In this document: in pieces, positions 1-64,000 of the stretch | Position numbering within the stretch: the first letter of the stretch is position 1 | Layout of the letters: the number at the start of each line of letters is the position of its first letter | NCBI RefSeq assembly: GCF_004146235.1 | Contig: NZ_SELO01000017.1 | Coordinates: 1 to 64,000 of the forward strand | Reading direction: 5' to 3' | Origin: Tropicimonas sp. IMCC6043 | GTDB lineage: Bacteria > Pseudomonadota > Alphaproteobacteria > Rhodobacterales > Rhodobacteraceae | DNA length: 64,000 bases | Notes under the pieces: model-generated | What the model was told of the DNA's origin: nothing | What the model saw: the letters and a program-made list of their open reading frames with translations, nothing else | Database searches by the model: none | Position numbers and translations under genes: made by a program

Positions 1-345
1 CGCGCCGGACGCTTGAGCAATTTGAGGGCTCCGCGCCCGGCGCGCTTGCCCAGTTCGAAACCCAGTAATATGAAAACCAGACCCGCAGACTCTCGTTATG
101 AACGAGGGAACTCCGGGGGGCAGGTCAGCATCAGCCACCCATGTCCGATCCTTGCTTTGGTACGAGCGAATCGTGATCACTTTTTCGGTTTCCCTGTTGG
201 CACGCCGATGATCTGCCGAGTTCCCCAGCCGCTCTCAGTACGCTCCTACGACCGAAACCCTGGGTCAAGATGACCGGAATACAGATCAAGGCCGGGTTTT
301 CGTCCCCTCACGCCCTCCGAAACGGATCGGGAGGCACAAGAACCA

Positions 346-400
346 GTCGTTTCGACCCGATTTTCGGTCGTTTCGACCACGCCTTTCGGGCAATTCGACC
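346..400. promoter_or_regulatory. tandem GTCGTTTCGACC sites
   Basis: The 12-mer GTCGTTTCGACC occurs identically at 346-357 and 367-378, exactly 21 bp apart (two helical turns). A degenerate third copy, GGCAATTCGACC, follows at 389-400. The core GTCG-TTT-CGAC is itself an inverted repeat. Helically phased copies upstream of a regulator gene suggest a protein binding array. Which regulator binds is inference; the adjacent DeoR-family protein is the first candidate. Confidence 0.5.
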
Positions 401-479
401 GGCCAGAACCGGGATTTGCGGCACCGTTCCAGGTCCGGAGCCGCGCGGATTCCCTCTTTCCAAGCACTTTCGTATGCTG

Positions 480-495
480 TTTCATTCGAAAGAAA
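480..495. promoter_or_regulatory. putative DeoR-type operator
   Basis: TTTCATTCGAAAGAAA is an interrupted palindrome with TTTC/GAAA ends and a TTCGAA centre. It lies 21 bp before the chosen start of the DeoR-family gene, a position suited to autorepression. The octamer TTCGAAAG within it recurs at 1329 and 1354 in front of the kinase gene. Confidence 0.5.
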
Positions 496-516
496 TAGCC
501 GGGACAGTTGTACAAA

Positions 517-1290
517 ATGAAGACCGGACGAAACACCAGGACGCGTCAGCAGGCCATCCTGCGCCACTTGCACCAGAACGGCCGGGCGACGGTGGAGGAA
601 CTGGCCGGGCGTTTCGAGACCACGCCGCAGACCATCCGCAAGGATCTCAACATCCTCGCCGGAGCCGGGCGGGTGATGCGGTTCCATGGCGGTGCCTCGC
701 TGCTCGCGGGGAGCGAATATACCGGCTACGAGGTGCGCAAGCAGATCGCCCGCGAGCAGAAGGAGCGCATTGGCCGGGCGGCCGCGGCGCTGGTGCCGAA
801 CAACACCGCCGTGATCCTCAACGCGGGCACCACCACCGCCGAGGTCGCGCGCCGCCTCGAGAACCATTCCGGCCTCAAGCTGGTCACCGACAACCTCGAG
901 ATCGCCAATGAACTCAGGCATATGGCGGGGATCGAGGTGATGGTCCCGGGCGGCGTGATCCGCGCCTCCGATGGCGCGATCCTCGGCGAGACGGCGGTCG
1001 AGTTCATCCGTCAGTTCCGCGCCGACATCGCCATCGTCGGCTGCGCCGCGATCGCGTCCGACGGCGCGCTGCTGGATTTCGACCTGCGCGAAGCGGTGGT
1101 GGCGCGCGCCATCCTCGCGGTGTCGCGAAATGTCATTCTCGCCGTCGACTCGTCGAAATTCGAACGCATGGCGCCCGTCTGCATCGGCCATCTGAACCAG
1201 CTCCGCAGCCTCGTTACCGACCGGGGCTGCCCGGCAGAACTGCGCGATCTCTGCCGGGCCGAGGGCGTGGACCTCGTGATCGCGGACTAG
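517..1290 (+). CDS. DeoR/GlpR-family transcriptional regulator of the sulfosugar cluster
   Basis: This 257-residue protein has the usual length and layout of the DeoR family. An N-terminal winged helix-turn-helix covers about residues 10-60 and includes the stretch TTPQTIRKDLN. The DeoRC sugar-phosphate sensor domain follows, with the NAGTTT and D-rich ILAVD motifs. I chose the ATG at 517; a TTG at 508 is in frame, but the ATG gives a standard N-terminus. It heads a plus-strand cluster of sugar catabolic genes, so a local repressor released by a sugar phosphate is likely. The known regulator of the E. coli sulfoquinovose genes, CsqR/YihW, is also a DeoR-family protein, which fits the proposed role. 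The ligand is not shown by the sequence. Confidence 0.9.
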   Translation: MKTGRNTRTRQQAILRHLHQNGRATVEELAGRFETTPQTIRKDLNILAGAGRVMRFHGGASLLAGSEYTGYEVRKQIAREQKERIGRAAAALVPNNTAVILNAGTTTAEVARRLENHSGLKLVTDNLEIANELRHMAGIEVMVPGGVIRASDGAILGETAVEFIRQFRADIAIVGCAAIASDGALLDFDLREAVVARAILAVSRNVILAVDSSKFERMAPVCIGHLNQLRSLVTDRGCPAELRDLCRAEGVDLVIAD

Positions 1291-1328
1291 ATCGCCGACG
1301 CGACGACGTCCGCCGGTTGACAGGATGG

Positions 1329-1377
1329 TTCGAAAGGAACAGCATCCGCGCAATTCGAAAGCTGAAACGAACGTTTC
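1329..1377. promoter_or_regulatory. operator region before the kinase gene
   Basis: The gap between the regulator and the kinase holds two copies of TTCGAAAG, at 1329-1336 and 1354-1361, 25 bp apart. Next to them is the inverted repeat GAAACG-AA-CGTTTC at 1364-1377. The same octamer lies in the palindrome before the regulator gene. The likely reading is that the DeoR protein controls the catabolic genes from a second promoter here. Confidence 0.5.
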
Positions 1378-1476
1378 CGATTCGCGCACGCATCGGACCG
1401 CTCGGGAGGACCCACATTTGCCCGCATCGCAGCTGCCGAAGCGTCAGCAAGTCTCGCCTGCGCTGGAGTCGCAGCG

Positions 1477-2361
1477 ATGAGCGACGTCCTCGTGCTTGGA
1501 ATGGCAGCAGTCGATTTCGTTCTAGGTATCGACGAGTTCCCGTCCGAACCCACCAAATATCGCGCCCGTTCGGCCGACATCGTCGGCGGCGGACCGGCCG
1601 CCAATGCCGCTGTCGCCATCGCCCGGCTCGGTGGGCATCCGAGCTTTGTCGGCCGGCTCGGCGACGACCCGCTGGCGGACATCGTGCTTGCAGACCTTGA
1701 AGCGGCCGGCGTTTCGACCGATCACGTCCATCGCACGCCCGGCGGCCGTTCCGCCTTTTCCTCGGTCCTCGTCGACACAAATGGCGAGCGGCAGGTCGTC
1801 AATTTCCGCGGCGAGGGGCTGACGGAGGATGCCGATTGGATCGCCGCCCTGCCCCGCGCCGATGCCGTGCTCGTCGACACCCGCTGGCCCGACGGCGCTG
1901 CTGCTGCGCTCGCCCGAGCCCGCGCGTGGGACGTGCCCGGGATCGTCGACGGCGAGGCGCCGATCGACCCGCGCCTCGTCGCCGAGGCCAGCCACCTCGC
2001 CCTCTCGCGACAGGGGTTGGCCTCGCTGGTGCCGGGCGAGGACCTTGCCGATGCGCTCGCGACCCTTGCCGCGCGGCGTCCCGGCTGGAGCTGCGTGACG
2101 GACGGCGCGAATGGCATCTGGTTCACCGACGGAGGCGGCATCGCCCACCTCCCGGCCTTCCGTGTCGACACCGTGGACACGCTCGCCGCTGGCGATGTCT
2201 GGCACGGGGCCTTCGCGCTGGCGCTCGCCGAAGCACGGCCGGAACGCGAGGCGATCCGCTTTGCCAATGCCACCGCGGCGCTCAAATGCATGCGTTTCGG
2301 CGGCCGGTCCGGGACTCCCGACCGCGCTACCGTCGAGACCTTTCTCGAGGAGACGGAATGA
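1477..2361 (+). CDS. PfkB-family sugar kinase, proposed sulfofructose kinase
   Basis: This 294-residue protein is a ribokinase/PfkB kinase. It carries the N-terminal sugar-binding motif GGGPAANAAVAIARLGG near residues 36-50. The C-terminal signature DTLAAGDVWHGAF includes the catalytic Asp and the anion hole. Phosphorylation of a keto-sugar at C1 is the usual chemistry before a class I LacD-type aldolase, and that aldolase is the next gene, overlapping by 4 bases (ATGA). In E. coli the sulfofructose kinase YihV belongs to this same superfamily. The substrate assignment rests on the neighbours (isomerase, aldolase, sulfopyruvate decarboxylase). A kinase for an ordinary ketohexose cannot be excluded from sequence alone. 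Confidence 0.85.
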   Translation: MSDVLVLGMAAVDFVLGIDEFPSEPTKYRARSADIVGGGPAANAAVAIARLGGHPSFVGRLGDDPLADIVLADLEAAGVSTDHVHRTPGGRSAFSSVLVDTNGERQVVNFRGEGLTEDADWIAALPRADAVLVDTRWPDGAAAALARARAWDVPGIVDGEAPIDPRLVAEASHLALSRQGLASLVPGEDLADALATLAARRPGWSCVTDGANGIWFTDGGGIAHLPAFRVDTVDTLAAGDVWHGAFALALAEARPEREAIRFANATAALKCMRFGGRSGTPDRATVETFLEETE

Positions 2362-3386
2362 TGAACCTCACTCTCGGAAAGCTCTGGGGGCTGCGTCGCA
2401 TGGCCGATGCGAACGGCATCTTCAAGATGACCGCGACCGATCAGCGCCCGCCGATCAAGAATCCTATCGCCAAACGGCTCGGTCTCGCACAGGCCCCCTG
2501 GCAGGAAGTCGCCCGCTTCAAGGCGATGCTGATCGAGATCCTGCAATCGCACTCGACCGCGCTCCTCTTGGACCCGCATTTCGCCATCCCCGCGGGGATC
2601 GACCTGCTGTCCCCGACCCGCGGACTGATCGTCACGCTGGAGGATTCGGTCTTCACCGAGACGCCGGGCGGGCGGCTGTCCTCCGATATCGACGACTGGT
2701 CGGTGGCGAAGATCAAGCGGATGGGCGGCGATGCGGTCAAGGTGCTGGCCTGGTACCGGCCCGATGCGGACCCGCAGGTTGTGCAGGCACAGCGCGACTA
2801 CGTGAAACGGATCGGCGACGCATGCGCACGCTACGACATCCCTTTCCTGCTGGAGCTTCTGGTCTATCCGCTGGCCGCTGACGCCCACCAGACCGGCGAC
2901 TATGTCGAACTCAGGGGAAAGAAATCGGACGACGTGCTGGCCAGCGTCGCGGAGTTCGCAAAGCCCGACTATGGCGTCGACGTCTTCAAGCTGGAGAGCC
3001 CGGTCAACGCAGAGGATGCCGACGGCTCGGCCATGGTGCAGGCGATCTTCGACGAGATGGGCCGGCTGGCGGGCCGTCCCTGGGTAATGCTCTCGGCCGG
3101 TGCCGGCAAGGCCGCATTCCGGAACGTTCTGGAGCACGCCTTTGCCGCCGGCGCCAGCGGGTTCCTCGCCGGCCGCGCGATCTGGCTCGACGCGTTTGAC
3201 GCCTATCCCGACTGGGCGTCGATCGAGAAGGACCTGCGCGGCGGCGCGCTCGACTATCTCGCCGAGATCGGAGCGCTCGCCGACGCCAGGGCCGCCGACT
3301 GGTCCGCGCATCCCTGCTATGGCGAGGGTGGGGCGCGGTTCCGGCCGGCCGATGCCGGCTTCCGGCACGGCTACGACGCATTTTGA
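2358..3386 (+). CDS. LacD-like class I aldolase, proposed sulfofructose-1-phosphate aldolase
   Basis: This 342-residue protein resembles tagatose-1,6-bisphosphate aldolase (LacD), a Schiff-base aldolase of the TIM-barrel type. Landmarks are LLDPHF near residue 71, TLEDS near 93, VKVLAWYRP near 127 and FKLESPV near 210, where Lys211 is the likely Schiff-base lysine. LSAGAGK follows, where the phosphate probably binds. Two adjacent ATG codons (2358 and 2361) are possible starts; I used the first, which overlaps the kinase stop. The sulfosugar aldolases of the sulfo-EMP routes belong to this general fold, and cleavage to DHAP and 3-sulfolactaldehyde is proposed from context. Tagatose-bisphosphate cleavage is the alternative, but there is no galactitol or lactose gene nearby. 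Confidence 0.8.
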   Translation: MMNLTLGKLWGLRRMADANGIFKMTATDQRPPIKNPIAKRLGLAQAPWQEVARFKAMLIEILQSHSTALLLDPHFAIPAGIDLLSPTRGLIVTLEDSVFTETPGGRLSSDIDDWSVAKIKRMGGDAVKVLAWYRPDADPQVVQAQRDYVKRIGDACARYDIPFLLELLVYPLAADAHQTGDYVELRGKKSDDVLASVAEFAKPDYGVDVFKLESPVNAEDADGSAMVQAIFDEMGRLAGRPWVMLSAGAGKAAFRNVLEHAFAAGASGFLAGRAIWLDAFDAYPDWASIEKDLRGGALDYLAEIGALADARAADWSAHPCYGEGGARFRPADAGFRHGYDAF

Positions 3387-3396
3387 GGCAAGGCGC

Positions 3397-4779
3397 ATGA
3401 GACTTGGGATCCTCACCCTCGGTCGACCGACATTCGACGTGGCCTTCGCCGAGGAAAAACTGGCGGCGATGCTGGCCGCGCTCGACGCGACCGGACACGA
3501 TCTCGTCGGCCCGCGCGGCCTGCTCTTCGACGAGACAGCGACGCGCGCCGCCATGGACGAGATCGCCGCTTCCGGGATCGATCGGCTGCTGATCCTTCAG
3601 GTCACCTTCACCGACGCGTCGATGACCGTTGCCGCGGCGGACGCTTTCGACATGCCGCTGGCGATCTGGTCGATACCTGAGCCGCGACTGGGCGGCCGGC
3701 TCCGGCTCAACGCCTTCTGCGGGCTCAACCTCGCTTCCCACGCGCTCGGGCTGCGCAAGCGCGATTTCGGCTGGCTCCACGCCGACCCGGCGGGCGATAT
3801 CGCCAGCGATCTCGCCGATCTCCTCGCCGGACGGCGCATGGCCGGACGCCTCGACTCCGTGCCACCTCCCGAGCGCAGCCCCGAGGGCGCCCGCGTCGCA
3901 ATGGCGATCCGCGGCCGCAGGATCGGCCGGATCGGAGAAGCGCCGGCCGGCTTTGACACCTGCGCCTATTCCGCCGAGGCGATCGAGGCCCTGGCCGGCG
4001 TCACGGTCGAGGCGCTCCCGCTCGACGATCTCTTCGAGGCCGCGGCGGACGCATCACCGACAGCACTCGCCGAGACCCGCGCTCTCGCGGAGGCCGATGT
4101 GACCGGGCTCAGGGACGTCGATCAGGCCGAACTTGACCGCTCGCTCCGGCTCAAGTCCGGGATCGAGGCGCTTCGCTCATCCGGCGGGTACAGCGCCTTC
4201 GCGATCCGCTGCTGGCCGGAAACCTTCACGCAATATGGCGGTGCGGTCTGCGGCCCGGCGGCGATGCTGGGCGAGACGGGCCTGCCCTGCGCCTGCGAGG
4301 CCGATGTCATGGGCGCGCTGACCCAGCTGATCCTCATGGAAGCGGCGCAGGCACCGGTCTTTCTTACCGACCTCGTCGATATGGACCCCAAGGACGATAC
4401 CGGCGTCGTCTGGCATTGCGGCCAGGCACCGATTTCGATGCGCGACCCCGACGCGCCGGCCACCGCGACGGTACACAGCAACCGCAAGCAGCCGCTGCTT
4501 TACCAATTCCCGCTGAAACCCGGTCCGGTGACTTTCCTGCGGATCAGCCAGGCCTTCGGCCGGACGAAAATGGTCCTTGGCGCAGGCGAGATGCTGCGAC
4601 GGCCTATGGCCTTCACCGGCACCTCGGGCGTGGTCCGCTTCACCCGACCGGTCGGCGAGGTGCTGGCAGACATCATCGCCAGCGGACTCGAACATCACAT
4701 GGCGCTTGCCTATGGCGACCACCGCGCGACATTGCGCGCCACGGCCGCCGAACTCGGCCTGCCCCTTCTGGAGATCTGA
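3397..4779 (+). CDS. L-fucose/L-arabinose isomerase-family protein, proposed sulfoquinovose isomerase
   Basis: The 460-residue product has the general architecture of the metal-dependent L-fucose/L-arabinose isomerase family. The C-terminal half carries CACEADVMGAL around Glu301 and the segment WHCGQAP around His340, positions that normally hold metal ligands. It starts at the ATG at 3397, 10 bases after the aldolase stop, with a short purine-rich sequence in front. Isomerases of this family act as the sulfoquinovose-to-sulfofructose isomerase in the sulfo-EMP2 and transketolase-type sulfoquinovose pathways, unlike the YihS type of E. coli. Here it would supply the ketose to the kinase. Specificity for a sulfonated sugar is inferred from its neighbours. 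Confidence 0.75.
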   Translation: MRLGILTLGRPTFDVAFAEEKLAAMLAALDATGHDLVGPRGLLFDETATRAAMDEIAASGIDRLLILQVTFTDASMTVAAADAFDMPLAIWSIPEPRLGGRLRLNAFCGLNLASHALGLRKRDFGWLHADPAGDIASDLADLLAGRRMAGRLDSVPPPERSPEGARVAMAIRGRRIGRIGEAPAGFDTCAYSAEAIEALAGVTVEALPLDDLFEAAADASPTALAETRALAEADVTGLRDVDQAELDRSLRLKSGIEALRSSGGYSAFAIRCWPETFTQYGGAVCGPAAMLGETGLPCACEADVMGALTQLILMEAAQAPVFLTDLVDMDPKDDTGVVWHCGQAPISMRDPDAPATATVHSNRKQPLLYQFPLKPGPVTFLRISQAFGRTKMVLGAGEMLRRPMAFTGTSGVVRFTRPVGEVLADIIASGLEHHMALAYGDHRATLRATAAELGLPLLEI

Positions 4780-4780
4780 A

Positions 4781-5872
4781 ATGGTGCTGAGATACGGGCT
4801 CGTCGGCTCCGGCATGATGGGCCAGGAACACATCCGGAACCTGACCCTTCTCGGCGGTTGCGAGGTCACCGCCATCGCCGACCCCGACGAGGGCATGCGG
4901 CGGCTCTCTGTCGAGACAGCGGGAGGCGCGGCGCGGGCCTTTTCCGACTATCGGGAAATGTTGTCGGCCGACCTCTGCGACGTGCTGATGGTGATCTCGC
5001 CCAACGACACGCACTACCCGATCATGCTGGACCTGTTGGAGACCGGCAAACCGATCCTTTGCGAGAAACCGCTCTGCACCACCTCCGAGCATTGCCGCGA
5101 CCTCGTCCGCCGCGCCGAGGGCCGCGCGGCGCCGGTCTGGGTGGCGATGGAATACCGCTACATGCCGCCGATGCAACGGCTGGTCCAGGAGATGGCGGAG
5201 GGACGGATCGGCCGGCCCTGGATGATGTCGATCCGCGAGCACCGCTTCCCCTTCCTTCCCAAGGTCGGCGACTGGAACCGCTTCAACGAGCGCACCGGCG
5301 GCACGCTCACCGAGAAATGCTGCCATTTCTGGGACCTGATGCGCTACACGCTCCAGAGCGACCCCGTGCGCGTCTATGCCTCCGGCGCGATGGACGTGAA
5401 CCATGTCGACGAGCTCTATGGCGGCCGCAAGCCGGACATCATCGACAACGCCTTCGTCACGGTGGATTTCGCAAACGGAACAAGGGGCATGCTGGATCTC
5501 TGCATGTTCTCCGAAGGTGCCTACTGGCAGGAGAAGATCTGCGTCACGGGGGATCACGCGCGGATCGAGGCGAAGGTTCCCGGCCCCTCGCGCTTCTCTC
5601 CCGACGGACAGGAGCGCGACGCGGAAGTGGTCATCTCCGAACGCGCAACCAAGCGGGTGACCAAGGAGGTGATCCACGTACCGAACGAGGTGCTTCAGGC
5701 CGGCGACCACCACGGCTCGACCTACTTCCAGCATCAGCGCTTCCGCGATCTGGTACTGGCTGGTCATGGAACCCCAGAGGTGACATTGACGGACGGGCTC
5801 TGGTCCGTGATCGTCGGCGAGGCCGCCGAGCGCTCGGCACGGACGGGCGAGGCGATCGCGGTGGCGCTGTGA
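4781..5872 (+). CDS. Gfo/Idh/MocA oxidoreductase, candidate NAD-dependent sulfoquinovosidase
   Basis: This 363-residue protein has an N-terminal Rossmann fold with GLVGSGMMG at residues 6-14 and the diagnostic EKP motif at residues 95-97, as in the Gfo/Idh/MocA family. It starts one base after the isomerase stop. Members of this structural family can act as NAD-requiring glycoside hydrolases. One such group (SqgA, family GH188) opens sulfoquinovose glycosides in gene clusters with a sulfo-EMP2 pathway. No GH31-type sulfoquinovosidase is visible in the window, so this gene could fill that role. A simple sugar dehydrogenase is the alternative. The residues that bind the sulfonate cannot be assigned without alignment. 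Confidence 0.65.
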   Translation: MVLRYGLVGSGMMGQEHIRNLTLLGGCEVTAIADPDEGMRRLSVETAGGAARAFSDYREMLSADLCDVLMVISPNDTHYPIMLDLLETGKPILCEKPLCTTSEHCRDLVRRAEGRAAPVWVAMEYRYMPPMQRLVQEMAEGRIGRPWMMSIREHRFPFLPKVGDWNRFNERTGGTLTEKCCHFWDLMRYTLQSDPVRVYASGAMDVNHVDELYGGRKPDIIDNAFVTVDFANGTRGMLDLCMFSEGAYWQEKICVTGDHARIEAKVPGPSRFSPDGQERDAEVVISERATKRVTKEVIHVPNEVLQAGDHHGSTYFQHQRFRDLVLAGHGTPEVTLTDGLWSVIVGEAAERSARTGEAIAVAL

Positions 5873-5924
5873 TGCGCGCACCGGGCGCCGGGGCAAGGCA
5901 AGAGAGATTCGCAGAGGACACTTC

Positions 5925-7373
5925 ATGACCGACTACACGACCTACATGCAGCAGTCGAACCTGATCGGCGGGGACTGGACAGGCGCCGACAGCGGCAAGA
6001 TGATCGAGGTAACCAACCCTGCCACCGGCGCGGTGATCGGCACCGTTCCGAACTGCGGCGCCGACGAGACACATCGCGCAATCGCAGCAGCCGCCGAGGC
6101 TTTCCGGGACTGGTCGATATCCGACCTGGGGTTCCGCGTGCAGCTCCTGCAGGATCTGCATGATGCGCTGCTCGACAACCAGGAGAGCCTCGCTCTGCTT
6201 CTCACCACCGAACAGGGAAAGCCGCTCTTCGAAGCGAAGGGCGAGATCGCCATTTCGGCCGGCTACATCCGCTGGTTCGCCGAGGAGATCCGGCGCGCCA
6301 AGGGCGAGATCGTGCCAGCCCCGCAAGCCGGTCGCCGGCTGATGGTCACTCGCCACCCGGTGGGCGTCGTCGGCGCGATCACGCCGTGGAACTTCCCCTC
6401 CTCGATGCTCGCCCGCAAGCTCGGACCGGCGCTCGCCGCCGGCTGCACAGTGGTCGCCAAGCCGGCGACCGCGACACCCTATTCCGGCCTCGCCTGGGGC
6501 AAGCTCTGCGAGGAGGTCGGTTTCCCGGCAGGCGTGGTGAATATCGTCACGGGTTCCGCCCGCGCCATCGGCGGAGCGATCATGGAAAGCCCGACGGTCC
6601 GGAAGGTCACCTTCACCGGCTCGACCAAGATCGGAAAGCAACTCATCCGCCAGTCCGCGGACACCGTCAAAAAGGTCTCGATGGAGCTCGGTGGAAATGC
6701 GCCCTTCATCGTCTTCGACGACGCCGATCTCGACGCCGCGGTTGAGGGCGCGATGGTCGCCAAGTTCCGCAACATGGGTCAGACCTGTGTCTGCACAAAC
6801 CGTTTCTACGTACAGTCCGGCATCCACGACGCTTTCGTCGCACGGCTCCGGGAAGCCACGGCCGCGCTGGTGGTCGGCAACGGCGCCGAAGAAGGTGTGC
6901 AGCAGGGGCCGATGATCGACATGGATGCGGTCGAGAAGGTCGAGGAATTCATCGCTGACGCGACCAGCAAGGGCGCAAAGATCGTCGAGGGCGGCAAGCG
7001 CCACGGCAATGGCGGCACCTATTTCGAACCGACGGTGGTCACCGGCGCAACGAGCGAGATGCAGTTTGCCACCGAGGAAATCTTCGGTCCGCTGGCCGCC
7101 GTGTTCCGTTTCGAGAGCGAAGAGGAAGCGATCGAGGCGGCCAATGCCACCGAATTCGGCCTCGCGGCCTATGCCTATACGCGCGACGTGGGCCGGGTCT
7201 TCCGGCTCGACCAGGGGCTCGATTACGGCCTGATCGGCATCAATGCCGGGCTCATCACCACGGTCGAAGCGCCATTCGGAGGGCTGAAGCAATCCGGCAT
7301 GGGCAAGGAGGGCGGAAGCCAGGGCCTCGACGACTATCTCGAGACGAAATATCTTTGCGTCGCAGGCCTTTAG
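5925..7373 (+). CDS. GabD-like NAD(P)-dependent aldehyde dehydrogenase, proposed 3-sulfolactaldehyde dehydrogenase
   Basis: The protein has 482 residues, standard for the succinate-semialdehyde dehydrogenase branch of the aldehyde dehydrogenase superfamily. Visible catalytic elements are TPWNF (Asn156), MELGGNAP (Glu254) and MGQTCVC (Cys288). The start at 5925 is preceded by an AGAGGA ribosome binding site. In Pseudomonas putida SQ1 a GabD-like enzyme oxidises sulfolactaldehyde to sulfolactate, so this is the natural candidate for the step after the aldolase. Two bases separate it from the next gene, whose product would oxidise sulfolactate. Other semialdehydes remain possible substrates. Confidence 0.85.
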   Translation: MTDYTTYMQQSNLIGGDWTGADSGKMIEVTNPATGAVIGTVPNCGADETHRAIAAAAEAFRDWSISDLGFRVQLLQDLHDALLDNQESLALLLTTEQGKPLFEAKGEIAISAGYIRWFAEEIRRAKGEIVPAPQAGRRLMVTRHPVGVVGAITPWNFPSSMLARKLGPALAAGCTVVAKPATATPYSGLAWGKLCEEVGFPAGVVNIVTGSARAIGGAIMESPTVRKVTFTGSTKIGKQLIRQSADTVKKVSMELGGNAPFIVFDDADLDAAVEGAMVAKFRNMGQTCVCTNRFYVQSGIHDAFVARLREATAALVVGNGAEEGVQQGPMIDMDAVEKVEEFIADATSKGAKIVEGGKRHGNGGTYFEPTVVTGATSEMQFATEEIFGPLAAVFRFESEEEAIEAANATEFGLAAYAYTRDVGRVFRLDQGLDYGLIGINAGLITTVEAPFGGLKQSGMGKEGGSQGLDDYLETKYLCVAGL

Positions 7374-7375
7374 TG

Positions 7376-8302
7376 ATGTCGGTTCTGATCACCGAGTTCA
7401 TGGACAAAGCCGCGGTTGCCACGCTGCAATCGAAGGTCGAGACGCGCTACCTGCCGGACCTCGCTGACCGGCAGGAGGAGATTCCGGCCATGATCTCGGA
7501 GGTCGAGGCGCTCATCGTGCGCAACCGCACCCAAGTCACGGCGGCGCTGCTTGACGCGGCGCCGCGGCTTACAACCATCGGCCGGCTCGGCGTCGGGCTC
7601 GACAATATCGACCTCGACGCCTGCCGGGCGCGCGGCGTGAAGGTGATCCCGGCGACGGGAGCAAACAACCGGTCGGTGGCCGAATATGTCATCACCAGTG
7701 CCCTGGTCCTGCTGCGCGGCGCGTATCATTCGAAGCACGCAATGTTGGCGGGCAAGTGGCCGCGCGGGGACTGCGCCGGGCACGAGATCCAAGGCACGTC
7801 GCTCGGTCTCGTCGGCTTCGGCGGCATCGCGCGGGAGACCGCGCGGCTGGCGCGCGGCCTCGGGATGACCGTCCTTGCCGCCGACCCGTTCGTTTCGCCG
7901 CAGGACCCGGCCTGGGAAGCCGCCGAACAGGTCGATCTTCCGGACCTCCTGGCACGATCCGACGTCGTCAGCCTTCATGTTCCGCTAAGCGATGCGACCC
8001 GGCACATGATCGACGCCGCCGCGCTCGAACGGATGAAACCCGGCGCCATCCTGATCAACGCCGCCCGCGGCGGCGTCGTGGACGAAGCGGCGCTGGCGGC
8101 GGCCCTGAAGGCGGGCAGGATCGGCGGGGCGGCGCTCGACGTGTTCGAGACCGAGCCGCTGACCGCGGCAGCGGCCGAACCGTTCCGCGGATGCCCGAAC
8201 CTCATTCTGACGCCACACATCGCAGGCGTTACCGGGGAATCGAATGCGCGCGTCAGCTCGATGATCGCGGAATGCGTGCTGGAGCGGCTGAATCTGGTCT
8301 GA
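7376..8302 (+). CDS. SerA-like D-isomer-specific 2-hydroxyacid dehydrogenase, proposed (S)-sulfolactate dehydrogenase
   Basis: This 309-residue NAD-dependent dehydrogenase has the nucleotide-binding motif GLVGFGG near residues 144-150. The full catalytic set is Arg231 (NAARGG), Glu260 (FETEP) and His281 (TPHIAG). I chose the ATG at 7376, two bases after the preceding stop. The (S)-sulfolactate dehydrogenase SlcC of sulfolactate-degrading bacteria is a SerA-like protein of this family, and sulfolactate derived from sulfoquinovose has the S configuration. The next two genes encode sulfopyruvate decarboxylase, so sulfolactate to sulfopyruvate is the expected reaction. Phosphoglycerate or another hydroxyacid is a possible alternative. 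Confidence 0.85.
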   Translation: MSVLITEFMDKAAVATLQSKVETRYLPDLADRQEEIPAMISEVEALIVRNRTQVTAALLDAAPRLTTIGRLGVGLDNIDLDACRARGVKVIPATGANNRSVAEYVITSALVLLRGAYHSKHAMLAGKWPRGDCAGHEIQGTSLGLVGFGGIARETARLARGLGMTVLAADPFVSPQDPAWEAAEQVDLPDLLARSDVVSLHVPLSDATRHMIDAAALERMKPGAILINAARGGVVDEAALAAALKAGRIGGAALDVFETEPLTAAAAEPFRGCPNLILTPHIAGVTGESNARVSSMIAECVLERLNLV

Positions 8303-8313
8303 GGAGGAACCGA

Positions 8314-8820
8314 ATGGCAAGGGAGATCGACCGGCAGATCATCCGCGATCTGCGTGAGAACGGGGTAAATTTCGTCACCACCGTGCCCTGCAAGCAACTG
8401 GCCGGCCTGATCGAGGTGCTGGGGGACACAGACACGATCCGGCATGTGCCCTGTACGCGTGAGGACGAGGGCATGGGGCTCTGCGCCGGAGCTTACATGG
8501 GTGGGATGCGCCCGCTCATCATGATGCAGAACACCGCGCTCGGCGTGACCCTCAACGCGCTGGCGACGTTGATCCAGTATTACCAGATCCCGCTGCCGAT
8601 GCTGATCTCCTATCGCGGCGAGGTCGGCGAGCCGGTGGCCTGCCAGGTCGAAATGGCGCTGCACACCAAGGCGCTGCTGGCGCAACTGCACATCCCGACC
8701 TACCACTTCCACAACGTGGCGCAGGCCGACGAGCTTCCCGGCATCCTCGATCATTGCCAGATGTGTCGCAAGCCGGTCGCGGTGCTGACTGACGCCAGTT
8801 TCTGGGGGAGCGCAACATGA
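8314..8820 (+). CDS. comD: sulfopyruvate decarboxylase, alpha subunit
   Basis: This 168-residue protein is the pyrimidine-binding half of a split thiamine-diphosphate decarboxylase. The motif TREDEGMGLCAGAYMGG at residues 48-64 supplies the glutamate that activates the cofactor. QNTALG and PLPMLISYRGE follow as in ComD. A GAGGAGG ribosome binding site precedes the ATG at 8314. Its 4-base overlap with the next gene shows translational coupling of the two subunits. ComDE decarboxylates 3-sulfopyruvate to sulfoacetaldehyde. Phosphonopyruvate decarboxylase is related but usually one chain of about 380 residues, and no PEP mutase gene is nearby. Confidence 0.87.
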   Translation: MAREIDRQIIRDLRENGVNFVTTVPCKQLAGLIEVLGDTDTIRHVPCTREDEGMGLCAGAYMGGMRPLIMMQNTALGVTLNALATLIQYYQIPLPMLISYRGEVGEPVACQVEMALHTKALLAQLHIPTYHFHNVAQADELPGILDHCQMCRKPVAVLTDASFWGSAT

Positions 8821-9371
8821 TCCGCTACGACCTTCTGAAAGAGCTGAAACCGATCCTTTCGGATCACCTCGTGGTCTGCAATATCGGCGCGCCGAGCCAG
8901 GAACTGCACGAGATCGACGACCAGCCTTCGAATTTCTACATGCTCGGCACGATGGGGCTGGCATCCTCGATCGGCCTCGGACTGTCGATTGCGACGGAGA
9001 AGAAAGTCGTCGTGATCGACGGCGACGGCTCGGTCCTGACCAATATGGGGAGCCTGGCTACCATCGGGAACAATCCGCAGCCGAATCTCGTTGTCTTGAT
9101 CGTCGACAATGGCAGCTACGGCTCGACCGGCGACCAGCCGACCTATACCGGCGGGCGCACCTCGCTTGCCGGCGTGGCGGAAGCCTGCGGTTGTGACACC
9201 GTCATCGAGTGTCCGGCGGACCAGACTCCCGACATCCTGCGGAACGCGCTCGCAGCCGACCGGATGACAGTCATCATCTCGAGATGCGACAGCGGAAACC
9301 GGAAATGTCCGGTCATTTCCATGAATCCAATCTCAATTCGCGAGCGGTTCATGGCGGAAGTCGCCAGGTAA
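8817..9371 (+). CDS. comE: sulfopyruvate decarboxylase, beta subunit
   Basis: This 184-residue protein is the diphosphate-binding half of the enzyme. The thiamine-diphosphate and Mg motif begins at GDGS (residues 69-72) and closes at VDNGSYGSTGDQ (from residue 96). The segment GTMGLASSIGLGLSIA is typical of the family. It is the last gene of the plus-strand cluster; the next gene lies on the other strand after 27 bases. Sulfoacetaldehyde made here would normally be taken by Xsc to acetyl phosphate and sulfite, but xsc is not in the window. The pairing of two small subunits strongly favours sulfopyruvate over other 2-keto acids. Confidence 0.88.
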   Translation: MIRYDLLKELKPILSDHLVVCNIGAPSQELHEIDDQPSNFYMLGTMGLASSIGLGLSIATEKKVVVIDGDGSVLTNMGSLATIGNNPQPNLVVLIVDNGSYGSTGDQPTYTGGRTSLAGVAEACGCDTVIECPADQTPDILRNALAADRMTVIISRCDSGNRKCPVISMNPISIRERFMAEVAR

Positions 9372-9398
9372 GCGCACCGGGCAGCGCCGACGACGGCC

Positions 9399-9665
9399 TC
9401 AGTTGACCGGGTCGCCGGCCTCATCCGTCGATCCGGGTGACTCGAGCCGGTCGGCCAGGTCTTCAAGCCTCTGGCCGAGCCGCCGTAACTGGTCCGGTGT
9501 GAGCAGGAATTGCTGCGCCTTCCGTTTCCGAAGGGTGGGTTCAGTGCCGTATTCGATCCGGAGAACGCCCGCGCGCCCCTTGAGCGCCGTTCCGGTCCGG
9601 AACCCGGTCACCGGAAACACCGCGATATCTCCAAGCGGATGGGCATCCCAGTCCTTTTGCGCCAT
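9399..9665 (-). CDS. small conserved-type hypothetical protein
   Basis: This 88-residue protein belongs to no family I recognise. It starts at the ATG at 9665, with GGAGGT just upstream on the minus strand; upstream ATG codons in the same frame lack such a site. The N-terminal half looks like short beta strands. The C-terminal half (TPDQLRRLGQRLEDLADRL) is a likely amphipathic helix. There is no signal peptide or membrane segment. It lies tail to tail with comE and upstream of a larger gene on the same strand. Confidence 0.6.
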   Translation of the reverse strand: MAQKDWDAHPLGDIAVFPVTGFRTGTALKGRAGVLRIEYGTEPTLRKRKAQQFLLTPDQLRRLGQRLEDLADRLESPGSTDEAGDPVN

Positions 9666-9789
9666 CGTGTCGACCTCCATTGTGAGCCGCGACACTGCGA
9701 GCGAAAACCGGCGGCGTCAATGCCGGAAGGACGCGCGCCGCGACGGCGGAGACCGGCCCCCCGGCCAGAGCCGCCCGAGACCGACTGTC

Positions 9790-10773
9790 TCAAGCGCAAT
9801 GCGGTCTCGGAAGAGAGCCCACGCCGCCGGCGCGCACGGACCGCTGCGCAAAGAGGCGGGTCCCCGGCGCGGAGAGGCGGGTTGCACCCAGTTCGACCGC
9901 CCGTGCTCCGCTGCCGAGCTTGAACCGCGCGAGGTCCGGTGCGTCCTCGGTGTCGATCCGGTCGAGATCGAGTCGCACCACGCCCGCACCATGGAGCCAG
10001 CGCATCGCCTCCCAGAGCAGCCGGCGGTGAGCATCTGTCCGGCGTCCCTCCGGTCCGGTCCAGGCGATATGGTAGCTGGCCCCGCGCCCATGCAGCAGGA
10101 AGATCATGCCGGCAATCGGCGCATCTCCGAGATCGGCCGTGAAGAGCCGCGCGGATCGCCCGCGTCCGGCACGGATCCAGGCCATGAGGAAGGCCGTCGG
10201 CAGATTCCGGTAGCCACGGGCGCGGGACTGGCGCGCCTCGGCCCGCAGAAGCCAATGCGCCGGATCGGCCGGCATCGGGCCATGCCAGACCCGGAGATCG
10301 CCGCGTTCGGCCCGGCTCAGCCGGCAGCGCCACTTGCGATGCTGGCCGGCGCGGATCTCTGCCAGCGGACGAGACAGGTCAAGTTCGGCGAGGAAACAGG
10401 GGGTGATTGCGGTCAGCCATCCGCTTTCCGCCATCGGGTCCGCGCCGCCACAGAGCTCGGGTGTCACGCACACCACGCGGTGGTCGCGGCGCAACCGCTC
10501 GAGCAGCGCAGGGAGCCCTGCCCTGCGGCGCTCCGCCGGCTCCTCCGGCGCCCAAACCGGCCCGCGGGATACGAGCGCGGCCTCGCCGAGCAGCGGCCAG
10601 CGGCGCAGCAGGACCTGCACCGCACCGGCCGGCCGCGCGCCCGACAATGCAAGCCATCGCACGCGCGCCCCGAGCGCCGCGCAGGCCGCGCCATAGAGCG
10701 GGTGCTGCTGCAGCGGCGTCACCGCGCCCTCGGGCAGCAGCGGCCGTTCGGTGTCGACCCAGTCGAAATCCAT
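9790..10773 (-). CDS. GNAT/FemAB-like acyltransferase family protein
   Basis: The 327-residue product looks like a FemAB-like or BioF2-like GNAT protein with two acyltransferase-type domains. Support comes from the segment RKWRCRLSRAER near the middle, followed by a region of the type seen in these proteins: APIAGMIFLLHGRGASYHIAW, split here by eye into strands, then RRLLWEAMRWLHGAGVVRLDL. I chose the ATG at 10773, which gives the start MDFDW. The in-frame upstream extension is rich in Arg and looks non-coding. FemAB-like proteins transfer acyl or aminoacyl groups to cell-envelope or lipid acceptors. The acceptor here is unknown. Confidence 0.65.
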   Translation of the reverse strand: MDFDWVDTERPLLPEGAVTPLQQHPLYGAACAALGARVRWLALSGARPAGAVQVLLRRWPLLGEAALVSRGPVWAPEEPAERRRAGLPALLERLRRDHRVVCVTPELCGGADPMAESGWLTAITPCFLAELDLSRPLAEIRAGQHRKWRCRLSRAERGDLRVWHGPMPADPAHWLLRAEARQSRARGYRNLPTAFLMAWIRAGRGRSARLFTADLGDAPIAGMIFLLHGRGASYHIAWTGPEGRRTDAHRRLLWEAMRWLHGAGVVRLDLDRIDTEDAPDLARFKLGSGARAVELGATRLSAPGTRLFAQRSVRAGGVGSLPRPHCA

Positions 10774-10818
10774 GCCCGCATTAACCACGGCGAAACCTAA
10801 GCGCGGGTTAATCGCTGC

Positions 10819-10968
10819 ATGCGACGCACACCGGTCAACGTCATGGGCGTGGTCATTCCCGCTCCGCGGCACAGTTTTCGCGCTGCGCTCTGGTTCGCCT
10901 CGGCGCTTTCGGTGCCGGCGTTCCTTCTGCTCTTTTCCGGAGAGATGCTGATGCGCTGGCTGCTCTGA
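10819..10968 (+). CDS. possible 49-residue membrane protein
   Basis: This short frame begins with ATG at 10819 and encodes 49 residues. A basic N-terminal part is followed by one hydrophobic segment near residues 25-40 (LWFASALSVPAFLLLF) and a basic end. It lies alone between the GNAT-like gene, which is divergent, and mipZ. No clear ribosome binding site supports it. It could be a real single-pass membrane peptide or chance. Confidence 0.4.
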   Translation: MRRTPVNVMGVVIPAPRHSFRAALWFASALSVPAFLLLFSGEMLMRWLL

Positions 10969-11118
10969 ACGGCGTTTTGGCCTTCCCCTCGGCGCCAACC
11001 GGATTTAGATCCTCGTGTCCCGGCACCGGCCACGCAGGGCGACATGGAACCGTCCGGAAAGGGCGGCATGACGCGTCGGGAACAGACCGGGGCCGGCCGG
11101 GCAGACGCAGGAGGCAGC

Positions 11119-11928
11119 GTGGCGCATATCATCGTGGTGGGCAACGAGAAGGGCGGGTCTGGCAAGTCCACGACCTCGATGCATGTGGCCACTGCGCTTG
11201 CGCGGATGGGCCATCGCGTCGGAACGCTCGACCTCGACCTGCGCCAGCAGAGCCTCGGCCGCTATATCGAGAACCGCCGCGCCTTCTGCACCCGCGCCGG
11301 CCACGACCTTGCCATCCCGGCCTACGTCAACCTGCCAGACCTGCCGCCGGAGGCGGTGCCGGACAGCACCAATGTGAACGACCACCGCCTGGGGCTCGCC
11401 ATCCAGATGCTCGAGCCGGAGAGCGACTTCATTCTGATTGACTGCCCCGGCTCGCATACCCGCCTGAGCCAGCTTGCCCATGCAATGGCCGATACGTTGA
11501 TCACGCCGCTGAACGACAGCTTCGTTGATTTCGATCTGCTGGCGCGGACCCGGCCTGAGGACGGGGCGATCCTCGGGCCGTCGGTCTATGCGGAGATGGT
11601 CTGGTCGGCGCGGCAGACCCGCGCCCGCGCCGGGCTTCCGCCAATCGACTGGATCGTGACCCGAAACCGGCTCGGCTCTCAGCAGATGCATAACAAGCGG
11701 AAGGTCGGCGAAGCGCTCGCCAAACTCTCAAAGCGGATCGGCTTCCGGGTCACGCCGGGGTTCAGCGAACGGGTGATCTTCCGAGAGCTCTTCCCGCGCG
11801 GCCTGACCTTGCTGGACCTGCGCGACATCGGCTCGGACAGGCTGAACCTCTCCAACATCGCGGCGCGGCAGGAGGTGCGGGACCTGATCAAGGCGCTCCG
11901 GCTGCCCGGAGTCGCCGTGAAGTTCTGA
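11119..11928 (+). CDS. mipZ: MipZ, ParA-type ATPase placing the division plane
   Basis: This 269-residue protein is a ParA/MinD-superfamily ATPase. The deviant Walker A motif KGGSGKST lies at residues 11-18 and LDLDLRQQS at 37-45. The length and downstream segments, such as LIDCPGSHTRLSQLAH, match MipZ. MipZ forms a gradient from the ParB-bound poles and blocks FtsZ assembly there, restricting division to mid-cell in alphaproteobacteria. I chose the GTG at 11119 because AGGAGG lies 5 bases in front; the ATG at 11044 would add an unconserved tail. Confidence 0.85.
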   Translation: MAHIIVVGNEKGGSGKSTTSMHVATALARMGHRVGTLDLDLRQQSLGRYIENRRAFCTRAGHDLAIPAYVNLPDLPPEAVPDSTNVNDHRLGLAIQMLEPESDFILIDCPGSHTRLSQLAHAMADTLITPLNDSFVDFDLLARTRPEDGAILGPSVYAEMVWSARQTRARAGLPPIDWIVTRNRLGSQQMHNKRKVGEALAKLSKRIGFRVTPGFSERVIFRELFPRGLTLLDLRDIGSDRLNLSNIAARQEVRDLIKALRLPGVAVKF

Positions 11929-11938
11929 GCCTACCTGC

Positions 11939-14367
<2,429 letters not shown>

Positions 14368-14423
14368 GGTCCTGACCCAGCCGGGACGCGCAGCCCCAGC
14401 CATTTGCCACCGTCATCCCATCG

Positions 14424-14449
14424 GCGGGCCCCTCGATCGCGAGGCCCGC
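14424..14449 (+). terminator. possible terminator of trxB
   Basis: A GC-rich hairpin with arms starting GCGGGCC and ending GGCCCGC, and an inner CCTCG/CGAGG pairing with a small bulge, lies 57 bases after the trxB stop. No T-run follows, so it is at best a weak intrinsic terminator. Confidence 0.35.
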
Positions 14450-14603
14450 TGATGCAGGATTCGTTGCGCTCCGCACCGGCGACGGCGTGGAAGCGCGGGC
14501 GGCCGTTGGAAGGCGACGCAGGTGTGGCACGCATGGCCGGATTCTCACGGAGATCACGGTTTCCGGAATTTCTCCTTTCCGGCGGCGACAACGCATGCAA
14601 TAC

Positions 14604-14617
14604 GTTCACGCGTGAAC
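14604..14617. promoter_or_regulatory. perfect 14-bp palindrome, putative operator
   Basis: GTTCACGCGTGAAC is a perfect palindrome ending 16 bases before the start of the regulator-Sat-CysC frame. This position would let a dimeric regulator block transcription. The winged-helix domain encoded at the start of that frame is the obvious candidate to bind it. Confidence 0.5.
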
Positions 14618-14633
14618 ACACTGTGAGTCGCAA

Positions 14634-16715
14634 ATGCCGACCGCCATCGAAAAAATCACCGCACCGGAGGAAGAGGACCTGCTCTTCCGGTTGCTGCGCC
14701 AGCTCGACCGGGAGCCGGAAGCGTCGCAACGCTCGACGGCGGCCGCGCTCGGCATCTCGCTCGGGCGGCTCAACGCGGTGCTTCGCGCGACGGCGGCGGC
14801 CGGTCTTGTGAAGATCACCGAGCGCGCCGGCCCTGACCGGCGGCAGCGCTTTGCCTATTCCATCACCGCGCGCGGCGCGGCCGAACAATCCCGCCTCCGG
14901 GACGAGTTTCTCGCCCGCAAGTTTGCCGAATACGACGCGTTGCACGCGGAACTGACCGGCACCACCAGCGGGCTCACCCCTTCCAAAGCCAGGACGAAAC
15001 CCATGCAGCCAATCCACGCTCCCATCCCGGAACTCTACGTTTCCTACGAAAGCGCCCAGAAACTGAAGGTCGAGGCGGCGGACCTGCCGAGCTGGGACCT
15101 GACCCCGCGCCAGATCTGCGACCTCGAACTGCTGATGAACGGCGGGTTCAACCCGCTCAAAGGCTTTCTCGGACAGGAAGACTACGACAGCGTCGTCGAG
15201 ACCATGCGGCTCGCCGACGGCACGCTTTGGCCCATGCCGATCACGCTGGACATCTCCGAAAGCTTCGCCGCGACCATCGAGGAAGGCCAGGACATCGCGC
15301 TCCGCGACCAGGAGGGCGTGATCCTCGCGATCCTCTCGGTCTCTGACAAGTGGACGCCGAACAAGGCCAACGAGGCCGAGAAGGTCTTCGGCGCCGATGA
15401 CATTGCCCACCCGGCGGTCAACTACCTGCACAATGTCGCGGGGCCCGTCTATCTCGGTGGCCCGATCATCGGCATCCAGCAGCCCGTGCACTACGATTTC
15501 CGCGCCCGCCGCGATACGCCGAACGAGCTGCGCGCCTTCTTCCGCAAGCTCGGCTGGCGCAAGATCGTCGCCTTCCAGACCCGCAACCCGCTGCACCGGG
15601 CGCACCAGGAACTGACCTTCCGGGCGGCCAAGGAGAGCCAGGCCAACCTGCTGATCCACCCCGTCGTCGGCATGACCAAGCCGGGCGATATCGACCATTT
15701 TACCCGCGTCCGCTGCTACGAGGCGGTGCTCGACCAGTATCCCGCTTCAACCACGACGATGAGCCTGCTGAACCTCGCCATGCGGATGGCCGGCCCGCGC
15801 GAGGCGGTCTGGCACGGGCTGATCCGGAAGAACCACGGCGTCACCCATTTCATCGTCGGCCGCGACCACGCCGGCCCGGGCAAGAACTCCGCCGGCGAGG
15901 ACTTCTACGGCCCCTATGACGCTCAGGAGCTCTTCCGCGAATACGAGGCCGAGATCGGCGTCGAGATGCTGCCCTTCAAGCACATGGTCTTTGTCCAGGA
16001 CCGGGCCCAATACGAGCCGGTGGACGAGATCGCCGACAAGGACACGGTGACCATCCTCAACATCTCGGGCACCGAGCTGCGCCGCCGCCTCGCCGAAGGG
16101 CTGGAGATCCCGGACTGGTTCTCCTTTCCCGACGTGGTGGCCGAGCTGCGCCGGACCCGCCCGCCGCGTTCCAAGCAGGGCTTCACCGTGTTCTTCACCG
16201 GCTTCTCCGGCTCCGGCAAGTCGACCATCGCCAATGCGCTGATGGTCAAGCTGATGGAGATGGGCGGCCGGCCGACGACGCTGCTCGACGGCGACATTGT
16301 GCGGAAAAACCTGTCGAGCGAACTGGGCTTCTCCAAGGAGCACCGCGACCTCAACATCCGCCGCATCGGCTACGTCGCCTCCGAGATCACCAAGAACGGC
16401 GGCATCGCAATCTGCGCGCCGATCGCGCCCTACGCGGCCACCCGCCGGGCAGTGCGCGAAGAGATCGAACAGTTCGGTGCCTTCGTCGAGGTGCATGTCG
16501 CCACCTCGATCGAGGAATGCGAACGCCGCGACCGCAAGGGGCTCTACAAGCTCGCCCGCGAAGGCAAGATCAAGGAGTTCACCGGCATCTCGGACCCCTA
16601 TGACGTGCCCGAGTCCCCTGAACTCCGGATCGACACAGAGACCGTCGATGTCGACTATTGCGCCCAGCAGGTTCTGCTCAAACTTGAGAGCCTGGGTCTG
16701 ATCGCGGCGACCTGA
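14634..16715 (+). CDS. sat/cysC: MarR-type winged helix joined in frame to sulfate adenylyltransferase/APS kinase
   Basis: The frame encodes 693 residues. Residues 1-110 resemble the EPS-associated MarR-type regulators (EASQRSTAAALGISLGRLNAVLR, read as EASQR and then GISLG, with FAYSITARG later). From Met124 a standard 570-residue Sat-CysC enzyme follows. It has the ATP sulfurylase motifs QTRNPLHRAHQ and GRDHAGPGKNS, and a C-terminal APS kinase with GFSGSGKST and the LDGD motif. The enzyme makes APS and then PAPS from sulfate. An internal ATG at 15003 has AGGA 8 bases upstream and could give the enzyme alone, so two products are possible. I know of regulators beside this gene but not of a fusion; whether the fused protein exists is inference. 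Confidence 0.85.
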   Translation: MPTAIEKITAPEEEDLLFRLLRQLDREPEASQRSTAAALGISLGRLNAVLRATAAAGLVKITERAGPDRRQRFAYSITARGAAEQSRLRDEFLARKFAEYDALHAELTGTTSGLTPSKARTKPMQPIHAPIPELYVSYESAQKLKVEAADLPSWDLTPRQICDLELLMNGGFNPLKGFLGQEDYDSVVETMRLADGTLWPMPITLDISESFAATIEEGQDIALRDQEGVILAILSVSDKWTPNKANEAEKVFGADDIAHPAVNYLHNVAGPVYLGGPIIGIQQPVHYDFRARRDTPNELRAFFRKLGWRKIVAFQTRNPLHRAHQELTFRAAKESQANLLIHPVVGMTKPGDIDHFTRVRCYEAVLDQYPASTTTMSLLNLAMRMAGPREAVWHGLIRKNHGVTHFIVGRDHAGPGKNSAGEDFYGPYDAQELFREYEAEIGVEMLPFKHMVFVQDRAQYEPVDEIADKDTVTILNISGTELRRRLAEGLEIPDWFSFPDVVAELRRTRPPRSKQGFTVFFTGFSGSGKSTIANALMVKLMEMGGRPTTLLDGDIVRKNLSSELGFSKEHRDLNIRRIGYVASEITKNGGIAICAPIAPYAATRRAVREEIEQFGAFVEVHVATSIEECERRDRKGLYKLAREGKIKEFTGISDPYDVPESPELRIDTETVDVDYCAQQVLLKLESLGLIAAT

Positions 16716-16736
16716 TCGACCGGGATCAACGCAAAG

Positions 16737-16760
16737 CGCCCGCCGCGCAGGCGGCGGGCG
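16737..16760 (+). terminator. hairpin after sat/cysC
   Basis: A perfect 10-bp stem CGCCCGCCGC / GCGGCGGGCG with a GCAG tetraloop lies 22 bases after the Sat-CysC stop. The downstream sequence has only a short ATTT, so termination may be partial. The next gene, hrpB, starts about 100 bases further on and probably has its own promoter. Confidence 0.6.
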
Positions 16761-16861
16761 GTGAATTTCGGAACGGGGCACGCTGCCTCTCCCGCCCGGA
16801 CCCTTTCGGCCGCCCCCGCTTTGCCGCTAGGAAGGCCGGGTCAGGACCGAGACCGCACAGC

Positions 16862-19294
16862 ATGCCCGCACCGCTCCCCATCGATACCATCCTGCCGGAT
16901 CTGGTCGCCACGCTCAGGGCCAAAGGTCAGGCCGTGTTGCAGGCGCCGCCCGGCGCCGGCAAGACCACGCGGGTCCCCCTCGCTCTCCATGAGGCCGGGC
17001 TCACCGAGGGCCGCATCCTGATGCTCGAGCCCCGTCGCCTCGCCGCGCGCGCGGCCGCCGAGCGACTGGCCGAACAGCTCGGAGAGACGCCGGGCCAGAC
17101 CGTCGGCTACCGCATCCGCAACGAGACGAGAGTCAGCCCCGCAACCCGCATCGAGGTGGTCACCGAGGGTATCCTCACCCGGATGCTGCAGTCGAACGCC
17201 GAGTTGACCGGCGTCGGCGCGGTGCTCTTCGACGAGTTCCATGAACGCTCGCTCCAGGCCGATCTCGGCCTCGCTCTCTGCCTGGAGATCCGCGCGGCGC
17301 TGCGCGAGGATTTGATCCTGCTGCCGATGTCGGCCACGCTCGACGCGGCTCCGGTCGCGGCGCTGATGGGCGGCGCCCCTGTGCTGACCGCCGAAGGCCG
17401 CGCCTATCCGGTCGAGATCCGTCATCTCGACACGCCGCTGCCAAAGCGGACCCGCCTCGAAGAGGCCACCGCCGACCTTACCCTTCGCGCGCATGCCGAA
17501 ACCACCGGCAGCCTGCTCGTCTTCCTGCCCGGCGAAGGCGAGATCCGGCGCACCGAAGCGCTGCTCCGGCCGAAACTCCCGCCGAGCACGGCGCTCCACC
17601 CGCTCTTCGGCGCCATGAAATTCGCCGCGCAACGCGCCGCCATCGCCCCCGCCAGGACCGGCCGCAAGATCGTGCTGGCGACCGCCATCGCCGAAACCTC
17701 GCTCACCATTGATGGCATCACCTGCGTGGTCGATGCCGGCCGCGCCCGCCGCGCCCGCTTCGACCCGAATTCCGGCATGTCACGTCTCGTCACCGAGCGC
17801 GTCACCCGCGCCGAGGCCACCCAACGGACCGGACGCGCGGGCCGTCTCGCGCCGGGGGCCTGCTACCGGCTTTGGACCAAGGGAGAAGAGGGCGCGCTGG
17901 CATCCTTCCCGCCGGCCGAGATCGAGGCTGCGGACCTTGCGCCGCTGGCGCTCGAGCTGGCGCTCTGGGGAGGGTCCGACCTTCCCTTCCTGACACCGCC
18001 GCCCGAGGCCGCGATGGCCGAGGCACGGGCGTTGCTGCACGGTCTCGGAGCGCTCGACAAGGCGGGCCGCATCACGGCGCACGGCCGCGCCATGGCCCGC
18101 CTGCCGCTGCATCCGCGCCTCGCGCATATGCTTCTCCGCGCAGGAGCGGATGCCGCCCCGCTCGCCGCTCTGCTCTCCGCCCGCGACCCGCTGCGCGGCG
18201 CGCCCACCGACCTCGCCCTGCGCCTATCCGCCCTGAAAGACCCGAGATCCGCCCCCGGCGCATTGAACCGCGGCGCACTGGAGCAGATCCGTTCCGAGGC
18301 CCGACGCCTTTCAAAACTTGCGCCGGCGACCGAAACGCCGCTTTCTGCCGCCGAGGCCGCCGCCCTCGCATATCCGGACCGGATCGGCCTGCGCCGCCCC
18401 GGCGACGCGCCGCGCTGGCTTCTCTCGGGCGGCAAGGGAGCGGAAATGGCGGAGTCCGACCCGCTCGCCGGCCAGCGCCTCCTCGTGGCCACCGATCTCG
18501 ACGGCGACCCGAAGAATGCCCGGATCCGCCAGGCGCTGCCGCTTTCGGAGAGCGAGTTGCGCGGACTCTTCGCAGACGAGATCGGCTGGGAAAAAATCGC
18601 CGAATGGTCGAAACGCGACCGCAAGGTGACCGCGCGCCAGCAGGAGCGCTTCGCCGCTCTGGTCCTCGCCGACCGCGCCTGGCGAGACGCCCCGGCGCAG
18701 GCGCTGGCCGAGGCCGCGCTTCAGGGAGTCCGGCAGCTTGGCTTGCCCTTCTCCGATGCCGCCCGCCGCCTCCAGGCACGCGCCCTGCTCTATCGTGCCG
18801 AAGGTGGGGAGATTGCCGATCTTGGCGACGACGCCCTTTTGGACTCGGCGGATACATGGCTCCTTCCCTTTCTCGACGGCATCCGCACCGCCGAGGACAT
18901 CCGCCGGCTCGATCTCACCGAACCGCTGCGACAGCATATCGGCTGGCAGGCGCTCCAGCGGCTCGATCGCGAGATGCCGGCCGCCTTTACGACGCCGATG
19001 AACCGAAAGGTGCCGATCGACTATTCCGGCGAGGCCCCCGAGATTTCCGTCCGCGTGCAGGAGATGTTTGGCACCACGCTGCATCCCTGCGTCGGCCCGC
19101 GCCGCTTGCCGCTGCGCATCACCCTGCTCTCGCCGGCCGGCCGCCCGGTGCAGACGACAATGGATCTTCCCGGTTTCTGGGCCAGTTCCTATGCGGACGT
19201 CCGCAAGGACATGCGCGCGCGCTACCCCAAGCACCCATGGCCGGAGGACCCGACGCAGGCCGACCCGACATTGCGTGCCCGGCCACGCCGCTGA
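16862..19294 (+). CDS. hrpB: ATP-dependent helicase HrpB
   Basis: This 810-residue protein is a DEAH-box helicase of the HrpB type. Walker A (GAGKT) lies at residues 31-35 and the box DEFH at 124-127. SAT is present in motif III, and the C-terminal motif with TQRTGRAGRL lies in the second RecA domain. The HrpB-specific C-terminal half follows, with PIDYSGEAPEISVRVQEMFG. HrpB is a widespread helicase whose cellular role is poorly known. The length and all motifs are normal. The ATG at 16862 gives a clean N-terminus. Confidence 0.93.
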   Translation: MPAPLPIDTILPDLVATLRAKGQAVLQAPPGAGKTTRVPLALHEAGLTEGRILMLEPRRLAARAAAERLAEQLGETPGQTVGYRIRNETRVSPATRIEVVTEGILTRMLQSNAELTGVGAVLFDEFHERSLQADLGLALCLEIRAALREDLILLPMSATLDAAPVAALMGGAPVLTAEGRAYPVEIRHLDTPLPKRTRLEEATADLTLRAHAETTGSLLVFLPGEGEIRRTEALLRPKLPPSTALHPLFGAMKFAAQRAAIAPARTGRKIVLATAIAETSLTIDGITCVVDAGRARRARFDPNSGMSRLVTERVTRAEATQRTGRAGRLAPGACYRLWTKGEEGALASFPPAEIEAADLAPLALELALWGGSDLPFLTPPPEAAMAEARALLHGLGALDKAGRITAHGRAMARLPLHPRLAHMLLRAGADAAPLAALLSARDPLRGAPTDLALRLSALKDPRSAPGALNRGALEQIRSEARRLSKLAPATETPLSAAEAAALAYPDRIGLRRPGDAPRWLLSGGKGAEMAESDPLAGQRLLVATDLDGDPKNARIRQALPLSESELRGLFADEIGWEKIAEWSKRDRKVTARQQERFAALVLADRAWRDAPAQALAEAALQGVRQLGLPFSDAARRLQARALLYRAEGGEIADLGDDALLDSADTWLLPFLDGIRTAEDIRRLDLTEPLRQHIGWQALQRLDREMPAAFTTPMNRKVPIDYSGEAPEISVRVQEMFGTTLHPCVGPRRLPLRITLLSPAGRPVQTTMDLPGFWASSYADVRKDMRARYPKHPWPEDPTQADPTLRARPRR

Positions 19295-19355
19295 CCGCTT
19301 TCATCCGGAAAAATGGTTGGGGTGAGCGCGGACGCAGGCCGCCCGCCGGCGTGTC

Positions 19356-20042
19356 TCAGGAGCTCGGGTTGCGGTAGAAGCGATGCACGCCGATCGCGGC
19401 GGTCTGCGCGAAGCTCCGCGCCCAGGACGGACGCACCGCCGTGGTGTGGTAATGCGTCGCCCCGTCGGTGAGCTTGCGCCGCGCGACGCCGTCCAGAACC
19501 AGGCGTGCCACCTTGCCGACCCGCTCGAACGCCTGCGGCTCGCGGATCTTCTCCGGCATCCCGTCGCAGGTGAAGGTAAACTGGCACTGGTATTTGCGCC
19601 CGGTCCCCTGGTGGATCACGCCGCAGACATTGTTGGGATAGAGCGGGCTCTTCACACGGTTCAGGATGACCTCGGCCACCGCGAACTGGCCCTTCACGCT
19701 CTCGCCGCGGGCTTCGAAGTAGAGCGCCTCGGCAAGGCATTCCCACGCATCGCCTCCCCGGATGTCAGGCTGCTCGTCGAGCCAGGTGCGCGAATACTCG
19801 ACCTGCACGAAGTCATGTGGCCGCGGCTTGGGATAGATCGAGGCACGCGGGCTGAGGATTCCCATATGCGCGTCGCTGAGCGAATCCAGCACGCGGTTTT
19901 CGAGGCCCATCAGCCCCTCGAGCCGGTCCACGCCCGTCAAACCGTCATGGTTCGAAGTCGACAGAACCGCCTCGGCCGAAGCCGAACTGACGGACGACGC
20001 CCCGACCAGTACAGACAGAAGGAGAGCGCAAAAGCGCAACAT
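19356..20042 (-). CDS. SleB-type cell wall hydrolase
   Basis: This 228-residue secreted protein has a signal peptide (MLRFCALLLSVLVGASSVSSA) of about 22 residues. The C-terminal domain matches the SleB/hydrolase_2 family, with ALYFEARGESVKGQFAVAEV, where the glutamates are candidate catalytic residues. NVCGVIHQG follows, and a TDGATHYHT segment. SleB enzymes cut peptidoglycan, probably as lytic transglycosylases. Here a role in wall remodelling is likely, not in spores. I chose the ATG at 20042 because it gives the signal peptide. It lies tail to tail with hrpB. Confidence 0.85.
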   Translation of the reverse strand: MLRFCALLLSVLVGASSVSSASAEAVLSTSNHDGLTGVDRLEGLMGLENRVLDSLSDAHMGILSPRASIYPKPRPHDFVQVEYSRTWLDEQPDIRGGDAWECLAEALYFEARGESVKGQFAVAEVILNRVKSPLYPNNVCGVIHQGTGRKYQCQFTFTCDGMPEKIREPQAFERVGKVARLVLDGVARRKLTDGATHYHTTAVRPSWARSFAQTAAIGVHRFYRNPSS

Positions 20043-20232
20043 TCTAAAATCCCACCCAGCGATGCGCAAAAACCGCACCGAGCCATCGGCGGACGTAGCG
20101 CGAGTGGCTGGGGAGTGGCAATGCCGACGGCAGGGGATTCCGCCGGGCATGCTGGAAAGGGGCAGGTTTGTGCCGAAGAGATCCGAGCTTTGAGCAAGAT
20201 TCTGCCGATAGCGGGCAAAATCCGCGGCCTTT

Positions 20233-22794
20233 TCAAGCCTCTGTTACAGAAGTGCCGGGCGCTCTGAGCGCCAGATGCGCCGCTGCGAGTCGTGCCACTG
20301 GCACCCGGAAGGGCGAACAGGAGACGTAATCGAAGCCGGCCTGGCGGCAGAAATCGATGGTGTCGGGGTCGCCGCCATGCTCGCCGCAGACCGACAGGAC
20401 GACATCGGGGCGACAGGCCCGGCCGCGTTCCGCGCCGATCATCAGGAGCTCGCCGACCCCCTCCCGGTCGAGCGTGTGGAACGGATCCTCGTGGAACACG
20501 CCATTCTGCACATAGGTGTTCATGAACCGCCCCGCGTCGTCCCGCGAGAGGCCGTAGGTCATCTGGGTGAGGTCATTGGTGCCAAAGCTCAGGAAGGCCG
20601 CGTTGGCGGCGATCTCGCCAGCGCGCAGCGCCGCCCGCGGTGTCTCGACCATTACGCCGAGCCGGTAGTCGAAGGAGGTGCCGGTCTCGACCCGCACCGC
20701 CGCGGCCACCGCGTCGATGCGGCTCTTGACCAGTTCCACCTCCCGCTTGGCCGAGACCAGCGGGATCATCACCTCCGGCACCACCGCCGCGCCGGATTGC
20801 CGGCTGGCCGCCACCGTCGCTTCGAAGATCGCGCGGACCTGCATGTCGTAGATCTCGGGCATCGTCACCCCGAGCCGCACCCCGCGCATCCCCAGCATCG
20901 GGTTGAACTCCGACAGCGCCTCGATCCGGCGGACGACATCCGAGAGCGGCAGGTCGAGCGACTCGGCAAGGCTCATCATCCCCTCGCGCTCCGAGGGCAG
21001 GAACTCGTGCAGCGGCGGATCGAAAAGGCGGATGCAGACCGGCAGGCCGGCCATGATCCGGAACAACTCGACGAAATCCTCCCGCTGCATCGGCAGCAAC
21101 TGGTCGAGCGCCGCCTGCCGGTCGGTGACGCTGTCGGTGAAGATCATCTCGCGCATCACCATCAGCCGCGCCGGCTCGAAGAACATGTGCTCGGTGCGGC
21201 AGAGCCCGATCCCGTCGGCAGCAAAGGCATGTGCCACGCGGGCGTCGTCGGGCGTGTCGGCATTGGCGCGGATGCCTATGTCGCGCACCGTGTCCGCCCA
21301 GTCCATGAGCTTGCGGAAAGGCGCGTCGAGCGCCGGCTCCAGCATCGCCACCGCACCGTCGAGCGCCTCGCCCGCAGTGCCGTCGACCGTCACGAGATCG
21401 CCCTCCTTGAGCTCGCGCCCATCGGGCAAGGTCACGGTCTTGGTGCGGGTCGAGATGCGGATGCCGCCGGCGCCGACGATACAGGGCAGGCCGAGACCGC
21501 GGGCGATCACCGCGGCGTGGCTGGTCATGCCGCCGCGCTCGGTGATGATGCCCTGGGCGGCATGCATGCCGCGAATGTCCTCGGGCGTCGTTTCGCGGCG
21601 CACCAGGATACAGGGCATCTCGTGGCTCGCCGATGTCTGCGCCGCCCGCGCGGTGAAGACCAGCCGCCCGGTCGCACCGCCGGGGCTCGCCGCGATGCCC
21701 CGGAAGAGCACTTCGCGCTTGGCCTCGCGGTCGACCTGGCTGTGCAGCAGCTCGGTCAGCGAGCCCGGCTCGACCCGCAGCAGCGCCTCCTCCCGGGAAA
21801 TGATTCCGTCTTCGGCGAGATCGACCGCCACCGTCACGTTCGCCCGCGCCGAGCGCGGCGCGCGGATCGCGTCGAGCACCTGCAACCGGCCCTCGGTAAC
21901 GGCGAATTTGATCTCCATCTCCTCGCGCAGCCGCCGACGGCAGCGGTCAGCGATCGCCGCGAGTTCGGCAAAGAGGTCCGGCGCCGCCTGCTCCATCGAG
22001 GGGCCGCGGGGATCGGCGGCAAGGAAAATCTCGGTGCCCTTGCGCCCCATCGCCCGCATCGCCAGCGACTTGCGCTTGTAACGCCCGGAGATATGTCGCG
22101 CGCCGGTGACCTTGTCGATCATCCGGATCACGCCCGTGCCGCTCTCGCCCGGCCCCAGCCCGATTGCCATGTCCTGCACGACAAGCCCGAGCCCGGCATC
22201 GATGGGCGCGCCACGCGCCTGCCGCAGGAGCCGCGCCGACACCCCTTCCCAGGCCCGCGCCATCGAGCGCAGGACCTCGGCGAGCTGCTTGGCGGGGGCC
22301 TGCGGGAAGGGCATGTCCGCTTCCAGCTCGAAGGCGGCGAGCGCGGCGGCGACGGGATCGTCCGCCTCCGCGGCGGCCTCGAAGGGCTCCGGATCGAGCC
22401 GCGCGACCTCGCCGGCATAGGCGGTGATGAAGCGGAGATAGAGCGCGTCTGCGGCCTCGCGCCCGAGCCGCTCCGCGAGGTCGGCATGACGTTCGTTGTT
22501 CATGCCGATATTGAGGATCGCACCCGGGCCGCCCCAGTCGGGATCCTGGCTCGACGGGCGCACGGAGACCAGGGGCGCGCGACCAAAGGCCGAGAGCAGC
22601 CGCGCGGTGTCGGGCCGGCGCCCCTCCGCGATCAGGTGCACCGCCTCGAAGGACAGCGCCACCGTGCGCGGCACCGGTACGTCGAGCCGCAGCAGCCGCT
22701 GCACGCATTTCGCCCGCCCGCCATGGGTGGTCTCGGAGATCTCCGCATCGGGCGTGATCAGCGTGAAATCCTTGGTCTCGCCGGTGATCAGCAC
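20233..22794 (-). CDS. ppdK: pyruvate phosphate dikinase or PEP-synthase-like enzyme
   Basis: This 853-residue protein has an N-terminal ATP-grasp pyruvate-binding domain, a central swivelling domain and a C-terminal PEP-binding barrel. The phosphohistidine motif GGMTSHAAVIARG places the transferable His at residue 426. The C-terminal motif CGEHGGDP is present. PpdK interconverts pyruvate and PEP using ATP and phosphate. I chose the GTG at 22794, whose GGGAG lies 7 bases upstream; no ATG lies near this point in frame. The N-terminus (HGGRAKCVQRLLRLDVPVPRT, read as GGRAKC then VPVPRT) resembles the short form known from this bacterial group. It probably belongs to the glyS transcription unit. 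Confidence 0.85.
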   Translation of the reverse strand: MLITGETKDFTLITPDAEISETTHGGRAKCVQRLLRLDVPVPRTVALSFEAVHLIAEGRRPDTARLLSAFGRAPLVSVRPSSQDPDWGGPGAILNIGMNNERHADLAERLGREAADALYLRFITAYAGEVARLDPEPFEAAAEADDPVAAALAAFELEADMPFPQAPAKQLAEVLRSMARAWEGVSARLLRQARGAPIDAGLGLVVQDMAIGLGPGESGTGVIRMIDKVTGARHISGRYKRKSLAMRAMGRKGTEIFLAADPRGPSMEQAAPDLFAELAAIADRCRRRLREEMEIKFAVTEGRLQVLDAIRAPRSARANVTVAVDLAEDGIISREEALLRVEPGSLTELLHSQVDREAKREVLFRGIAASPGGATGRLVFTARAAQTSASHEMPCILVRRETTPEDIRGMHAAQGIITERGGMTSHAAVIARGLGLPCIVGAGGIRISTRTKTVTLPDGRELKEGDLVTVDGTAGEALDGAVAMLEPALDAPFRKLMDWADTVRDIGIRANADTPDDARVAHAFAADGIGLCRTEHMFFEPARLMVMREMIFTDSVTDRQAALDQLLPMQREDFVELFRIMAGLPVCIRLFDPPLHEFLPSEREGMMSLAESLDLPLSDVVRRIEALSEFNPMLGMRGVRLGVTMPEIYDMQVRAIFEATVAASRQSGAAVVPEVMIPLVSAKREVELVKSRIDAVAAAVRVETGTSFDYRLGVMVETPRAALRAGEIAANAAFLSFGTNDLTQMTYGLSRDDAGRFMNTYVQNGVFHEDPFHTLDREGVGELLMIGAERGRACRPDVVLSVCGEHGGDPDTIDFCRQAGFDYVSCSPFRVPVARLAAAHLALRAPGTSVTEA

Positions 22795-22873
22795 GAGATC
22801 GCTCCCTTTCGTCTTGCTGCGCCGCCGCACAGCATAGCCGCAGCGGCGCGCCAAACAAACCGCGAAGTCGCGC

Positions 22874-24973
22874 TCAGCCCTCCACGCGTGTGAGATCCGC
22901 CGCGCGCAGGCAGGTCTCGCGGATCCGGTGAAGGAGGTTGAGCCGGTTGCGCCGGACGATGCCGTTGTCGGTGTTGACTTGCACCGCCTCGAAGAACGCG
23001 TCAATCGGCGTGCGCAGGGCGGCCATGCTGGCCATGGCCGACGCGAAATCCTCGGCTTCCATCGCCTCGGAAATCGCTGCCTCGCTCGCGTCGAGCGCAT
23101 CGAACAGCGCCCGCTCCTCGTCGGTCTCGGCAAATTTCCGATCCGGGCCAAATTCGTAACTGACCCCGTCGGCCTCCTCGGCCTGGGTCAGGATGTTGTT
23201 GGCCCGCTTGAAGCCCTGGAGCAGGTTCTCGCCATCCTCGGTTTTGAGGAAGTCCGACAGCGCCTCGGCCCGCTTGACCAGCAGCACAAGGTCGTCGCTG
23301 TTCGGCATGACAAGGCAGGCGTCGATCACGTCGTGGCGGATTCCCTCGTCGCGCAGGTGGACCTTGAGACGGTCGTGGAAGAAGGAGAGGAGGTCGGGAA
23401 GGTAGATATCCGGTGACGGACCAACAATGCCGTCAAAGATTTCGGCAACAAGAAAGTCGCTCTTTTGGGCAATCTCAATCAAAGAGAACCGAATATCATT
23501 CCCAAGAAGCAACCGGATCACGCCCAAAGCTGCCCGCCGCAGTGCAAACGGGTCCTTCGACCCGGTCGGCTTCTCGTCGATCGCCCAGAACCCGGTCAGC
23601 GTGTCGAGCTTGTCCGCCAGCGCCACGGCGACCGAGACCGGCGCGGTCGGGACGTCGTCCGACGGGCCGAGCGGCGAGTAATGCTCCTCGCAGGCCGCGG
23701 CGATCTCCGGCGAGAGCCCGGCGGCCTCGGCGTAGTAGCGTCCCATCGTCCCCTGAAGCTCGGGGAATTCGTAGACCATCTCCGAGGAGAGGTCGGCCTT
23801 GGCGACCTCGGCGGCCTTGACGGCGTCTTTCTCTTCGGCCCCTACCAGCGGCGCGATCTCCCGCGCCAACGCCGCGATACGGTCGATGCGGGCCTTCTGG
23901 CTCCCGAGCTTGTTGTGGAAGGTGACGTGGTCGAGGCTCTCAAGCCATGGTCCCATCCCGGCCTTCGCAACGCGCAGGTCGTTCTCCCAGAAAAACTTGG
24001 CGTCCGAGAGCCGCGCCGCCAGCACCTTCCGGTTGCCAGCAAGGATCGTCTCGCCATGATCCGCCGTCACCATGTTGGCCACGGTGACGAATTTCTCGAT
24101 GCGCCGGGTCTTGGGGTTCGTCACCGAGAAGAATTTCTGGTGCTCCTTCATCGAGGTCTTGAGCACCTCCGGCGGCAGGCCGAGGAAATCCTCGGCGATG
24201 TCGCCCATCAGCACGACGGGCCATTCCACCAACCCCGCGACCTCGGCCAGCAGCCCCTTGTCCTCGACCACTTCGAGCCCCTGCGCGAAGGCGATGTTGG
24301 TCGCGTCGTGCCAGATCGTGTCGGCCCGCTCCGCAGGGTCGATCACTACATGGCCGCGCTTCAGGGTCGCGGCGTAGTCCTCGAAACCGGTCACGGCGAC
24401 GGATTCGGGCGCAAGGAAGCGGTGGCCGCGCGTCGTGTTGCCCGCGGCGATCCCGTCGATCTCGAGCGGCACCACTTCGGCGCCATGCTCGTCGCTGAGG
24501 ATGCAGAGGATCGAATGCAGCGGCCGGACCCAGCGGAGGGACCCCGCGCCCCACCGCATCGACTTGGGCCAGGGAAAGTTGCGCACCGTGGCCTCGAGCA
24601 CCTCGGACACGATCTCCGCTGCCGGCCGGCCCTGTTTCACCATTTTCGCGAACCAGACCTGCCCTTTCTTGTCATCCCGCGCCTCGAGCTGTTCCTTCGT
24701 GAGCCCGGTCGCGCGCAGGAAGCCCTCGAGCGCCTTCTCCGGCGCGTCGACCCGCGGCCCCTTGCGCTCCTCGGTGACAGTCGGGCTTTCGGCGGTCAGC
24801 CCCTCGACGGTGAGCGCGAGGCGGCGCGGCGTGGTGAAAGCCTGCGCGGAAGCATAAGTCAGCCCTGCCTCGACCAGCCCGTCGGTCAGGAGCTTCTTCA
24901 GGTCGCCGCCCGCGCGGGCCTGCATCCGGGCGGGGATTTCTTCGGAAAGGAGTTCGATCAGCAGATCGGGCAT
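22874..24973 (-). CDS. glyS: glycyl-tRNA synthetase, beta subunit
   Basis: The 699-residue product is the beta chain of the bacterial alpha2-beta2 glycyl-tRNA synthetase. It has the N-terminal MPDLLIELLSEEIPARMQ signature and the central SMKEHQKFFSV motif. The C-terminal segment is an anticodon-binding domain. It pairs with the alpha chain GlyQ encoded at 27411-28340. The beta subunit contributes tRNA recognition and editing functions. The length and start are standard, with the ATG at 24973 lying 11 bases from the gltS stop, so co-transcription is expected. Confidence 0.95.
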   Translation of the reverse strand: MPDLLIELLSEEIPARMQARAGGDLKKLLTDGLVEAGLTYASAQAFTTPRRLALTVEGLTAESPTVTEERKGPRVDAPEKALEGFLRATGLTKEQLEARDDKKGQVWFAKMVKQGRPAAEIVSEVLEATVRNFPWPKSMRWGAGSLRWVRPLHSILCILSDEHGAEVVPLEIDGIAAGNTTRGHRFLAPESVAVTGFEDYAATLKRGHVVIDPAERADTIWHDATNIAFAQGLEVVEDKGLLAEVAGLVEWPVVLMGDIAEDFLGLPPEVLKTSMKEHQKFFSVTNPKTRRIEKFVTVANMVTADHGETILAGNRKVLAARLSDAKFFWENDLRVAKAGMGPWLESLDHVTFHNKLGSQKARIDRIAALAREIAPLVGAEEKDAVKAAEVAKADLSSEMVYEFPELQGTMGRYYAEAAGLSPEIAAACEEHYSPLGPSDDVPTAPVSVAVALADKLDTLTGFWAIDEKPTGSKDPFALRRAALGVIRLLLGNDIRFSLIEIAQKSDFLVAEIFDGIVGPSPDIYLPDLLSFFHDRLKVHLRDEGIRHDVIDACLVMPNSDDLVLLVKRAEALSDFLKTEDGENLLQGFKRANNILTQAEEADGVSYEFGPDRKFAETDEERALFDALDASEAAISEAMEAEDFASAMASMAALRTPIDAFFEAVQVNTDNGIVRRNRLNLLHRIRETCLRAADLTRVEG

Positions 24974-24983
24974 TGCAGGGTCC

Positions 24984-26195
24984 TCAGAGCGGCAGGAAAT
25001 ACTGGATCGCGAAGGAATTCACGATGTCCACGAAAAAGGCGGAGACCAGCGGCAGGATGACGAAGGCCATGGGCGACGGCCCGTAGCGCTTGGTCACCGC
25101 GGTCATGTTGGCGATGGCTGTCGGCGTGGCGCCGAGCGTGACTCCGCCGAAACCGGCGGCGAGCACGGCGGCACGGTAGCTCCGCCCCATCGCCGGAAAG
25201 AGCACGAAGATCGCGAAAAGGATCGACAGCAGCGTCTGCGCCGTCATCACCACCACGAGCACGAGCCCCATGCCCGACAGCGTCCAGAGCTGGAGCGACA
25301 TCAGCGACATCGCCAGGAAGGTGCCGAGCGCGAAATCGGAAACCATGGCAAGCGTCGGCGTCCGTCGGACCTCGACGGCCCGTGGCAGGACGACCGGGAC
25401 CAGGTTGCCCAGGACGATACCGGCCAGCAGGCAGGGAACGAAAGGCGGCAGGCCGACGCCCGCCTCGTCAAGTCCCTCCCAGAGCGCCATGCCGATTGCG
25501 ATGGTGACGTGGACCCAGAGCATGACCCGCATGAAGGAAAGGTGGTCGATGGTCCGGACCGTCTCGTCCTCGAAGGCGACGCCGATGGTCGGATTCTCGT
25601 CGGGGCGCTCGGGCGTGAGCCGCCAGCGGTTGATGAGGTATTTGGCGATCGGGCCGCCGATCAGCGCCGCTGCGACGAGGCCGATCGTGGCCACGGCGAT
25701 GCCGAGCTCGCTGACGCCCGCCGCGCCGCCGGTCATCTCGTCGATCCGCGGCGTCCAGGCGATCACCGTGCCATGCCCGCCGATCAGCGCCGCCGAGCTC
25801 AGGAGAACGGAGAATTCCGGCGGCAGGCCAAAGGCCCGGGCGCCGGCGACACCGATGATATTCTGGAGCACGACATAGACGATGGTCAGCCCGAGCAGGA
25901 TGGCCAGCGGCAGCCCGCCCTTCACGAGGTCGGAGAGCCGCGCGTTGAGCCCGATGCCGGTGAAGAAGACGAGCAGGAAATAGTCGCGCGCCGCAAGATC
26001 AAAGGAGATCGCCGTGTCGAAGGCGAGGAAGGCCGCCATGGTGGCCAGCGCCACCACGAGACCGCCCGAGACCGGCTCGGGGATGTTGAAATCGCGCAGG
26101 AGCGCAACGCGGCGGGTGAGTTCCGCGCCGAGCAGGTAGACGAGGAAAGCGACGGTGACGGAGGCAAACGCTCCGACAGTCAGGCTCTCGGTCAC
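24984..26195 (-). CDS. gltS: sodium/glutamate symporter GltS
   Basis: The 403-residue membrane protein fits the GltS family, with about 11 hydrophobic segments and the repeats SGGLVVALATMAAF and LIGGHGTVIAW. It imports glutamate with sodium. It overlaps the end of the DUF6446-like gene by 4 bases (ATGA) and ends 11 bases before glyS. A transporter set inside a glycyl-tRNA synthetase gene cluster is unusual, since these genes are normally contiguous. The overlap indicates it is part of the operon. Confidence 0.9.
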   Translation of the reverse strand: MTESLTVGAFASVTVAFLVYLLGAELTRRVALLRDFNIPEPVSGGLVVALATMAAFLAFDTAISFDLAARDYFLLVFFTGIGLNARLSDLVKGGLPLAILLGLTIVYVVLQNIIGVAGARAFGLPPEFSVLLSSAALIGGHGTVIAWTPRIDEMTGGAAGVSELGIAVATIGLVAAALIGGPIAKYLINRWRLTPERPDENPTIGVAFEDETVRTIDHLSFMRVMLWVHVTIAIGMALWEGLDEAGVGLPPFVPCLLAGIVLGNLVPVVLPRAVEVRRTPTLAMVSDFALGTFLAMSLMSLQLWTLSGMGLVLVVVMTAQTLLSILFAIFVLFPAMGRSYRAAVLAAGFGGVTLGATPTAIANMTAVTKRYGPSPMAFVILPLVSAFFVDIVNSFAIQYFLPL

Positions 26196-26659
26196 TTCCT
26201 GATCTCCTCGTTCACCTGGTTCCAGACGAAACCGCGCCCGTCCGCGTCGATCGCCACCACGCGATCGACGCCGTGATGGATGTTCTTGCGCCCGAGAAAG
26301 GCCAGTGCCCGCCCGTCTTCCAGCGCGTGACCGATCTCGACCGCGTCGAAACAGTCGAACCAGAAGGGCGCGACCAGTGGCTCGGCGGCCTCGTAGATCT
26401 GGTAGGTCTCGGTCAGCTGCGCCTGGCTCAGCGGCGTCGTGAAGCAGGCGCGGTAACGGATCGGCGAGGAAGTGGCGTCGATGGCCTCGATGGCGTCGGC
26501 CAGGATCGGCTCCTCGGTGCCGTCGAAGGAGGTCAGCACGATCTGCTCGTTCGCGACGTCGACCTCTTCATAGTAGTAATAGACCTGGAGGTAGTACATC
26601 GCGATTCCGGCGATCAGTGCGAGTGCCACGATCCCTCCTGCCATGATCTTTCCGCTCAT
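26192..26659 (-). CDS. DUF6446-like membrane-anchored protein
   Basis: This 155-residue protein has one N-terminal membrane segment (residues 5-24, IMAGGIVALALIAGIAMYYL) and a periplasmic domain rich in acidic residues. Known to me as a hypothetical family located between glyQ and glyS in Rhodobacterales, it has no assigned role. Landmarks are RYRACFTTPLS and APFWFDCFDA, which include two cysteines. The start at 26659 (MSGKIM) is preferred to upstream ATG codons because it places the membrane segment near the N-terminus. Confidence 0.7.
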   Translation of the reverse strand: MSGKIMAGGIVALALIAGIAMYYLQVYYYYEEVDVANEQIVLTSFDGTEEPILADAIEAIDATSSPIRYRACFTTPLSQAQLTETYQIYEAAEPLVAPFWFDCFDAVEIGHALEDGRALAFLGRKNIHHGVDRVVAIDADGRGFVWNQVNEEIRK

Positions 26660-26748
26660 GCCGCGGCCCCTGCCCATGCGGGAGCCTTTGCGCGGCATCC
26701 ACCCCATGTTAACGGGATGGCAACGTCACTCACCGCGGGGCCCGAAAC

Positions 26749-27381
26749 ATGGAAACGGCATTCGCCATCAAGTTCTTCGGCGCGCTCTTTGCAATCATGA
26801 ACCCGGTCACCAACCTCCCCATCTTCCTCAGCGTGACCGAAGGCGCGCCGGTCGGGACGCAGCGCGCCATCGCGGTGAAGACGGCGACCTACGTTGCGGT
26901 CATGGGGGTGATCATCGCCTTCGGCGGCTCGGCGCTCCTGAAGCTCTTCGGCATCAGCGTGGACGATTTCCGCGTCGCCGGCGGGCTCGTGGTCCTGCTG
27001 ATCGGGATCAACATGCTGAACGGCAGCGAGACCAGTTCGCACCACGGAACCGCGGACGAGAAAGCGAGCTATCCGGACGCCGCGACCGTCGCCTTCTACC
27101 CGCTGACCTTCCCGATCCTGGTCGGCCCTGGCACGATCACCACGCTGATCCTGTTTTCCCAGCAGGCGAAAGGGATGGCCGGTTGGATCGCCTATTTCGG
27201 CGTCTTCGGCGGCATCGTGGTGGCCATCGCGCTGGTCTTCTTTTTCGCTGGCGATCTCGGCCGGCACCTCTCGGGCACGGCGAAGGTCATCATGAGTCGC
27301 CTGATGGGCATGATCCTCGCCGCCATCGCGGTGGACATGATCGCGACCGGGCTCAAGACCCTGCTGCCCGGGCTGGGCTGA
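26749..27381 (+). CDS. MarC-family membrane protein
   Basis: This 210-residue protein has six hydrophobic segments and fits the MarC family, for instance FAIMNPVTNLPIFLS near the N-terminus and YPLTFPILVGPGTITTLI near the middle. MarC proteins are inner-membrane proteins of unsettled function, once thought to be drug transporters. It lies on the plus strand between two minus-strand genes of the glycyl-tRNA synthetase region. It ends about 30 bases from the glyQ stop, tail to tail. Nothing suggests a link with those genes. Confidence 0.85.
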   Translation: METAFAIKFFGALFAIMNPVTNLPIFLSVTEGAPVGTQRAIAVKTATYVAVMGVIIAFGGSALLKLFGISVDDFRVAGGLVVLLIGINMLNGSETSSHHGTADEKASYPDAATVAFYPLTFPILVGPGTITTLILFSQQAKGMAGWIAYFGVFGGIVVAIALVFFFAGDLGRHLSGTAKVIMSRLMGMILAAIAVDMIATGLKTLLPGLG

Positions 27382-27410
27382 CGCCCACGGGCCGGAATCG
27401 GCAGTCGGAA

Positions 27411-28340
27411 TCATCCGGCCGTCCACCCCCCTGCCTCGGTCTGCACGAAGGCATCGGCGCATTTCTTGGCGAGCGACCGCACGCGGCCGATATAGGCCTG
27501 TCGCTCCGTGACCGAGATCACGCCGCGCGCGTCGAGCAGGTTGAAGAGATGGCTGGCCTTGATGCACTGGTCGTAAGCCGGATGCGCCATGACGATCCGC
27601 TTGCCGGTCTTCGGATCCTGCTCCGGGTGGGTGAGGATGAAATCGCAATGCGCCTCGGCCTCCTCAAACTGCTTGAGCAACACCTCGGTGTTGGCCACGT
27701 CGAAATTCCAGCGGCTGTATTCGGCCTCCGTCTGGCAGAACACGTCGCCATAGGTCAGCGGAATCGGCGCGTCGGGGCGGTTGAAGGGCATGTCCATCAC
27801 ATGGTCGACGCCCAGCACATACATCGCCAGCCGTTCGAGCCCGTAGGTCAACTCGCCCGAGACCGGCTTGCAGTCATGCCCGCCGACCTGCTGGAAATAG
27901 GTGAACTGGCTGACTTCCATGCCATCGCACCAGACTTCCCAGCCCAGCCCCCAGGCGCCGAGAGTCGGGCTTTCCCAGTCGTCCTCGACGAAGCGGATGT
28001 CGTGCAGCGACATGTCGATGCCGATCGCCTCCAGCGAGCCGAGATAGAGCGCCTGCAGATCCGGCGGGGAGGGTTTGATAAGGACCTGATACTGGTAGTA
28101 ATGCTGCATCCGGTTCGGGTTCTCGCCGTAGCGGCCATCGGTCGGCCGGCGCGACGGCTGGACATAGGCCGCCGCCCAGGCCCGGGAGCCGAGCGCCCGG
28201 AGCGTCGTCGCCGGGTGGAACGTGCCCGCGCCGACTTCCATGTCATAGGGCTGCAACACGGCGCAGCCCTTCTCCGCCCAGTAGGTCTGAAGCCGCAGGA
28301 TCACCTCCTGGAAACAGGTCGGTCGGCTGGTCTCGGTCAT
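27411..28340 (-). CDS. glyQ: glycyl-tRNA synthetase, alpha subunit
   Basis: This 309-residue protein is the catalytic alpha chain of glycyl-tRNA synthetase. The signature [13 protein letters not shown] near the N-terminus is followed by [11 protein letters not shown] and [21 protein letters not shown] (the latter written in two parts, [10 protein letters not shown] and TDGRYGENP), which form the class II active site. I chose the ATG at 28340, the first codon giving [11 protein letters not shown]; the in-frame upstream extension is Arg-rich and not coding. Unlike most bacteria, glyQ and glyS are separated here by marC, a DUF6446-like gene and gltS. Confidence 0.95.
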
Positions 28341-28663
28341 CGCTGGTCCCGGTCTTGTCTCATGTCGCGTCCCGGCCGCGCGCCGGGGTCGCGCTTCAAT
28401 AGGCGCGTGGCCCCGCAGGGTCAATCGACCGGACGGCGCCATCCGGCACGTTGACTTAACCGGCGGCCGAACAAGATCCGGCGGAAGACGCCATGTCATC
28501 GGCCAGTTGGCGGGATCGGCCGAATGATCCTGCCTTCGCGCCGTGGGGCGACCCATGCGACGCGGGCGGCACAGCTCGCCCGATGACACGTCGGAGCCCC
28601 ATGACCCGATTGGGCCGACGGATGGCGATGCATCCGCGCCACGCCCGGCAGTGCGCGCAAGAA

Positions 28664-28693
28664 TTGAAGTGCACCCGCCAAGGGCTTTGCTAT
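28664..28693 (+). promoter_or_regulatory. possible sigma-70 promoter
   Basis: TTGAAG at 28664-28669 and TGCTAT at 28688-28693 are separated by 18 bases, close to the housekeeping consensus. Transcription would start near 28700, giving a 50-base leader to the gene at 28752. Confidence 0.4.
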
Positions 28694-28709
28694 TTTCCTC
28701 CGAAAGACA

Positions 28710-28727
28710 GGTTCCACACAGGGAACC
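28710..28727 (+). other. leader hairpin
   Basis: GGTTCC and GGAACC form a 6-bp stem around ACACAG, in the leader of the following gene. A T-run (ATTTTT) lies some bases after it. It may be a weak attenuator or only an RNA-stabilising structure. Confidence 0.3.
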
Positions 28728-28751
28728 GCGCCATTTTTCGAGGACTGAGCC

Positions 28752-30500
28752 GTGAAGACCCTTTTCGCTCTTGTATTGTCGATCTTTGCCATTGCCGCCG
28801 CGCCACAGGCCCGCGCCCAGCAGGCGACCTGGATCCAGATCGAGGCCCTGCGCACGCTGGCCGAGGGCGAGGCGCGCGCCAGCGCCTATGCCACGGCCTT
28901 TCCCAATGTCGCGGGGTTCCGCGTCGCGGGCGGCTGGTATGCCGTGGCGCTTGGCCCCTACACGCCCACGGCGGCTTCAGCGGAACTCGCGACGCTGAAA
29001 TCCCGCCGGCTCATCCCCTCCGACAGCTACATCGCCGTCAGCGGCCAGTATGGCCAGCAGTTCTGGCCGCGCGACGCTACGAACGCGCTGCAGACACCGC
29101 CCGCGGAGAGCCCGAACACCGCCCTGCCCGCCGCGCCTTCGGCGCCACCCGCGGCGACATATCTGCCCGACGAGACACCGCGCCAGGCCCGCGCCAGCGA
29201 AAGCAGCCTCGATGCGGATCAGCGTCGCCTGATCCAGGAGAGCCTGCAATGGGAGGGGTTCTACGACACCGCCATCGACGGCGCCTTTGGCCCGGGCACC
29301 CGCCGCGCCATGGCCGACTGGCAAGCCGCGAAGGGCTATGAGACGACCGGCGTGCTGACAACCATTCAGCGCGCCGAGCTGGTCGAGACCTACCGCGCCG
29401 CTTTTGCCGATCTCGACCTCGGCCCGGTGCAGGACAGCCGCGCCGGCATCTCGATCACCCTGCCCCGCGGCAAGGTCACCTATGCCCGCACCGAGGCCCC
29501 CTTTGTCCATTACGACAGCGCCGATGAAGACGGGGTGCGGGTCATCCTGATCAGCCAGACCGGCGACGAGGCGACCCTCTTCGGCCTCTACGACATCATG
29601 CAGACGCTGGAGATCGTTCCGCCAAGAGGCTTCCGCGAACGCAAGACCCGGAGCTTCGTGCTGACCGGCCAGTCAGACGACCTGCACTCCTATACCTATG
29701 CCGCGCTCGCGAACGGCGCAGTCAAGGGCTTCACCCTGGTCTGGACGCCGAAGGATACGAGGGTCATGACGCGGGTGGCCGAGACCATGCGCGAGAGCTT
29801 CGAGCCGGTCGAGGATGTCGTGCTGCCGGACACCGCGCTCACCGGCGATGGGACCGATCAGCGGATCGACCTGCTCTCCGGGCTCGAACGCCGGCGCCCG
29901 GTGCGGTCGCGTTCGGGCTTCTTCGTCGGGGAGCAGGGCCAGGTGCTGACGACGACCGATCTTCTCGGCCAGTGCACGCGGCTCACCATCGGCGACGAGA
30001 CAGACGCCGAGGTGACCGCTCAGGATGAAGCGCTCGGCCTCGCGTTGCTAACGCCGCGCCCCGCGCTCGCGCCGATCGCCGTGGCACGTTTCCAGTCCTC
30101 CCTGCCCCGGATCAATTCCGAAGTGGCGCTGGCAGGCTTTTCCTATGGCGAGGTGCTGGAACTTCCGGTGCTGACTTACGGCGCGCTCGCCGATATCCGC
30201 GGCCTCGACGGCGAGGACTATATCGATCGCCTTGCGCTCGGCGCCTTGCCGGGCGATGCCGGCGGTCCGGTCTTCGATACCACTGGCGCGGTCATCGGCA
30301 TGCTTCGTGCAAGGCCGGAGGGCAGCAACCGCCAGTTGCCGGAGGATGTGAACTTTGCGGTGGACGTGCCGGCTATTGCCGATTTCCTCGGCGCTGCCGG
30401 GCTTTCGCCACTGGCCGCCGAGACCGGTCCGGCGATCGCGCCGGAGGACCTGACGACACTCGCCGACAACGTGACCGTGCGTGTGAGCTGCTGGAACTAA
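28752..30500 (+). CDS. secreted SPOR/peptidoglycan-binding protein with a degenerate trypsin-like domain
   Basis: The 582-residue protein has a signal peptide ending near ARAQ (residue 22). Next comes a SPOR-like domain at about 24-105 ([20 protein letters not shown] and [11 protein letters not shown]), then a peptidoglycan-binding domain at about 154-210 with [13 protein letters not shown] trypsin-like domain ends the protein. In that domain the normal GDSGGP reads GDAGGP, so Ala503 replaces the catalytic Ser. The expected His and Asp positions also appear lost (TTTDLLGQC and EALGLALL). It is therefore likely a non-enzymatic relative that binds the wall. Its substrate or partner is unknown. 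Confidence 0.8.
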
Positions 30501-30518
30501 AGCGCTTGCCCGCGTCGT

Positions 30519-31967
30519 CTAGCGCCGCCAGAACCGGATCGTGAAGAGCGCATAGACCACCAGAAGCTCAAGGCGGCCGATCAGCATCGCCGCCGAGAGG
30601 ATCCACTTGGCGGTGGTGTTGAGCCCGGCGAAATTGCCCGCCGGACCAACGGTATCGCCCAGCCCCGGGCCGATATTGGCCAGCGCCGCGCCGGCGCTGG
30701 AGACCGAGGTGATGAAATCGAGGCCAGTCAGCGCCAGGGCCACCGAGAGCCCTCCGAGCGTCACCGTGAAGAGGACGAAGAAGGACATGACCGAGTTCAG
30801 CACGTCGTCGCCGACATCCTGGCCCTGGTAACGCAGCGGGAACACGCCGCGCGGCGAGTGCAGCGCCTTAACCTGGGTCATCACCGCGCCGAAGAGCAAC
30901 TGGTAGCGGAAGATCTTCACCGAACAGGCGGTCGATCCCGCGCAGCCGCCGACGAGGCCGATGAAGAAGAACATCGTCACCGGAAACGCGCCCCAGGCCA
31001 TGTAGTCCTCGCTCGCGTAGCCGGTGCCGGTGAGGATCGAGGTGACGTTGAAGAGGCTCTTGCGCAGCGCCGGGCCGAGATCGCGCTCATGCTGCGAGAT
31101 CTGCCAGAGCATCATCAGCCCCGCCGCCACCGCGAGCGTCACCAGGAAACCGCGCACCTGCGAGTCGACCATCAGCGCGCCGAAGCCGCCGGCCAGCATC
31201 TGCACGTAGCGCACGAAGGGCAGCGCCGCGAGGATCATGAAGACCACGGCGGCGTATTCCACCACCGGGTCGAAAGCGCCGAAGGAGGCGTCGTAATTGG
31301 CGAAGCCGCCGGTGGCGATGGTGGTCATCGCGTGGACCACCGAATCGAGCGGCGATAGGCCGAGCGCGCCATAGGACAGCGCGCAGAGCGCCGTTAGAAG
31401 GACATAAATCACGGCGATCTGGCTGGCGATTTCACCCGCACGGGGCAGGATCTTGCCAAAGGTGTCGAAACCCTCGGTGCGGAAGATCTGCATGCCCCCG
31501 ACCCGCAATTCGGGCAGAAAGGCCATCGCCACGACGATAATGCCGATGCCGCCGATCCACTGCATCAGCCCGCGCCAGAGAAGCAGCCCCTCGGGCATGT
31601 GCTCGAGGTCGGAGAAGACCGTCGAGCCGGTCGTGGTCAGCCCCGACATCGCCTCGAAGAACGCGTCCGTATAGCTCGCCTCGGTATGGCCGATCACGAA
31701 GGGGATCGCGGCGAAGATGGGTAGGGCCACCCAGACGCCGGAGGTCAGAATGAAGGTCTGGCGCAACGTCAGCCCGGCGCCACTCGCGTTGGAACAGGCC
31801 AGCGCCAGGAAACCGCCCACCAGCATGGTCAGGATCGAGGAGACGAAGAAGACGTCCCAATGCTCGTTGCCGGTAATCAAGTCCGCCGCCATGGGCAGCA
31901 GCATCACCGCTCCCAGTGCGGCCACCAGGAGGCCGATGACATATCCTACGGGGCGGATGTCCACCAT
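30519..31967 (-). CDS. TrkH-family potassium uptake protein
   Basis: This 482-residue membrane protein resembles the TrkH/KtrB family of potassium transporters. It has about ten hydrophobic segments and four pore loops, visible as TTTGSTVF, TIATGGFANY, TGTGYAS and GGCAGSTACSVK. The filter glycines lie in these loops. It would form the membrane channel that works with a regulatory TrkA subunit, which is not in the window. I chose the ATG at 31967 (MVDIRPVGYVIG). It lies tail to tail with the secreted protein and ends 18 bases from its stop. Confidence 0.88.
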   Translation of the reverse strand: MVDIRPVGYVIGLLVAALGAVMLLPMAADLITGNEHWDVFFVSSILTMLVGGFLALACSNASGAGLTLRQTFILTSGVWVALPIFAAIPFVIGHTEASYTDAFFEAMSGLTTTGSTVFSDLEHMPEGLLLWRGLMQWIGGIGIIVVAMAFLPELRVGGMQIFRTEGFDTFGKILPRAGEIASQIAVIYVLLTALCALSYGALGLSPLDSVVHAMTTIATGGFANYDASFGAFDPVVEYAAVVFMILAALPFVRYVQMLAGGFGALMVDSQVRGFLVTLAVAAGLMMLWQISQHERDLGPALRKSLFNVTSILTGTGYASEDYMAWGAFPVTMFFFIGLVGGCAGSTACSVKIFRYQLLFGAVMTQVKALHSPRGVFPLRYQGQDVGDDVLNSVMSFFVLFTVTLGGLSVALALTGLDFITSVSSAGAALANIGPGLGDTVGPAGNFAGLNTTAKWILSAAMLIGRLELLVVYALFTIRFWRR

Positions 31968-32093
31968 GCGCGCAGCGTTGGCGTCTGGGCACGCCGGTGT
32001 CAAGCCGGCTGCCACCCGCCGCGACCGGGGACGTGGCGACAAGGTCGGGGCCACCCCCTCGAGAGCGGCCCCAAGCTCAGGTCTCGCGCGCGC

Positions 32094-32477
32094 CTACTGG
32101 AAGGATTCCAGATAGGCGATGACGTTCTGGATGTCCTCGTCGTCCTTGAGGCCGGCAAAGGACATCTTGCCCTTCGGGATGACCGCTTTCGGCTTGGCGA
32201 GATAGGCGGTGAGGGTCTCCTCATCCCAGACGGCGCCGCCTTCGGCGAGCTCGAGGAGATTCTTCGAATACTTGAAATCCTCGACCATTCCGAAGGGACG
32301 ACCGACCACGCCGTTCAGCACCGGGCCAACCCGGTTTTTGGCGTCATCACCCACCATGTGGCAAGCCTTGCACTTCTTGAAGACGTTCTCGCCCTCGGCG
32401 GCGTCGCCCTGGGCCAAAGCCGGGACGGCGGCGGCAAGGCTTGCCGCGGCAACGAGGTAGGTAAGCGTTCTCTTCAT
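32094..32477 (-). CDS. class I c-type cytochrome
   Basis: This 127-residue protein has a signal peptide ending after ALAQ (residue 23). The haem motif is CKACH at residues 36-40, and Met105 (GKMSF) is the likely sixth ligand. It resembles the small soluble cytochromes c2/c-550 that carry electrons in the periplasm. It is transcribed alone on the minus strand and is divergent from rbsD. Its partner (bc1 complex, oxidase or a methanol-type dehydrogenase) cannot be told from here. Confidence 0.9.
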   Translation of the reverse strand: MKRTLTYLVAAASLAAAVPALAQGDAAEGENVFKKCKACHMVGDDAKNRVGPVLNGVVGRPFGMVEDFKYSKNLLELAEGGAVWDEETLTAYLAKPKAVIPKGKMSFAGLKDDEDIQNVIAYLESFQ

Positions 32478-32791
32478 GTCATTCCCTTTCCGTTCTGTCG
32501 GCCCCCGATCCCTGACGGGACCGAGGAAGATGTCGCGGGCCGTCTGTCCAAGCGAATTCTTTCTCCTCGCCGGCACGGGTCCCTCTCCCGGGGGGTAGGT
32601 ATGCCCAATCCGCGAGCGCCCGTCCATCACCGATCCCGCTTCCGTCGTCGAAGATAGCGGACCGGCCGGCGGCGGCGAGCCCGATGTGACAATTTGCCGA
32701 ACGAACTGCGACCCGGGCACTGGCGAAGCCTTTGCGCAAACGTTTTTCCGCGCCTAGACTTCGTGCGCGCGCAATCTGCACCGGAGGACCC
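32478..32791. other. divergent control region between cytochrome c and rbsD
   Basis: No gene is evident in these 314 bases. A LacI-type operator candidate is listed at 32739-32746. The remainder contains GC-rich sequence with no clear promoter on either strand. Confidence 0.5.
32739..32746. promoter_or_regulatory. LacI/RbsR-type operator core
   Basis: AAACGTTT is a perfect 8-bp palindrome of the kind bound by LacI-family repressors. It lies 45 bases before rbsD and extends outward as GCGCAAACGTTTTTCC with weaker symmetry. The LacI-family gene at 33274 is a natural ligand. Confidence 0.5.
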
Positions 32792-33211
32792 ATGCGAAAG
32801 GCAACCCTGCTCAACGCCCCGATCGCGGGCGTTATCGCACGGATGGGGCACATGGATTCGCTGTGTCTCGGCGATGCCGGCCTGCCCATTCCCGACCATG
32901 TCGACCGGATCGACCTTGCCGTGGCCGCCGGCCTGCCGGGTTTTCTTGACGTGCTTCCGGTCCTCACCGGCGAGCTTTTCGTCGAGCGCGCGGTGATCGC
33001 CGAGGAACTGGCTGAACGCCAGCCGCAATTCCACGCCAAGGTCCTGGCGCATCTTGCCGCTCTCGGGACGGAACAGGGCAACGACATTGCCCTCGACGCG
33101 GTGCCGCACGAGGCATTCAAGGCGATGACCGGCACCTGCAAGGCCGTGGTGCGGACAGGCGAGTTCACGCCCTACACCAACATCATCCTGGTCTCCGGCG
33201 TGCCGTTCTGA
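32792..33211 (+). CDS. rbsD: D-ribose pyranase
   Basis: This 139-residue protein matches RbsD, which interconverts pyran and furan forms of ribose. His20 (GHMDSL) is the candidate catalytic residue, and the C-terminal EFTPYTNIILVSGVPF is typical. I chose the ATG at 32792 (MRKATLLNAPI), which follows GGAGG closely. It is the first gene of a unit with a LacI-type regulator and a ribokinase. No ribose transporter gene is in this cluster, so uptake must be encoded elsewhere. Confidence 0.93.
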   Translation: MRKATLLNAPIAGVIARMGHMDSLCLGDAGLPIPDHVDRIDLAVAAGLPGFLDVLPVLTGELFVERAVIAEELAERQPQFHAKVLAHLAALGTEQGNDIALDAVPHEAFKAMTGTCKAVVRTGEFTPYTNIILVSGVPF

Positions 33212-33273
33212 GGTCGGTCGATGTCACACCGGGGCCGCAGCCGGAACGCCCGCAGGCAGCAGGCGAGACGGCA

Positions 33274-34296
33274 ATGGTGAGCATCAAGGACGTCGCGCGG
33301 GCCGCCGGGGTGTCCGTCTCCACCGTCTCGCACGTGGTCAACAAGACGCGCCACGTCTCGCCCGGAGCAACCCGGGCGGTGGAAGACGCGGTGCGGGCGC
33401 TTGGCTACCAGCCGAGCTACCTCGCGCGCGCATTGAAATCCAAGCGCACCCGGACGCTCGGCATGCTGGTGACGTCCTCGACCAACCCGTTCTTTGCCGA
33501 GCTGGTCTGCGGCGTCGAGGAGGCCTGTTTCCAGGCGGGCTACAGCCTGATCCTCTGCAACGCCGGCGACCAGCCGGGGCGGCAGGCTGCCTATCTGCAA
33601 ACCCTGATGCAGAAGCGGATCGATGGCCTCGTCGTTATGACGATCTTCCGAGATGCCGATTTCCAGGACGCGCTCAGCCGGCTCACCGCCCTTCCGCGCG
33701 CCGTGCTCGACCCCGAGCCGACGCCGAGGGCCTGCACCGTGAGCGACGATTCCCGCGCCGGTGGGCGGCTCGCCGGAGAGGCGATCGTCGCGCGTGGCCA
33801 TGTGCGCGTCGGCTGCCTGACCGGACCTGTACAGCATCGGCGCTCGCAGGACCGCCTGCGGGGCTTCCGCGAGGCGATGGAAGCGGCAGGGCACGGGCTC
33901 GACCCGGACTTGATCCGCACCGGCGATCTCTCGCTCGGCGGCGGCTATGACGGCACGGTGGCGCTGCTCGATAACGCTGCGCCTCCGACCGCCGTCTTCG
34001 CTTTCAACGACCTGATGGCCATGGGCGCCTACCGGGCGGTCCAGGAGCGCGGCCTCCGAATTCCCGACGACATCTCGATCGTGGGCTATGACGACATCGA
34101 ACTCGTCTCATTTCTGACCCCCTCCCTGACGACGATCCACCAGCCGGGGATCGGGCTGGGGCTGGCGGCGGCCGGCGCGCTGATCGGCCATCTCGAGCGC
34201 GGCGAGGCACTGCCCGAGCGGATCCTGAAACAACCCGAACTCGTGCTGCGCGACTCTCTCGGCGCAGCGCCGAAAGGAGCACCCCGATGCCGATAG
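33274..34296 (+). CDS. LacI-family repressor, RbsR-like
   Basis: The 340-residue protein has an N-terminal LacI helix-turn-helix (SIKDVARAAGVSVSTVSHVVN, in parts: IKDVARAAGVS and VSTVSHVVN). It is followed by a periplasmic-binding-protein-like sugar domain, with FAFNDLMAMGAYRAVQERG and ISIVGYDDIE. It lies between rbsD and rbsK and overlaps rbsK by 10 bases. It probably represses this unit and is released by ribose. The start at 33274 is standard for the family. Confidence 0.9.
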   Translation: MVSIKDVARAAGVSVSTVSHVVNKTRHVSPGATRAVEDAVRALGYQPSYLARALKSKRTRTLGMLVTSSTNPFFAELVCGVEEACFQAGYSLILCNAGDQPGRQAAYLQTLMQKRIDGLVVMTIFRDADFQDALSRLTALPRAVLDPEPTPRACTVSDDSRAGGRLAGEAIVARGHVRVGCLTGPVQHRRSQDRLRGFREAMEAAGHGLDPDLIRTGDLSLGGGYDGTVALLDNAAPPTAVFAFNDLMAMGAYRAVQERGLRIPDDISIVGYDDIELVSFLTPSLTTIHQPGIGLGLAAAGALIGHLERGEALPERILKQPELVLRDSLGAAPKGAPRCR

Positions 34297-35207
34297 CCAT
34301 TTTCGGAAGCATCAATATCGACCTGACCGCCTATGCAGAGCGCCTGCCGAGGCCGGGCGAGACAGTGCATGGAGAGCGGTACGCGCTTGGGCTCGGCGGC
34401 AAGGGCTGCAACCAGGCGGTGGCGGCCTGCCGGCTGGGCGCGGAGACCGCTCTGGTCGGCCGTATCGGCACGGATGAATTCGGAAACCGCGCGTTGGCCG
34501 AACTCGCCGCCCTGAAAGTGCCGACCGGCGGCGTCTTCCGCGACGCGGAGAGCGCGACCGGCATCGCGGTGATCGGCGTCGATGCCACGGCGCAGAACTG
34601 CATCACCGTGATCGGCGGCGCCAACATGGCAATCGGCGCGGCGGATGTGGAACGCGCGGCCGAGACGTTCCGCGGTGCCGACATCCTGCTCCTGCAGATG
34701 GAGATCCCGCTCGAGGCGGGCCTGCTGGCGGCCGATCTCGTCCGCGAGACAGGCGGAGAGGTGATCCTCGACCCCGCGCCTGCCCCCGCGGGTGGTTACG
34801 CGACAGACGTGCTTGCACGCATCGACCTGATCACGCCAAACGAGACCGAGACGGAGCTTCTCACAGGCCTGCGCCCCACCAACGCGGCAGAGGCCGCCGA
34901 AGCCGCGGGCCTTCTGCGCGCGAAAGGAGCAGGCGCGGCCGTGGTCAAGCTCGGCGCCGCGGGCGTCTTCTACCAGGACGCCGCGAGCGAAGGTTTCGTC
35001 GAGCCCTTCAAGGTCGAGAGCATCGATTCCGTAGCCGCAGGCGACTGCTTCAACGGCGGCCTCGCCGTCGCCCTCTCCGAGGGCAGGCCGCTTGGCGAGG
35101 CGGTCCGCTTCGCCGCCGCCTGTGGCGCGCTCTCGACAACCAAGGCAGGTGCGTCCAGCTCCGCCCCGACCCGCGCCGAGGTCGAAGCGTTGCTCAAGAG
35201 GGGCTGA
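34287..35207 (+). CDS. rbsK: ribokinase
   Basis: This 306-residue PfkB kinase phosphorylates ribose at C5. It carries the N-terminal motif LGGKGCNQAVAACRLG and the C-terminal DSVAAGDCFNGG signature, where Asp is the catalytic base. An AAAGGAG site lies before the ATG at 34287, inside the end of the regulator gene. With RbsD it channels ribose to ribose 5-phosphate and the pentose phosphate pathway. It is closer to ribokinase than the kinase at 1477. Confidence 0.93.
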   Translation: MPIAIFGSINIDLTAYAERLPRPGETVHGERYALGLGGKGCNQAVAACRLGAETALVGRIGTDEFGNRALAELAALKVPTGGVFRDAESATGIAVIGVDATAQNCITVIGGANMAIGAADVERAAETFRGADILLLQMEIPLEAGLLAADLVRETGGEVILDPAPAPAGGYATDVLARIDLITPNETETELLTGLRPTNAAEAAEAAGLLRAKGAGAAVVKLGAAGVFYQDAASEGFVEPFKVESIDSVAAGDCFNGGLAVALSEGRPLGEAVRFAAACGALSTTKAGASSSAPTRAEVEALLKRG

Positions 35208-35247
35208 CCCGGGCCTTTCTCCGCTCGAAAATTTCCACGGGGGAGCC

Positions 35248-35264
35248 CGCTTGCCATGCAAGCG
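35248..35264. terminator. possible shared terminator hairpin
   Basis: CGCTTGC and GCAAGCG form a perfect 7-bp stem with a CAT loop, set between the convergent rbsK and trpB genes. It could serve both strands. No T-run follows in either direction. Confidence 0.35.
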
Positions 35265-35283
35265 CGCGCAGGAGGGCGGGAAG

Positions 35284-36489
35284 CTATGCCTCGCCGAAAC
35301 CGTAGGTCTCGGTGACGTAGTCGATATCCTTGTCGCCGCGTCCCGAGAGGTTCAGCAGGATCGACTTGCCGGGATGCTTCTTCGCCTCCCGCATCGCGAA
35401 GGCCACCGCGTGGGCGCTCTCGAGCGCCGGGATGATCCCCTCGTGACGGGAGAGCTTGTAGAACGCGTCGAGCGCCTCCTTGTCGTCGGCGGCAACGTAG
35501 GTCACCCGGCCGGTCCTGTGCAGATGCGCGTGCTCCGGCCCGACTCCGGGATAGTCGAGTCCGGAGGCGACCGTATGCACCGGCGCTGGCTCACCCGCCT
35601 CGGTGGTCAAAACAAGCGTGCGGAAGCCGTGGATGTCCCCGTCATGGCCGTAGGTGATGGTCGCGGCGTGGTCGCCGAGATTGGAGGACGTGCCGAGTGG
35701 CTCAACACCGTAGAGCGCCACGTCCTCTTCCTCGATGAAGCCGGCAAAGAGCCCCATCGCGTTCGAGCCGCCACCGACGCAGGCCGCCACCATGTCGGGC
35801 AACTGCCCGCCGGTCATCTCGGCAAACTGCTCGCGCGCCTCCTGTCCGACGATCGACTGGAAATCGCGCACCATCTTCGGGAAGGGATGCGGGCCGACCA
35901 CCGAACCGATACAGAAGAGCGCCGTGTCGGCCTGGGCGACATAGCTCTGGAAAGCACTGTCGACCGCCTCCTTGAGCGAGCGGCCGCCGAAACCCACCGG
36001 CACCACCTCGGCACCGAGAAGCTTCATCCGGGTGACGTTGGGCGCTTCCTTTTCGATGTCGATCTCGCCCATGTGGATCTCGCAAGAGAGGCCGAAATAG
36101 GCCGCCGCAGTGGCCAGCGCCACGCCGTGCTGGCCGGCGCCCGTCTCGGCCATGATCTTGGTCTTGCCCATATGCTTGGCCAGCAGCGCCTCGGCCATGC
36201 AGTGATTGAGCTTGTGCGCCCCTGTATGGTTGAGATCTTCCCGCTTGGCATAGATCTGCGCGCCGCCGCAGATCTCCGACAGGTTCTTCAGATAGGAAAT
36301 CGGCGTCGGACGGCCCTGGAAGTGCTTGCGGATCTGCCGGAGCTCCGTGAGGAACTCGGCCGATTTCGAAAGCTGGTCATAGGCCTCGCGGATCTCCTTG
36401 AAATGGGGCTCCAGCGGCGGCGGCAGCATCGCTCCGCCATAATCGCCGAACCAGCCGTCGCGCGTCGGGGTGGATTTCAGATAGCCCAT
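35284..36489 (-). CDS. trpB: tryptophan synthase beta chain, orphan
   Basis: This 401-residue PLP enzyme matches TrpB. The PLP lysine is Lys93 (GAHKLN). [11 protein letters not shown], the phosphate-binding [10 protein letters not shown] and SGRGDKD are all present. It is clearly more distant from the usual alphaproteobacterial TrpB (GAHK in place of GSHK, SGRGDKD in place of CGRGDKD). No trpA or trpF lies beside it. GGGAGAGG precedes the ATG at 36489. It may be a second TrpB with another role, or the main enzyme displaced from its operon. Confidence 0.85.
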
Positions 36490-36709
36490 GTGACCTCTCC
36501 CTCATTCATGATCGGGCGGAACATTCAACGGGTCGGCTCGCGAGGACAAGGTGGAATCCGGCAGGGCCGAACACATGTCGCAGGCTCCACTGCGCCCGCC
36601 GGTCCGCCGCGCATGCTCCCCGGCCTGACTGCTTCATCCCGCGCCACTACGGTCACAATGACCAGCAGCCGGAGGAAAGCGGCCACTCAGCCACCTCTGA
36701 CCATCACCC

Positions 36710-39199
36710 TCAACCGTTGGCGCGGATCGTCTCGTTCTTCGGATCGTAGGGGCTGTCCTCGGTCACCTCGGCATCCCAGAGGCGGTCCAGCATCTTCACC
36801 TTGAGCCGGGTGCCCGGCTCCGCGAGATCGGGCCGGACATAGCCCATTCCGGTCGACTTTCCGAAGGCCACCGAGTAGCCGCCCGATGTCAGCCGCCCCA
36901 CCTTCTCCGCGCCAAGATAGAGCGCTTCGCGTCCCCACGGATCGGCGTCTTCCGGTCCATCGATCAGCAGCGTCACGCATTTGCTGCGAATGCCTTTCTC
37001 CAGCATCGCCGCCTTTCCGTGGAACGCCTTCGAGAGGTCGACGAACCGGTCGAGCCCCGCTTCGAGCGGTGTGGCGTCGCGGCCAAGCTCGGTGCCGAAG
37101 GCACGGTAGGATTTCTCCTGGCGCAACCAGTTCTGGGCGCGGGCGCCGACAAGCTTCAGGCCGTGCTTCTCTCCGGCTTCCATGAGCTTGTCCCAGAGGT
37201 GGTTCTGCATCTCGATCGGGTGATGCAGCTCCCAGCCCAGCTCGCCGGTATAGGCGACTCGGATAGCCATGGTGGGCACCATGCCGAGCTCGATATTGCG
37301 CATCGAGAGCCACGGGAAGCGCTTGTTAGAGAGCACCGTTTCCGGCTCCGCATCGCGCGCCAGCTCATTGAGCAAATCGCGCGATTTCGGCCCGGCGATG
37401 GCGAAGACGCCCCATTGGGTCGTCACGTCCTGTAGCTCGATCCTGCCGAACTCGGCCTCCTTGTCCCCGACGGCCTTTTTCAGGAAGTCCTGGTCATAGG
37501 CCGTCCAGGCGCCGGCGGAGACGAGATAGTACTCGTCCTCGGCCAACCGGACGATGGTGTATTCGGTCCGGGTCGTGCCGGCAGCGGTGAGCGCATAGGT
37601 CAGGTTGATCCGGCCCACCTTGGGCAGCCTGTTGCAGGTGAACCAGTCGAGGAAGGCGGTGGCCCCCGGCCCCTTCACGACATGCTTGGTGAAGGCCGTC
37701 GCGTCGATCAGGCCGACACCCTCGCGAATGGCCTTCGCTTCTTCCACGGCATATTGCCACCAGCCACCCCGGCGAAAGCTGCGGGCGGCGTGATCGTCGA
37801 AGCCCTCGGGCGCGTAGTAGTTCGGTCGTTCCCAGCCGTTCACCTGCCCGAATTGCGCGCCAGCCGCTTTTTGCCTGTCATAGGCGGGCGACGTCCTGAG
37901 CGGGCGGGCCGCCGGGCGCTCCTCGTCCGGGTGGTGCAGAATGAAGACGTGGGAATAGCATTCCTCGTTCTTCTGCACCGCGTATTCGGTAGTCATCCAG
38001 TTGCCGTAGCGCTTGGGATCGAGGCTGGCCATGTCGATCTCGGCCTCGCCCTCGACCATCATCTGAGCGAGGTAGCAGCCGGTGCCACCCGCCGCGGTGA
38101 TGCCGAAGGAGAAGCCTTCGGCCAGCCACATGTTCCTGAGGCCCGGCGCAGGGCCAACCAGCGGGTTGCCGTCGGGCGTGTAGCAGATCGGACCGTTGAA
38201 ATCGTCCTTCAGCCCGACGGTTTCCGACGAGGGAATGCGGTGGATCATCGACATGTATTCCTCCTCGATCCGCTCGAGATCGAGCGGGAAGAGGTCGGCA
38301 CGGAAACTGTCGGGCACGGCGTATCTGAACCGCGACGGGGCGCCCTGCTCATAGGGGCCGAGGATCCAGCCGCCGCGCTCCTCGCGCACATACCAGCGCG
38401 CATCGGCATCGCGCAGCACCGGGTGTTCCGAACCACCGCCCTGACGGTAGGCCAGCAGCGCCGGGTCCGGCTCGGTGACGATGAACTGGTGCTCGACCGG
38501 GATCGCCGGGATCTTGATCCCCAGCATCCGCGCCGTGCGTTGAGCATGGTTGCCGGTCGCGGTGACGACATGTTCGGCGGTGATGACGATCTGTTCCTCG
38601 GTCGGAACGAGGTTGCCGCCCTTCTCGGCCATCTTCGTCACCGTCACTCGCCATTCCGTGCCGGTCCACTCATAGCCATCGACCTGCCACTTCCGCTCGA
38701 TCGTCACACCCAGCTGACGCGCGCCCTTGGCCATGGCCATGGTGACATCGGCGGGGTTGATGTAGCCGTCGGTCGGATGGAAGAGCGCCCCCACCAGATC
38801 CTCCGTGCGGACCAGTGGCCAGCGTTCCCCGATCTGTGCGGGCGAGAGCCATTTATAGGGAACGCCCACCGTCTCGGCAGTGGAGGCATAGAGCATATAT
38901 TCGTCCATCCGCGCCCTGGTCTGCGCCATGCGCAGGTTGCCGACGACGGAGAAGCCGGGATTGAGGCCGGTCTCGGCTTCCAGTGTCTTGTACCACTTTA
39001 CCGAGTAGTCGTGGATGTGACTTGTGGCGAAGGACATGTTGAAGAGCGGCAACAGCCCCGCCGCGTGCCAGGTCGAGCCGCAGGTCAGCTCGTCGCGCTC
39101 CAGCAACATCGTGTCCCAGCCGGCCTTCCCGAGGTGATAGGCGATACCTGTTCCGACGGCGCCGCCGCCGACGACGAGAGCTTTGACATGGGTCTTCAT
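36710..39199 (-). CDS. dimethylglycine dehydrogenase-like flavoprotein
   Basis: This 829-residue protein has an N-terminal FAD-binding amine oxidase domain with VVGGGAVGTGIAYHL at residues 9-23. The sequence STWHAAG contains His45, which in mammalian dimethylglycine and sarcosine dehydrogenases carries the covalent flavin. The C-terminal half is a GcvT-like folate-binding domain and aminomethyltransferase tail. It probably demethylates a methylated glycine with tetrahydrofolate as acceptor of the one-carbon unit. GAGGGAC lies upstream of the ATG. It stands alone on the minus strand. Sarcosine is an equally possible substrate. Confidence 0.85.
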   Translation of the reverse strand: MKTHVKALVVGGGAVGTGIAYHLGKAGWDTMLLERDELTCGSTWHAAGLLPLFNMSFATSHIHDYSVKWYKTLEAETGLNPGFSVVGNLRMAQTRARMDEYMLYASTAETVGVPYKWLSPAQIGERWPLVRTEDLVGALFHPTDGYINPADVTMAMAKGARQLGVTIERKWQVDGYEWTGTEWRVTVTKMAEKGGNLVPTEEQIVITAEHVVTATGNHAQRTARMLGIKIPAIPVEHQFIVTEPDPALLAYRQGGGSEHPVLRDADARWYVREERGGWILGPYEQGAPSRFRYAVPDSFRADLFPLDLERIEEEYMSMIHRIPSSETVGLKDDFNGPICYTPDGNPLVGPAPGLRNMWLAEGFSFGITAAGGTGCYLAQMMVEGEAEIDMASLDPKRYGNWMTTEYAVQKNEECYSHVFILHHPDEERPAARPLRTSPAYDRQKAAGAQFGQVNGWERPNYYAPEGFDDHAARSFRRGGWWQYAVEEAKAIREGVGLIDATAFTKHVVKGPGATAFLDWFTCNRLPKVGRINLTYALTAAGTTRTEYTIVRLAEDEYYLVSAGAWTAYDQDFLKKAVGDKEAEFGRIELQDVTTQWGVFAIAGPKSRDLLNELARDAEPETVLSNKRFPWLSMRNIELGMVPTMAIRVAYTGELGWELHHPIEMQNHLWDKLMEAGEKHGLKLVGARAQNWLRQEKSYRAFGTELGRDATPLEAGLDRFVDLSKAFHGKAAMLEKGIRSKCVTLLIDGPEDADPWGREALYLGAEKVGRLTSGGYSVAFGKSTGMGYVRPDLAEPGTRLKVKMLDRLWDAEVTEDSPYDPKNETIRANG

Positions 39200-39789
39200 G
39201 GCGAATGTCCCTCAATGTGTGTGTCGGGCAGAGTTAAGCGCAGAAGCGGCGCATCGCGCCAGCCTTCGCCGACCGTTTGCGTCTGAAAGCGACGCCCGGT
39301 CCGGCGTCTGAAATACGCGCATCCATGCAGCCGACGTTGCGACGCCCGGGACCATTGCGGCTTGCTGCCGCATCCACCGCGCGACGGGCCTACCCGTGAA
39401 GTCACCCGGCCGGATCCAGAAAGGGAGTGTCACAGGCGTGCCCAAGTTCGAGCCCGGAGGCCCTGTCCTCACCGCGTGATCGCCGGAATCCGACCACGAT
39501 CAGGCCACAAAACACGATTAATCGATAAGAACAGGGAGTCGCCGGCGGTTTCCTGCCAAGATGGGGCGCGTTCCCACGGACCTGCTCGAACCCGCGCCGG
39601 ATAGGATCCACAATGAGGATGTGAGTCGGTATCGTGAGACCACAAACGACAGACCAGTTGCCGCCGTTCAGTCGTCCAGGAACACCCGCACAGCAACCTT
39701 GGAAGATTCATGGGTCCAGATGGCACCCGTCAAATGAAGATTAAGGTCTTTGACCGATCTTTGGGCAAACCTTCCTGGAGACAGTATCA
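39200..39789. other. long non-coding gap before the surface protein
   Basis: These 590 bases have no gene I can support. They hold the upstream region of the flavoprotein gene and the control region of the large plus-strand gene at 39790. A patch around 39500-39530 is richer in A and T than its surroundings. GGAGAC at 39776-39781 is a fair ribosome binding site for that gene. I see no riboswitch fold or terminator. Confidence 0.5.
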
Positions 39790-42700
39790 ATGTCCGACTT
39801 TCTGACACTCACCACAGACGCAGAATACGAGCAAATGGTGACCCCCTTCACGAGTGTTCAAGACCCGGTCACAACGGATGGCACGCCCCAGGATCCGGTA
39901 GTATCGGACACCACCGAGCAGGGTCCGACGACGACGGACGACGCAACGCAGGAACCTGCACCGACGGAGGACATCGGACAGGACCCGGTTGCCGACAACA
40001 ATATCGGCCAGAATCCGGCGAACACGGACGATACAACCCAGAACGTCGCGACACCGGACGGCACCGGCCATGTCGAGGTTCAGGGTGTGACGGAGGTCGC
40101 CGGAGGGCGGGTGACCGTCCTTGAGCTCGGCGACCAGGACATCGACAGCCTGACAATCCTGAATCAACCCGATTTCGGCCGGGTGACCGTCAACCCGGAC
40201 AATACCTTTGCCCTGGTTCTGACCGGAACCTCAGAGAGCGGCGAGATCTCCTTCGACTACGAGGTCACGCTCGCTGGCGGCGCGGTCGAAACGCGAACCG
40301 TCACGCTGAACGTGTCGCCGCCGACGCAGGATCTCGGCTGGGGCCTCGGCGACCACTACATGCTCGAGGAGGACGCGTCTGGCAACCTCGTGGTCGAACA
40401 TGGCGACAATCACCGCAAGGTCTATATTTCCGGTTCCGATGACGCCCTGACGCGCGCAGATATAGCGGCGATGGAAGGGATCTCGGAGTCCCAGGTCAAC
40501 AGATACTGGCTCGCCGCACATCCCGAATACGGTGGCTCGGAAGAGATGGCTCTGAGCAATGACATCGGCATGGAACTGTGGTCGCATATTAACAACGGAA
40601 ACACGTCGTCTAATTGGCTCCTCTTTGAGGGTGGCTACACCTACAAGCAAGGTTATCCCCAAGGCGACCTATTGTCGAAGTCGGGTTCGGGAGAAGACCC
40701 GCTTCACCCCATGTTCGTCACGTCGTATGGCGAAGGCGCTGCCCCGATCATCGAGGGTCGTATTGGAATCTATGTCGCGGACGCTCAGAACTTCGTGATT
40801 TCAGGTGTGACGCTGAGGGATGGCGCGGGCATTCACAACGGCTCTGGCCTGATCTTAGACGACGTAACATTCGAAGACGCCGTCGTCATCATGGGACCGG
40901 ACCGCGTCACCATCCGGAATTCGACGATCGTCGATGTCGTTCGGGACGCACCGTCCGATCCTGACCTCGGATGGCAATCCATGGGGGATCGCATCTCGGG
41001 TCTCTATGTCTCGCAATCCGAAGGGATGCTGATCGAAGGAAGCCTGTTCGATCACAATGCCTGGGAAGACGGCTACGATCCGGACGGTTCGATCGAATCC
41101 GGGCAACCGCCCAGCATGTTCAGCCACAATATCTATATGCAGCAAAGCGCCACGGACGTGACGTTCCGGGACAACATCACGATGCGGGCGGCGTCTCTGG
41201 GGGCACAGTTCCGTGGCGGTGTTCACGCGGAAGACAACCTGTTCCTTGACAACAACGGTGCGGTAAACTTCCTTGGCGGGTACGACGGCAACAATGAAAG
41301 TTGGACCGGCAACTACACCTATTTCAGCGACAACGTCATCACCTCGGGCGCCCACAAGGAAGCCGACATGATCGGCGCCTATACTCTGGGTGTCGACAAT
41401 GGTGGACTGGATACCACCCTGCTCGACAACATCATCGCGCATCTGGCAGACCCGAACAATCCGGACGAGTTCGCGAGCAAATACTGGAACAGTGGCGCCT
41501 TTTGGGAACAGCAAGATCCGTTCTTCGACAACACGATCATCTACAACTGGCTCTCATCGCGGAGTTCGGCTTACGAGGATCTCTGGAACAACGAAGGCGC
41601 AAATGGCCTTTCCGCAGAGGCGCTCAACCAGATCACGATCCAGAACTTCGCTGCCGATCTCCTGAACCGCCCCGAAGCCGCGATCGCCGATCTGGCAAAC
41701 TACCTCCGCGAACAATCGGCGCTGGACAGCACGGCGATTTCCCAGATCGCCGGTGACATCATCGCCTTCTTCCAGCAGGGTTTCGGCATTGCGCCCGAAA
41801 CCGGATCGGGTGGCACAGACGTTCGTTTCGTCCCGAACCCTCTCGCGGACGGCGTTCGGTGGGATACCTCGATCAACTGGACCGGTGAGGCCACGCCCGG
41901 CGCAACGGATCGGGTCTATCTCGGCGGCAACTGGGTCACCTATGGCGCTGCGGGGACCAATACGATCGCCTCGCTCGATCTCGGACCAGGTGGCATTCTC
42001 GACATCTCCTCCGGAAAGCTGACGGTCACGTCCGAACTGACCCTCGACGGCGACGGGGAGATCAACCTCTCCTTCTCCGGGCAATTCTGGAACAGCATCT
42101 ACGCCGACCTCGATGTCCTGAGCCTGTCCGTGGATGGCGGGCGCTTCGCCAACACCGATCTTGTCTCCGGGTCGATCGAGATGACCGTTACCGGTGGCCA
42201 GGCGCTCCTGGGAATCGACACCGCGACATTCGGCCTTTCTTCTGGGTCGATACTCAGAATCGAGGGCGACAACGCCCGCGTGGGCTTCGACGGAACGTCC
42301 GGCGACATCGCAACCTTCCAGATGGAATCGGGCGCGACACTGTCCTTTGTCTTTGGCAGCGAGGGGGTTTCGGCAATCGAGGAGTTCCGGTCGGGGTTCT
42401 ACGGCAACGAAGCCTCCGATGTGGCGAGCCTCGTGGATCTTGGCGGCGGCACAATCGAACTGGATCTGTCGGCTCTCGCGCTGATGGACGGTCACTTCCT
42501 CTTGATCGAGGCCGACGAGTTGGTCGGCAGCTTCGAGGGTTTCACGGTGACTGGTCTGGGCGCTCGTGATGCCCGGTTGATCGTGGACTATGACTCCGAC
42601 ACCGTATCGCTTGAGCTCTTCGCCGGATCGGGAGGAATCTCGCAGGATCACATCGGAACGGGCGAGAACCAGCCCACATCGCCGGACAACGACCCGGCAC

Positions 42701-43662
42701 AACCGGTCATCACCGACCCGGACACCAACGACGGGTCAACCGAACAGACGGACGGCGGGGAGACTGTCGAGCCCGATACAGGCACGGAGACAGACGTCTC
42801 TGCGCCGACTCCGTCTCGCGGGATCATGGAATTCGGGTCAGCGCAGGTCGACCACAACGCCGTCACGATCGAGTTGAACGGTGAATACGACAACCCGGTC
42901 GTGATCGCGTCTCTGCGCACCGACTTCGGAAGCCAGCCCGCCGTAGTAAGAATCGAGGATATCAGTAACGGCCAGCTTACCTTCCGCCTCGACGAACCAG
43001 AGAATCTCGACGGCTGGCACATGGTCGAGACCGTCGATTACATGGTGGTGGAAGCCGGCTCCTGGCAGCTGGCGGACGGCACCCTCATCTCCGCGGGTCT
43101 CATGACGGTCAGCGGTGTCGAGAGAAGCGGATCGGTGGGTTTCGATACCGGGCTCGAGCATGCAGATGCGGTCTTTGCCCAACATCAGGAAAGCGACGCC
43201 ACCTTCTGGGCGACCGCGCGTCTCGCATCGAGCGACGCGGGCTGGAGCAGTTTCCTGCAGGTGGGTGAAGGCCTGCGCGACGAACTGGCGGATGCGGAGA
43301 TCTCCGAAGAGATCGGATGGGTGGCGTTCCAGAATGCCGACAGCGACTCGTCTGCCGAGTTCCAGTTCTCCTTCGAGACAGTGAACGGTATCAACCACAA
43401 GGTTCATTCCGTTGGCAATGATGGGTTCCTCGATCCGATCGACGACCTTGCCGGCGTCATCCACGGATTGGCGAGTTTCCGGGGCGGTGACACCGCATTC
43501 TCTCGGGGCGGCGACTTTTCTGACAACGGTTTCGACGTCTACGTCCAGGAGGAAACGACCGGAGACAAGGAAACCGCGCACATGAATGAGGACATCGCTC
43601 TGCTGAGCTATTCCACGTCGCTCTTCGACAGCGTGATATACGGAATGGAACTCACAGCGTGA
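39790..43662 (+). CDS. large beta-helix protein, predicted surface or secreted
   Basis: The 1290-residue acidic protein is not recognised as a whole. After a 23-residue start come seven 10-residue repeats (24-93), then an Ig/cadherin-like region and a right-handed beta-helix at about 320-500, with DNITMRAASLGAQFRGGV. A further beta-rich region (FVFGSEG) ends in an acidic Thr/Asp/Pro linker (about 946-1012). Residues 1013-1290 form a module with YDNPVVIAS and ETVDYMVVEAGSW, found in bacterial adhesins. There is no classical signal peptide. RTX nonapeptides and autotransporter features are not evident, so export by type I secretion is a guess. Base composition looks lower in GC than in the neighbours. 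Sugar-polymer binding or cleavage is possible but unproven. Confidence 0.7.
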   Translation: MSDFLTLTTDAEYEQMVTPFTSVQDPVTTDGTPQDPVVSDTTEQGPTTTDDATQEPAPTEDIGQDPVADNNIGQNPANTDDTTQNVATPDGTGHVEVQGVTEVAGGRVTVLELGDQDIDSLTILNQPDFGRVTVNPDNTFALVLTGTSESGEISFDYEVTLAGGAVETRTVTLNVSPPTQDLGWGLGDHYMLEEDASGNLVVEHGDNHRKVYISGSDDALTRADIAAMEGISESQVNRYWLAAHPEYGGSEEMALSNDIGMELWSHINNGNTSSNWLLFEGGYTYKQGYPQGDLLSKSGSGEDPLHPMFVTSYGEGAAPIIEGRIGIYVADAQNFVISGVTLRDGAGIHNGSGLILDDVTFEDAVVIMGPDRVTIRNSTIVDVVRDAPSDPDLGWQSMGDRISGLYVSQSEGMLIEGSLFDHNAWEDGYDPDGSIESGQPPSMFSHNIYMQQSATDVTFRDNITMRAASLGAQFRGGVHAEDNLFLDNNGAVNFLGGYDGNNESWTGNYTYFSDNVITSGAHKEADMIGAYTLGVDNGGLDTTLLDNIIAHLADPNNPDEFASKYWNSGAFWEQQDPFFDNTIIYNWLSSRSSAYEDLWNNEGANGLSAEALNQITIQNFAADLLNRPEAAIADLANYLREQSALDSTAISQIAGDIIAFFQQGFGIAPETGSGGTDVRFVPNPLADGVRWDTSINWTGEATPGATDRVYLGGNWVTYGAAGTNTIASLDLGPGGILDISSGKLTVTSELTLDGDGEINLSFSGQFWNSIYADLDVLSLSVDGGRFANTDLVSGSIEMTVTGGQALLGIDTATFGLSSGSILRIEGDNARVGFDGTSGDIATFQMESGATLSFVFGSEGVSAIEEFRSGFYGNEASDVASLVDLGGGTIELDLSALALMDGHFLLIEADELVGSFEGFTVTGLGARDARLIVDYDSDTVSLELFAGSGGISQDHIGTGENQPTSPDNDPAQPVITDPDTNDGSTEQTDGGETVEPDTGTETDVSAPTPSRGIMEFGSAQVDHNAVTIELNGEYDNPVVIASLRTDFGSQPAVVRIEDISNGQLTFRLDEPENLDGWHMVETVDYMVVEAGSWQLADGTLISAGLMTVSGVERSGSVGFDTGLEHADAVFAQHQESDATFWATARLASSDAGWSSFLQVGEGLRDELADAEISEEIGWVAFQNADSDSSAEFQFSFETVNGINHKVHSVGNDGFLDPIDDLAGVIHGLASFRGGDTAFSRGGDFSDNGFDVYVQEETTGDKETAHMNEDIALLSYSTSLFDSVIYGMELTA
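39859..40068 (+). repeat. seven 30-bp in-frame repeats
   Basis: Seven consecutive 10-codon units each begin with CAA or CAG (Gln) and encode Q-x-P-x-x-x-D/E-x-x-x-like blocks, such as QDPVTTDGTP and QDPVVSDTTE; the last unit has Val in place of Pro. The nucleotide sequence is diverged, so the array is old. It probably forms a flexible acidic spacer at the protein's N-terminus. Confidence 0.8.
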
Positions 43663-43680
43663 TCTACGGAATGGAGATCT
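43629..43680 (+). repeat. 26-bp tandem duplication at the stop codon
   Basis: Two adjacent 26-bp copies (43629-43654 and 43655-43680) share the core CAGCGTGAT.TACGGAATGGA. The first encodes SVIYGMEL in frame, and the frame then meets TGA in the second copy. The second copy, read alone, encodes VIYGMEI and a stop. A duplication not divisible by three has thus changed the last residues of the protein. Confidence 0.75.
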
Positions 43681-44077
43681 GAGAGACCTGTTCAGGCCCT
43701 TCCTGTCATGCCAGTTTGATGCAAGTCTTCCGAAGACCCTTCCGTTCCTGGCGATCAGTAGCCAAGTATCGGACCTGGCGAGGGGATTCTTCGCGTCCGT
43801 CGCTATGGCCCGAGGTATGAGATCGCGCAGGAGACGGCGTAGTGTTGGAGGATGGCTTCGAACCTCCGCGGGATTGTGGAGCTAACAACCCCGTGGAAGC
43901 TTCGCTCGTTTGCGAGAATGAGCTTTCGGCATTCATCGAGCGGAACAGCGCGGCACGACAAGCGCCTCACTGCGCGATATCCGCCGTCATCCGCCCGGCG
44001 GGCGGCTCGAACAGCGCGACCACAAGCGCTAAGCAGAGAACGCGACATGCAGAGTCCGCGAAGCGCGGCAATGTCTC
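43663..44077. other. non-coding gap after the surface protein
   Basis: I find no gene I can support in these 415 bases. An open frame on the minus strand (43803-44081) has no domain and no clear ribosome binding site, and overlaps the end of the next gene. The second copy of the 26-bp repeat lies at the left edge. The region may contain remnants of older insertions, but nothing identifies them. Confidence 0.5.
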
Positions 44078-45064
44078 TCAAAGCATTGAGGGCACGACGA
44101 GGTCGGGCGGCCGGTGGCCATCGTCGAACGCCTTGATGTTCACGATGACCTTCTCGCCCATCTCGACCCGGCCCTCGACCGTAGCCGACCCCATCTGCGG
44201 CAGCAGAACCACGTTGTTGAGATTCCTGAGTCGCGGATTGACCTCGGCGCCATGCTCATAAACGTCGAGCCCGGCTCCGGCGATCTCGCCCGCGCGCAGC
44301 ATCCGGGTCAGCGCGTTCTCGTCCACCACTTCGCCACGCGAGGTATTGACCAGAACAGCGGTGGGTTTCAGGAGCTTCAAGCGCCGCGCGTTCATCAGGT
44401 GATAGGTCGAGGGCGTGTGCGGACAATTGATCGAGATCACGTCCATTCGGCTGACCATCTGATCGAGGCTCTCCCAGAAAGTCGCACCGAATTCCTCCTC
44501 GACCTCCGGCCGGAGTCGCCGGCGATTGTGGTAGTGGACCTCCATGCCAAAGGCCCGGGCCCGTCGCGCCACCGCCTGGCCGATCCGTCCCATCCCGAGG
44601 ATGCCGAGCCGGCGCCCGCCAAGGCGCCCGCCAAGCCAGGCCGTCGGCGCCCAGCCCTCCCACGTGCCCGCCTGCATCACCGCAAGCCCCTCGGGAATCC
44701 GCCGCGTCACGGCCAGAATCAGTGCCATCGCCATGTCGGCCGTGTCGTCCGTGGTCACGCCGGGCGTGTTCGACACCAGAATTCCGCGCTGACGGGCCGA
44801 GGCGACGTCGATATTGTCGACGCCCGCTCCGTAATTCGCGATCAGCTTCACCTTCTCGCCGGCATGCGCGAGCATGGCGGCATTGATCTGGTCGGTGATG
44901 GTGGAAACGAGAACATCGGCGCGGCACAGCGCCTTGACAAGCTCCTCGTGAGGCAATTGCCGGTCGTCGGTGCTCAATTCGGTGTCGAAGAGCTCGCAGA
45001 GCCGAGTCTCGACCGGTTCCGGCAACCGTCGCGTCACGACAACACTCAGCCGCTCTTTATGCAT
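44078..45064 (-). CDS. D-isomer-specific 2-hydroxyacid dehydrogenase with an altered active site
   Basis: This 328-residue protein looks like a glyoxylate/hydroxypyruvate reductase of the GyaR type. The NAD motif GMGRIGQAVA and the catalytic Arg in NTSRGEVVDE are present, with Glu in VYEHGAEVNP. The usual catalytic His in the block LPHxGSAT is Gln290 here (LPQMGSAT), so activity may be changed or lost. GGAGGGG precedes the ATG at 45064. It is divergent from the SH3 protein gene. It is a distinct paralogue from the enzyme at 7376, which keeps all catalytic residues. Confidence 0.85.
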   Translation of the reverse strand: MHKERLSVVVTRRLPEPVETRLCELFDTELSTDDRQLPHEELVKALCRADVLVSTITDQINAAMLAHAGEKVKLIANYGAGVDNIDVASARQRGILVSNTPGVTTDDTADMAMALILAVTRRIPEGLAVMQAGTWEGWAPTAWLGGRLGGRRLGILGMGRIGQAVARRARAFGMEVHYHNRRRLRPEVEEEFGATFWESLDQMVSRMDVISINCPHTPSTYHLMNARRLKLLKPTAVLVNTSRGEVVDENALTRMLRAGEIAGAGLDVYEHGAEVNPRLRNLNNVVLLPQMGSATVEGRVEMGEKVIVNIKAFDDGHRPPDLVVPSML

Positions 45065-45165
45065 GAAACCCCTCCTGGAATCTTCCGTAGCCTCTCCCTC
45101 GGGCGCTAGAGTGACGATCATTGCAGCGCAGCACAAGCGCCCCAAGAAACGAGCGACAAAAAACC

Positions 45166-45720
45166 ATGGGACTGCAGGTAATAACCTTCCGTCGCGGAGC
45201 GAATCTCTTGACGATTCAGGCGTACGGGGCCGTTTTGGCACTCGCCCTCGGGCTTGCCACCGCCTCCGCCGCAGCGCAGCAAACGCCCACCGAACGCGGG
45301 CCGGTGACCAACCTGCCGCTGCCCCGCTTCGTCTCGCTCAAGAGTGACGAGGGCAATGCGCGGCGCGGCCCCTCGCTCAGCCACCGGATCGACTGGGTCT
45401 ACAAACGCCGCGCCATGCCGCTCGAAGTCACGGCGGAATACGGCCATTGGCGACGTGTGCGCGACCGGGACGGAGCCGGCGGCTGGGTGCATTACGCGCT
45501 GCTTTCGGGCGTGCGCACGGTGCTCGTCGAGGAGGACATGGTCGCCCTCCACGCCCAGCCAAGCGCCGAAGCCGAGACGCTAGCGCGCGCCGAGGCCGGC
45601 GTCGTCGCCCGGCTCGGGGCCTGCACGCATGACTGGTGCCGCATCTCTGCCGGGGGCGCGCGCGGCTGGGTCCCGAAGACCGCGATCTGGGGGGTCGGCG
45701 CCGACGAGTTGCGGGACTGA
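45166..45720 (+). CDS. exported SH3-domain protein
   Basis: This 184-residue protein begins with a basic segment and a hydrophobic stretch (residues 21-37, AYGAVLALALGLATASA) that is probably a signal peptide. Two bacterial SH3-like repeats follow, the first with GPSLSHRIDWVYKRRAMPLEV, split as GPSLSHRIDW and VYKRRAMPLEV. The second has DWCRIS and RGWVPKTAIWGV. Such domains often bind the peptidoglycan. The start at 45166 (MGLQVITF) is the one nearest the hydrophobic stretch. It is divergent from the dehydrogenase gene. Confidence 0.75.
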   Translation: MGLQVITFRRGANLLTIQAYGAVLALALGLATASAAAQQTPTERGPVTNLPLPRFVSLKSDEGNARRGPSLSHRIDWVYKRRAMPLEVTAEYGHWRRVRDRDGAGGWVHYALLSGVRTVLVEEDMVALHAQPSAEAETLARAEAGVVARLGACTHDWCRISAGGARGWVPKTAIWGVGADELRD

Positions 45721-45969
45721 CGGATACGCCGCCCATGCCCGCACCAGGGCTGGTCCTCAACGCGTCCGCCCTCATCCCCGCAAGCTTTGCTTCCGGCTTG
45801 ACCCAAGTGCGACTCCGAGACTACGAGAGCGTCGAATGCAGAGACGAGCCACAGTTCGCGCAGAGCCGTGCGGCGTTTCGGCCGCGTTGTCTCGGATGGA
45901 TTTGGCTCCGCCAGCCCGGGCGAGCGGCGTGAGCACGCAGCCTGCCCAAATGAAATACTCGGTTTCGAC

Positions 45970-46731
45970 GTGATCAGGATTTCCATTATCACCGTGGTCC
46001 GCAACCGCGTCGGGACGATCGGGCAAGCGATTGAGAGCGTGCAGTCGCAGAGCTATCCGCATGTCGAACATGTCGTCCAGGACGGCGCCTCGACTGATGG
46101 CACGCTCGAAATCATCGAGCGGCTTGCGACCCCTTCGACGTCGCTGGAGAGCGCCCCCGATGGCGGCATCTACGAAGCGATCAACCGCGGGATCGAGCGG
46201 GCGACGGGCGACGTGATCGGGCTGATGCATTCGGACGATTTCTATGCGCATGACGCGGTTCTGACCCATGTCGCCGAGCGGCTGGAGACGAGCCCGGCCG
46301 ACGGGCTCTATGGCGATCTCGACTATGTTTCCTCGCGGGAAGCCGGCCGTGTCGTGCGCCGCTGGAAATCCGGCAGCTACGACCGCGCGAAGCTCTCGCG
46401 CGGCTGGATGCCGCCGCACCCGACGCTCTATTTGCGGCGCGAGGTCTACGACCGGTTCGGCGGGTACGACACGGAGTTTCGCATCGCCGCGGATTACGAG
46501 GCGATGATGCGGTACCTCGTGCGGGGCGGAATTGCGCTCGACTACCTGCCCGAAGTGATGGTGAAGATGCGGCTCGGCGGCGAGAGCAACGGTTCGCTGC
46601 GCCGCGTCGTTCGAAAGAGCCGCGAGGATCTGCGCGCGATCCGGCGGCACGAGCTTGGCGGAGTCGGCACGTTGGCCTTGAAGAGCCTGCGCAAGATCGG
46701 CCAGTTCGTCGGACCAGAGCGCCGGGCCTGA
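45970..46731 (+). CDS. family 2 glycosyltransferase
   Basis: This 253-residue protein is a GT-A fold glycosyltransferase. The nucleotide-sugar site includes DGASTDGT and the metal site MHSDDFY. It begins with a GTG at 45970 (VIRISIITVVRN), the codon that puts the family's first strand at the N-terminus; no ATG lies near in frame. It probably transfers a sugar in the making of an envelope or exopolysaccharide. The donor and acceptor are unknown. There are no other glycosyltransferase genes beside it. Confidence 0.85.
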   Translation: MIRISIITVVRNRVGTIGQAIESVQSQSYPHVEHVVQDGASTDGTLEIIERLATPSTSLESAPDGGIYEAINRGIERATGDVIGLMHSDDFYAHDAVLTHVAERLETSPADGLYGDLDYVSSREAGRVVRRWKSGSYDRAKLSRGWMPPHPTLYLRREVYDRFGGYDTEFRIAADYEAMMRYLVRGGIALDYLPEVMVKMRLGGESNGSLRRVVRKSREDLRAIRRHELGGVGTLALKSLRKIGQFVGPERRA

Positions 46732-46773
46732 ACCGACCAGAAGGCGGATCGCTCAGGTGCGCCAGAAGCAGGT

Positions 46774-48801
46774 TCAGGCGGTCTCGACCAGCCCCCGCCC
46801 CTTCAGCAACGCCTCCACGCCCGGCAATCGTCCGCGGAACTCGATGTAGAGATCGTCCGGCTCCCGCAATCCACCGACCGACAGGACATGCCGCTCCAAC
46901 TGTGCCGCTACCTCCGGATCGAACGGATCGCCCGCCTCCTCGAAGGCCGCGAACGCGTCCGCGTCCATGACCTCGGACCACATGTAGCTGTAATAGGCCG
47001 AGGCATATCCGCCACCGGAGAAGACATGTGCGAATTGCGGCGTCGCGTGCCGCATGGTGATGGCCGCCGGCATGCCAATGCCCTCCAGCACCTCGGCCTG
47101 CTTCTGCATCGGGTCGGCCGGCGGCGGACCGTCATGAAAGTCGAGGTCCACGAGCGCCGAAGCGATGAATTCGACTGTCTGGAAGCCCATGTCGAAAGTC
47201 GCCGCCGCGAGCACCCGCTCCAGCATCGCCTCCGGCAGCGCCTCTCCGGTCTCGGCGTGGGTGGCGAAGCGCTGCAAGACCTCCGGCACCTCGAGCCAAT
47301 GTTCATAGAGCTGGCTCGGAAGTTCGACGAAATCACGCGGCACGGAAGTGCCGGAAATGCTTTCGTAGGTCACATCGCTCAGCATTTGGTGCAGCGCGTG
47401 TCCAAACTCGTGAAACAGCGTGCGCGCGTCGTCATAGGACAGGAGCGCCGGCGCACCCGCCGCGGGCTTCGCGAAGTTGCAGACATTGATCACGTGCGGA
47501 CGGACTTCGCCTCCGAGCTTCCGCTGGCTGCGCAGCGCCGAGCACCAGGCACCTGACCGCTTGCCGGCCCGCGCGAAATAGTCACCGATGAAAACCGCGA
47601 CATGCGCGCCAGCGCGCGTTACCTCCCACGCTCGGGCGTCGGGATGGTGCAGCGGCACGTCCAGTGACCGGAACTCCAGCCCGAAGAGCCGTGTCGCACA
47701 GTCGAAGGCGGCCTCAATCATCCGGTCGAGCTGCAGGTAGGGCTTGAGTTCCGCCTCGTCGAGATCATGCAGCGCGCGGCGACGCTTCTCGGCGTAGTAG
47801 CGCCAGTCCCAGGGCTGCAACGGCATGTCCTCGCCCTCGACAACGAGCAGCCGCTCGTAGTGGAAACTGTCCGATTGCGCACGGCGCACCGCCGGCTCCC
47901 AGACCTGCATCAGCAGCTCGCGCACCGCCGCGGGCGTTTTTGCCATCTCCGGCTCAAGCCGGTAGGCCGCGAAGCTCTCGTAGCCCAGGAGTCGCGCCCG
48001 CTCGTCACGCAGCGCAAGCGTTTCGGTGGTGATCGCGCGGTTGTCCGTCGCCCCGCCATTCGCGCCACGCGCCGCCCAGGCCTCGAAGGCGCGCTTGCGC
48101 AGGGCGCGGTCGGGCGAAAATTGCAGGAAGGGCACGATCAGGGAACGCGACAGCGTGACGACCGGCCCCGCGTGGCCCCGCTCGGCGCCCGCCGCGCGCG
48201 CGGCGTCGACGACGAAGCCCTGCAGACCCGACAAATCGGCTTCGCCAAGTTCCATGACCCAGTCCCGTTCGTCGGCCAGAAGGTTCTGGCCGAAGGCGGT
48301 GCCAAGCTCGGCAAGCCGCGTGTTGATTTCCCGCAGCCGCGCCCGTCCGGCAGCGTCGAGCGCGGCGCCGGCGCGGCGGAAACTCCGATGCGTCAGCTCC
48401 AGAACCCGTGCCTGCTCCTCGGTCAGCCCGAGCGTGTCGCGCGCCTGCCAGAGCGCATCGATCCGCCCGAAGAGCGCCCCGTTCATCATCACGTCGGACG
48501 AATACTCCGCCAGCTTCGGCGAGAAGATCCGCTGAAGTGCCTCGCGCTCGGGGTTGGACTCCACCGAAGACAGCAGGAAGAAGACCGAGAGCACGTCCGA
48601 TAGCGCCTGCCCCGCAAGCTCCAGCGCCTCGATCGTGTTGGCGAAGTCCGGCGGCTCGGGACAGGCGGCGATCTCGTCGATCTCGGTCCGGGCTGCGGCC
48701 AGAGCGGTCTCGAAGGCGGGGGCGAAATCGGCATCTGTGATCGCGGCGAAATCGGGCAGCCCGAAGGGTTGGGCACGATCAGCAAGAAGCGGGTTGGTCA
48801 T
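46774..48801 (-). CDS. M3-family zinc metallopeptidase, oligopeptidase A/Dcp type
   Basis: This 675-residue peptidase has the zinc-binding motif HEFGHALHQ at residues 464-472, with His464, Glu465 and His468. The N-terminal helical cap and the C-terminal catalytic region match oligopeptidase A and dipeptidyl carboxypeptidase. It degrades short peptides in the cytoplasm. The start at 48801 (MTNPLLADRAQ) is supported by the family's usual N-terminus. It lies tail to tail with the glycosyltransferase gene. Which of the two M3 subtypes it is cannot be settled by eye. Confidence 0.9.
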   Translation of the reverse strand: MTNPLLADRAQPFGLPDFAAITDADFAPAFETALAAARTEIDEIAACPEPPDFANTIEALELAGQALSDVLSVFFLLSSVESNPEREALQRIFSPKLAEYSSDVMMNGALFGRIDALWQARDTLGLTEEQARVLELTHRSFRRAGAALDAAGRARLREINTRLAELGTAFGQNLLADERDWVMELGEADLSGLQGFVVDAARAAGAERGHAGPVVTLSRSLIVPFLQFSPDRALRKRAFEAWAARGANGGATDNRAITTETLALRDERARLLGYESFAAYRLEPEMAKTPAAVRELLMQVWEPAVRRAQSDSFHYERLLVVEGEDMPLQPWDWRYYAEKRRRALHDLDEAELKPYLQLDRMIEAAFDCATRLFGLEFRSLDVPLHHPDARAWEVTRAGAHVAVFIGDYFARAGKRSGAWCSALRSQRKLGGEVRPHVINVCNFAKPAAGAPALLSYDDARTLFHEFGHALHQMLSDVTYESISGTSVPRDFVELPSQLYEHWLEVPEVLQRFATHAETGEALPEAMLERVLAAATFDMGFQTVEFIASALVDLDFHDGPPPADPMQKQAEVLEGIGMPAAITMRHATPQFAHVFSGGGYASAYYSYMWSEVMDADAFAAFEEAGDPFDPEVAAQLERHVLSVGGLREPDDLYIEFRGRLPGVEALLKGRGLVETA

Positions 48802-48868
48802 GGTCGGGCTCCGGGTGATGCTGCTGGGTCTACCTATGTCCACGGCGCATGCAGCGCCAGCCCCGGTC

Positions 48869-49666
48869 TCACCCCGGCCGTCGCCGCATGTGACGCTCGA
48901 AGCGGCGCAGCAGAAGCGAGAGCGTGACGGTCATGGTCAGGTAGAGGAAGGCGACGACGTTGTAGGTCTCGAAATAGTGGAAGTTGCCCGCCGCGGTGAC
49001 CTTTCCGAGCTGGGTGATGTCGAGGACGCCGAGCACCGAGACCAGCGAGCTATCCTTGATCATGGCGATGAAGTCATTGCCGAGCGGAGGCAGGATGGTG
49101 CGGACCGCCTGCGGGAAGACGATGAAGCGGAAACGCTGCCATCCATTCAGCCCAAGGGTCTTTGCGGCTTCCACTTGACCTTCATCCACTGATTGAAGGC
49201 CGGCCCGGAACACTTCGGCAATAAAGGCAGAATAACCGATCGTCAGGGCCAGGACCGCACGCCAGAGAAGCGCGAAATCGCGGGTGCGGATCGGGTCGAT
49301 CCCGAGCGGCTCCACCACGTGGTTGATGAGGGCGACTAGCGCCGGGGCGACGACGAACGCGACATAGAGCAGGAGCACCAGGATCGGCAGACCGCGGACG
49401 ATCTCTATATAAAACCGCGCGACCTGGCGCAGGACCCGATAGCGCGAGAGCGAGGCCACCGCCAGAAGCAAGCCGATCAGGCAGGCAGAGGAGAAGGCCA
49501 CGAGGGTGACGAAGAGAGTGATCCAGACCCCGCGCGAAAGCGTGCCAAGGATCTGGCTCAGGAGATTGTCGGAGACGATCCGCCACAGGAACCAGAGCCC
49601 CAGCCCGCCGGCAGCCAGAAGCCACCAGGGAAATTCGCCGACGGTCTGATCGTTCCGGGGAGTCAT
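48869..49666 (-). CDS. polar amino acid ABC transporter permease
   Basis: This 265-residue protein has an inner-membrane permease of the HisMQ type. The conserved cytoplasmic loop (EAAKTLGLNGWQRFRFIVFPQA, in parts: EAAKTLG and FRFIVFPQA) contacts the ATPase. It has about five or six hydrophobic segments. It belongs with the binding protein at 50123-50914 on the same strand. No ABC ATPase gene is found on either side, so one must be supplied from elsewhere in the genome. The substrate is probably a polar amino acid. Confidence 0.88.
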   Translation of the reverse strand: MTPRNDQTVGEFPWWLLAAGGLGLWFLWRIVSDNLLSQILGTLSRGVWITLFVTLVAFSSACLIGLLLAVASLSRYRVLRQVARFYIEIVRGLPILVLLLYVAFVVAPALVALINHVVEPLGIDPIRTRDFALLWRAVLALTIGYSAFIAEVFRAGLQSVDEGQVEAAKTLGLNGWQRFRFIVFPQAVRTILPPLGNDFIAMIKDSSLVSVLGVLDITQLGKVTAAGNFHYFETYNVVAFLYLTMTVTLSLLLRRFERHMRRRPG

Positions 49667-49769
49667 CGCGCACCTGCCACGGCTTCATGGCCAGGACCCC
49701 TGAGCATTTCCTGTCCGGTTCTTCCTGCCCACGGGTTACCCATGGCCCATTGTTCTCCAGAAGAGGCGG

Positions 49770-50126
49770 TCACTCGCGGCAACCGAAAGGGACAAAGGTG
49801 CTGGCTATGCCCTCGTTCATCGTCATGACCGTCAGGAGATTCGCCAACTCGGTTTCCTCGTCGGTCTCGGCACAAATGAAGACCTGCTCCTTGCATCCGC
49901 CGGCAATAAAGGCGTCGTTCCGGTCCAGGAAGACATCGCGAATCCCGTCGCGCCCGAGCAAGCGGAGCGCATCTGCGACGGCGCTGCGACAGAGACGGCA
50001 TTTCTTCTCGGTCCAGTCTTCCGGGTCCGTGCTCTGGGCCGGTGCCGGCAGCGCTATGCCCAGAGCCAGGATCCACGCGAGGGAAGCGCAAGCGCGGCCC
50101 GGCCCGCACCCGCCGGGATGGCTCAC
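49770..50126 (-). CDS. exported cysteine-rich hypothetical protein
   Basis: This 118-residue protein has a hydrophobic N-terminal segment (residues 14-29, [16 protein letters not shown]) that looks like a signal peptide. After it lie cysteines at 43, 46, 78, 85 and 116, including a CRLC pair. I do not recognise the family. The GTG at 50126 overlaps the stop of the binding-protein gene by four bases, so the two are translationally coupled. The cysteines may form disulfides in the periplasm. A role near the transporter is likely but not shown. Confidence 0.6.
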
Positions 50127-50914
50127 CCGCCCATCTTGTAGTCGAGGAACCACTTCTTGTTCAGCGCGTCGAGCGTGCCGTCCTCCTTCATCTCCGCAAT
50201 TGCGGCGTTGATCGGCTCCACGAGTTCCGACCCCTTCGGGAAAATGAAACCGAAGTCTTCTGTCCCAAGGGGTTGGCCGATGATCTTCAAGCCACCGTCG
50301 GAGGCGGCGACATAGCCGTTGGCGGCTGTGCTATCGGAGAGCGCGAGGTCGATATCGCCCACGCGCAGCGCCTGGATCGCAGCACCGAAGGTCTCGAAGA
50401 GCTTCATCCGTGGATTCTGCTCGTCGCCATCGAGGATGTCGTAGATGCCGACATAGAACGGCGTCGTTCCCGGCTGGGCGCCGATCAGCAGGTCGTCATC
50501 GGCGGCGAACTCCGTGTGGTCGGCAAAACGATCTTCGTCGCCACGCACCAGCATCATCATTTCCGAGCGCAGGTACGGATCTGAAAAGTCCACCTTTTCC
50601 ATCCGGTCCTCGCGGATGGTGATGCCCGTCATGCCGATGTCATACTGGCCCTCCGAGACCGCGGGGATCATCGCATCCCAGGATGTGTTCTCGTAGACCA
50701 CAGCTATATTGAGCCGCTTGGCGATCTCGGCCATCGCGTCGTATTCCCAGCCGATCACGTCGCCGCTGGCCGGGTCGACGAATTGCAGCGGCGGATAAGC
50801 GTTCTCGGTGACAACAGTCACTTCGCGCCCGCCGAGGTCCGGCACTTCGGCCAGCGTTGGCGCGGCGATCAACACCGCGAGCGCTGCGGCGGCGAGTGAT
50901 GCGGCTGGATTCAT
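50123..50914 (-). CDS. amino acid ABC transporter substrate-binding protein
   Basis: This 263-residue protein has a signal peptide (residues 1-22, ending PTLA) and the SBP_bac_3 fold. The segment [16 protein letters not shown] opens the first lobe and [14 protein letters not shown] lies at the ligand site. It captures a polar amino acid in the periplasm. It is coupled to the next small gene and probably co-transcribed with the permease. The ligand cannot be named from the sequence. Confidence 0.9.
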
Positions 50915-50970
50915 GGCAGAGTCTCCTGTTGGTTTGCGCGCAGTATGGCGCGGCGGCGGGAAAGGTCCAG

Positions 50971-52017
50971 TCAGCCGCCGCAGATCGGACAGCCCGGCCG
51001 CCGTTTAAGGGCGATCTGACGGGTTTCGCCATAGAGCGCATCGTAGATGAGCATGCGCCCGCGCAGCGGTTCCCCGGCGTCGGCCAGAAGTTTTACCGCC
51101 TCCACCGCCATCATCGTGCCGAGAACCCCCGGCAGCGGCCCCAGAACCCCCGCCGCGGCACAGGAAGGCGCGAGCCCCGGTGCTGGCGCTTCGGGGAAAA
51201 TACACTCGTAACAGGGCGCGCCTGCTGCCGGATGAAAAACCGAGATCTGTCCCTCCCATTGACTCAGCGCAGCGGAGACAAGCGGGACGCCACAGGCGAC
51301 TGCCGTGCGGTTCACAAGGTAGCGTGTGTTGAAATTGTCTGTACCGTCGAGAATGAGATCATACTCAGCAAAAAGCTCCGAAGCGACGTCTTCCGTCAAC
51401 TCCCGATGGTATGGCTTTAATGTTATGAATGGGTTGCGCGCCGACATTGAGCTGACAGCCGAGAAAACCTTGGGCGATCCGATATCCGCGTCGCCATGGG
51501 CGATCTGCCGCTGGAGGTTCGATTTGTCTACGTCGTCATGGTCGATCACGCCGATCGTTCCGACCCCGGCGGCCGCCAGATAGAGCAGCGCCGGCGAGCC
51601 GAGCCCGCCCGCACCGACCACGAGGACTTTCGCCTCCTTCAGCCTCTTCTGCCCCGGCCCGCCAAGTTCGCGCAGAACGATATGGCGGGCATAGCGCTCC
51701 AACTCGCCCTCGGCGAAGACGCCAGTCCGGGCGGGCGCAGCCGGCTGTTTCTCGGCCTCAGGGCGCGCACGCCCCCGAAGGCGGCGAATCACAGCCGCAT
51801 AGAGGAGCACCAACGCCGCAGCGCCGGCGAGCAGCAGCCAGGGGGCGGCAGAGCCGCCGGTGGCCTCTCGCAGCGGGTGACCGTTTGGAAGCAGGACCTG
51901 CACCAGAAGTACCGCACCGAACAATGCGCCAAGCGCCATGCTGCGCGCCCTGGGCGGTGCGCCCATCAGCCGCCCGAGCCCCCAGAGGGCCGCGGCCAGG
52001 ATCAGGACCAGGGTCAT
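50971..52017 (-). CDS. moeB: MoeB/ThiF-type adenylyltransferase with a membrane anchor
   Basis: This 348-residue protein has about 95 extra N-terminal residues with three hydrophobic segments (for example residues 2-18 and 28-44). The E1-like domain of MoeB follows. The nucleotide motif GAGGLG lies at residues 135-140 and the zinc cysteines include CYEC and CPICGG. The enzyme activates the C-terminus of a ubiquitin-like sulfur carrier such as MoaD or ThiS. There is no rhodanese domain. The membrane anchor is unusual outside this group of bacteria. It ends about 55 bases from the binding-protein gene on the same strand. Confidence 0.85.
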
Positions 52018-52138
52018 GGCTCTCGTCTCCGCGCTCGGGCGGCCGCCGGCCGGGGCGTCGCCTGTCGTTCCGTCTCGTCGCTGGAGCCTAGCGCTTTTCC
52101 CCGCGGGCTCAACGCGAAAGCAACCTCTGATAGTGCGA

Positions 52139-53188
52139 TCAGATGCGCCAGCGGCGGTTGAAAAGTCGCATCACGAGAGGCGCACAGATCACCACCAGAA
52201 CAAGGCGGAACACGTGGTGCAGGGCGACATAGGTAAGATCGGCCCCGGCGATGATTGCGAGGATCACCATCTCGCCCTGCCCGCCTGGCAGGAAAGCGAG
52301 GAACGCATCCTGGCCGGGCGCGATCTGCAACTGGGCGATGACCTCGATGAACACCAGGCTTATGGCCGCCAACAGCAGCGCATTGGCGGTTGCAGCGGAG
52401 ACGATGCGGCGAAGTTCCGAAACCGTGACGCCGGTGTATTTCGCACCGACAGCCAGTCCGATGAAGAATTGCGCGGCCCAGATGATCTCGGCCGGCGGAC
52501 GATTGTGAATTAATCCCGTGAGGCTGAGGACAGCGGTCAGGATCATCGGACCGAGGATGGACGCACCGAACAGCCCCAGCCGCTCCGCGACCTGCCAGCC
52601 GACCAGCGCTGAAGCAAGCATCAGCGCGATTTCCTGCGGCGGTATCTCGGCGGCTGGCAGGCCCGGCCGCGCGTGGAGATCGGTCCCCCAGAGCGCATGC
52701 AGCGCCACCGGCGCGATGATGACAATCAGCAGGACGCGGGTCGCATGGACCAGCGAGAGGACCCGGACATTGCCGCCGGCCTGCTCGCCGAAAACCAGCA
52801 TGTCCTGCAAGCCGCCGGGCATGGCGGCGTAGTAGCTTGTGATCTGATCGAAGCCGAAACCGCGGCGCAGGAGCGGATAGGATGTGAGCCCGATCACGGC
52901 GATGAACAGCGGGACAAAGGCGAGCGAAAGCGCCATCTCCGGCGCACGCGCGAGGGTCTCCGGGGTGATCGATGCGCCGGCCGCGACGCCGAGCAGCGTG
53001 CGGAAAACCACACCAAGGCGTCCCATCCCCGCCATCTGTGCGCCAGCCAGTGCGAAGACGAGGCAGGCGAACATCGGTCCGAGCAGGAAGGGCAGCGGGA
53101 GGCCGGCAAGGCTGAAGACAAGCACACCGAGTGCGGCAATGGCGAGTGTGCGGCCCCTGAGGCGCAATATCCGTCTGTCGGGTCCCAC
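52139..53188 (-). CDS. AbrB-family membrane protein
   Basis: This 349-residue protein has about ten hydrophobic segments. It matches the family often called AbrB or putative ammonia monooxygenase (PF05145), visible in SYYAAMPGGLQDMLVFGEQ and FLPGGQGEMVILA. Despite the name it has no DNA-binding domain. The function is not established. It is divergent from the LysR regulator at 53282, so that regulator may control it. Confidence 0.8.
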   Translation of the reverse strand: MGPDRRILRLRGRTLAIAALGVLVFSLAGLPLPFLLGPMFACLVFALAGAQMAGMGRLGVVFRTLLGVAAGASITPETLARAPEMALSLAFVPLFIAVIGLTSYPLLRRGFGFDQITSYYAAMPGGLQDMLVFGEQAGGNVRVLSLVHATRVLLIVIIAPVALHALWGTDLHARPGLPAAEIPPQEIALMLASALVGWQVAERLGLFGASILGPMILTAVLSLTGLIHNRPPAEIIWAAQFFIGLAVGAKYTGVTVSELRRIVSAATANALLLAAISLVFIEVIAQLQIAPGQDAFLAFLPGGQGEMVILAIIAGADLTYVALHHVFRLVLVVICAPLVMRLFNRRWRI

Positions 53189-53281
53189 GCGGTCGATCGG
53201 TCCAGTCTGGCGTTGCTTGACAGTGGCCTAGCAGCCCATGTTTGATTTTTCCAATGACGCTTTCAAAAAGATTGATAGGCA

Positions 53282-54211
53282 ATGCGCATCAACTTCGATT
53301 TCAACGACCTCGAAGCCTTTCTCGCGGTGATGGAGACAGGCAGCTTCCACGGCGCCGCGGAACGCCTGAACCTGTCGCAGCCGGCAGTGACGCGACGGAT
53401 TCAGAAGCTGGAAGCCGGGCTCGGGTCGGAATTGTTCGAGCGGTCCACCCGTGCGGTGCGTCCGACGCTTGCGGCCAAGCGGTTAAGGACACGCGCCGAG
53501 GCGATGCTCAAGGATGCGCAGGAAACGACGCTCGCGATGCGCGACGAGAGCGTCGCCTTCGCGCATCAGCGCAACGCAGTGGTCAACCTGGCCACCCTGC
53601 CCACCATCGTCTCCCGCCTGCTGCCGGGCGCGATTCGGCGGTTCCGTGCCGCCGGCTTCGGCGCCCGCATCCGCATTCTCGACATCACCGCCAACGATGT
53701 CGCCGAGGCGGTGGCGCAGGGCGATGCCGATTTCGGTATCTGCTCGATCCCCGCGCTCGCCCGCGCGATGGATTTCGAGGCGTTGTTTGACGAACCAATT
53801 GTCCTGGCGATGCCGCCCGACCATCCTCTGGCCACCCATGATGCCGTGCCGTGGCGTGCGCTCGACGGCGAGGCGCTGATCCTGCCGACACGCGGCACCG
53901 GCAACCGGCTCCTGATCGATGACGCGATGGCGCGGGTCCGCCTGCCGCTGCACTGGACCTTCGAAGTGCATCGCGCCTCAACCGCGCTCGAACTGGTGGC
54001 CGGCGGCGTCGGAGTCGCCCTGGTGCCGCTGTCCGCGGTCGCCCCGGTGCTCCGGCTGCGGCTGGCGCTCCGGCCGATGATTAGCCCCGAGATCATCCGG
54101 CCGGTCGGCCTGCTCAGTCGCGCGGGCCAGTCCAACGCTCCAGCGGTCCGGGGACTTCGTGCGGCGCTGCGGGCTCAGGCGCACGCTGTCCCCGAGACCA
54201 TTTCCGATTGA
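53282..54211 (+). CDS. LysR-family transcriptional regulator
   Basis: This 309-residue protein has an N-terminal LysR helix-turn-helix (residues 6-65, FNDLEAFLAVMETGSFHGAA and RRIQKLEAGLG). It is followed by the effector-binding domain (GDADFGICSIPA, VGVALVPLSAV). It is divergent from the AbrB-family gene over a gap of 93 bases, a typical arrangement for a regulator and its target. The ligand is unknown. Confidence 0.9.
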   Translation: MRINFDFNDLEAFLAVMETGSFHGAAERLNLSQPAVTRRIQKLEAGLGSELFERSTRAVRPTLAAKRLRTRAEAMLKDAQETTLAMRDESVAFAHQRNAVVNLATLPTIVSRLLPGAIRRFRAAGFGARIRILDITANDVAEAVAQGDADFGICSIPALARAMDFEALFDEPIVLAMPPDHPLATHDAVPWRALDGEALILPTRGTGNRLLIDDAMARVRLPLHWTFEVHRASTALELVAGGVGVALVPLSAVAPVLRLRLALRPMISPEIIRPVGLLSRAGQSNAPAVRGLRAALRAQAHAVPETISD

Positions 54212-54275
54212 TTAACCGACTGCGGTGTAGTCAGGCGGAAAAGGCGCGGGCAACGGGGCCGAGGGAAACGGGCGA

Positions 54276-57200
54276 ATGAACGGCGAATTCGAGGACGTCC
54301 TTCCACGCTCGGGGCGGGTGCGTCCGGTGGCTCTGGCCCTTGTTGTGCTGGCACTGATGATGTTCGCGACGCTCTTGGTCCAGCGCCAGTTCGACCGAGT
54401 CCGGAGAGACGAAATCCGGGCGGTGACGGCGGCACGAGCCAATGCGATCGCCGCGGAGGTCGACACGCGGCTCAACTTCCAGATCCAGGCTGTCCGGCAT
54501 ACGGCGGAGCATATCGCTCAAGACACCACGCGTGATGAGGATATCGGCGAAAGACTCGCGCGGCTGCAAAGGCAGTTCGACGATTTCCAGGCCCTCAACT
54601 GGGTCGACCCGCAGGGCATCATCCAGATTGTCACGCCGCTCCGGGGCAACGAGCCGGCGCTCGGCCTATCACTGCCGGACCTGCCGGTGCCATCGCGGGT
54701 CCTGGCTCGCGCCAGGGAGACCAGGAAGGTCGCGGCGACGCCGCCGCTCGAGCTTGCCCAGGGCGGCACCGGTTTCGTCTTCTACGTCCCCGTCCTTGCG
54801 GAAGGGCATTTGCACGGTTTCGTCAACGGTGTCATCCGCTCCGACCGACTCCTTGCGCAAGTCTTCGGGCCGCGTCTCGGCAACTCCCATGTGCTCGACA
54901 TCCGAGACGCCACCGGCGAGAAGCTTTTTCGCAGCCCGGGTGTGGCGTCGGATTACACTGTCGAACGAGCGGTGCGGGTCGCCGACCGCCGCTGGATCCT
55001 TTCGCTGTCCCCGACACAATCCTCCATCACTGCGTCAGGACCGGCACAAGGGCGTGTGATCCTGGGACTGGGCGGCGCGTTGGCCCTCTCCATGAGCTTT
55101 CTGAGTTATGCCGCACTCGTCCGTCAGCGGGCTCTGGAACAGAGCGAGGAGCGTTTTGCCTTTGCCATGGAGGGGGCAAGCGAGGGGCTCTGGGACTGGA
55201 ATCTCGAGACCGGAGAGATCTATTTCTCGCCGCGCTACTTCCTGATGCTCGGCTACCGCCCGGAGGATATGGCGAATGATTTCTCGACCTTCGCCGAGCT
55301 GGTGCATCCCGACGACAGGGCGCACGCGCTGGCCGATCCGCATGTCGTCTTCGGCGGCGACACGACGGTCGTGGAGAACGAGTTCCGGCTGCGCCACAAG
55401 GACGGCAGTTGGCGCAACATTCTCTCGCGCGCCTTTGTCTCACGACGCAATGGGCGCGCGGTGCGCATGGTCGGCACCCATCTTGATGTCACGGAATCGC
55501 ATCGACAGCAGCGGCGCCTTTTCGAAGCGGAGCGGCTGACGCGCGAGGGGATCGAAGCCCTTCCGGTGGGCTTTGCCTATTTCGATCCGCAGGGAAAGCT
55601 CGTCCTCTGGAACACCCGATTCCCCGACCTGTTGCCATCCCCCTGCGCGACGGTCGAGATCGGCCTGCCTTTCGAACACGTGCTCCGGTGTATCGCGCCT
55701 CAGGTCGCAGCCGCCAATGAATGCAAGGACGCAGGGGATTTCGTGCAACGGAGGCGCGCGGCCATCGCAGAGGGAGGCGGCCATTGGGTCGGTCAGTATC
55801 CGGACGGTCGCCGCATCACGGCCTATGAGCACCCGACCTCCAGCGGTGGCTTCATCACGGTGCTGCTGGATGTGACGGAGCGGGTCGCCGCCGAAGAGGC
55901 GCTGCGCCAAAGCCAGAAGCGGCTCGAGGAGGCGGTACGGATCGCTCGGCTGGGAAGCTGGTCCGTCCACCCGGATCAGCGCCTGGAGGTGTCGCCGGAA
56001 GCCTGCGAGATCCTCGGCATGACACCACAGCAGCTCAGCGGGCGCATCACGGATCTCGAGCCCTACGTTCACCCCGACGACTGGCAGCGCATGCGCGATG
56101 CCTTTGCCGCAGCTTGGAAAGGCGGCGCTCCCTATGACTTCGTCCATCGCGCGATCATGCCCTCGGGCGAGATCCGGACCTTGCGCGAGCGCGGCGAGAT
56201 CCTCCGCGATGCCGAGGGAACCTTCCTCGGAATGAGCGGCTCGGTGCAGGACATCACCGAGCAAGCACGTCTTGAAAGCCAGCTCCATCAGGCACAGAAG
56301 ATGGAGGCAATCGGCCAGCTCACCGGCGGGCTCGCGCATGATTTCAACAACCTGCTCGCGGTGATCCTTGGCAACGCGGAACTGTTGCAGGAGGATTTTC
56401 CGGACTCCCAACCGCTGTGCACCGCGATCATCCGCGCCTCGCGGCGCGGCGCCGAAATCGCCCAGAGGCTGCTGACATTCGCCCGTCGTCAGCCGATCTG
56501 GCCTGAACCGGTCGACATCGCCGGGCTGGCACGGGATATCCATGCGCTCTCCGCGCGCACCCTGGGCGACACGATCGAGGTCCGGCTGGATCTTCCCGAC
56601 GATCTCTGGTTCGCCGCCACCGATTCCGGTCAGGCCGAGAACGCCCTTCTGAACCTCGCGCTCAACGCACGCGACGCGATGCCAGAGGGCGGCCGGCTTC
56701 TGATCGCGTGCGAGAATGTCAGTCTGGCGCGGCGCGAGGCCGATGGGCTCGGACTGGAGCCGGGAGACTATGTGCGGCTCTCGGTGCGCGACGAGGGCGC
56801 CGGCATGAGCGAAGCGGTGCGCGCGCGCGCCTTCGACCCCTTTTTCACCACCAAGGAGCACGGCAAGGGCACCGGGCTGGGTCTCTCAATGGCCTACGGT
56901 TTTGCGCGCCAGTCGAACGGCGCGATCGAGATCGAATCGAGCGAAGGCGTCGGCACCTGCGTCAACCTCTTCCTGCCCCGCGCGGCGGCGCCGGAAAGCA
57001 CGGAGAGCACGGCGGCCGCGGTGTTGGGCGACGCATCCGCGCCCGGCAATTCCACCGTCCTCGTCATCGAGGACGAACCGGATGTCCGGCGGATGACGTG
57101 CCACCTGCTGCGCGGCGAAGGCTATAGCGTTCTGGAGGCAGCGGATGCCGACAGTGCCCTCGAGATCGTCGCCACCCATCCCGAGATTTCGCTTCTGCTG

Positions 57201-57482
57201 AGCGACGTCATGCTGCCGGGCCGGCTGCTCGGGCCGGCCCTTGCCGAAAAGATCCGCAGACTCCGGCCCGAGCTCCGCGTCGTCTTCATGTCCGGTTTCG
57301 CCGACGCCCGGTCGGACCCCGGCAGCGCGTTGCCGCCGGGCGCGCCTCTGTTGCGAAAACCGTTTCGCAAGATCGAGTTGACCGAGGCGGTCGCCCGGGC
57401 CCTCCGACATCAGGACCGTAGCGCGCGTGGACGGGCCGGACGGATGATTGCCTTTCCCGCCGTGACGCGTCTACATCCCTGA
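54276..57482 (+). CDS. hybrid sensor histidine kinase with CHASE and PAS domains
   Basis: The 1068-residue protein begins with a membrane segment near residues 18-34 and a CHASE-like sensor region outside the membrane (about 45-250). A second membrane segment lies near 263-283. Three PAS-like domains follow (about 290-410, 420-540 and 555-665). The histidine kinase core has His688 (GGLAHDFNN) and ATPase boxes NLALNARDAM and GTGLGLSM. A receiver domain ends the protein, with the phosphoacceptor Asp977 (LLSDVMLPG). It can thus signal internally or to a separate partner. The signal is unknown. No response regulator gene is adjacent. Confidence 0.9.
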   Translation: MNGEFEDVLPRSGRVRPVALALVVLALMMFATLLVQRQFDRVRRDEIRAVTAARANAIAAEVDTRLNFQIQAVRHTAEHIAQDTTRDEDIGERLARLQRQFDDFQALNWVDPQGIIQIVTPLRGNEPALGLSLPDLPVPSRVLARARETRKVAATPPLELAQGGTGFVFYVPVLAEGHLHGFVNGVIRSDRLLAQVFGPRLGNSHVLDIRDATGEKLFRSPGVASDYTVERAVRVADRRWILSLSPTQSSITASGPAQGRVILGLGGALALSMSFLSYAALVRQRALEQSEERFAFAMEGASEGLWDWNLETGEIYFSPRYFLMLGYRPEDMANDFSTFAELVHPDDRAHALADPHVVFGGDTTVVENEFRLRHKDGSWRNILSRAFVSRRNGRAVRMVGTHLDVTESHRQQRRLFEAERLTREGIEALPVGFAYFDPQGKLVLWNTRFPDLLPSPCATVEIGLPFEHVLRCIAPQVAAANECKDAGDFVQRRRAAIAEGGGHWVGQYPDGRRITAYEHPTSSGGFITVLLDVTERVAAEEALRQSQKRLEEAVRIARLGSWSVHPDQRLEVSPEACEILGMTPQQLSGRITDLEPYVHPDDWQRMRDAFAAAWKGGAPYDFVHRAIMPSGEIRTLRERGEILRDAEGTFLGMSGSVQDITEQARLESQLHQAQKMEAIGQLTGGLAHDFNNLLAVILGNAELLQEDFPDSQPLCTAIIRASRRGAEIAQRLLTFARRQPIWPEPVDIAGLARDIHALSARTLGDTIEVRLDLPDDLWFAATDSGQAENALLNLALNARDAMPEGGRLLIACENVSLARREADGLGLEPGDYVRLSVRDEGAGMSEAVRARAFDPFFTTKEHGKGTGLGLSMAYGFARQSNGAIEIESSEGVGTCVNLFLPRAAAPESTESTAAAVLGDASAPGNSTVLVIEDEPDVRRMTCHLLRGEGYSVLEAADADSALEIVATHPEISLLLSDVMLPGRLLGPALAEKIRRLRPELRVVFMSGFADARSDPGSALPPGAPLLRKPFRKIELTEAVARALRHQDRSARGRAGRMIAFPAVTRLHP

Positions 57483-57529
57483 CAGACCGCGCCCGCCACT
57501 GCGCGGCGCAAACGCCACCAGGGCCCGAC

Positions 57530-57979
57530 ATGACCGAACTCCGCTTCAGACGAATAGCCGGCAATGACGACCTGCCGCTGCCCTCCTATGCCACGGCGGG
57601 TGCGGCCGGAATGGACCTGCGCGCCTTCCTGCCCGCGGGTCCGATCACCTTTCGGCACGGCCAGCTCGAACTGATCTCCACAGGCTTCTGTGTCGAGCTT
57701 CCCCCAGGCACCGAGATGCAGATCCGGCCGCGCTCCGGTCTGTCGCTCCGGCACGGCTTCATCCTGCCGAACAGCCCCGGCACGGTGGACGAGGATTATC
57801 GCGGCGAGGTGAAGATCGGACTCTACTATCTCGGCCAAAGCCCGTTTTCGATCCGCCACGGCGACCGTATCGCCCAGGCCGTTGTCGCCGACATTCGGCG
57901 TGTGTCCGTCTTGGAGGTCGAGACGCTCTCGCAGACCGACCGCGGCGCCGGCGGCTTCGGATCGACAGGGCTCGAGTGA
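57530..57979 (+). CDS. dut: dUTP diphosphatase
   Basis: This 149-residue protein converts dUTP to dUMP and pyrophosphate. The conserved motifs are visible: GMDLRAF, RSGLSLRHG, GTVDEDYRGE, GDRIAQAVV and the C-terminal RGAGGFGSTG. It is a homotrimer in other bacteria. It lies 4 bases from the coaBC stop on the opposite strand; the dut-coaBC pairing is common in bacteria, here convergent. Confidence 0.95.
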   Translation: MTELRFRRIAGNDDLPLPSYATAGAAGMDLRAFLPAGPITFRHGQLELISTGFCVELPPGTEMQIRPRSGLSLRHGFILPNSPGTVDEDYRGEVKIGLYYLGQSPFSIRHGDRIAQAVVADIRRVSVLEVETLSQTDRGAGGFGSTGLE

Positions 57980-57983
57980 TCTC

Positions 57984-59189
57984 TCAGGCCAGCGCCGCCG
58001 CGATCCGCGCGGCGAGCCGCCGCGCCACCTCTGCCTTGCCCATGCGCGGCCAGCGCTCGGCACCCGCCTCTGAAATGAGCACGACCTCGTTCTCGGTGCC
58101 GCCCATGATGCCCGTCCCCGCCGAGACGTCGTTGGCCAGGATCCAGTCGCATCCCTTGCGCGCCCGCTTCGACGTGGCGTGCTCGACGACCTGCTCGGTC
58201 TCCGCCGCGAAGCCCACGACGAGCCCAGGGCGCCCCTCGGCAAGCCGCGATACCTCGGCGAGAATGTCCGGATTCTCGGCGAACTCCAACTCCGGCGGCC
58301 GCCCCGAGCCGTCCTTCTTCATCTTCTGCGTCCCGGCATTGGCGACCCGCCAATCTGCCACCGCTGCCGCGAACACGCCCGCATCCGCCGGTAGCGCCGC
58401 CAGGACCGCGTCGCGCATTTCCCGCGCCGTCTCGACCGCGATCACCTCCGCTCCGGGTGGCGGCGCAACCTGGGCCGGGCCGGTGACGAAACTCACACGC
58501 GCGCCAAGTGCCAGAAGGGCCGCGGCGATCGCCGTGCCCTGCGCCCCGCTCGACCGGTTGGCGATGTAGCGCACCGGGTCGATCGGCTCATGCGTCGGTC
58601 CCGAGGTCACCACGACATGGCGCCCTGCCAGCGGCCCGCCGGCCAGCGCCGCCTCGATCGCCTCGACGATCTGAGGCACCTCGGCCATCCGCCCGAAGCC
58701 GAACTCGCCGCAGGCCATCGGTCCCTCGGTCGGACCGACTTGCAGGATCCCGTCCCCCTCCAGCAGCGCAAGGTTGCGCCGGGTGGCCGCATGCTCCCAC
58801 ATCCGCACATTCATCGCCGGCGCGATCAACACCCGCTTGTCGGTGGCCATCAGCAGCGTCGAACCGAGGTCATTGGCATGGCCATGCGCCATCTTTGCCA
58901 TCAGGTCCGCAGTCGCCGGCGCCACCACGACCAGATCCGCCGCCCGGCTCAGCTCGATATGCCCCATCTCCGCTTCGTCGGTGAGGTTGAAGAGATCATG
59001 ATAGACCTTTTCCGCCGCAAGCGCCGAGGCCGAGAGCGGGGTGACGAACTGCTCCGCCGCCGGTGTCAGCACCGGCGTCACCGCGTGCCCCCGCTCGCGC
59101 AGCCGCCGGATCAGGTCGAGCGATTTGAAGGCAGCGATGCCACCGCCGATGATCAGAAGAATGCGCTTGCCACTGTCCATTTCGGTCAT
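57984..59189 (-). CDS. coaBC: bifunctional phosphopantothenoylcysteine synthetase/decarboxylase
   Basis: This 401-residue protein makes 4'-phosphopantetheine from phosphopantothenate and cysteine in coenzyme A synthesis. The N-terminal CoaC half is an FMN decarboxylase with APAMNVRMW and the catalytic cysteine in MACGEFGFGRM. The C-terminal CoaB half has ATP-binding VTSGPTHEPIDPVR. The start at 59189 (MTEMDSGKR) is normal. A short upstream reading frame overlaps it (see 59186). Confidence 0.95.
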   Translation of the reverse strand: MTEMDSGKRILLIIGGGIAAFKSLDLIRRLRERGHAVTPVLTPAAEQFVTPLSASALAAEKVYHDLFNLTDEAEMGHIELSRAADLVVVAPATADLMAKMAHGHANDLGSTLLMATDKRVLIAPAMNVRMWEHAATRRNLALLEGDGILQVGPTEGPMACGEFGFGRMAEVPQIVEAIEAALAGGPLAGRHVVVTSGPTHEPIDPVRYIANRSSGAQGTAIAAALLALGARVSFVTGPAQVAPPPGAEVIAVETAREMRDAVLAALPADAGVFAAAVADWRVANAGTQKMKKDGSGRPPELEFAENPDILAEVSRLAEGRPGLVVGFAAETEQVVEHATSKRARKGCDWILANDVSAGTGIMGGTENEVVLISEAGAERWPRMGKAEVARRLAARIAAALA

Positions 59190-59302
59190 CCCGGTTTGCC
59201 TTCTCCGGGTGTAGGCAGCGCGGAAGCTCGGCGCAAGCCGCGCTCGGTCTCCTGCAGGCCAATGACGCGATCGAGAGCGCGGCGCAGAACAAGGGTCTTC
59301 AT
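59186..59302 (-). CDS. possible 38-residue leader peptide before coaBC
   Basis: A short frame with ATG at 59302 encodes 38 residues (MKTLVLRRALDRVIGLQETE at the start) and ends in a TGA that overlaps the coaBC start by 4 bases. Such overlap can couple translation. The peptide has no known family and its ribosome binding site is poor, so it may be chance. Confidence 0.25.
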   Translation of the reverse strand: MKTLVLRRALDRVIGLQETERGLRRASALPTPGEGKPG

Positions 59303-59364
59303 CGCCTGCCGTGATTGAAATCAGGCTTGGTCGGCCGGGCGCCTCCCCCTAGGACGCTGGGAAC

Positions 59365-60519
59365 CTAGGCGACCTTCTGTCCAGCGCGCCAGACACCGGC
59401 GAGCGCGCCGCCGGGCTCCAGATGAACGAAATCCGCCGCGCGCCCGGCGGCGAGATGACCGAACCGGTCGTCGATCCCCATGAGCGCCGCAGGCACCGAG
59501 GTGGCCATGGCAAGGGTCGCCTCGCGCGGATGCCCGATCACTTCGACGAGGTTTCGGATCGCGGTGGCGAGGTCGAGATCGGCCCCGGCCAGCGTACCGT
59601 CGGCCAGCGTCAGCCGTCCGTCCCGTCGGATGATCCGGCGACCGTTCAGAACGAAGTGATCGTCCTCCGTGCCGGCCGGGGCCATCGCGTCGGACACGAG
59701 GAAAATGCGGCCCGGCCCCTGCTTGGCCCGGAGCGCGGTAGCGAGTGCCGCGGGATGGACGTGCAGCAGGTCGGCAATCAGCCCCGCCGAGAGACGCCCG
59801 TCGGCGAGCGCCGCGCCCACGACGCCGGGCGCCCGATGCCCCATCTGGCTCATCGCGTTGAACAGGTGGGTGACGCAGCGCGCCCCGGCATCCGCGGCGG
59901 CGCGGCAGGTGTCGAAATCGGTGTCGGTATGGCCGAGAGAGACCACCGCCCCCGCCTCTGCCAGCGCCGCGATCTGTTCGTTGCTTACGCTCTCGGGCGC
60001 GACGGTCAGCATCAGCGCGGGCAAGGCGCGGGCGGCACGGGTCAGCAGCGCCAGGTCGCGCTCATCCATCGGCCGGATAAGCGACGGGTCGTGTGCGCCC
60101 TTCCGTGCCACCGAGAGATGTGGGCCCTCGAGGTGCAGCCCGGCAATTCCGGGAACGCCTGCCGCGACGGCCTTCCGCACCGCCGCGATGGCAGCTTCGG
60201 TGCGCTCGAACGTGTCGGTGATGAGAGTCGGCAGGATCGCCGCGGCGCCAAGCCGTCCATGGGCCTCCGCCATGGTGGCGAGCGTGGCGACATCCTGGGC
60301 GCCGTTGAACATCACGCCGCCGCCGCCATTCACCTGAAGATCGACGAAGCCCGGGGCAAGAACGCCCGACAACGGAGTGACATCGACACCTTCCGGAAGG
60401 TCGCCCTCCGGCAGGATCGCGGCGACCTCCGTTCCGCGGATCAGGAGCGCGCGCCCCGCCGAGAGGGTTGTGCCGTCGAAGATTTCGGCCCCGACAAAGG
60501 CCCGGTCAGCTTCCGTCAT
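59365..60519 (-). CDS. nagA: N-acetylglucosamine-6-phosphate deacetylase
   Basis: This 384-residue amidohydrolase removes acetate from N-acetylglucosamine 6-phosphate to give glucosamine 6-phosphate. It has the NagA motifs GLHLEGPHLS, SLGHTD and the HLFNAMS segment, all near metal or substrate. The expected metal-ligand residues are present. It is the last gene of a four-gene minus-strand operon and overlaps the SIS gene by 4 bases. The length and start are normal. Confidence 0.93.
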   Translation of the reverse strand: MTEADRAFVGAEIFDGTTLSAGRALLIRGTEVAAILPEGDLPEGVDVTPLSGVLAPGFVDLQVNGGGGVMFNGAQDVATLATMAEAHGRLGAAAILPTLITDTFERTEAAIAAVRKAVAAGVPGIAGLHLEGPHLSVARKGAHDPSLIRPMDERDLALLTRAARALPALMLTVAPESVSNEQIAALAEAGAVVSLGHTDTDFDTCRAAADAGARCVTHLFNAMSQMGHRAPGVVGAALADGRLSAGLIADLLHVHPAALATALRAKQGPGRIFLVSDAMAPAGTEDDHFVLNGRRIIRRDGRLTLADGTLAGADLDLATAIRNLVEVIGHPREATLAMATSVPAALMGIDDRFGHLAAGRAADFVHLEPGGALAGVWRAGQKVA

Positions 60520-61547
60520 AGCGTTTCGGTAACCTTCTTCAGGTGCCGCGGTGCGTCGGGGTCAATCCCGCGCGAGGTCGCGAACCGTTCCACCATCGAA
60601 TAGAATGACACGATCAGGCTGATCGGGTCGGTGAGCGGATGCGCTGTGCGCACGGTGTCAATCGCGCTGGCAAGGCTGGCCTGGCGGCTGGTGACGAACA
60701 CCCGGGCGCCCTTCTCGGCGATCTGATCGGCAATTCCCGTAACGGCGGATTCCGCGGCGTCGGCGGCGGCGAAGCAGAGCACCGGGAACCCCTCGCCGAC
60801 GATCGACACCGGGCCATGCAAAACTTCGGCCGAGGAGTAGCTTTCAGCGTGCAGCTGGCAGGTTTCCTTGAACTTCAGCGCCGCCTCGTTGGAGATCGCC
60901 CAGACCGGGCCGCGCCCGAGGGTGTAGAGCGACGGCGCGCTGCCGATCGCTTCGCGAACCTCGGGCCAGTCGATCCGAGTCGCCCCGTCGAGAAGATCCG
61001 GCAGGGCGCGGATCGCCGCGACGAGGTCTTTGTCGCCTTTCCATTCCGCCAGAAGCATCAGGCCGGCTACAGCCGAGGTAACGAAGGTCTTGGTGGCGGC
61101 CACAGAGCGTTCCGGTCCGGCATGGATGTCGAGCGTGTGGCCGCAGACCTCGGCCAGCGGCGAGGCGGAATCGTTGGTGATCGCCATGGTCAGCGCCCCG
61201 TCGCGCGTTGCGGCGCAGGCGAGTTCCACGATGTCGGGACTCTTGCCGGATTGCGACACCGCGATGCAGAGGCTCCGGGCAAGCTTGAGTGGGGCGCCGT
61301 AGATCGAGGCAACCGACGGCCCGACCGACGCCACCGGCAGGCCAAGCAGCAATTCACTGGCATATTTCAGATAGGTGCAGGCATGGTCCGAGGACCCACG
61401 TGCAACGGTGATGGCAAAGGCCGGGTCATGGCCGGCGGCGGCGGCGGCCGCGTCGGAGATCGCAGCCCCGCCCTGCGTCAACAGGCGCTCCACTGCGGTG
61501 GGGATCTCCTCGATCTCGCGCCGCATCTGGGTGGTCTCTTGCTGCAT
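60516..61547 (-). CDS. SIS-domain amino-sugar deaminase/isomerase, AgaS/NagB-II type
   Basis: This 343-residue protein has two SIS domains, as in the isomerase half of glucosamine-6-phosphate synthase but without the glutaminase domain. Typical segments are VARGSSDHACTYLKY, AVSQSGKSPDIVE, ATKTFVTS and LKFKETCQLHAES. It probably deaminates and isomerises glucosamine 6-phosphate to fructose 6-phosphate after NagA. It starts at the ATG at 61547, just before the regulator gene. It overlaps nagA by 4 bases. Confidence 0.88.
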   Translation of the reverse strand: MQQETTQMRREIEEIPTAVERLLTQGGAAISDAAAAAAGHDPAFAITVARGSSDHACTYLKYASELLLGLPVASVGPSVASIYGAPLKLARSLCIAVSQSGKSPDIVELACAATRDGALTMAITNDSASPLAEVCGHTLDIHAGPERSVAATKTFVTSAVAGLMLLAEWKGDKDLVAAIRALPDLLDGATRIDWPEVREAIGSAPSLYTLGRGPVWAISNEAALKFKETCQLHAESYSSAEVLHGPVSIVGEGFPVLCFAAADAAESAVTGIADQIAEKGARVFVTSRQASLASAIDTVRTAHPLTDPISLIVSFYSMVERFATSRGIDPDAPRHLKKVTETL

Positions 61548-61549
61548 GG

Positions 61550-62314
61550 TCAATCCTGTCTGTTGATGAGTTTCAGCTCGGCGACGAAGTCGTAGGCGTC
61601 GCCGCGATATGTGGACCGGGTGAACTCGACGATCCGCCCGTCGGCGAGATAGGACCGCCGCTCGATCCTCAGCCCCGCGTCGCGCGGTTTGAGGTCGAGC
61701 AATCTCGCCTCCTCTTCGCCGAGGTTGATCGCGGAGATCTTCTGCAACGCCCGTACCGGGTGGGAGCCGAGGCGTTCGAGCTCCCGGTAGAGCGAGGTCT
61801 CGACCTTCAGCGGGTCGGGCAGCATCTCGACCGGCAGGGCGGCGCGCTCGATCGCCATCGGCCTGTCGCCGGCGCTGCGCAGGCGCGACAGCCGCGCAAC
61901 GTAGTCGCCGGAGGAGAGCGCAAGCGCCACGACCTCTTCGGGCGACGGCAGGAAGATGCCGCGTTCGAGCCAGGTCGCGTTGGTCTCCATGCCACGCCGG
62001 ACCATGTCCTCGGTGAAGGAGGTGAGGCGTGACAGCGATTGCTCGACGCGATGCCCCTGCGCCTTGACGAAAGATCCCGACCCCTGACGCTGCACGATAA
62101 TGCCGCGGGCGACGAGCTCCTGGATTGCCTTGCGCACGGTCACGCGCGACAGGCCAGTCTGCGCGGCAATTTCGCGCTCGGGTGGCAGCGGCGCGTCCGG
62201 CGTGAAGATCCTTTGCGCAATTCCGTCCTCTATCCGCCGGCGCAGCCGGGCGTAGCGCGGGCCAGTGGCGGCCTCCATCCAGTCGCCAGGGGCGAGGAAG
62301 TCGATCACACTCAT
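61550..62314 (-). CDS. GntR-family regulator, HutC type
   Basis: This 254-residue protein has an N-terminal GntR winged helix (IFTPDAPLPPEREIAAQTGLS, in parts: PPEREIAAQ and SRVTVRKAIQEL). It has a C-terminal UTRA domain that binds a sugar phosphate or amino acid. Its start overlaps the end of the kinase gene by 4 bases. It lies within the amino-sugar operon, so it probably responds to glucosamine 6-phosphate or N-acetylglucosamine 6-phosphate, like NagR. The mirror-image sites at 63181-63318 are its likely targets. Confidence 0.9.
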   Translation of the reverse strand: MSVIDFLAPGDWMEAATGPRYARLRRRIEDGIAQRIFTPDAPLPPEREIAAQTGLSRVTVRKAIQELVARGIIVQRQGSGSFVKAQGHRVEQSLSRLTSFTEDMVRRGMETNATWLERGIFLPSPEEVVALALSSGDYVARLSRLRSAGDRPMAIERAALPVEMLPDPLKVETSLYRELERLGSHPVRALQKISAINLGEEEARLLDLKPRDAGLRIERRSYLADGRIVEFTRSTYRGDAYDFVAELKLINRQD

Positions 62315-63177
62315 GCCCCGCGCTCCCGCAGCCGGGCGGCCAGCGCCAGCGCACCATCGAGCGCGGTGCCGCGTGGCGGCACCGTCTCGATGCCGAGCCA
62401 GCGCGCATAGGCCGGCCCCAACCCACCTGTCAGGCAGAGCGGCTCGGATGCGGTCCAGCCCAGCCGGTCGAGCCCGCGCCGGATGTAATCGGCACCCTCC
62501 GACATCAGCGCCGCGGCCAGCGGGTCGCCCTCCTCCGCGGCATCCACCAGCCGCCGCGCCAGCCGCGCATAGTCTCCCGGCCGCGCCTGCAGCGAGAACT
62601 GCACCACCGCGCCGGGATCGTCGCCGTGTTCGGCCAGCAGCATGCGGCCGAACCCCGTCATCTCGACCAACCCGTCGACCGCCAGCATCAATTCCTCGAA
62701 GGACCGCCGCATCAGCCAGGCACCGGAGGCCTGGTCTCCGACATAGAATCCCCAGCCACCAAGGCCGGTGATCTCGCCGCCGGCCTGCCGGCCGATGAAC
62801 GAGCCGGTGCCGATCGCCGCCACCGCCCCATCCGCCTCTCCAAGCGCCCCGGCGATCGTGGTTGGTCGGTCGTCGGTCACCGCCGCCTGCCGAATCGGCA
62901 GTGCGGCAGCCACCCGCCCGGCGATCGCAGGGCTCATGACTCCGGCCAGGCCAAGATGAGCGGTTCCGCCCGCGACGGCGTCCATGGTCACGCCAGCCGT
63001 CGCTGCGGCCTCGGCCAGCGCAGCACCAATGGTCGCGAGGGCGCCATCGAAATCGGTCGAGACATTGGCCGATCCGAGTTTCGCTTCGTGGCGCGCGCCC
63101 GCGACAGATAGCGCCACCCGGCAGGAGGTTCCTCCGCCGTCGACGCCGATCAGAATGGGGTGGTGTTCCTGTTGCAT
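62311..63177 (-). CDS. BadF/BadG-type N-acetylhexosamine kinase
   Basis: This 288-residue protein belongs to the ASKHA kinases of the BadF/BadG/BcrA/BcrD group, which include N-acetylglucosamine kinases. The N-terminal phosphate motif GVDGGGTSCRVAL and the second motif AIGTGSFIG are clear. It would phosphorylate N-acetylglucosamine or a related sugar that enters the cell, feeding NagA. It starts at the ATG at 63177 and is the first gene of the operon, facing the etherase gene. Confidence 0.87.
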   Translation of the reverse strand: MQQEHHPILIGVDGGGTSCRVALSVAGARHEAKLGSANVSTDFDGALATIGAALAEAAATAGVTMDAVAGGTAHLGLAGVMSPAIAGRVAAALPIRQAAVTDDRPTTIAGALGEADGAVAAIGTGSFIGRQAGGEITGLGGWGFYVGDQASGAWLMRRSFEELMLAVDGLVEMTGFGRMLLAEHGDDPGAVVQFSLQARPGDYARLARRLVDAAEEGDPLAAALMSEGADYIRRGLDRLGWTASEPLCLTGGLGPAYARWLGIETVPPRGTALDGALALAARLRERGA

Positions 63178-63180
63178 GAG

Positions 63181-63318
63181 ATACCTTTATAATACCTATC
63201 GAGACTTTGGAAGGCATTTCTTAGAAATTGGTCGTGGAAAACTCTCTGATCCGATGAGATTTCCCGAATTTTGATCGCGGAAGAAGAAAGTGGTAGACAA
63301 AAGGTATCGTAAAGGTAT
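63181..63318. promoter_or_regulatory. mirror-image operator pair in the divergent promoter
   Basis: ATACCTTTATAATACC at 63181-63196 and GGTATCGTAAAGGTAT at 63303-63318 are nearly reverse complements (14 of 16 positions). Each holds two copies of a 5-mer with an 11-bp spacing. They lie at both ends of the gap, one near each gene start. The GntR-family regulator of the operon is the most likely protein to bind them. Confidence 0.6.
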
Positions 63319-63349
63319 TGTTGTTCGAAAGATGACGGGAGGGAATCAC

Positions 63350-64000
63350 ATGCACAAGAGAGGCACGGAAGAGCTGCATCCGGATGCGCCGGGCCTCGAC
63401 GCGCGCCCGCTCTCCGAGATTGCGGCCATCCTGCTCGACGGACAGATGGCAGCCCTCGCGTCGATGGATGCAAGCCGCACCTCGATTGCTGCGGCGGCGG
63501 AGCTGATGGCCGACGCGATCCGCGCCGGCAAATGCCTGCACTACGCGGCCGCGGGTTCGTCCGGGCTGATGGCGCTGGCCGATGCCTCGGAACTGGAGGC
63601 GACCTTCGGGCTCGACGCCAGCCGGATCGCGCTGCACATGGCCGGCGGCGTTCCGGTCGACGCGCGCATGCCCGGCGCCACCGAGGACGACGACGCCTCG
63701 GCCCGAGCGGCGACCGCGACCGTTGCCGAGGGAGACGTCGTGATCGCGCTCAGCGCCAGCGGCACAACCCCCTACCCGCTCGCCTTCCTCGACGTGGCGC
63801 GCAGCCGCGGCGCGCGCACCATCGCCATTGCCAACAACCCCGGCGCGCCGATCTTCGAGGGCGCCGATATATCGATCCTGCTGCCGACGCCGCCGGAAGT
63901 GCTCGCCGGCTCCACCCGGATGGGCGCGGGAACGGCGCAGAAGGCGGCACTCAACATGATGTCGACACTGATGGGCATCGCGCTCGGCCATGTCCATGAC
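63350..64000 (+). CDS. murQ: MurQ-like N-acetylmuramic acid 6-phosphate etherase, partial
   Basis: The first 217 residues of this protein are seen; it runs past the right edge. They match MurQ, a SIS-domain enzyme that cleaves N-acetylmuramate 6-phosphate to N-acetylglucosamine 6-phosphate and lactate. The two expected glutamates are Glu81 (DASELEATF) and Glu112 (ATEDDDAS). VLAGSTRMGAGTAQK is also conserved. I chose the ATG at 63350, which has GGAGGG upstream; an ATG at 63332 is in frame but less well placed. Its product would enter the NagA/SIS pathway encoded on the opposite strand. Confidence 0.87.
   Translation, partial: MHKRGTEELHPDAPGLDARPLSEIAAILLDGQMAALASMDASRTSIAAAAELMADAIRAGKCLHYAAAGSSGLMALADASELEATFGLDASRIALHMAGGVPVDARMPGATEDDDASARAATATVAEGDVVIALSASGTTPYPLAFLDVARSRGARTIAIANNPGAPIFEGADISILLPTPPEVLAGSTRMGAGTAQKAALNMMSTLMGIALGHVHD

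Follow-up and report, generated by a model that had tools for sequence, protein, structure and literature searches.

The first 64,000 nucleotides of contig NZ_SELO01000017.1 of Tropicimonas sp. IMCC6043 (hereafter the window) carry an operon, predicted to be DeoR-regulated, that probably takes glycosides of sulfoquinovose (SQ), an abundant sugar of plants and algae, to sulfoacetaldehyde, which Xsc, encoded on another contig, would then desulfonate. In the proposed route, SqgA would open SQ glycosides (such as SQ-glycerol), SqvD would isomerize SQ to sulfofructose and a PfkB enzyme would convert the latter to sulfofructose-1-phosphate, which a class I aldolase could cleave to DHAP and (S)-sulfolactaldehyde. 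A SlaB/GabD-like enzyme would oxidize (S)-sulfolactaldehyde to (S)-sulfolactate, a SerA-like enzyme (SlcC) would yield sulfopyruvate, ComDE would decarboxylate it to sulfoacetaldehyde, and Xsc would finally release sulfite and acetyl phosphate; five of the six carbons would be kept and one lost as CO2. Reactions, substrates and uptake alike are predicted here from gene content, enzyme families, conserved residues, a gene linkage recurring in relatives and the xsc gene found in the genome. Families, residues and linkage also support, at the level of sequence, the proposal of the initial annotation that sulfosugar catabolism feeds a sulfopyruvate decarboxylase within one operon.

Organization of the operon

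Nine plus-strand open reading frames lie back to back between positions 517 and 9371, as initially annotated, and all frames are intact. The window begins at the contig start, leaving 516 bases upstream of deoR. The following features were assigned:

485-492, plus strand: TTCGAAAG, candidate operator upstream of deoR (exact match, putative function)
517-1290, plus strand: DeoR-family regulator, CsqR-like (PF00455, PF08220)
1329-1361, plus strand: two more candidate TTCGAAAG sites, at 1329 and 1354, in the deoR-kinase gap, where the sequence can be aligned with the deoR-dctQ gap of relatives
1477-2361, plus strand: sulfofructose kinase, YihV-like PfkB (nearest solved match 7AG6)
2358-3386, plus strand: class I sulfofructose-1-phosphate aldolase (DeoC/LacD) with Schiff-base K211 (8TNF match)
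3397-4779, plus strand: putative sulfoquinovose isomerase, SqvD-like, with a fold of the arabinose/fucose isomerase family (NF048012 match, fold model)
4781-5872, plus strand: SqgA-like GH188 NAD+-dependent sulfoquinovosidase, Gfo/Idh/MocA family (8QC3, 8QC2, 8ZN9; residues)
5925-7373, plus strand: putative sulfolactaldehyde dehydrogenase, SlaB/GabD-like (SSADH family; ELGGN and GQTC motifs)
7376-8302, plus strand: SerA-family 2-hydroxyacid dehydrogenase, probable (S)-sulfolactate dehydrogenase SlcC (PF02826, PF00389; comD neighbor)
8314-8820, plus strand: ComD, sulfopyruvate decarboxylase alpha subunit (TIGR03845)
8817-9371, plus strand: ComE, sulfopyruvate decarboxylase beta subunit (TIGR03846)

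Pfam and NCBIfam confirmed the families of all nine genes, including the isomerase, PfkB, LacD-like, GabD-like, SerA-like and ComDE assignments made initially. The enzymes named in that annotation together with DeoR account for eight genes, and its reasoning does not name the remaining one, which codes for the Gfo/Idh/MocA protein. Of the "several" 4-base overlaps it described, two are certain (2358-2361 and 8817-8820), while a third depends on ComD starting at the alternative TTG open at 8299. The gene order is not a matter of chance, since it recurs in relatives, and the nine genes are under purifying selection (pairwise dN/dS 0.09-0.31 in all of them).

The upper pathway

The sole NCBIfam match of the isomerase was sulfoquinovose isomerase (NF048012), at 244.8 bits far below the curated cut-off of 700, and its fold model matched arabinose and fucose isomerases with TM scores of 0.50-0.59 at a whole-chain rmsd near 23 Å. 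For the kinase, sulfofructose kinase 7AG6 was the best solved match (222 bits), followed by a sugar kinase (170) and ribokinase (98); in the alignment it keeps K27, N109 and R138 of YihV, which presumably have functional roles in that enzyme. The aldolase shares 44-46% identity with the sulfohexulose-1-phosphate aldolase 8TNF (TM 0.86-0.88) and 29% with YihT. The Schiff-base lysine postulated in the initial annotation could be identified as K211, which aligns with the YihT lysine and is invariant in 20 aligned orthologues.

The sulfo-EMP2-like character initially ascribed to this module did not hold, because the aldolase is a class I DeoC/LacD enzyme with K211, whereas sulfo-EMP2 uses the metal-dependent class II aldolase SqiA (PMC9594981; PMC12890257). 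Membership in sulfo-EMP2 is thereby ruled out. Judged by sequence, the upper pathway is instead a hybrid sulfo-EMP route, in which an SqvD-type isomerase is predicted to work with a YihV/YihT-type kinase and aldolase; both the YihV-type kinase and the class I SFP aldolase expected of sulfo-EMP were found. Hybrids of the sulfo-EMP and sulfo-EMP2 enzyme sets are known (PMC9594981; PMC12890257; PMC13372026).

The Gfo/Idh/MocA protein is, by sequence, a probable GH188 member. Its closest PDB matches were 8QC3 (5e-116), 8QC2 (3e-112) and 8ZN9 (3e-110), before values drop to 6e-21, and 8/9 tested ArSqgA residues, which are named in two studies (PMC10755693; PMC11465081), are kept. When K107 in the alignment with 8QC2 is used to fix the numbering offset, the catalytic or SQ-contacting residues K107, Y136, E189, H193 and H321 correspond to K96, Y125, E178, H182 and H310, and the sulfonate-binding residues R166, L170 and K172 to R155, L159 and K161. 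Glu163 falls on Arg152 by strict offset, but the adjacent E153 aligns with the Glu of the solved chain, and a one-residue difference in numbering likely explains the mismatch. Because the ninth gene matches GH188 with these residues in place, the operon is predicted to open SQ glycosides as well.

That these enzymes have been misread and form a conventional operon for sugars of the tagatose or inositol type is very improbable. Although the best NCBIfam names were tagatose aldolase (above cut-off) for the aldolase and inositol dehydrogenase (below cut-off) for the Gfo protein, the PDB matches are closer to sulfosugar enzymes, SQ isomerase is the only NCBIfam name of the isomerase, and ComDE is attached. 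A different sulfohexose, e.g., sulfofucose (via sulfotagatose), or a mixture could be degraded by the same pathway logic, which we consider unlikely. In its favor, tagatose bisphosphate is a substrate of LacD-type enzymes, the SqvD model is similar to arabinose and fucose isomerases, and 8TNF, the nearest solved aldolase, derives from Paracoccus onubensis strain Merri, which we take to be the P. wurundjeri strain Merri of the sulfofucose paper (PMC12421959). In that strain, however, sulfofucose was degraded by an ED route and did not raise the levels of the kinase and aldolase homologues; the paper calls this sugar possibly rare (PMC12421959). Moreover, among the 80 best of the 127 confirmed relatives, 67/80 loci have a GH188-like gene no more than 9 kb from that of the isomerase, and in the copy of the window the residues contacting SQ are retained. 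SQ remains the favored candidate substrate.

The lower pathway

The 5925-7373 product scored 639 bits with the SSADH family, just below the cut-off of 646, and contains the ELGGN and GQTC motifs. The following gene was assigned at the level of the SerA family, with no SlcC model among its profile matches. ComD and ComE, two separate adjacent alpha and beta subunits whose genes overlap by 4 bases, matched TIGR03845 (159.2 bits, above the cut-off of 147.95) and TIGR03846 (218.4 bits, just below 221.5), whereas the phosphonopyruvate decarboxylase model stayed far below its cut-off. The xsc gene, whose presence the initial annotation had left to a genome search, was found outside this operon at C65:353214-354941 (C65 being another contig of the genome), with 919.9 bits against a cut-off of 676.4.

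It is improbable that the lower branch stops at a C2 sulfonate, either isethionate or sulfoacetate, which the cell would excrete without desulfonation as in sulfo-TK, even though the operon contains neither xsc nor pta, the genome yielded no Pta above cut-off (two Pta-like matches both fell below it) and the own xsc gene stands in a context different from that in five congeners compared. Xsc was above cut-off in 6/6 genus members with a close isomerase and in 1/3 without it. In one congener (G005), the genes after comE encode a molybdopterin oxidoreductase plus an Fe-S protein, and the end of xsc is reached about 6.5 kb past comE; a homologue of this molybdoenzyme (63% identity) is present in the own genome. 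Desulfonation by Xsc remains our favored outcome. Since ComE above cut-off is common in the order (137/380 genomes), ComDE and Xsc may serve other sulfonates too; the order-wide searches covered 390 and 380 genomes, drawn evenly from a larger group.

Recurrence in relatives

Among the same best 80 of 127 relatives, ComD and ComE occur near the SqvD module in at least 17/80 loci, which is a lower bound because 16 loci without comDE have less than 5.5 kb of sequence after the isomerase gene. The 17 comDE-bearing loci, in one of which ComE is cut by a contig end, come from Rhodobacterales and Hyphomicrobiales and fall into four gene orders, and a SerA gene adjoins comD in all 17. In some other loci, sulfolactate-lyase-like genes replace comDE. 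Locus L150 has only a 45% aldolase piece with no kinase seen, and L138 only part of ComD.

In a phylogenetic tree, the ComE of the window groups with those of its congeners (support 100/98), and SQ-associated ComE sequences stand mostly apart from the other copies sampled, which suggests a specialized clade of SQ-linked ComE. The comparison set consisted of 20 other ComE loci chosen non-randomly from top and weak matches; the long-branched L207 was kept, and L205, L206, L119 and L138 were left out (ComE coverage below 80% or missing). A single origin is not supported: the tree needs 3 changes, L109 and L120 fall with other copies, and 14/31 inner branches are open.

Uptake and condition of the operon in this strain

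Most relatives keep a TRAP importer, a MauG-like protein and a mutarotase, all absent from the operon described here; none of the three gave a significant match in the 64-kb window. Fuller clusters, with TRAP, mutarotase and comDE, are those of Tropicimonas sediminicola DSM 29339 and Aliiruegeria lutimaris DSM 25294. In the own genome, matches to the TRAP membrane subunits stayed at or below 50% identity, compared with 80-85% in congeners, and neither a close TRAP nor a close MauG was found (the mutarotase search covered the window). A divergent TRAP system 5' of deoR, which L142, L127 and L134 have, is likewise absent from the 516 upstream bases. The initial annotation had suggested a search for a sulfosugar importer; no linked one turned up. 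Its term "complete" was too generous: candidate enzymes from SQ to sulfoacetaldehyde are present, but the operon itself lacks an importer, a mutarotase and xsc. A deletion scar inside mauG was considered and dismissed, as the alignment before the kinase gene retains only a stretch resembling the deoR-dctQ gap and no convincing mauG tail remnant.

These losses raise the option that the operon, though functional in relatives, is a decaying or repurposed remnant in this strain, no longer supporting growth on SQ. Consistently, its lineage has more unique protein changes than Aliiruegeria lutimaris in 7/9 genes (186 vs. 130 summed over the nine, ~1.4-fold), a pattern as might follow relaxed constraint. 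We nevertheless regard a remnant as rather unlikely, given the nine intact frames, the dN/dS values, the kept active-site residues and candidate operator sites, and the many TRAP-like matches in the genome, among which another importer could serve. In most relatives, uptake probably proceeds via the linked TRAP transporter that this strain lacks.

Probable regulation by a CsqR-like DeoR-family protein

The DeoR-family regulator noted initially proved CsqR-like (35% identical to CsqR of E. coli across 246 aa), and the operon may respond to SQ. The window holds 7 exact TTCGAAAG matches vs. 1.43 expected, a number reached in 1/100 shuffles, and 3/7 flank deoR. TTCGAAA is found on both sides of deoR in 4/5 congeners. 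As a family-wide operator, however, TTCGAAAG is unsupported beyond the genus: an exact site lies near deoR in 14/39 loci with a plus-strand deoR, including all 5 congeners, and 25/39 have none within 250 bases on either side.

Comparison with known pathways

The operon appears to be a new combination of individually known parts. Precedents exist for each half, i.e., ComDE-Xsc acting on sulfolactate and sulfoglycolysis together with SuyAB, and a full-text search of open-licence papers gave, among the matches listed, no report of sulfoglycolysis joined to ComDE. The sulfo-EMP pathway of Arthrobacter spp. likewise has a GH188 sulfoquinovosidase, SF kinase and SFP aldolase and oxidizes SLA to sulfolactate (PMC8873060; PMC10755693; PMC12890257), but its isomerase is of the YihS type, its proposed importer is an ABC system and sulfolactate is excreted; the window instead has an SqvD-type isomerase, an SlcC-like enzyme and ComDE. 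Sulfo-EMP2 and hybrid sulfo-EMP/EMP2 pathways share SqvD with a kinase and an aldolase (PMC9594981; PMC12890257; PMC13372026); sulfo-EMP2 differs in SqiA and in its end product SL or DHPS, and the published Vibrio hybrid in having an aldolase other than YihT.

In the tandem sulfofucolytic-sulfolactate sulfolyase pathway of Paracoccus strain Merri, sulfohexose cleavage and breakdown of the C3 sulfonate likewise take place in one cell, and PF00294 kinase and PF01791 aldolase genes cluster with SlcC/ComC/SuyAB; there, however, sulfofucose is degraded via the ED route, with racemization and SuyAB in place of ComDE-Xsc (PMC12421959). Actinobacterial GH188 Tyr-variant clusters (SuyAB, fucose isomerase, kinase, aldolase) resemble the upper module and include a phosphoglycerate-dehydrogenase-type gene, but have SuyAB rather than ComDE, an ABC importer and a sulfonate-loop Tyr where the window has Leu (PMC11465081). 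The HpsNOP-SlcD-ComDE-Xsc route of Alphaproteobacteria takes SL via sulfopyruvate and sulfoacetaldehyde to sulfite and acetyl phosphate, yet starts from DHPS and employs SlcD, whereas the window combines sulfoglycolysis with an SlcC-like enzyme in a single operon (PMC11382572). The idea of the initial annotation that the C3 sulfonate is kept rather than excreted is supported by sequence. Its novelty is narrower than assumed: for tandem pathways of the SuyAB type, it has already been proposed or shown that the cell which cleaves the sulfosugar goes on to use the C3 sulfonate (PMC9594981; PMC12421959).

Taken together, we lean toward the reading that a self-contained tandem pathway, sulfo-EMP followed by Xsc, is widespread among marine Rhodobacterales and Hyphomicrobiales. 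In it, a standard SqgA-SqvD-kinase-class I aldolase module, usually with a TRAP importer, would be combined with exchangeable lower modules. These comprise SlcC-ComDE(-Xsc) in some loci and SlcC with ComC-like and SuyB-like proteins in others, with none within the examined flank in a third set. This suggests that the lower module is the variable part, missed by surveys ending at the upper pathway. The coexistence of the two pathways in one bacterium was called unusual in a 2025 paper on sulfofucose (PMC12421959), and a recurrent coupling operon in cultured strains makes this question directly testable. If the pathway holds true, single marine cells could mineralize SQ sulfur via sulfoglycolysis without cross-feeding, which would change the way genomes are classed as those of SQ excretors or of mineralizers.

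Operon architecture and upper pathway

The operon at 517–9371 combines known modules in a new way, and its initial reading as a route from sulfoquinovose (SQ) to sulfoacetaldehyde appears largely right, improved here by a putative sulfoquinovosidase gene that this reading had left out. As initially observed, all nine genes lie adjacent on the plus strand, with intergenic gaps of 1 to 186 bases; two 4-base overlaps are certain. Within the best 80 of 127 loci found by isomerase, the closest named relatives are Tropicimonas and Aliiruegeria, to whose group the host most likely belongs.

4781–5872, plus strand: putative GH188-like sulfoquinovosidase gene (Gfo/Idh/MocA family), matching solved 8QC2 and its sister 8QC3

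8QC2 is assigned to GH188 in PMC11465081, and we infer the same for 8QC3. The gene product retains eight of the nine ArSqgA residues checked (taken from PMC10755693); the ArSqgA Glu163 position is Arg152 by strict numbering, and E153 aligns with the Glu of the solved chain. Given this match and the retained residues, the operon probably begins at SQ glycosides.

Compared with sequences of solved structures, the kinase scored 222 bits with the sulfofructose kinase YihV, 170 with a second sugar kinase and 98 with ribokinase, and it retains K27, N109 and R138 in the alignment with YihV, residues which we take to be sulfonate-binding. Since K211 of the aldolase lines up with the YihT lysine and is invariant in 20 of 20 aligned orthologues, the enzyme is assigned to class I, and the sulfo-EMP2 label of the initial annotation is consequently wrong. 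Its predicted fold (mean pLDDT 89) matched best with 8TNF, a "sulfohexulose-1-phosphate aldolase" (44–46% identity), followed by LacD (27–29%) and YihT (24–25%). As a point against the reading, 8TNF stems from a sulfofucose degrader, although EMP-type proteins were not induced in that organism according to PMC12421959.

The single NCBIfam match of the isomerase is sulfoquinovose isomerase, with a score well under the cut-off. Its model (mean pLDDT 92) matched arabinose and fucose isomerases with E down to 9e-21, but at TM of only 0.50–0.59 and a whole-chain rmsd near 23 Å, so that the family seems clear and the domain arrangement of the model does not. A second, distant (~30%) SqvD-like isomerase is encoded elsewhere in this genome beside a DeoR-type gene (contig C21, L081:1473–3059).

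Lower pathway and Xsc

Upstream of ComDE, the operon encodes a GabD/SlaB-like and a SerA-like dehydrogenase. The sulfolactate formed in sulfoglycolysis is the S enantiomer, which SlcC oxidizes to sulfopyruvate (passages of PMC11382572 and PMC11131964), and a SlcC-like function of the SerA-like enzyme, supplying ComDE, would therefore fit. The genome search for xsc suggested in the initial annotation found the gene at C65:353214–354941, on another contig (919.9 bits vs. a cut-off of 676.4). ComDE alone does not mark SQ use, because ComE is common in the order (over the cut-off in 137 of 380 genomes).

In one congener, the genes after comE encode a large molybdopterin oxidoreductase, then an Fe-S protein; next come a frame without family match and xsc, which ends ~6.5 kb past comE and adjoins a MocR-type regulator and an aminotransferase.

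L102:17018–21380 and L179:3378–9792 (loci in the congener): molybdopterin oxidoreductase, Fe-S protein and xsc downstream of comE

This layout gives the impression that the operon has been extended by the release of sulfite and its oxidation. The molybdoenzyme and the Fe-S protein scored below the cut-off of every model that they matched; a sulfite dehydrogenase of this kind would be called SoeABC, a name that no model assigned. In the window's genome, contig C65 encodes a large molybdoenzyme subunit 63% identical to that of the congener.

Genes absent from the window and sequence constraint

Most relatives carry a TRAP importer and a MauG-like gene between deoR and the kinase gene, and a mutarotase gene between the GH188-like gene and gabD. 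None of these was found within the 64-kb window, which was the scope of the mutarotase search, and the description of the operon as "complete" is thus not borne out for this strain. Genome-wide, TRAP membrane subunits had no match above 50% identity (congeners reach 80–85% for the TRAP frame), and MauG had one match only, at 44%. SQ may be taken up via another system, or the importer genes may be missing from the assembly (5.46 Mb in 293 contigs, the window being the first 64 kb of a 101-kb contig).

The deoR–kinase gap is still alignable with the relatives' deoR–dctQ gap, and TTCGAAAG has three sites around deoR, two inside the deoR–kinase gap. At three loci (L142, L127, L134) TRAP genes lie divergently upstream of deoR, which is followed by the kinase gene or a short frame, an alternative layout resembling the window's deoR–kinase junction. 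The MauG-like di-haem protein (PF03150, ~580 aa) is encoded e.g., at L060:12460–14208, between TRAP binding protein and kinase, and likewise at many related loci.

Sequence comparison shows the operon to be under constraint, perhaps relaxed, because dN/dS is 0.09–0.31 across all nine genes (at rather diverged synonymous sites, pS 0.41–0.65), yet the nine proteins hold 186 unique changes vs. 130 in Aliiruegeria lutimaris (more in seven, equal in one, fewer in one). Controls, compared by identity only, gave a small excess for Xsc (87–90% for the window vs. 90–94% among the other five) and none to speak of for a sulfate-activation protein (88–92% vs. 89–95%).

Distribution in relatives and relation to known pathways

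A close isomerase (at least 76% identity) occurs in six of nine genus genomes, the window's included; Xsc exceeded its cut-off in all six vs. one of the three others. At 56% identity or more, the isomerase was found in 24 of 390 sampled order genomes, again including the window's. The 26 other neighbourhoods from both searches contain a TRAP binding protein (24), MauG-like protein (22), mutarotase (21) and ComDE (8).

In 80 named loci, the best 80 of 127, we counted neighbours of at least 40% identity lying no more than 9 kb from the isomerase gene. They comprised PfkB (74 loci), aldolase (72), GH188-like (67), TRAP DctP (59), SerA-like (50), MauG (48), mutarotase (41), DeoR (37), GabD (33), ComD (17) and ComE (16). 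Seventeen of these loci have both ComD and ComE, ComE of L119 being cut by a contig end; the order is Gfo-GalM-GabD-SerA-ComDE in 13, Gfo-SerA-ComDE in L145 and SqvD-SerA-ComDE in L148 and L150, and in L119 ComDE is divergent from deoR. At Hoeflea/Nitratireductor-type loci, SerA lies between a galactarate-dehydratase-family protein, whose family occurs in 11 loci, and a protein of the Ldh_2 type (family in nine) whose top model, under its cut-off, is L-sulfolactate dehydrogenase, an arrangement that fits SuyB-SlcC-ComC.

Single loci showed further variation. Aliiruegeria haliotis (L101) keeps the upper module and TRAP, gabD, serA and comDE being unmatched in the 21 kb at the locus, although G001, probably the same genome, encodes Xsc. 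In a Pararhizobium MAG, comE is followed by a gene resembling sugar-acid dehydratases of the enolase superfamily (L150:13606–14724), as might suit a different sulfosugar or a branch of the ED type. Eight loci, e.g., L170:9337–9996, carry a conserved ~220 aa frame immediately before the isomerase gene; the one copy examined matched no Pfam or NCBIfam model.

Among the matches listed from open-licence full-text literature, none described an operon that unites sulfoglycolysis with ComDE-Xsc; one paper's figure legend names both enzyme sets, in that passage not as one operon. Related published routes are the extended pathways with SuyAB and the one leading from DHPS via ComDE and Xsc.
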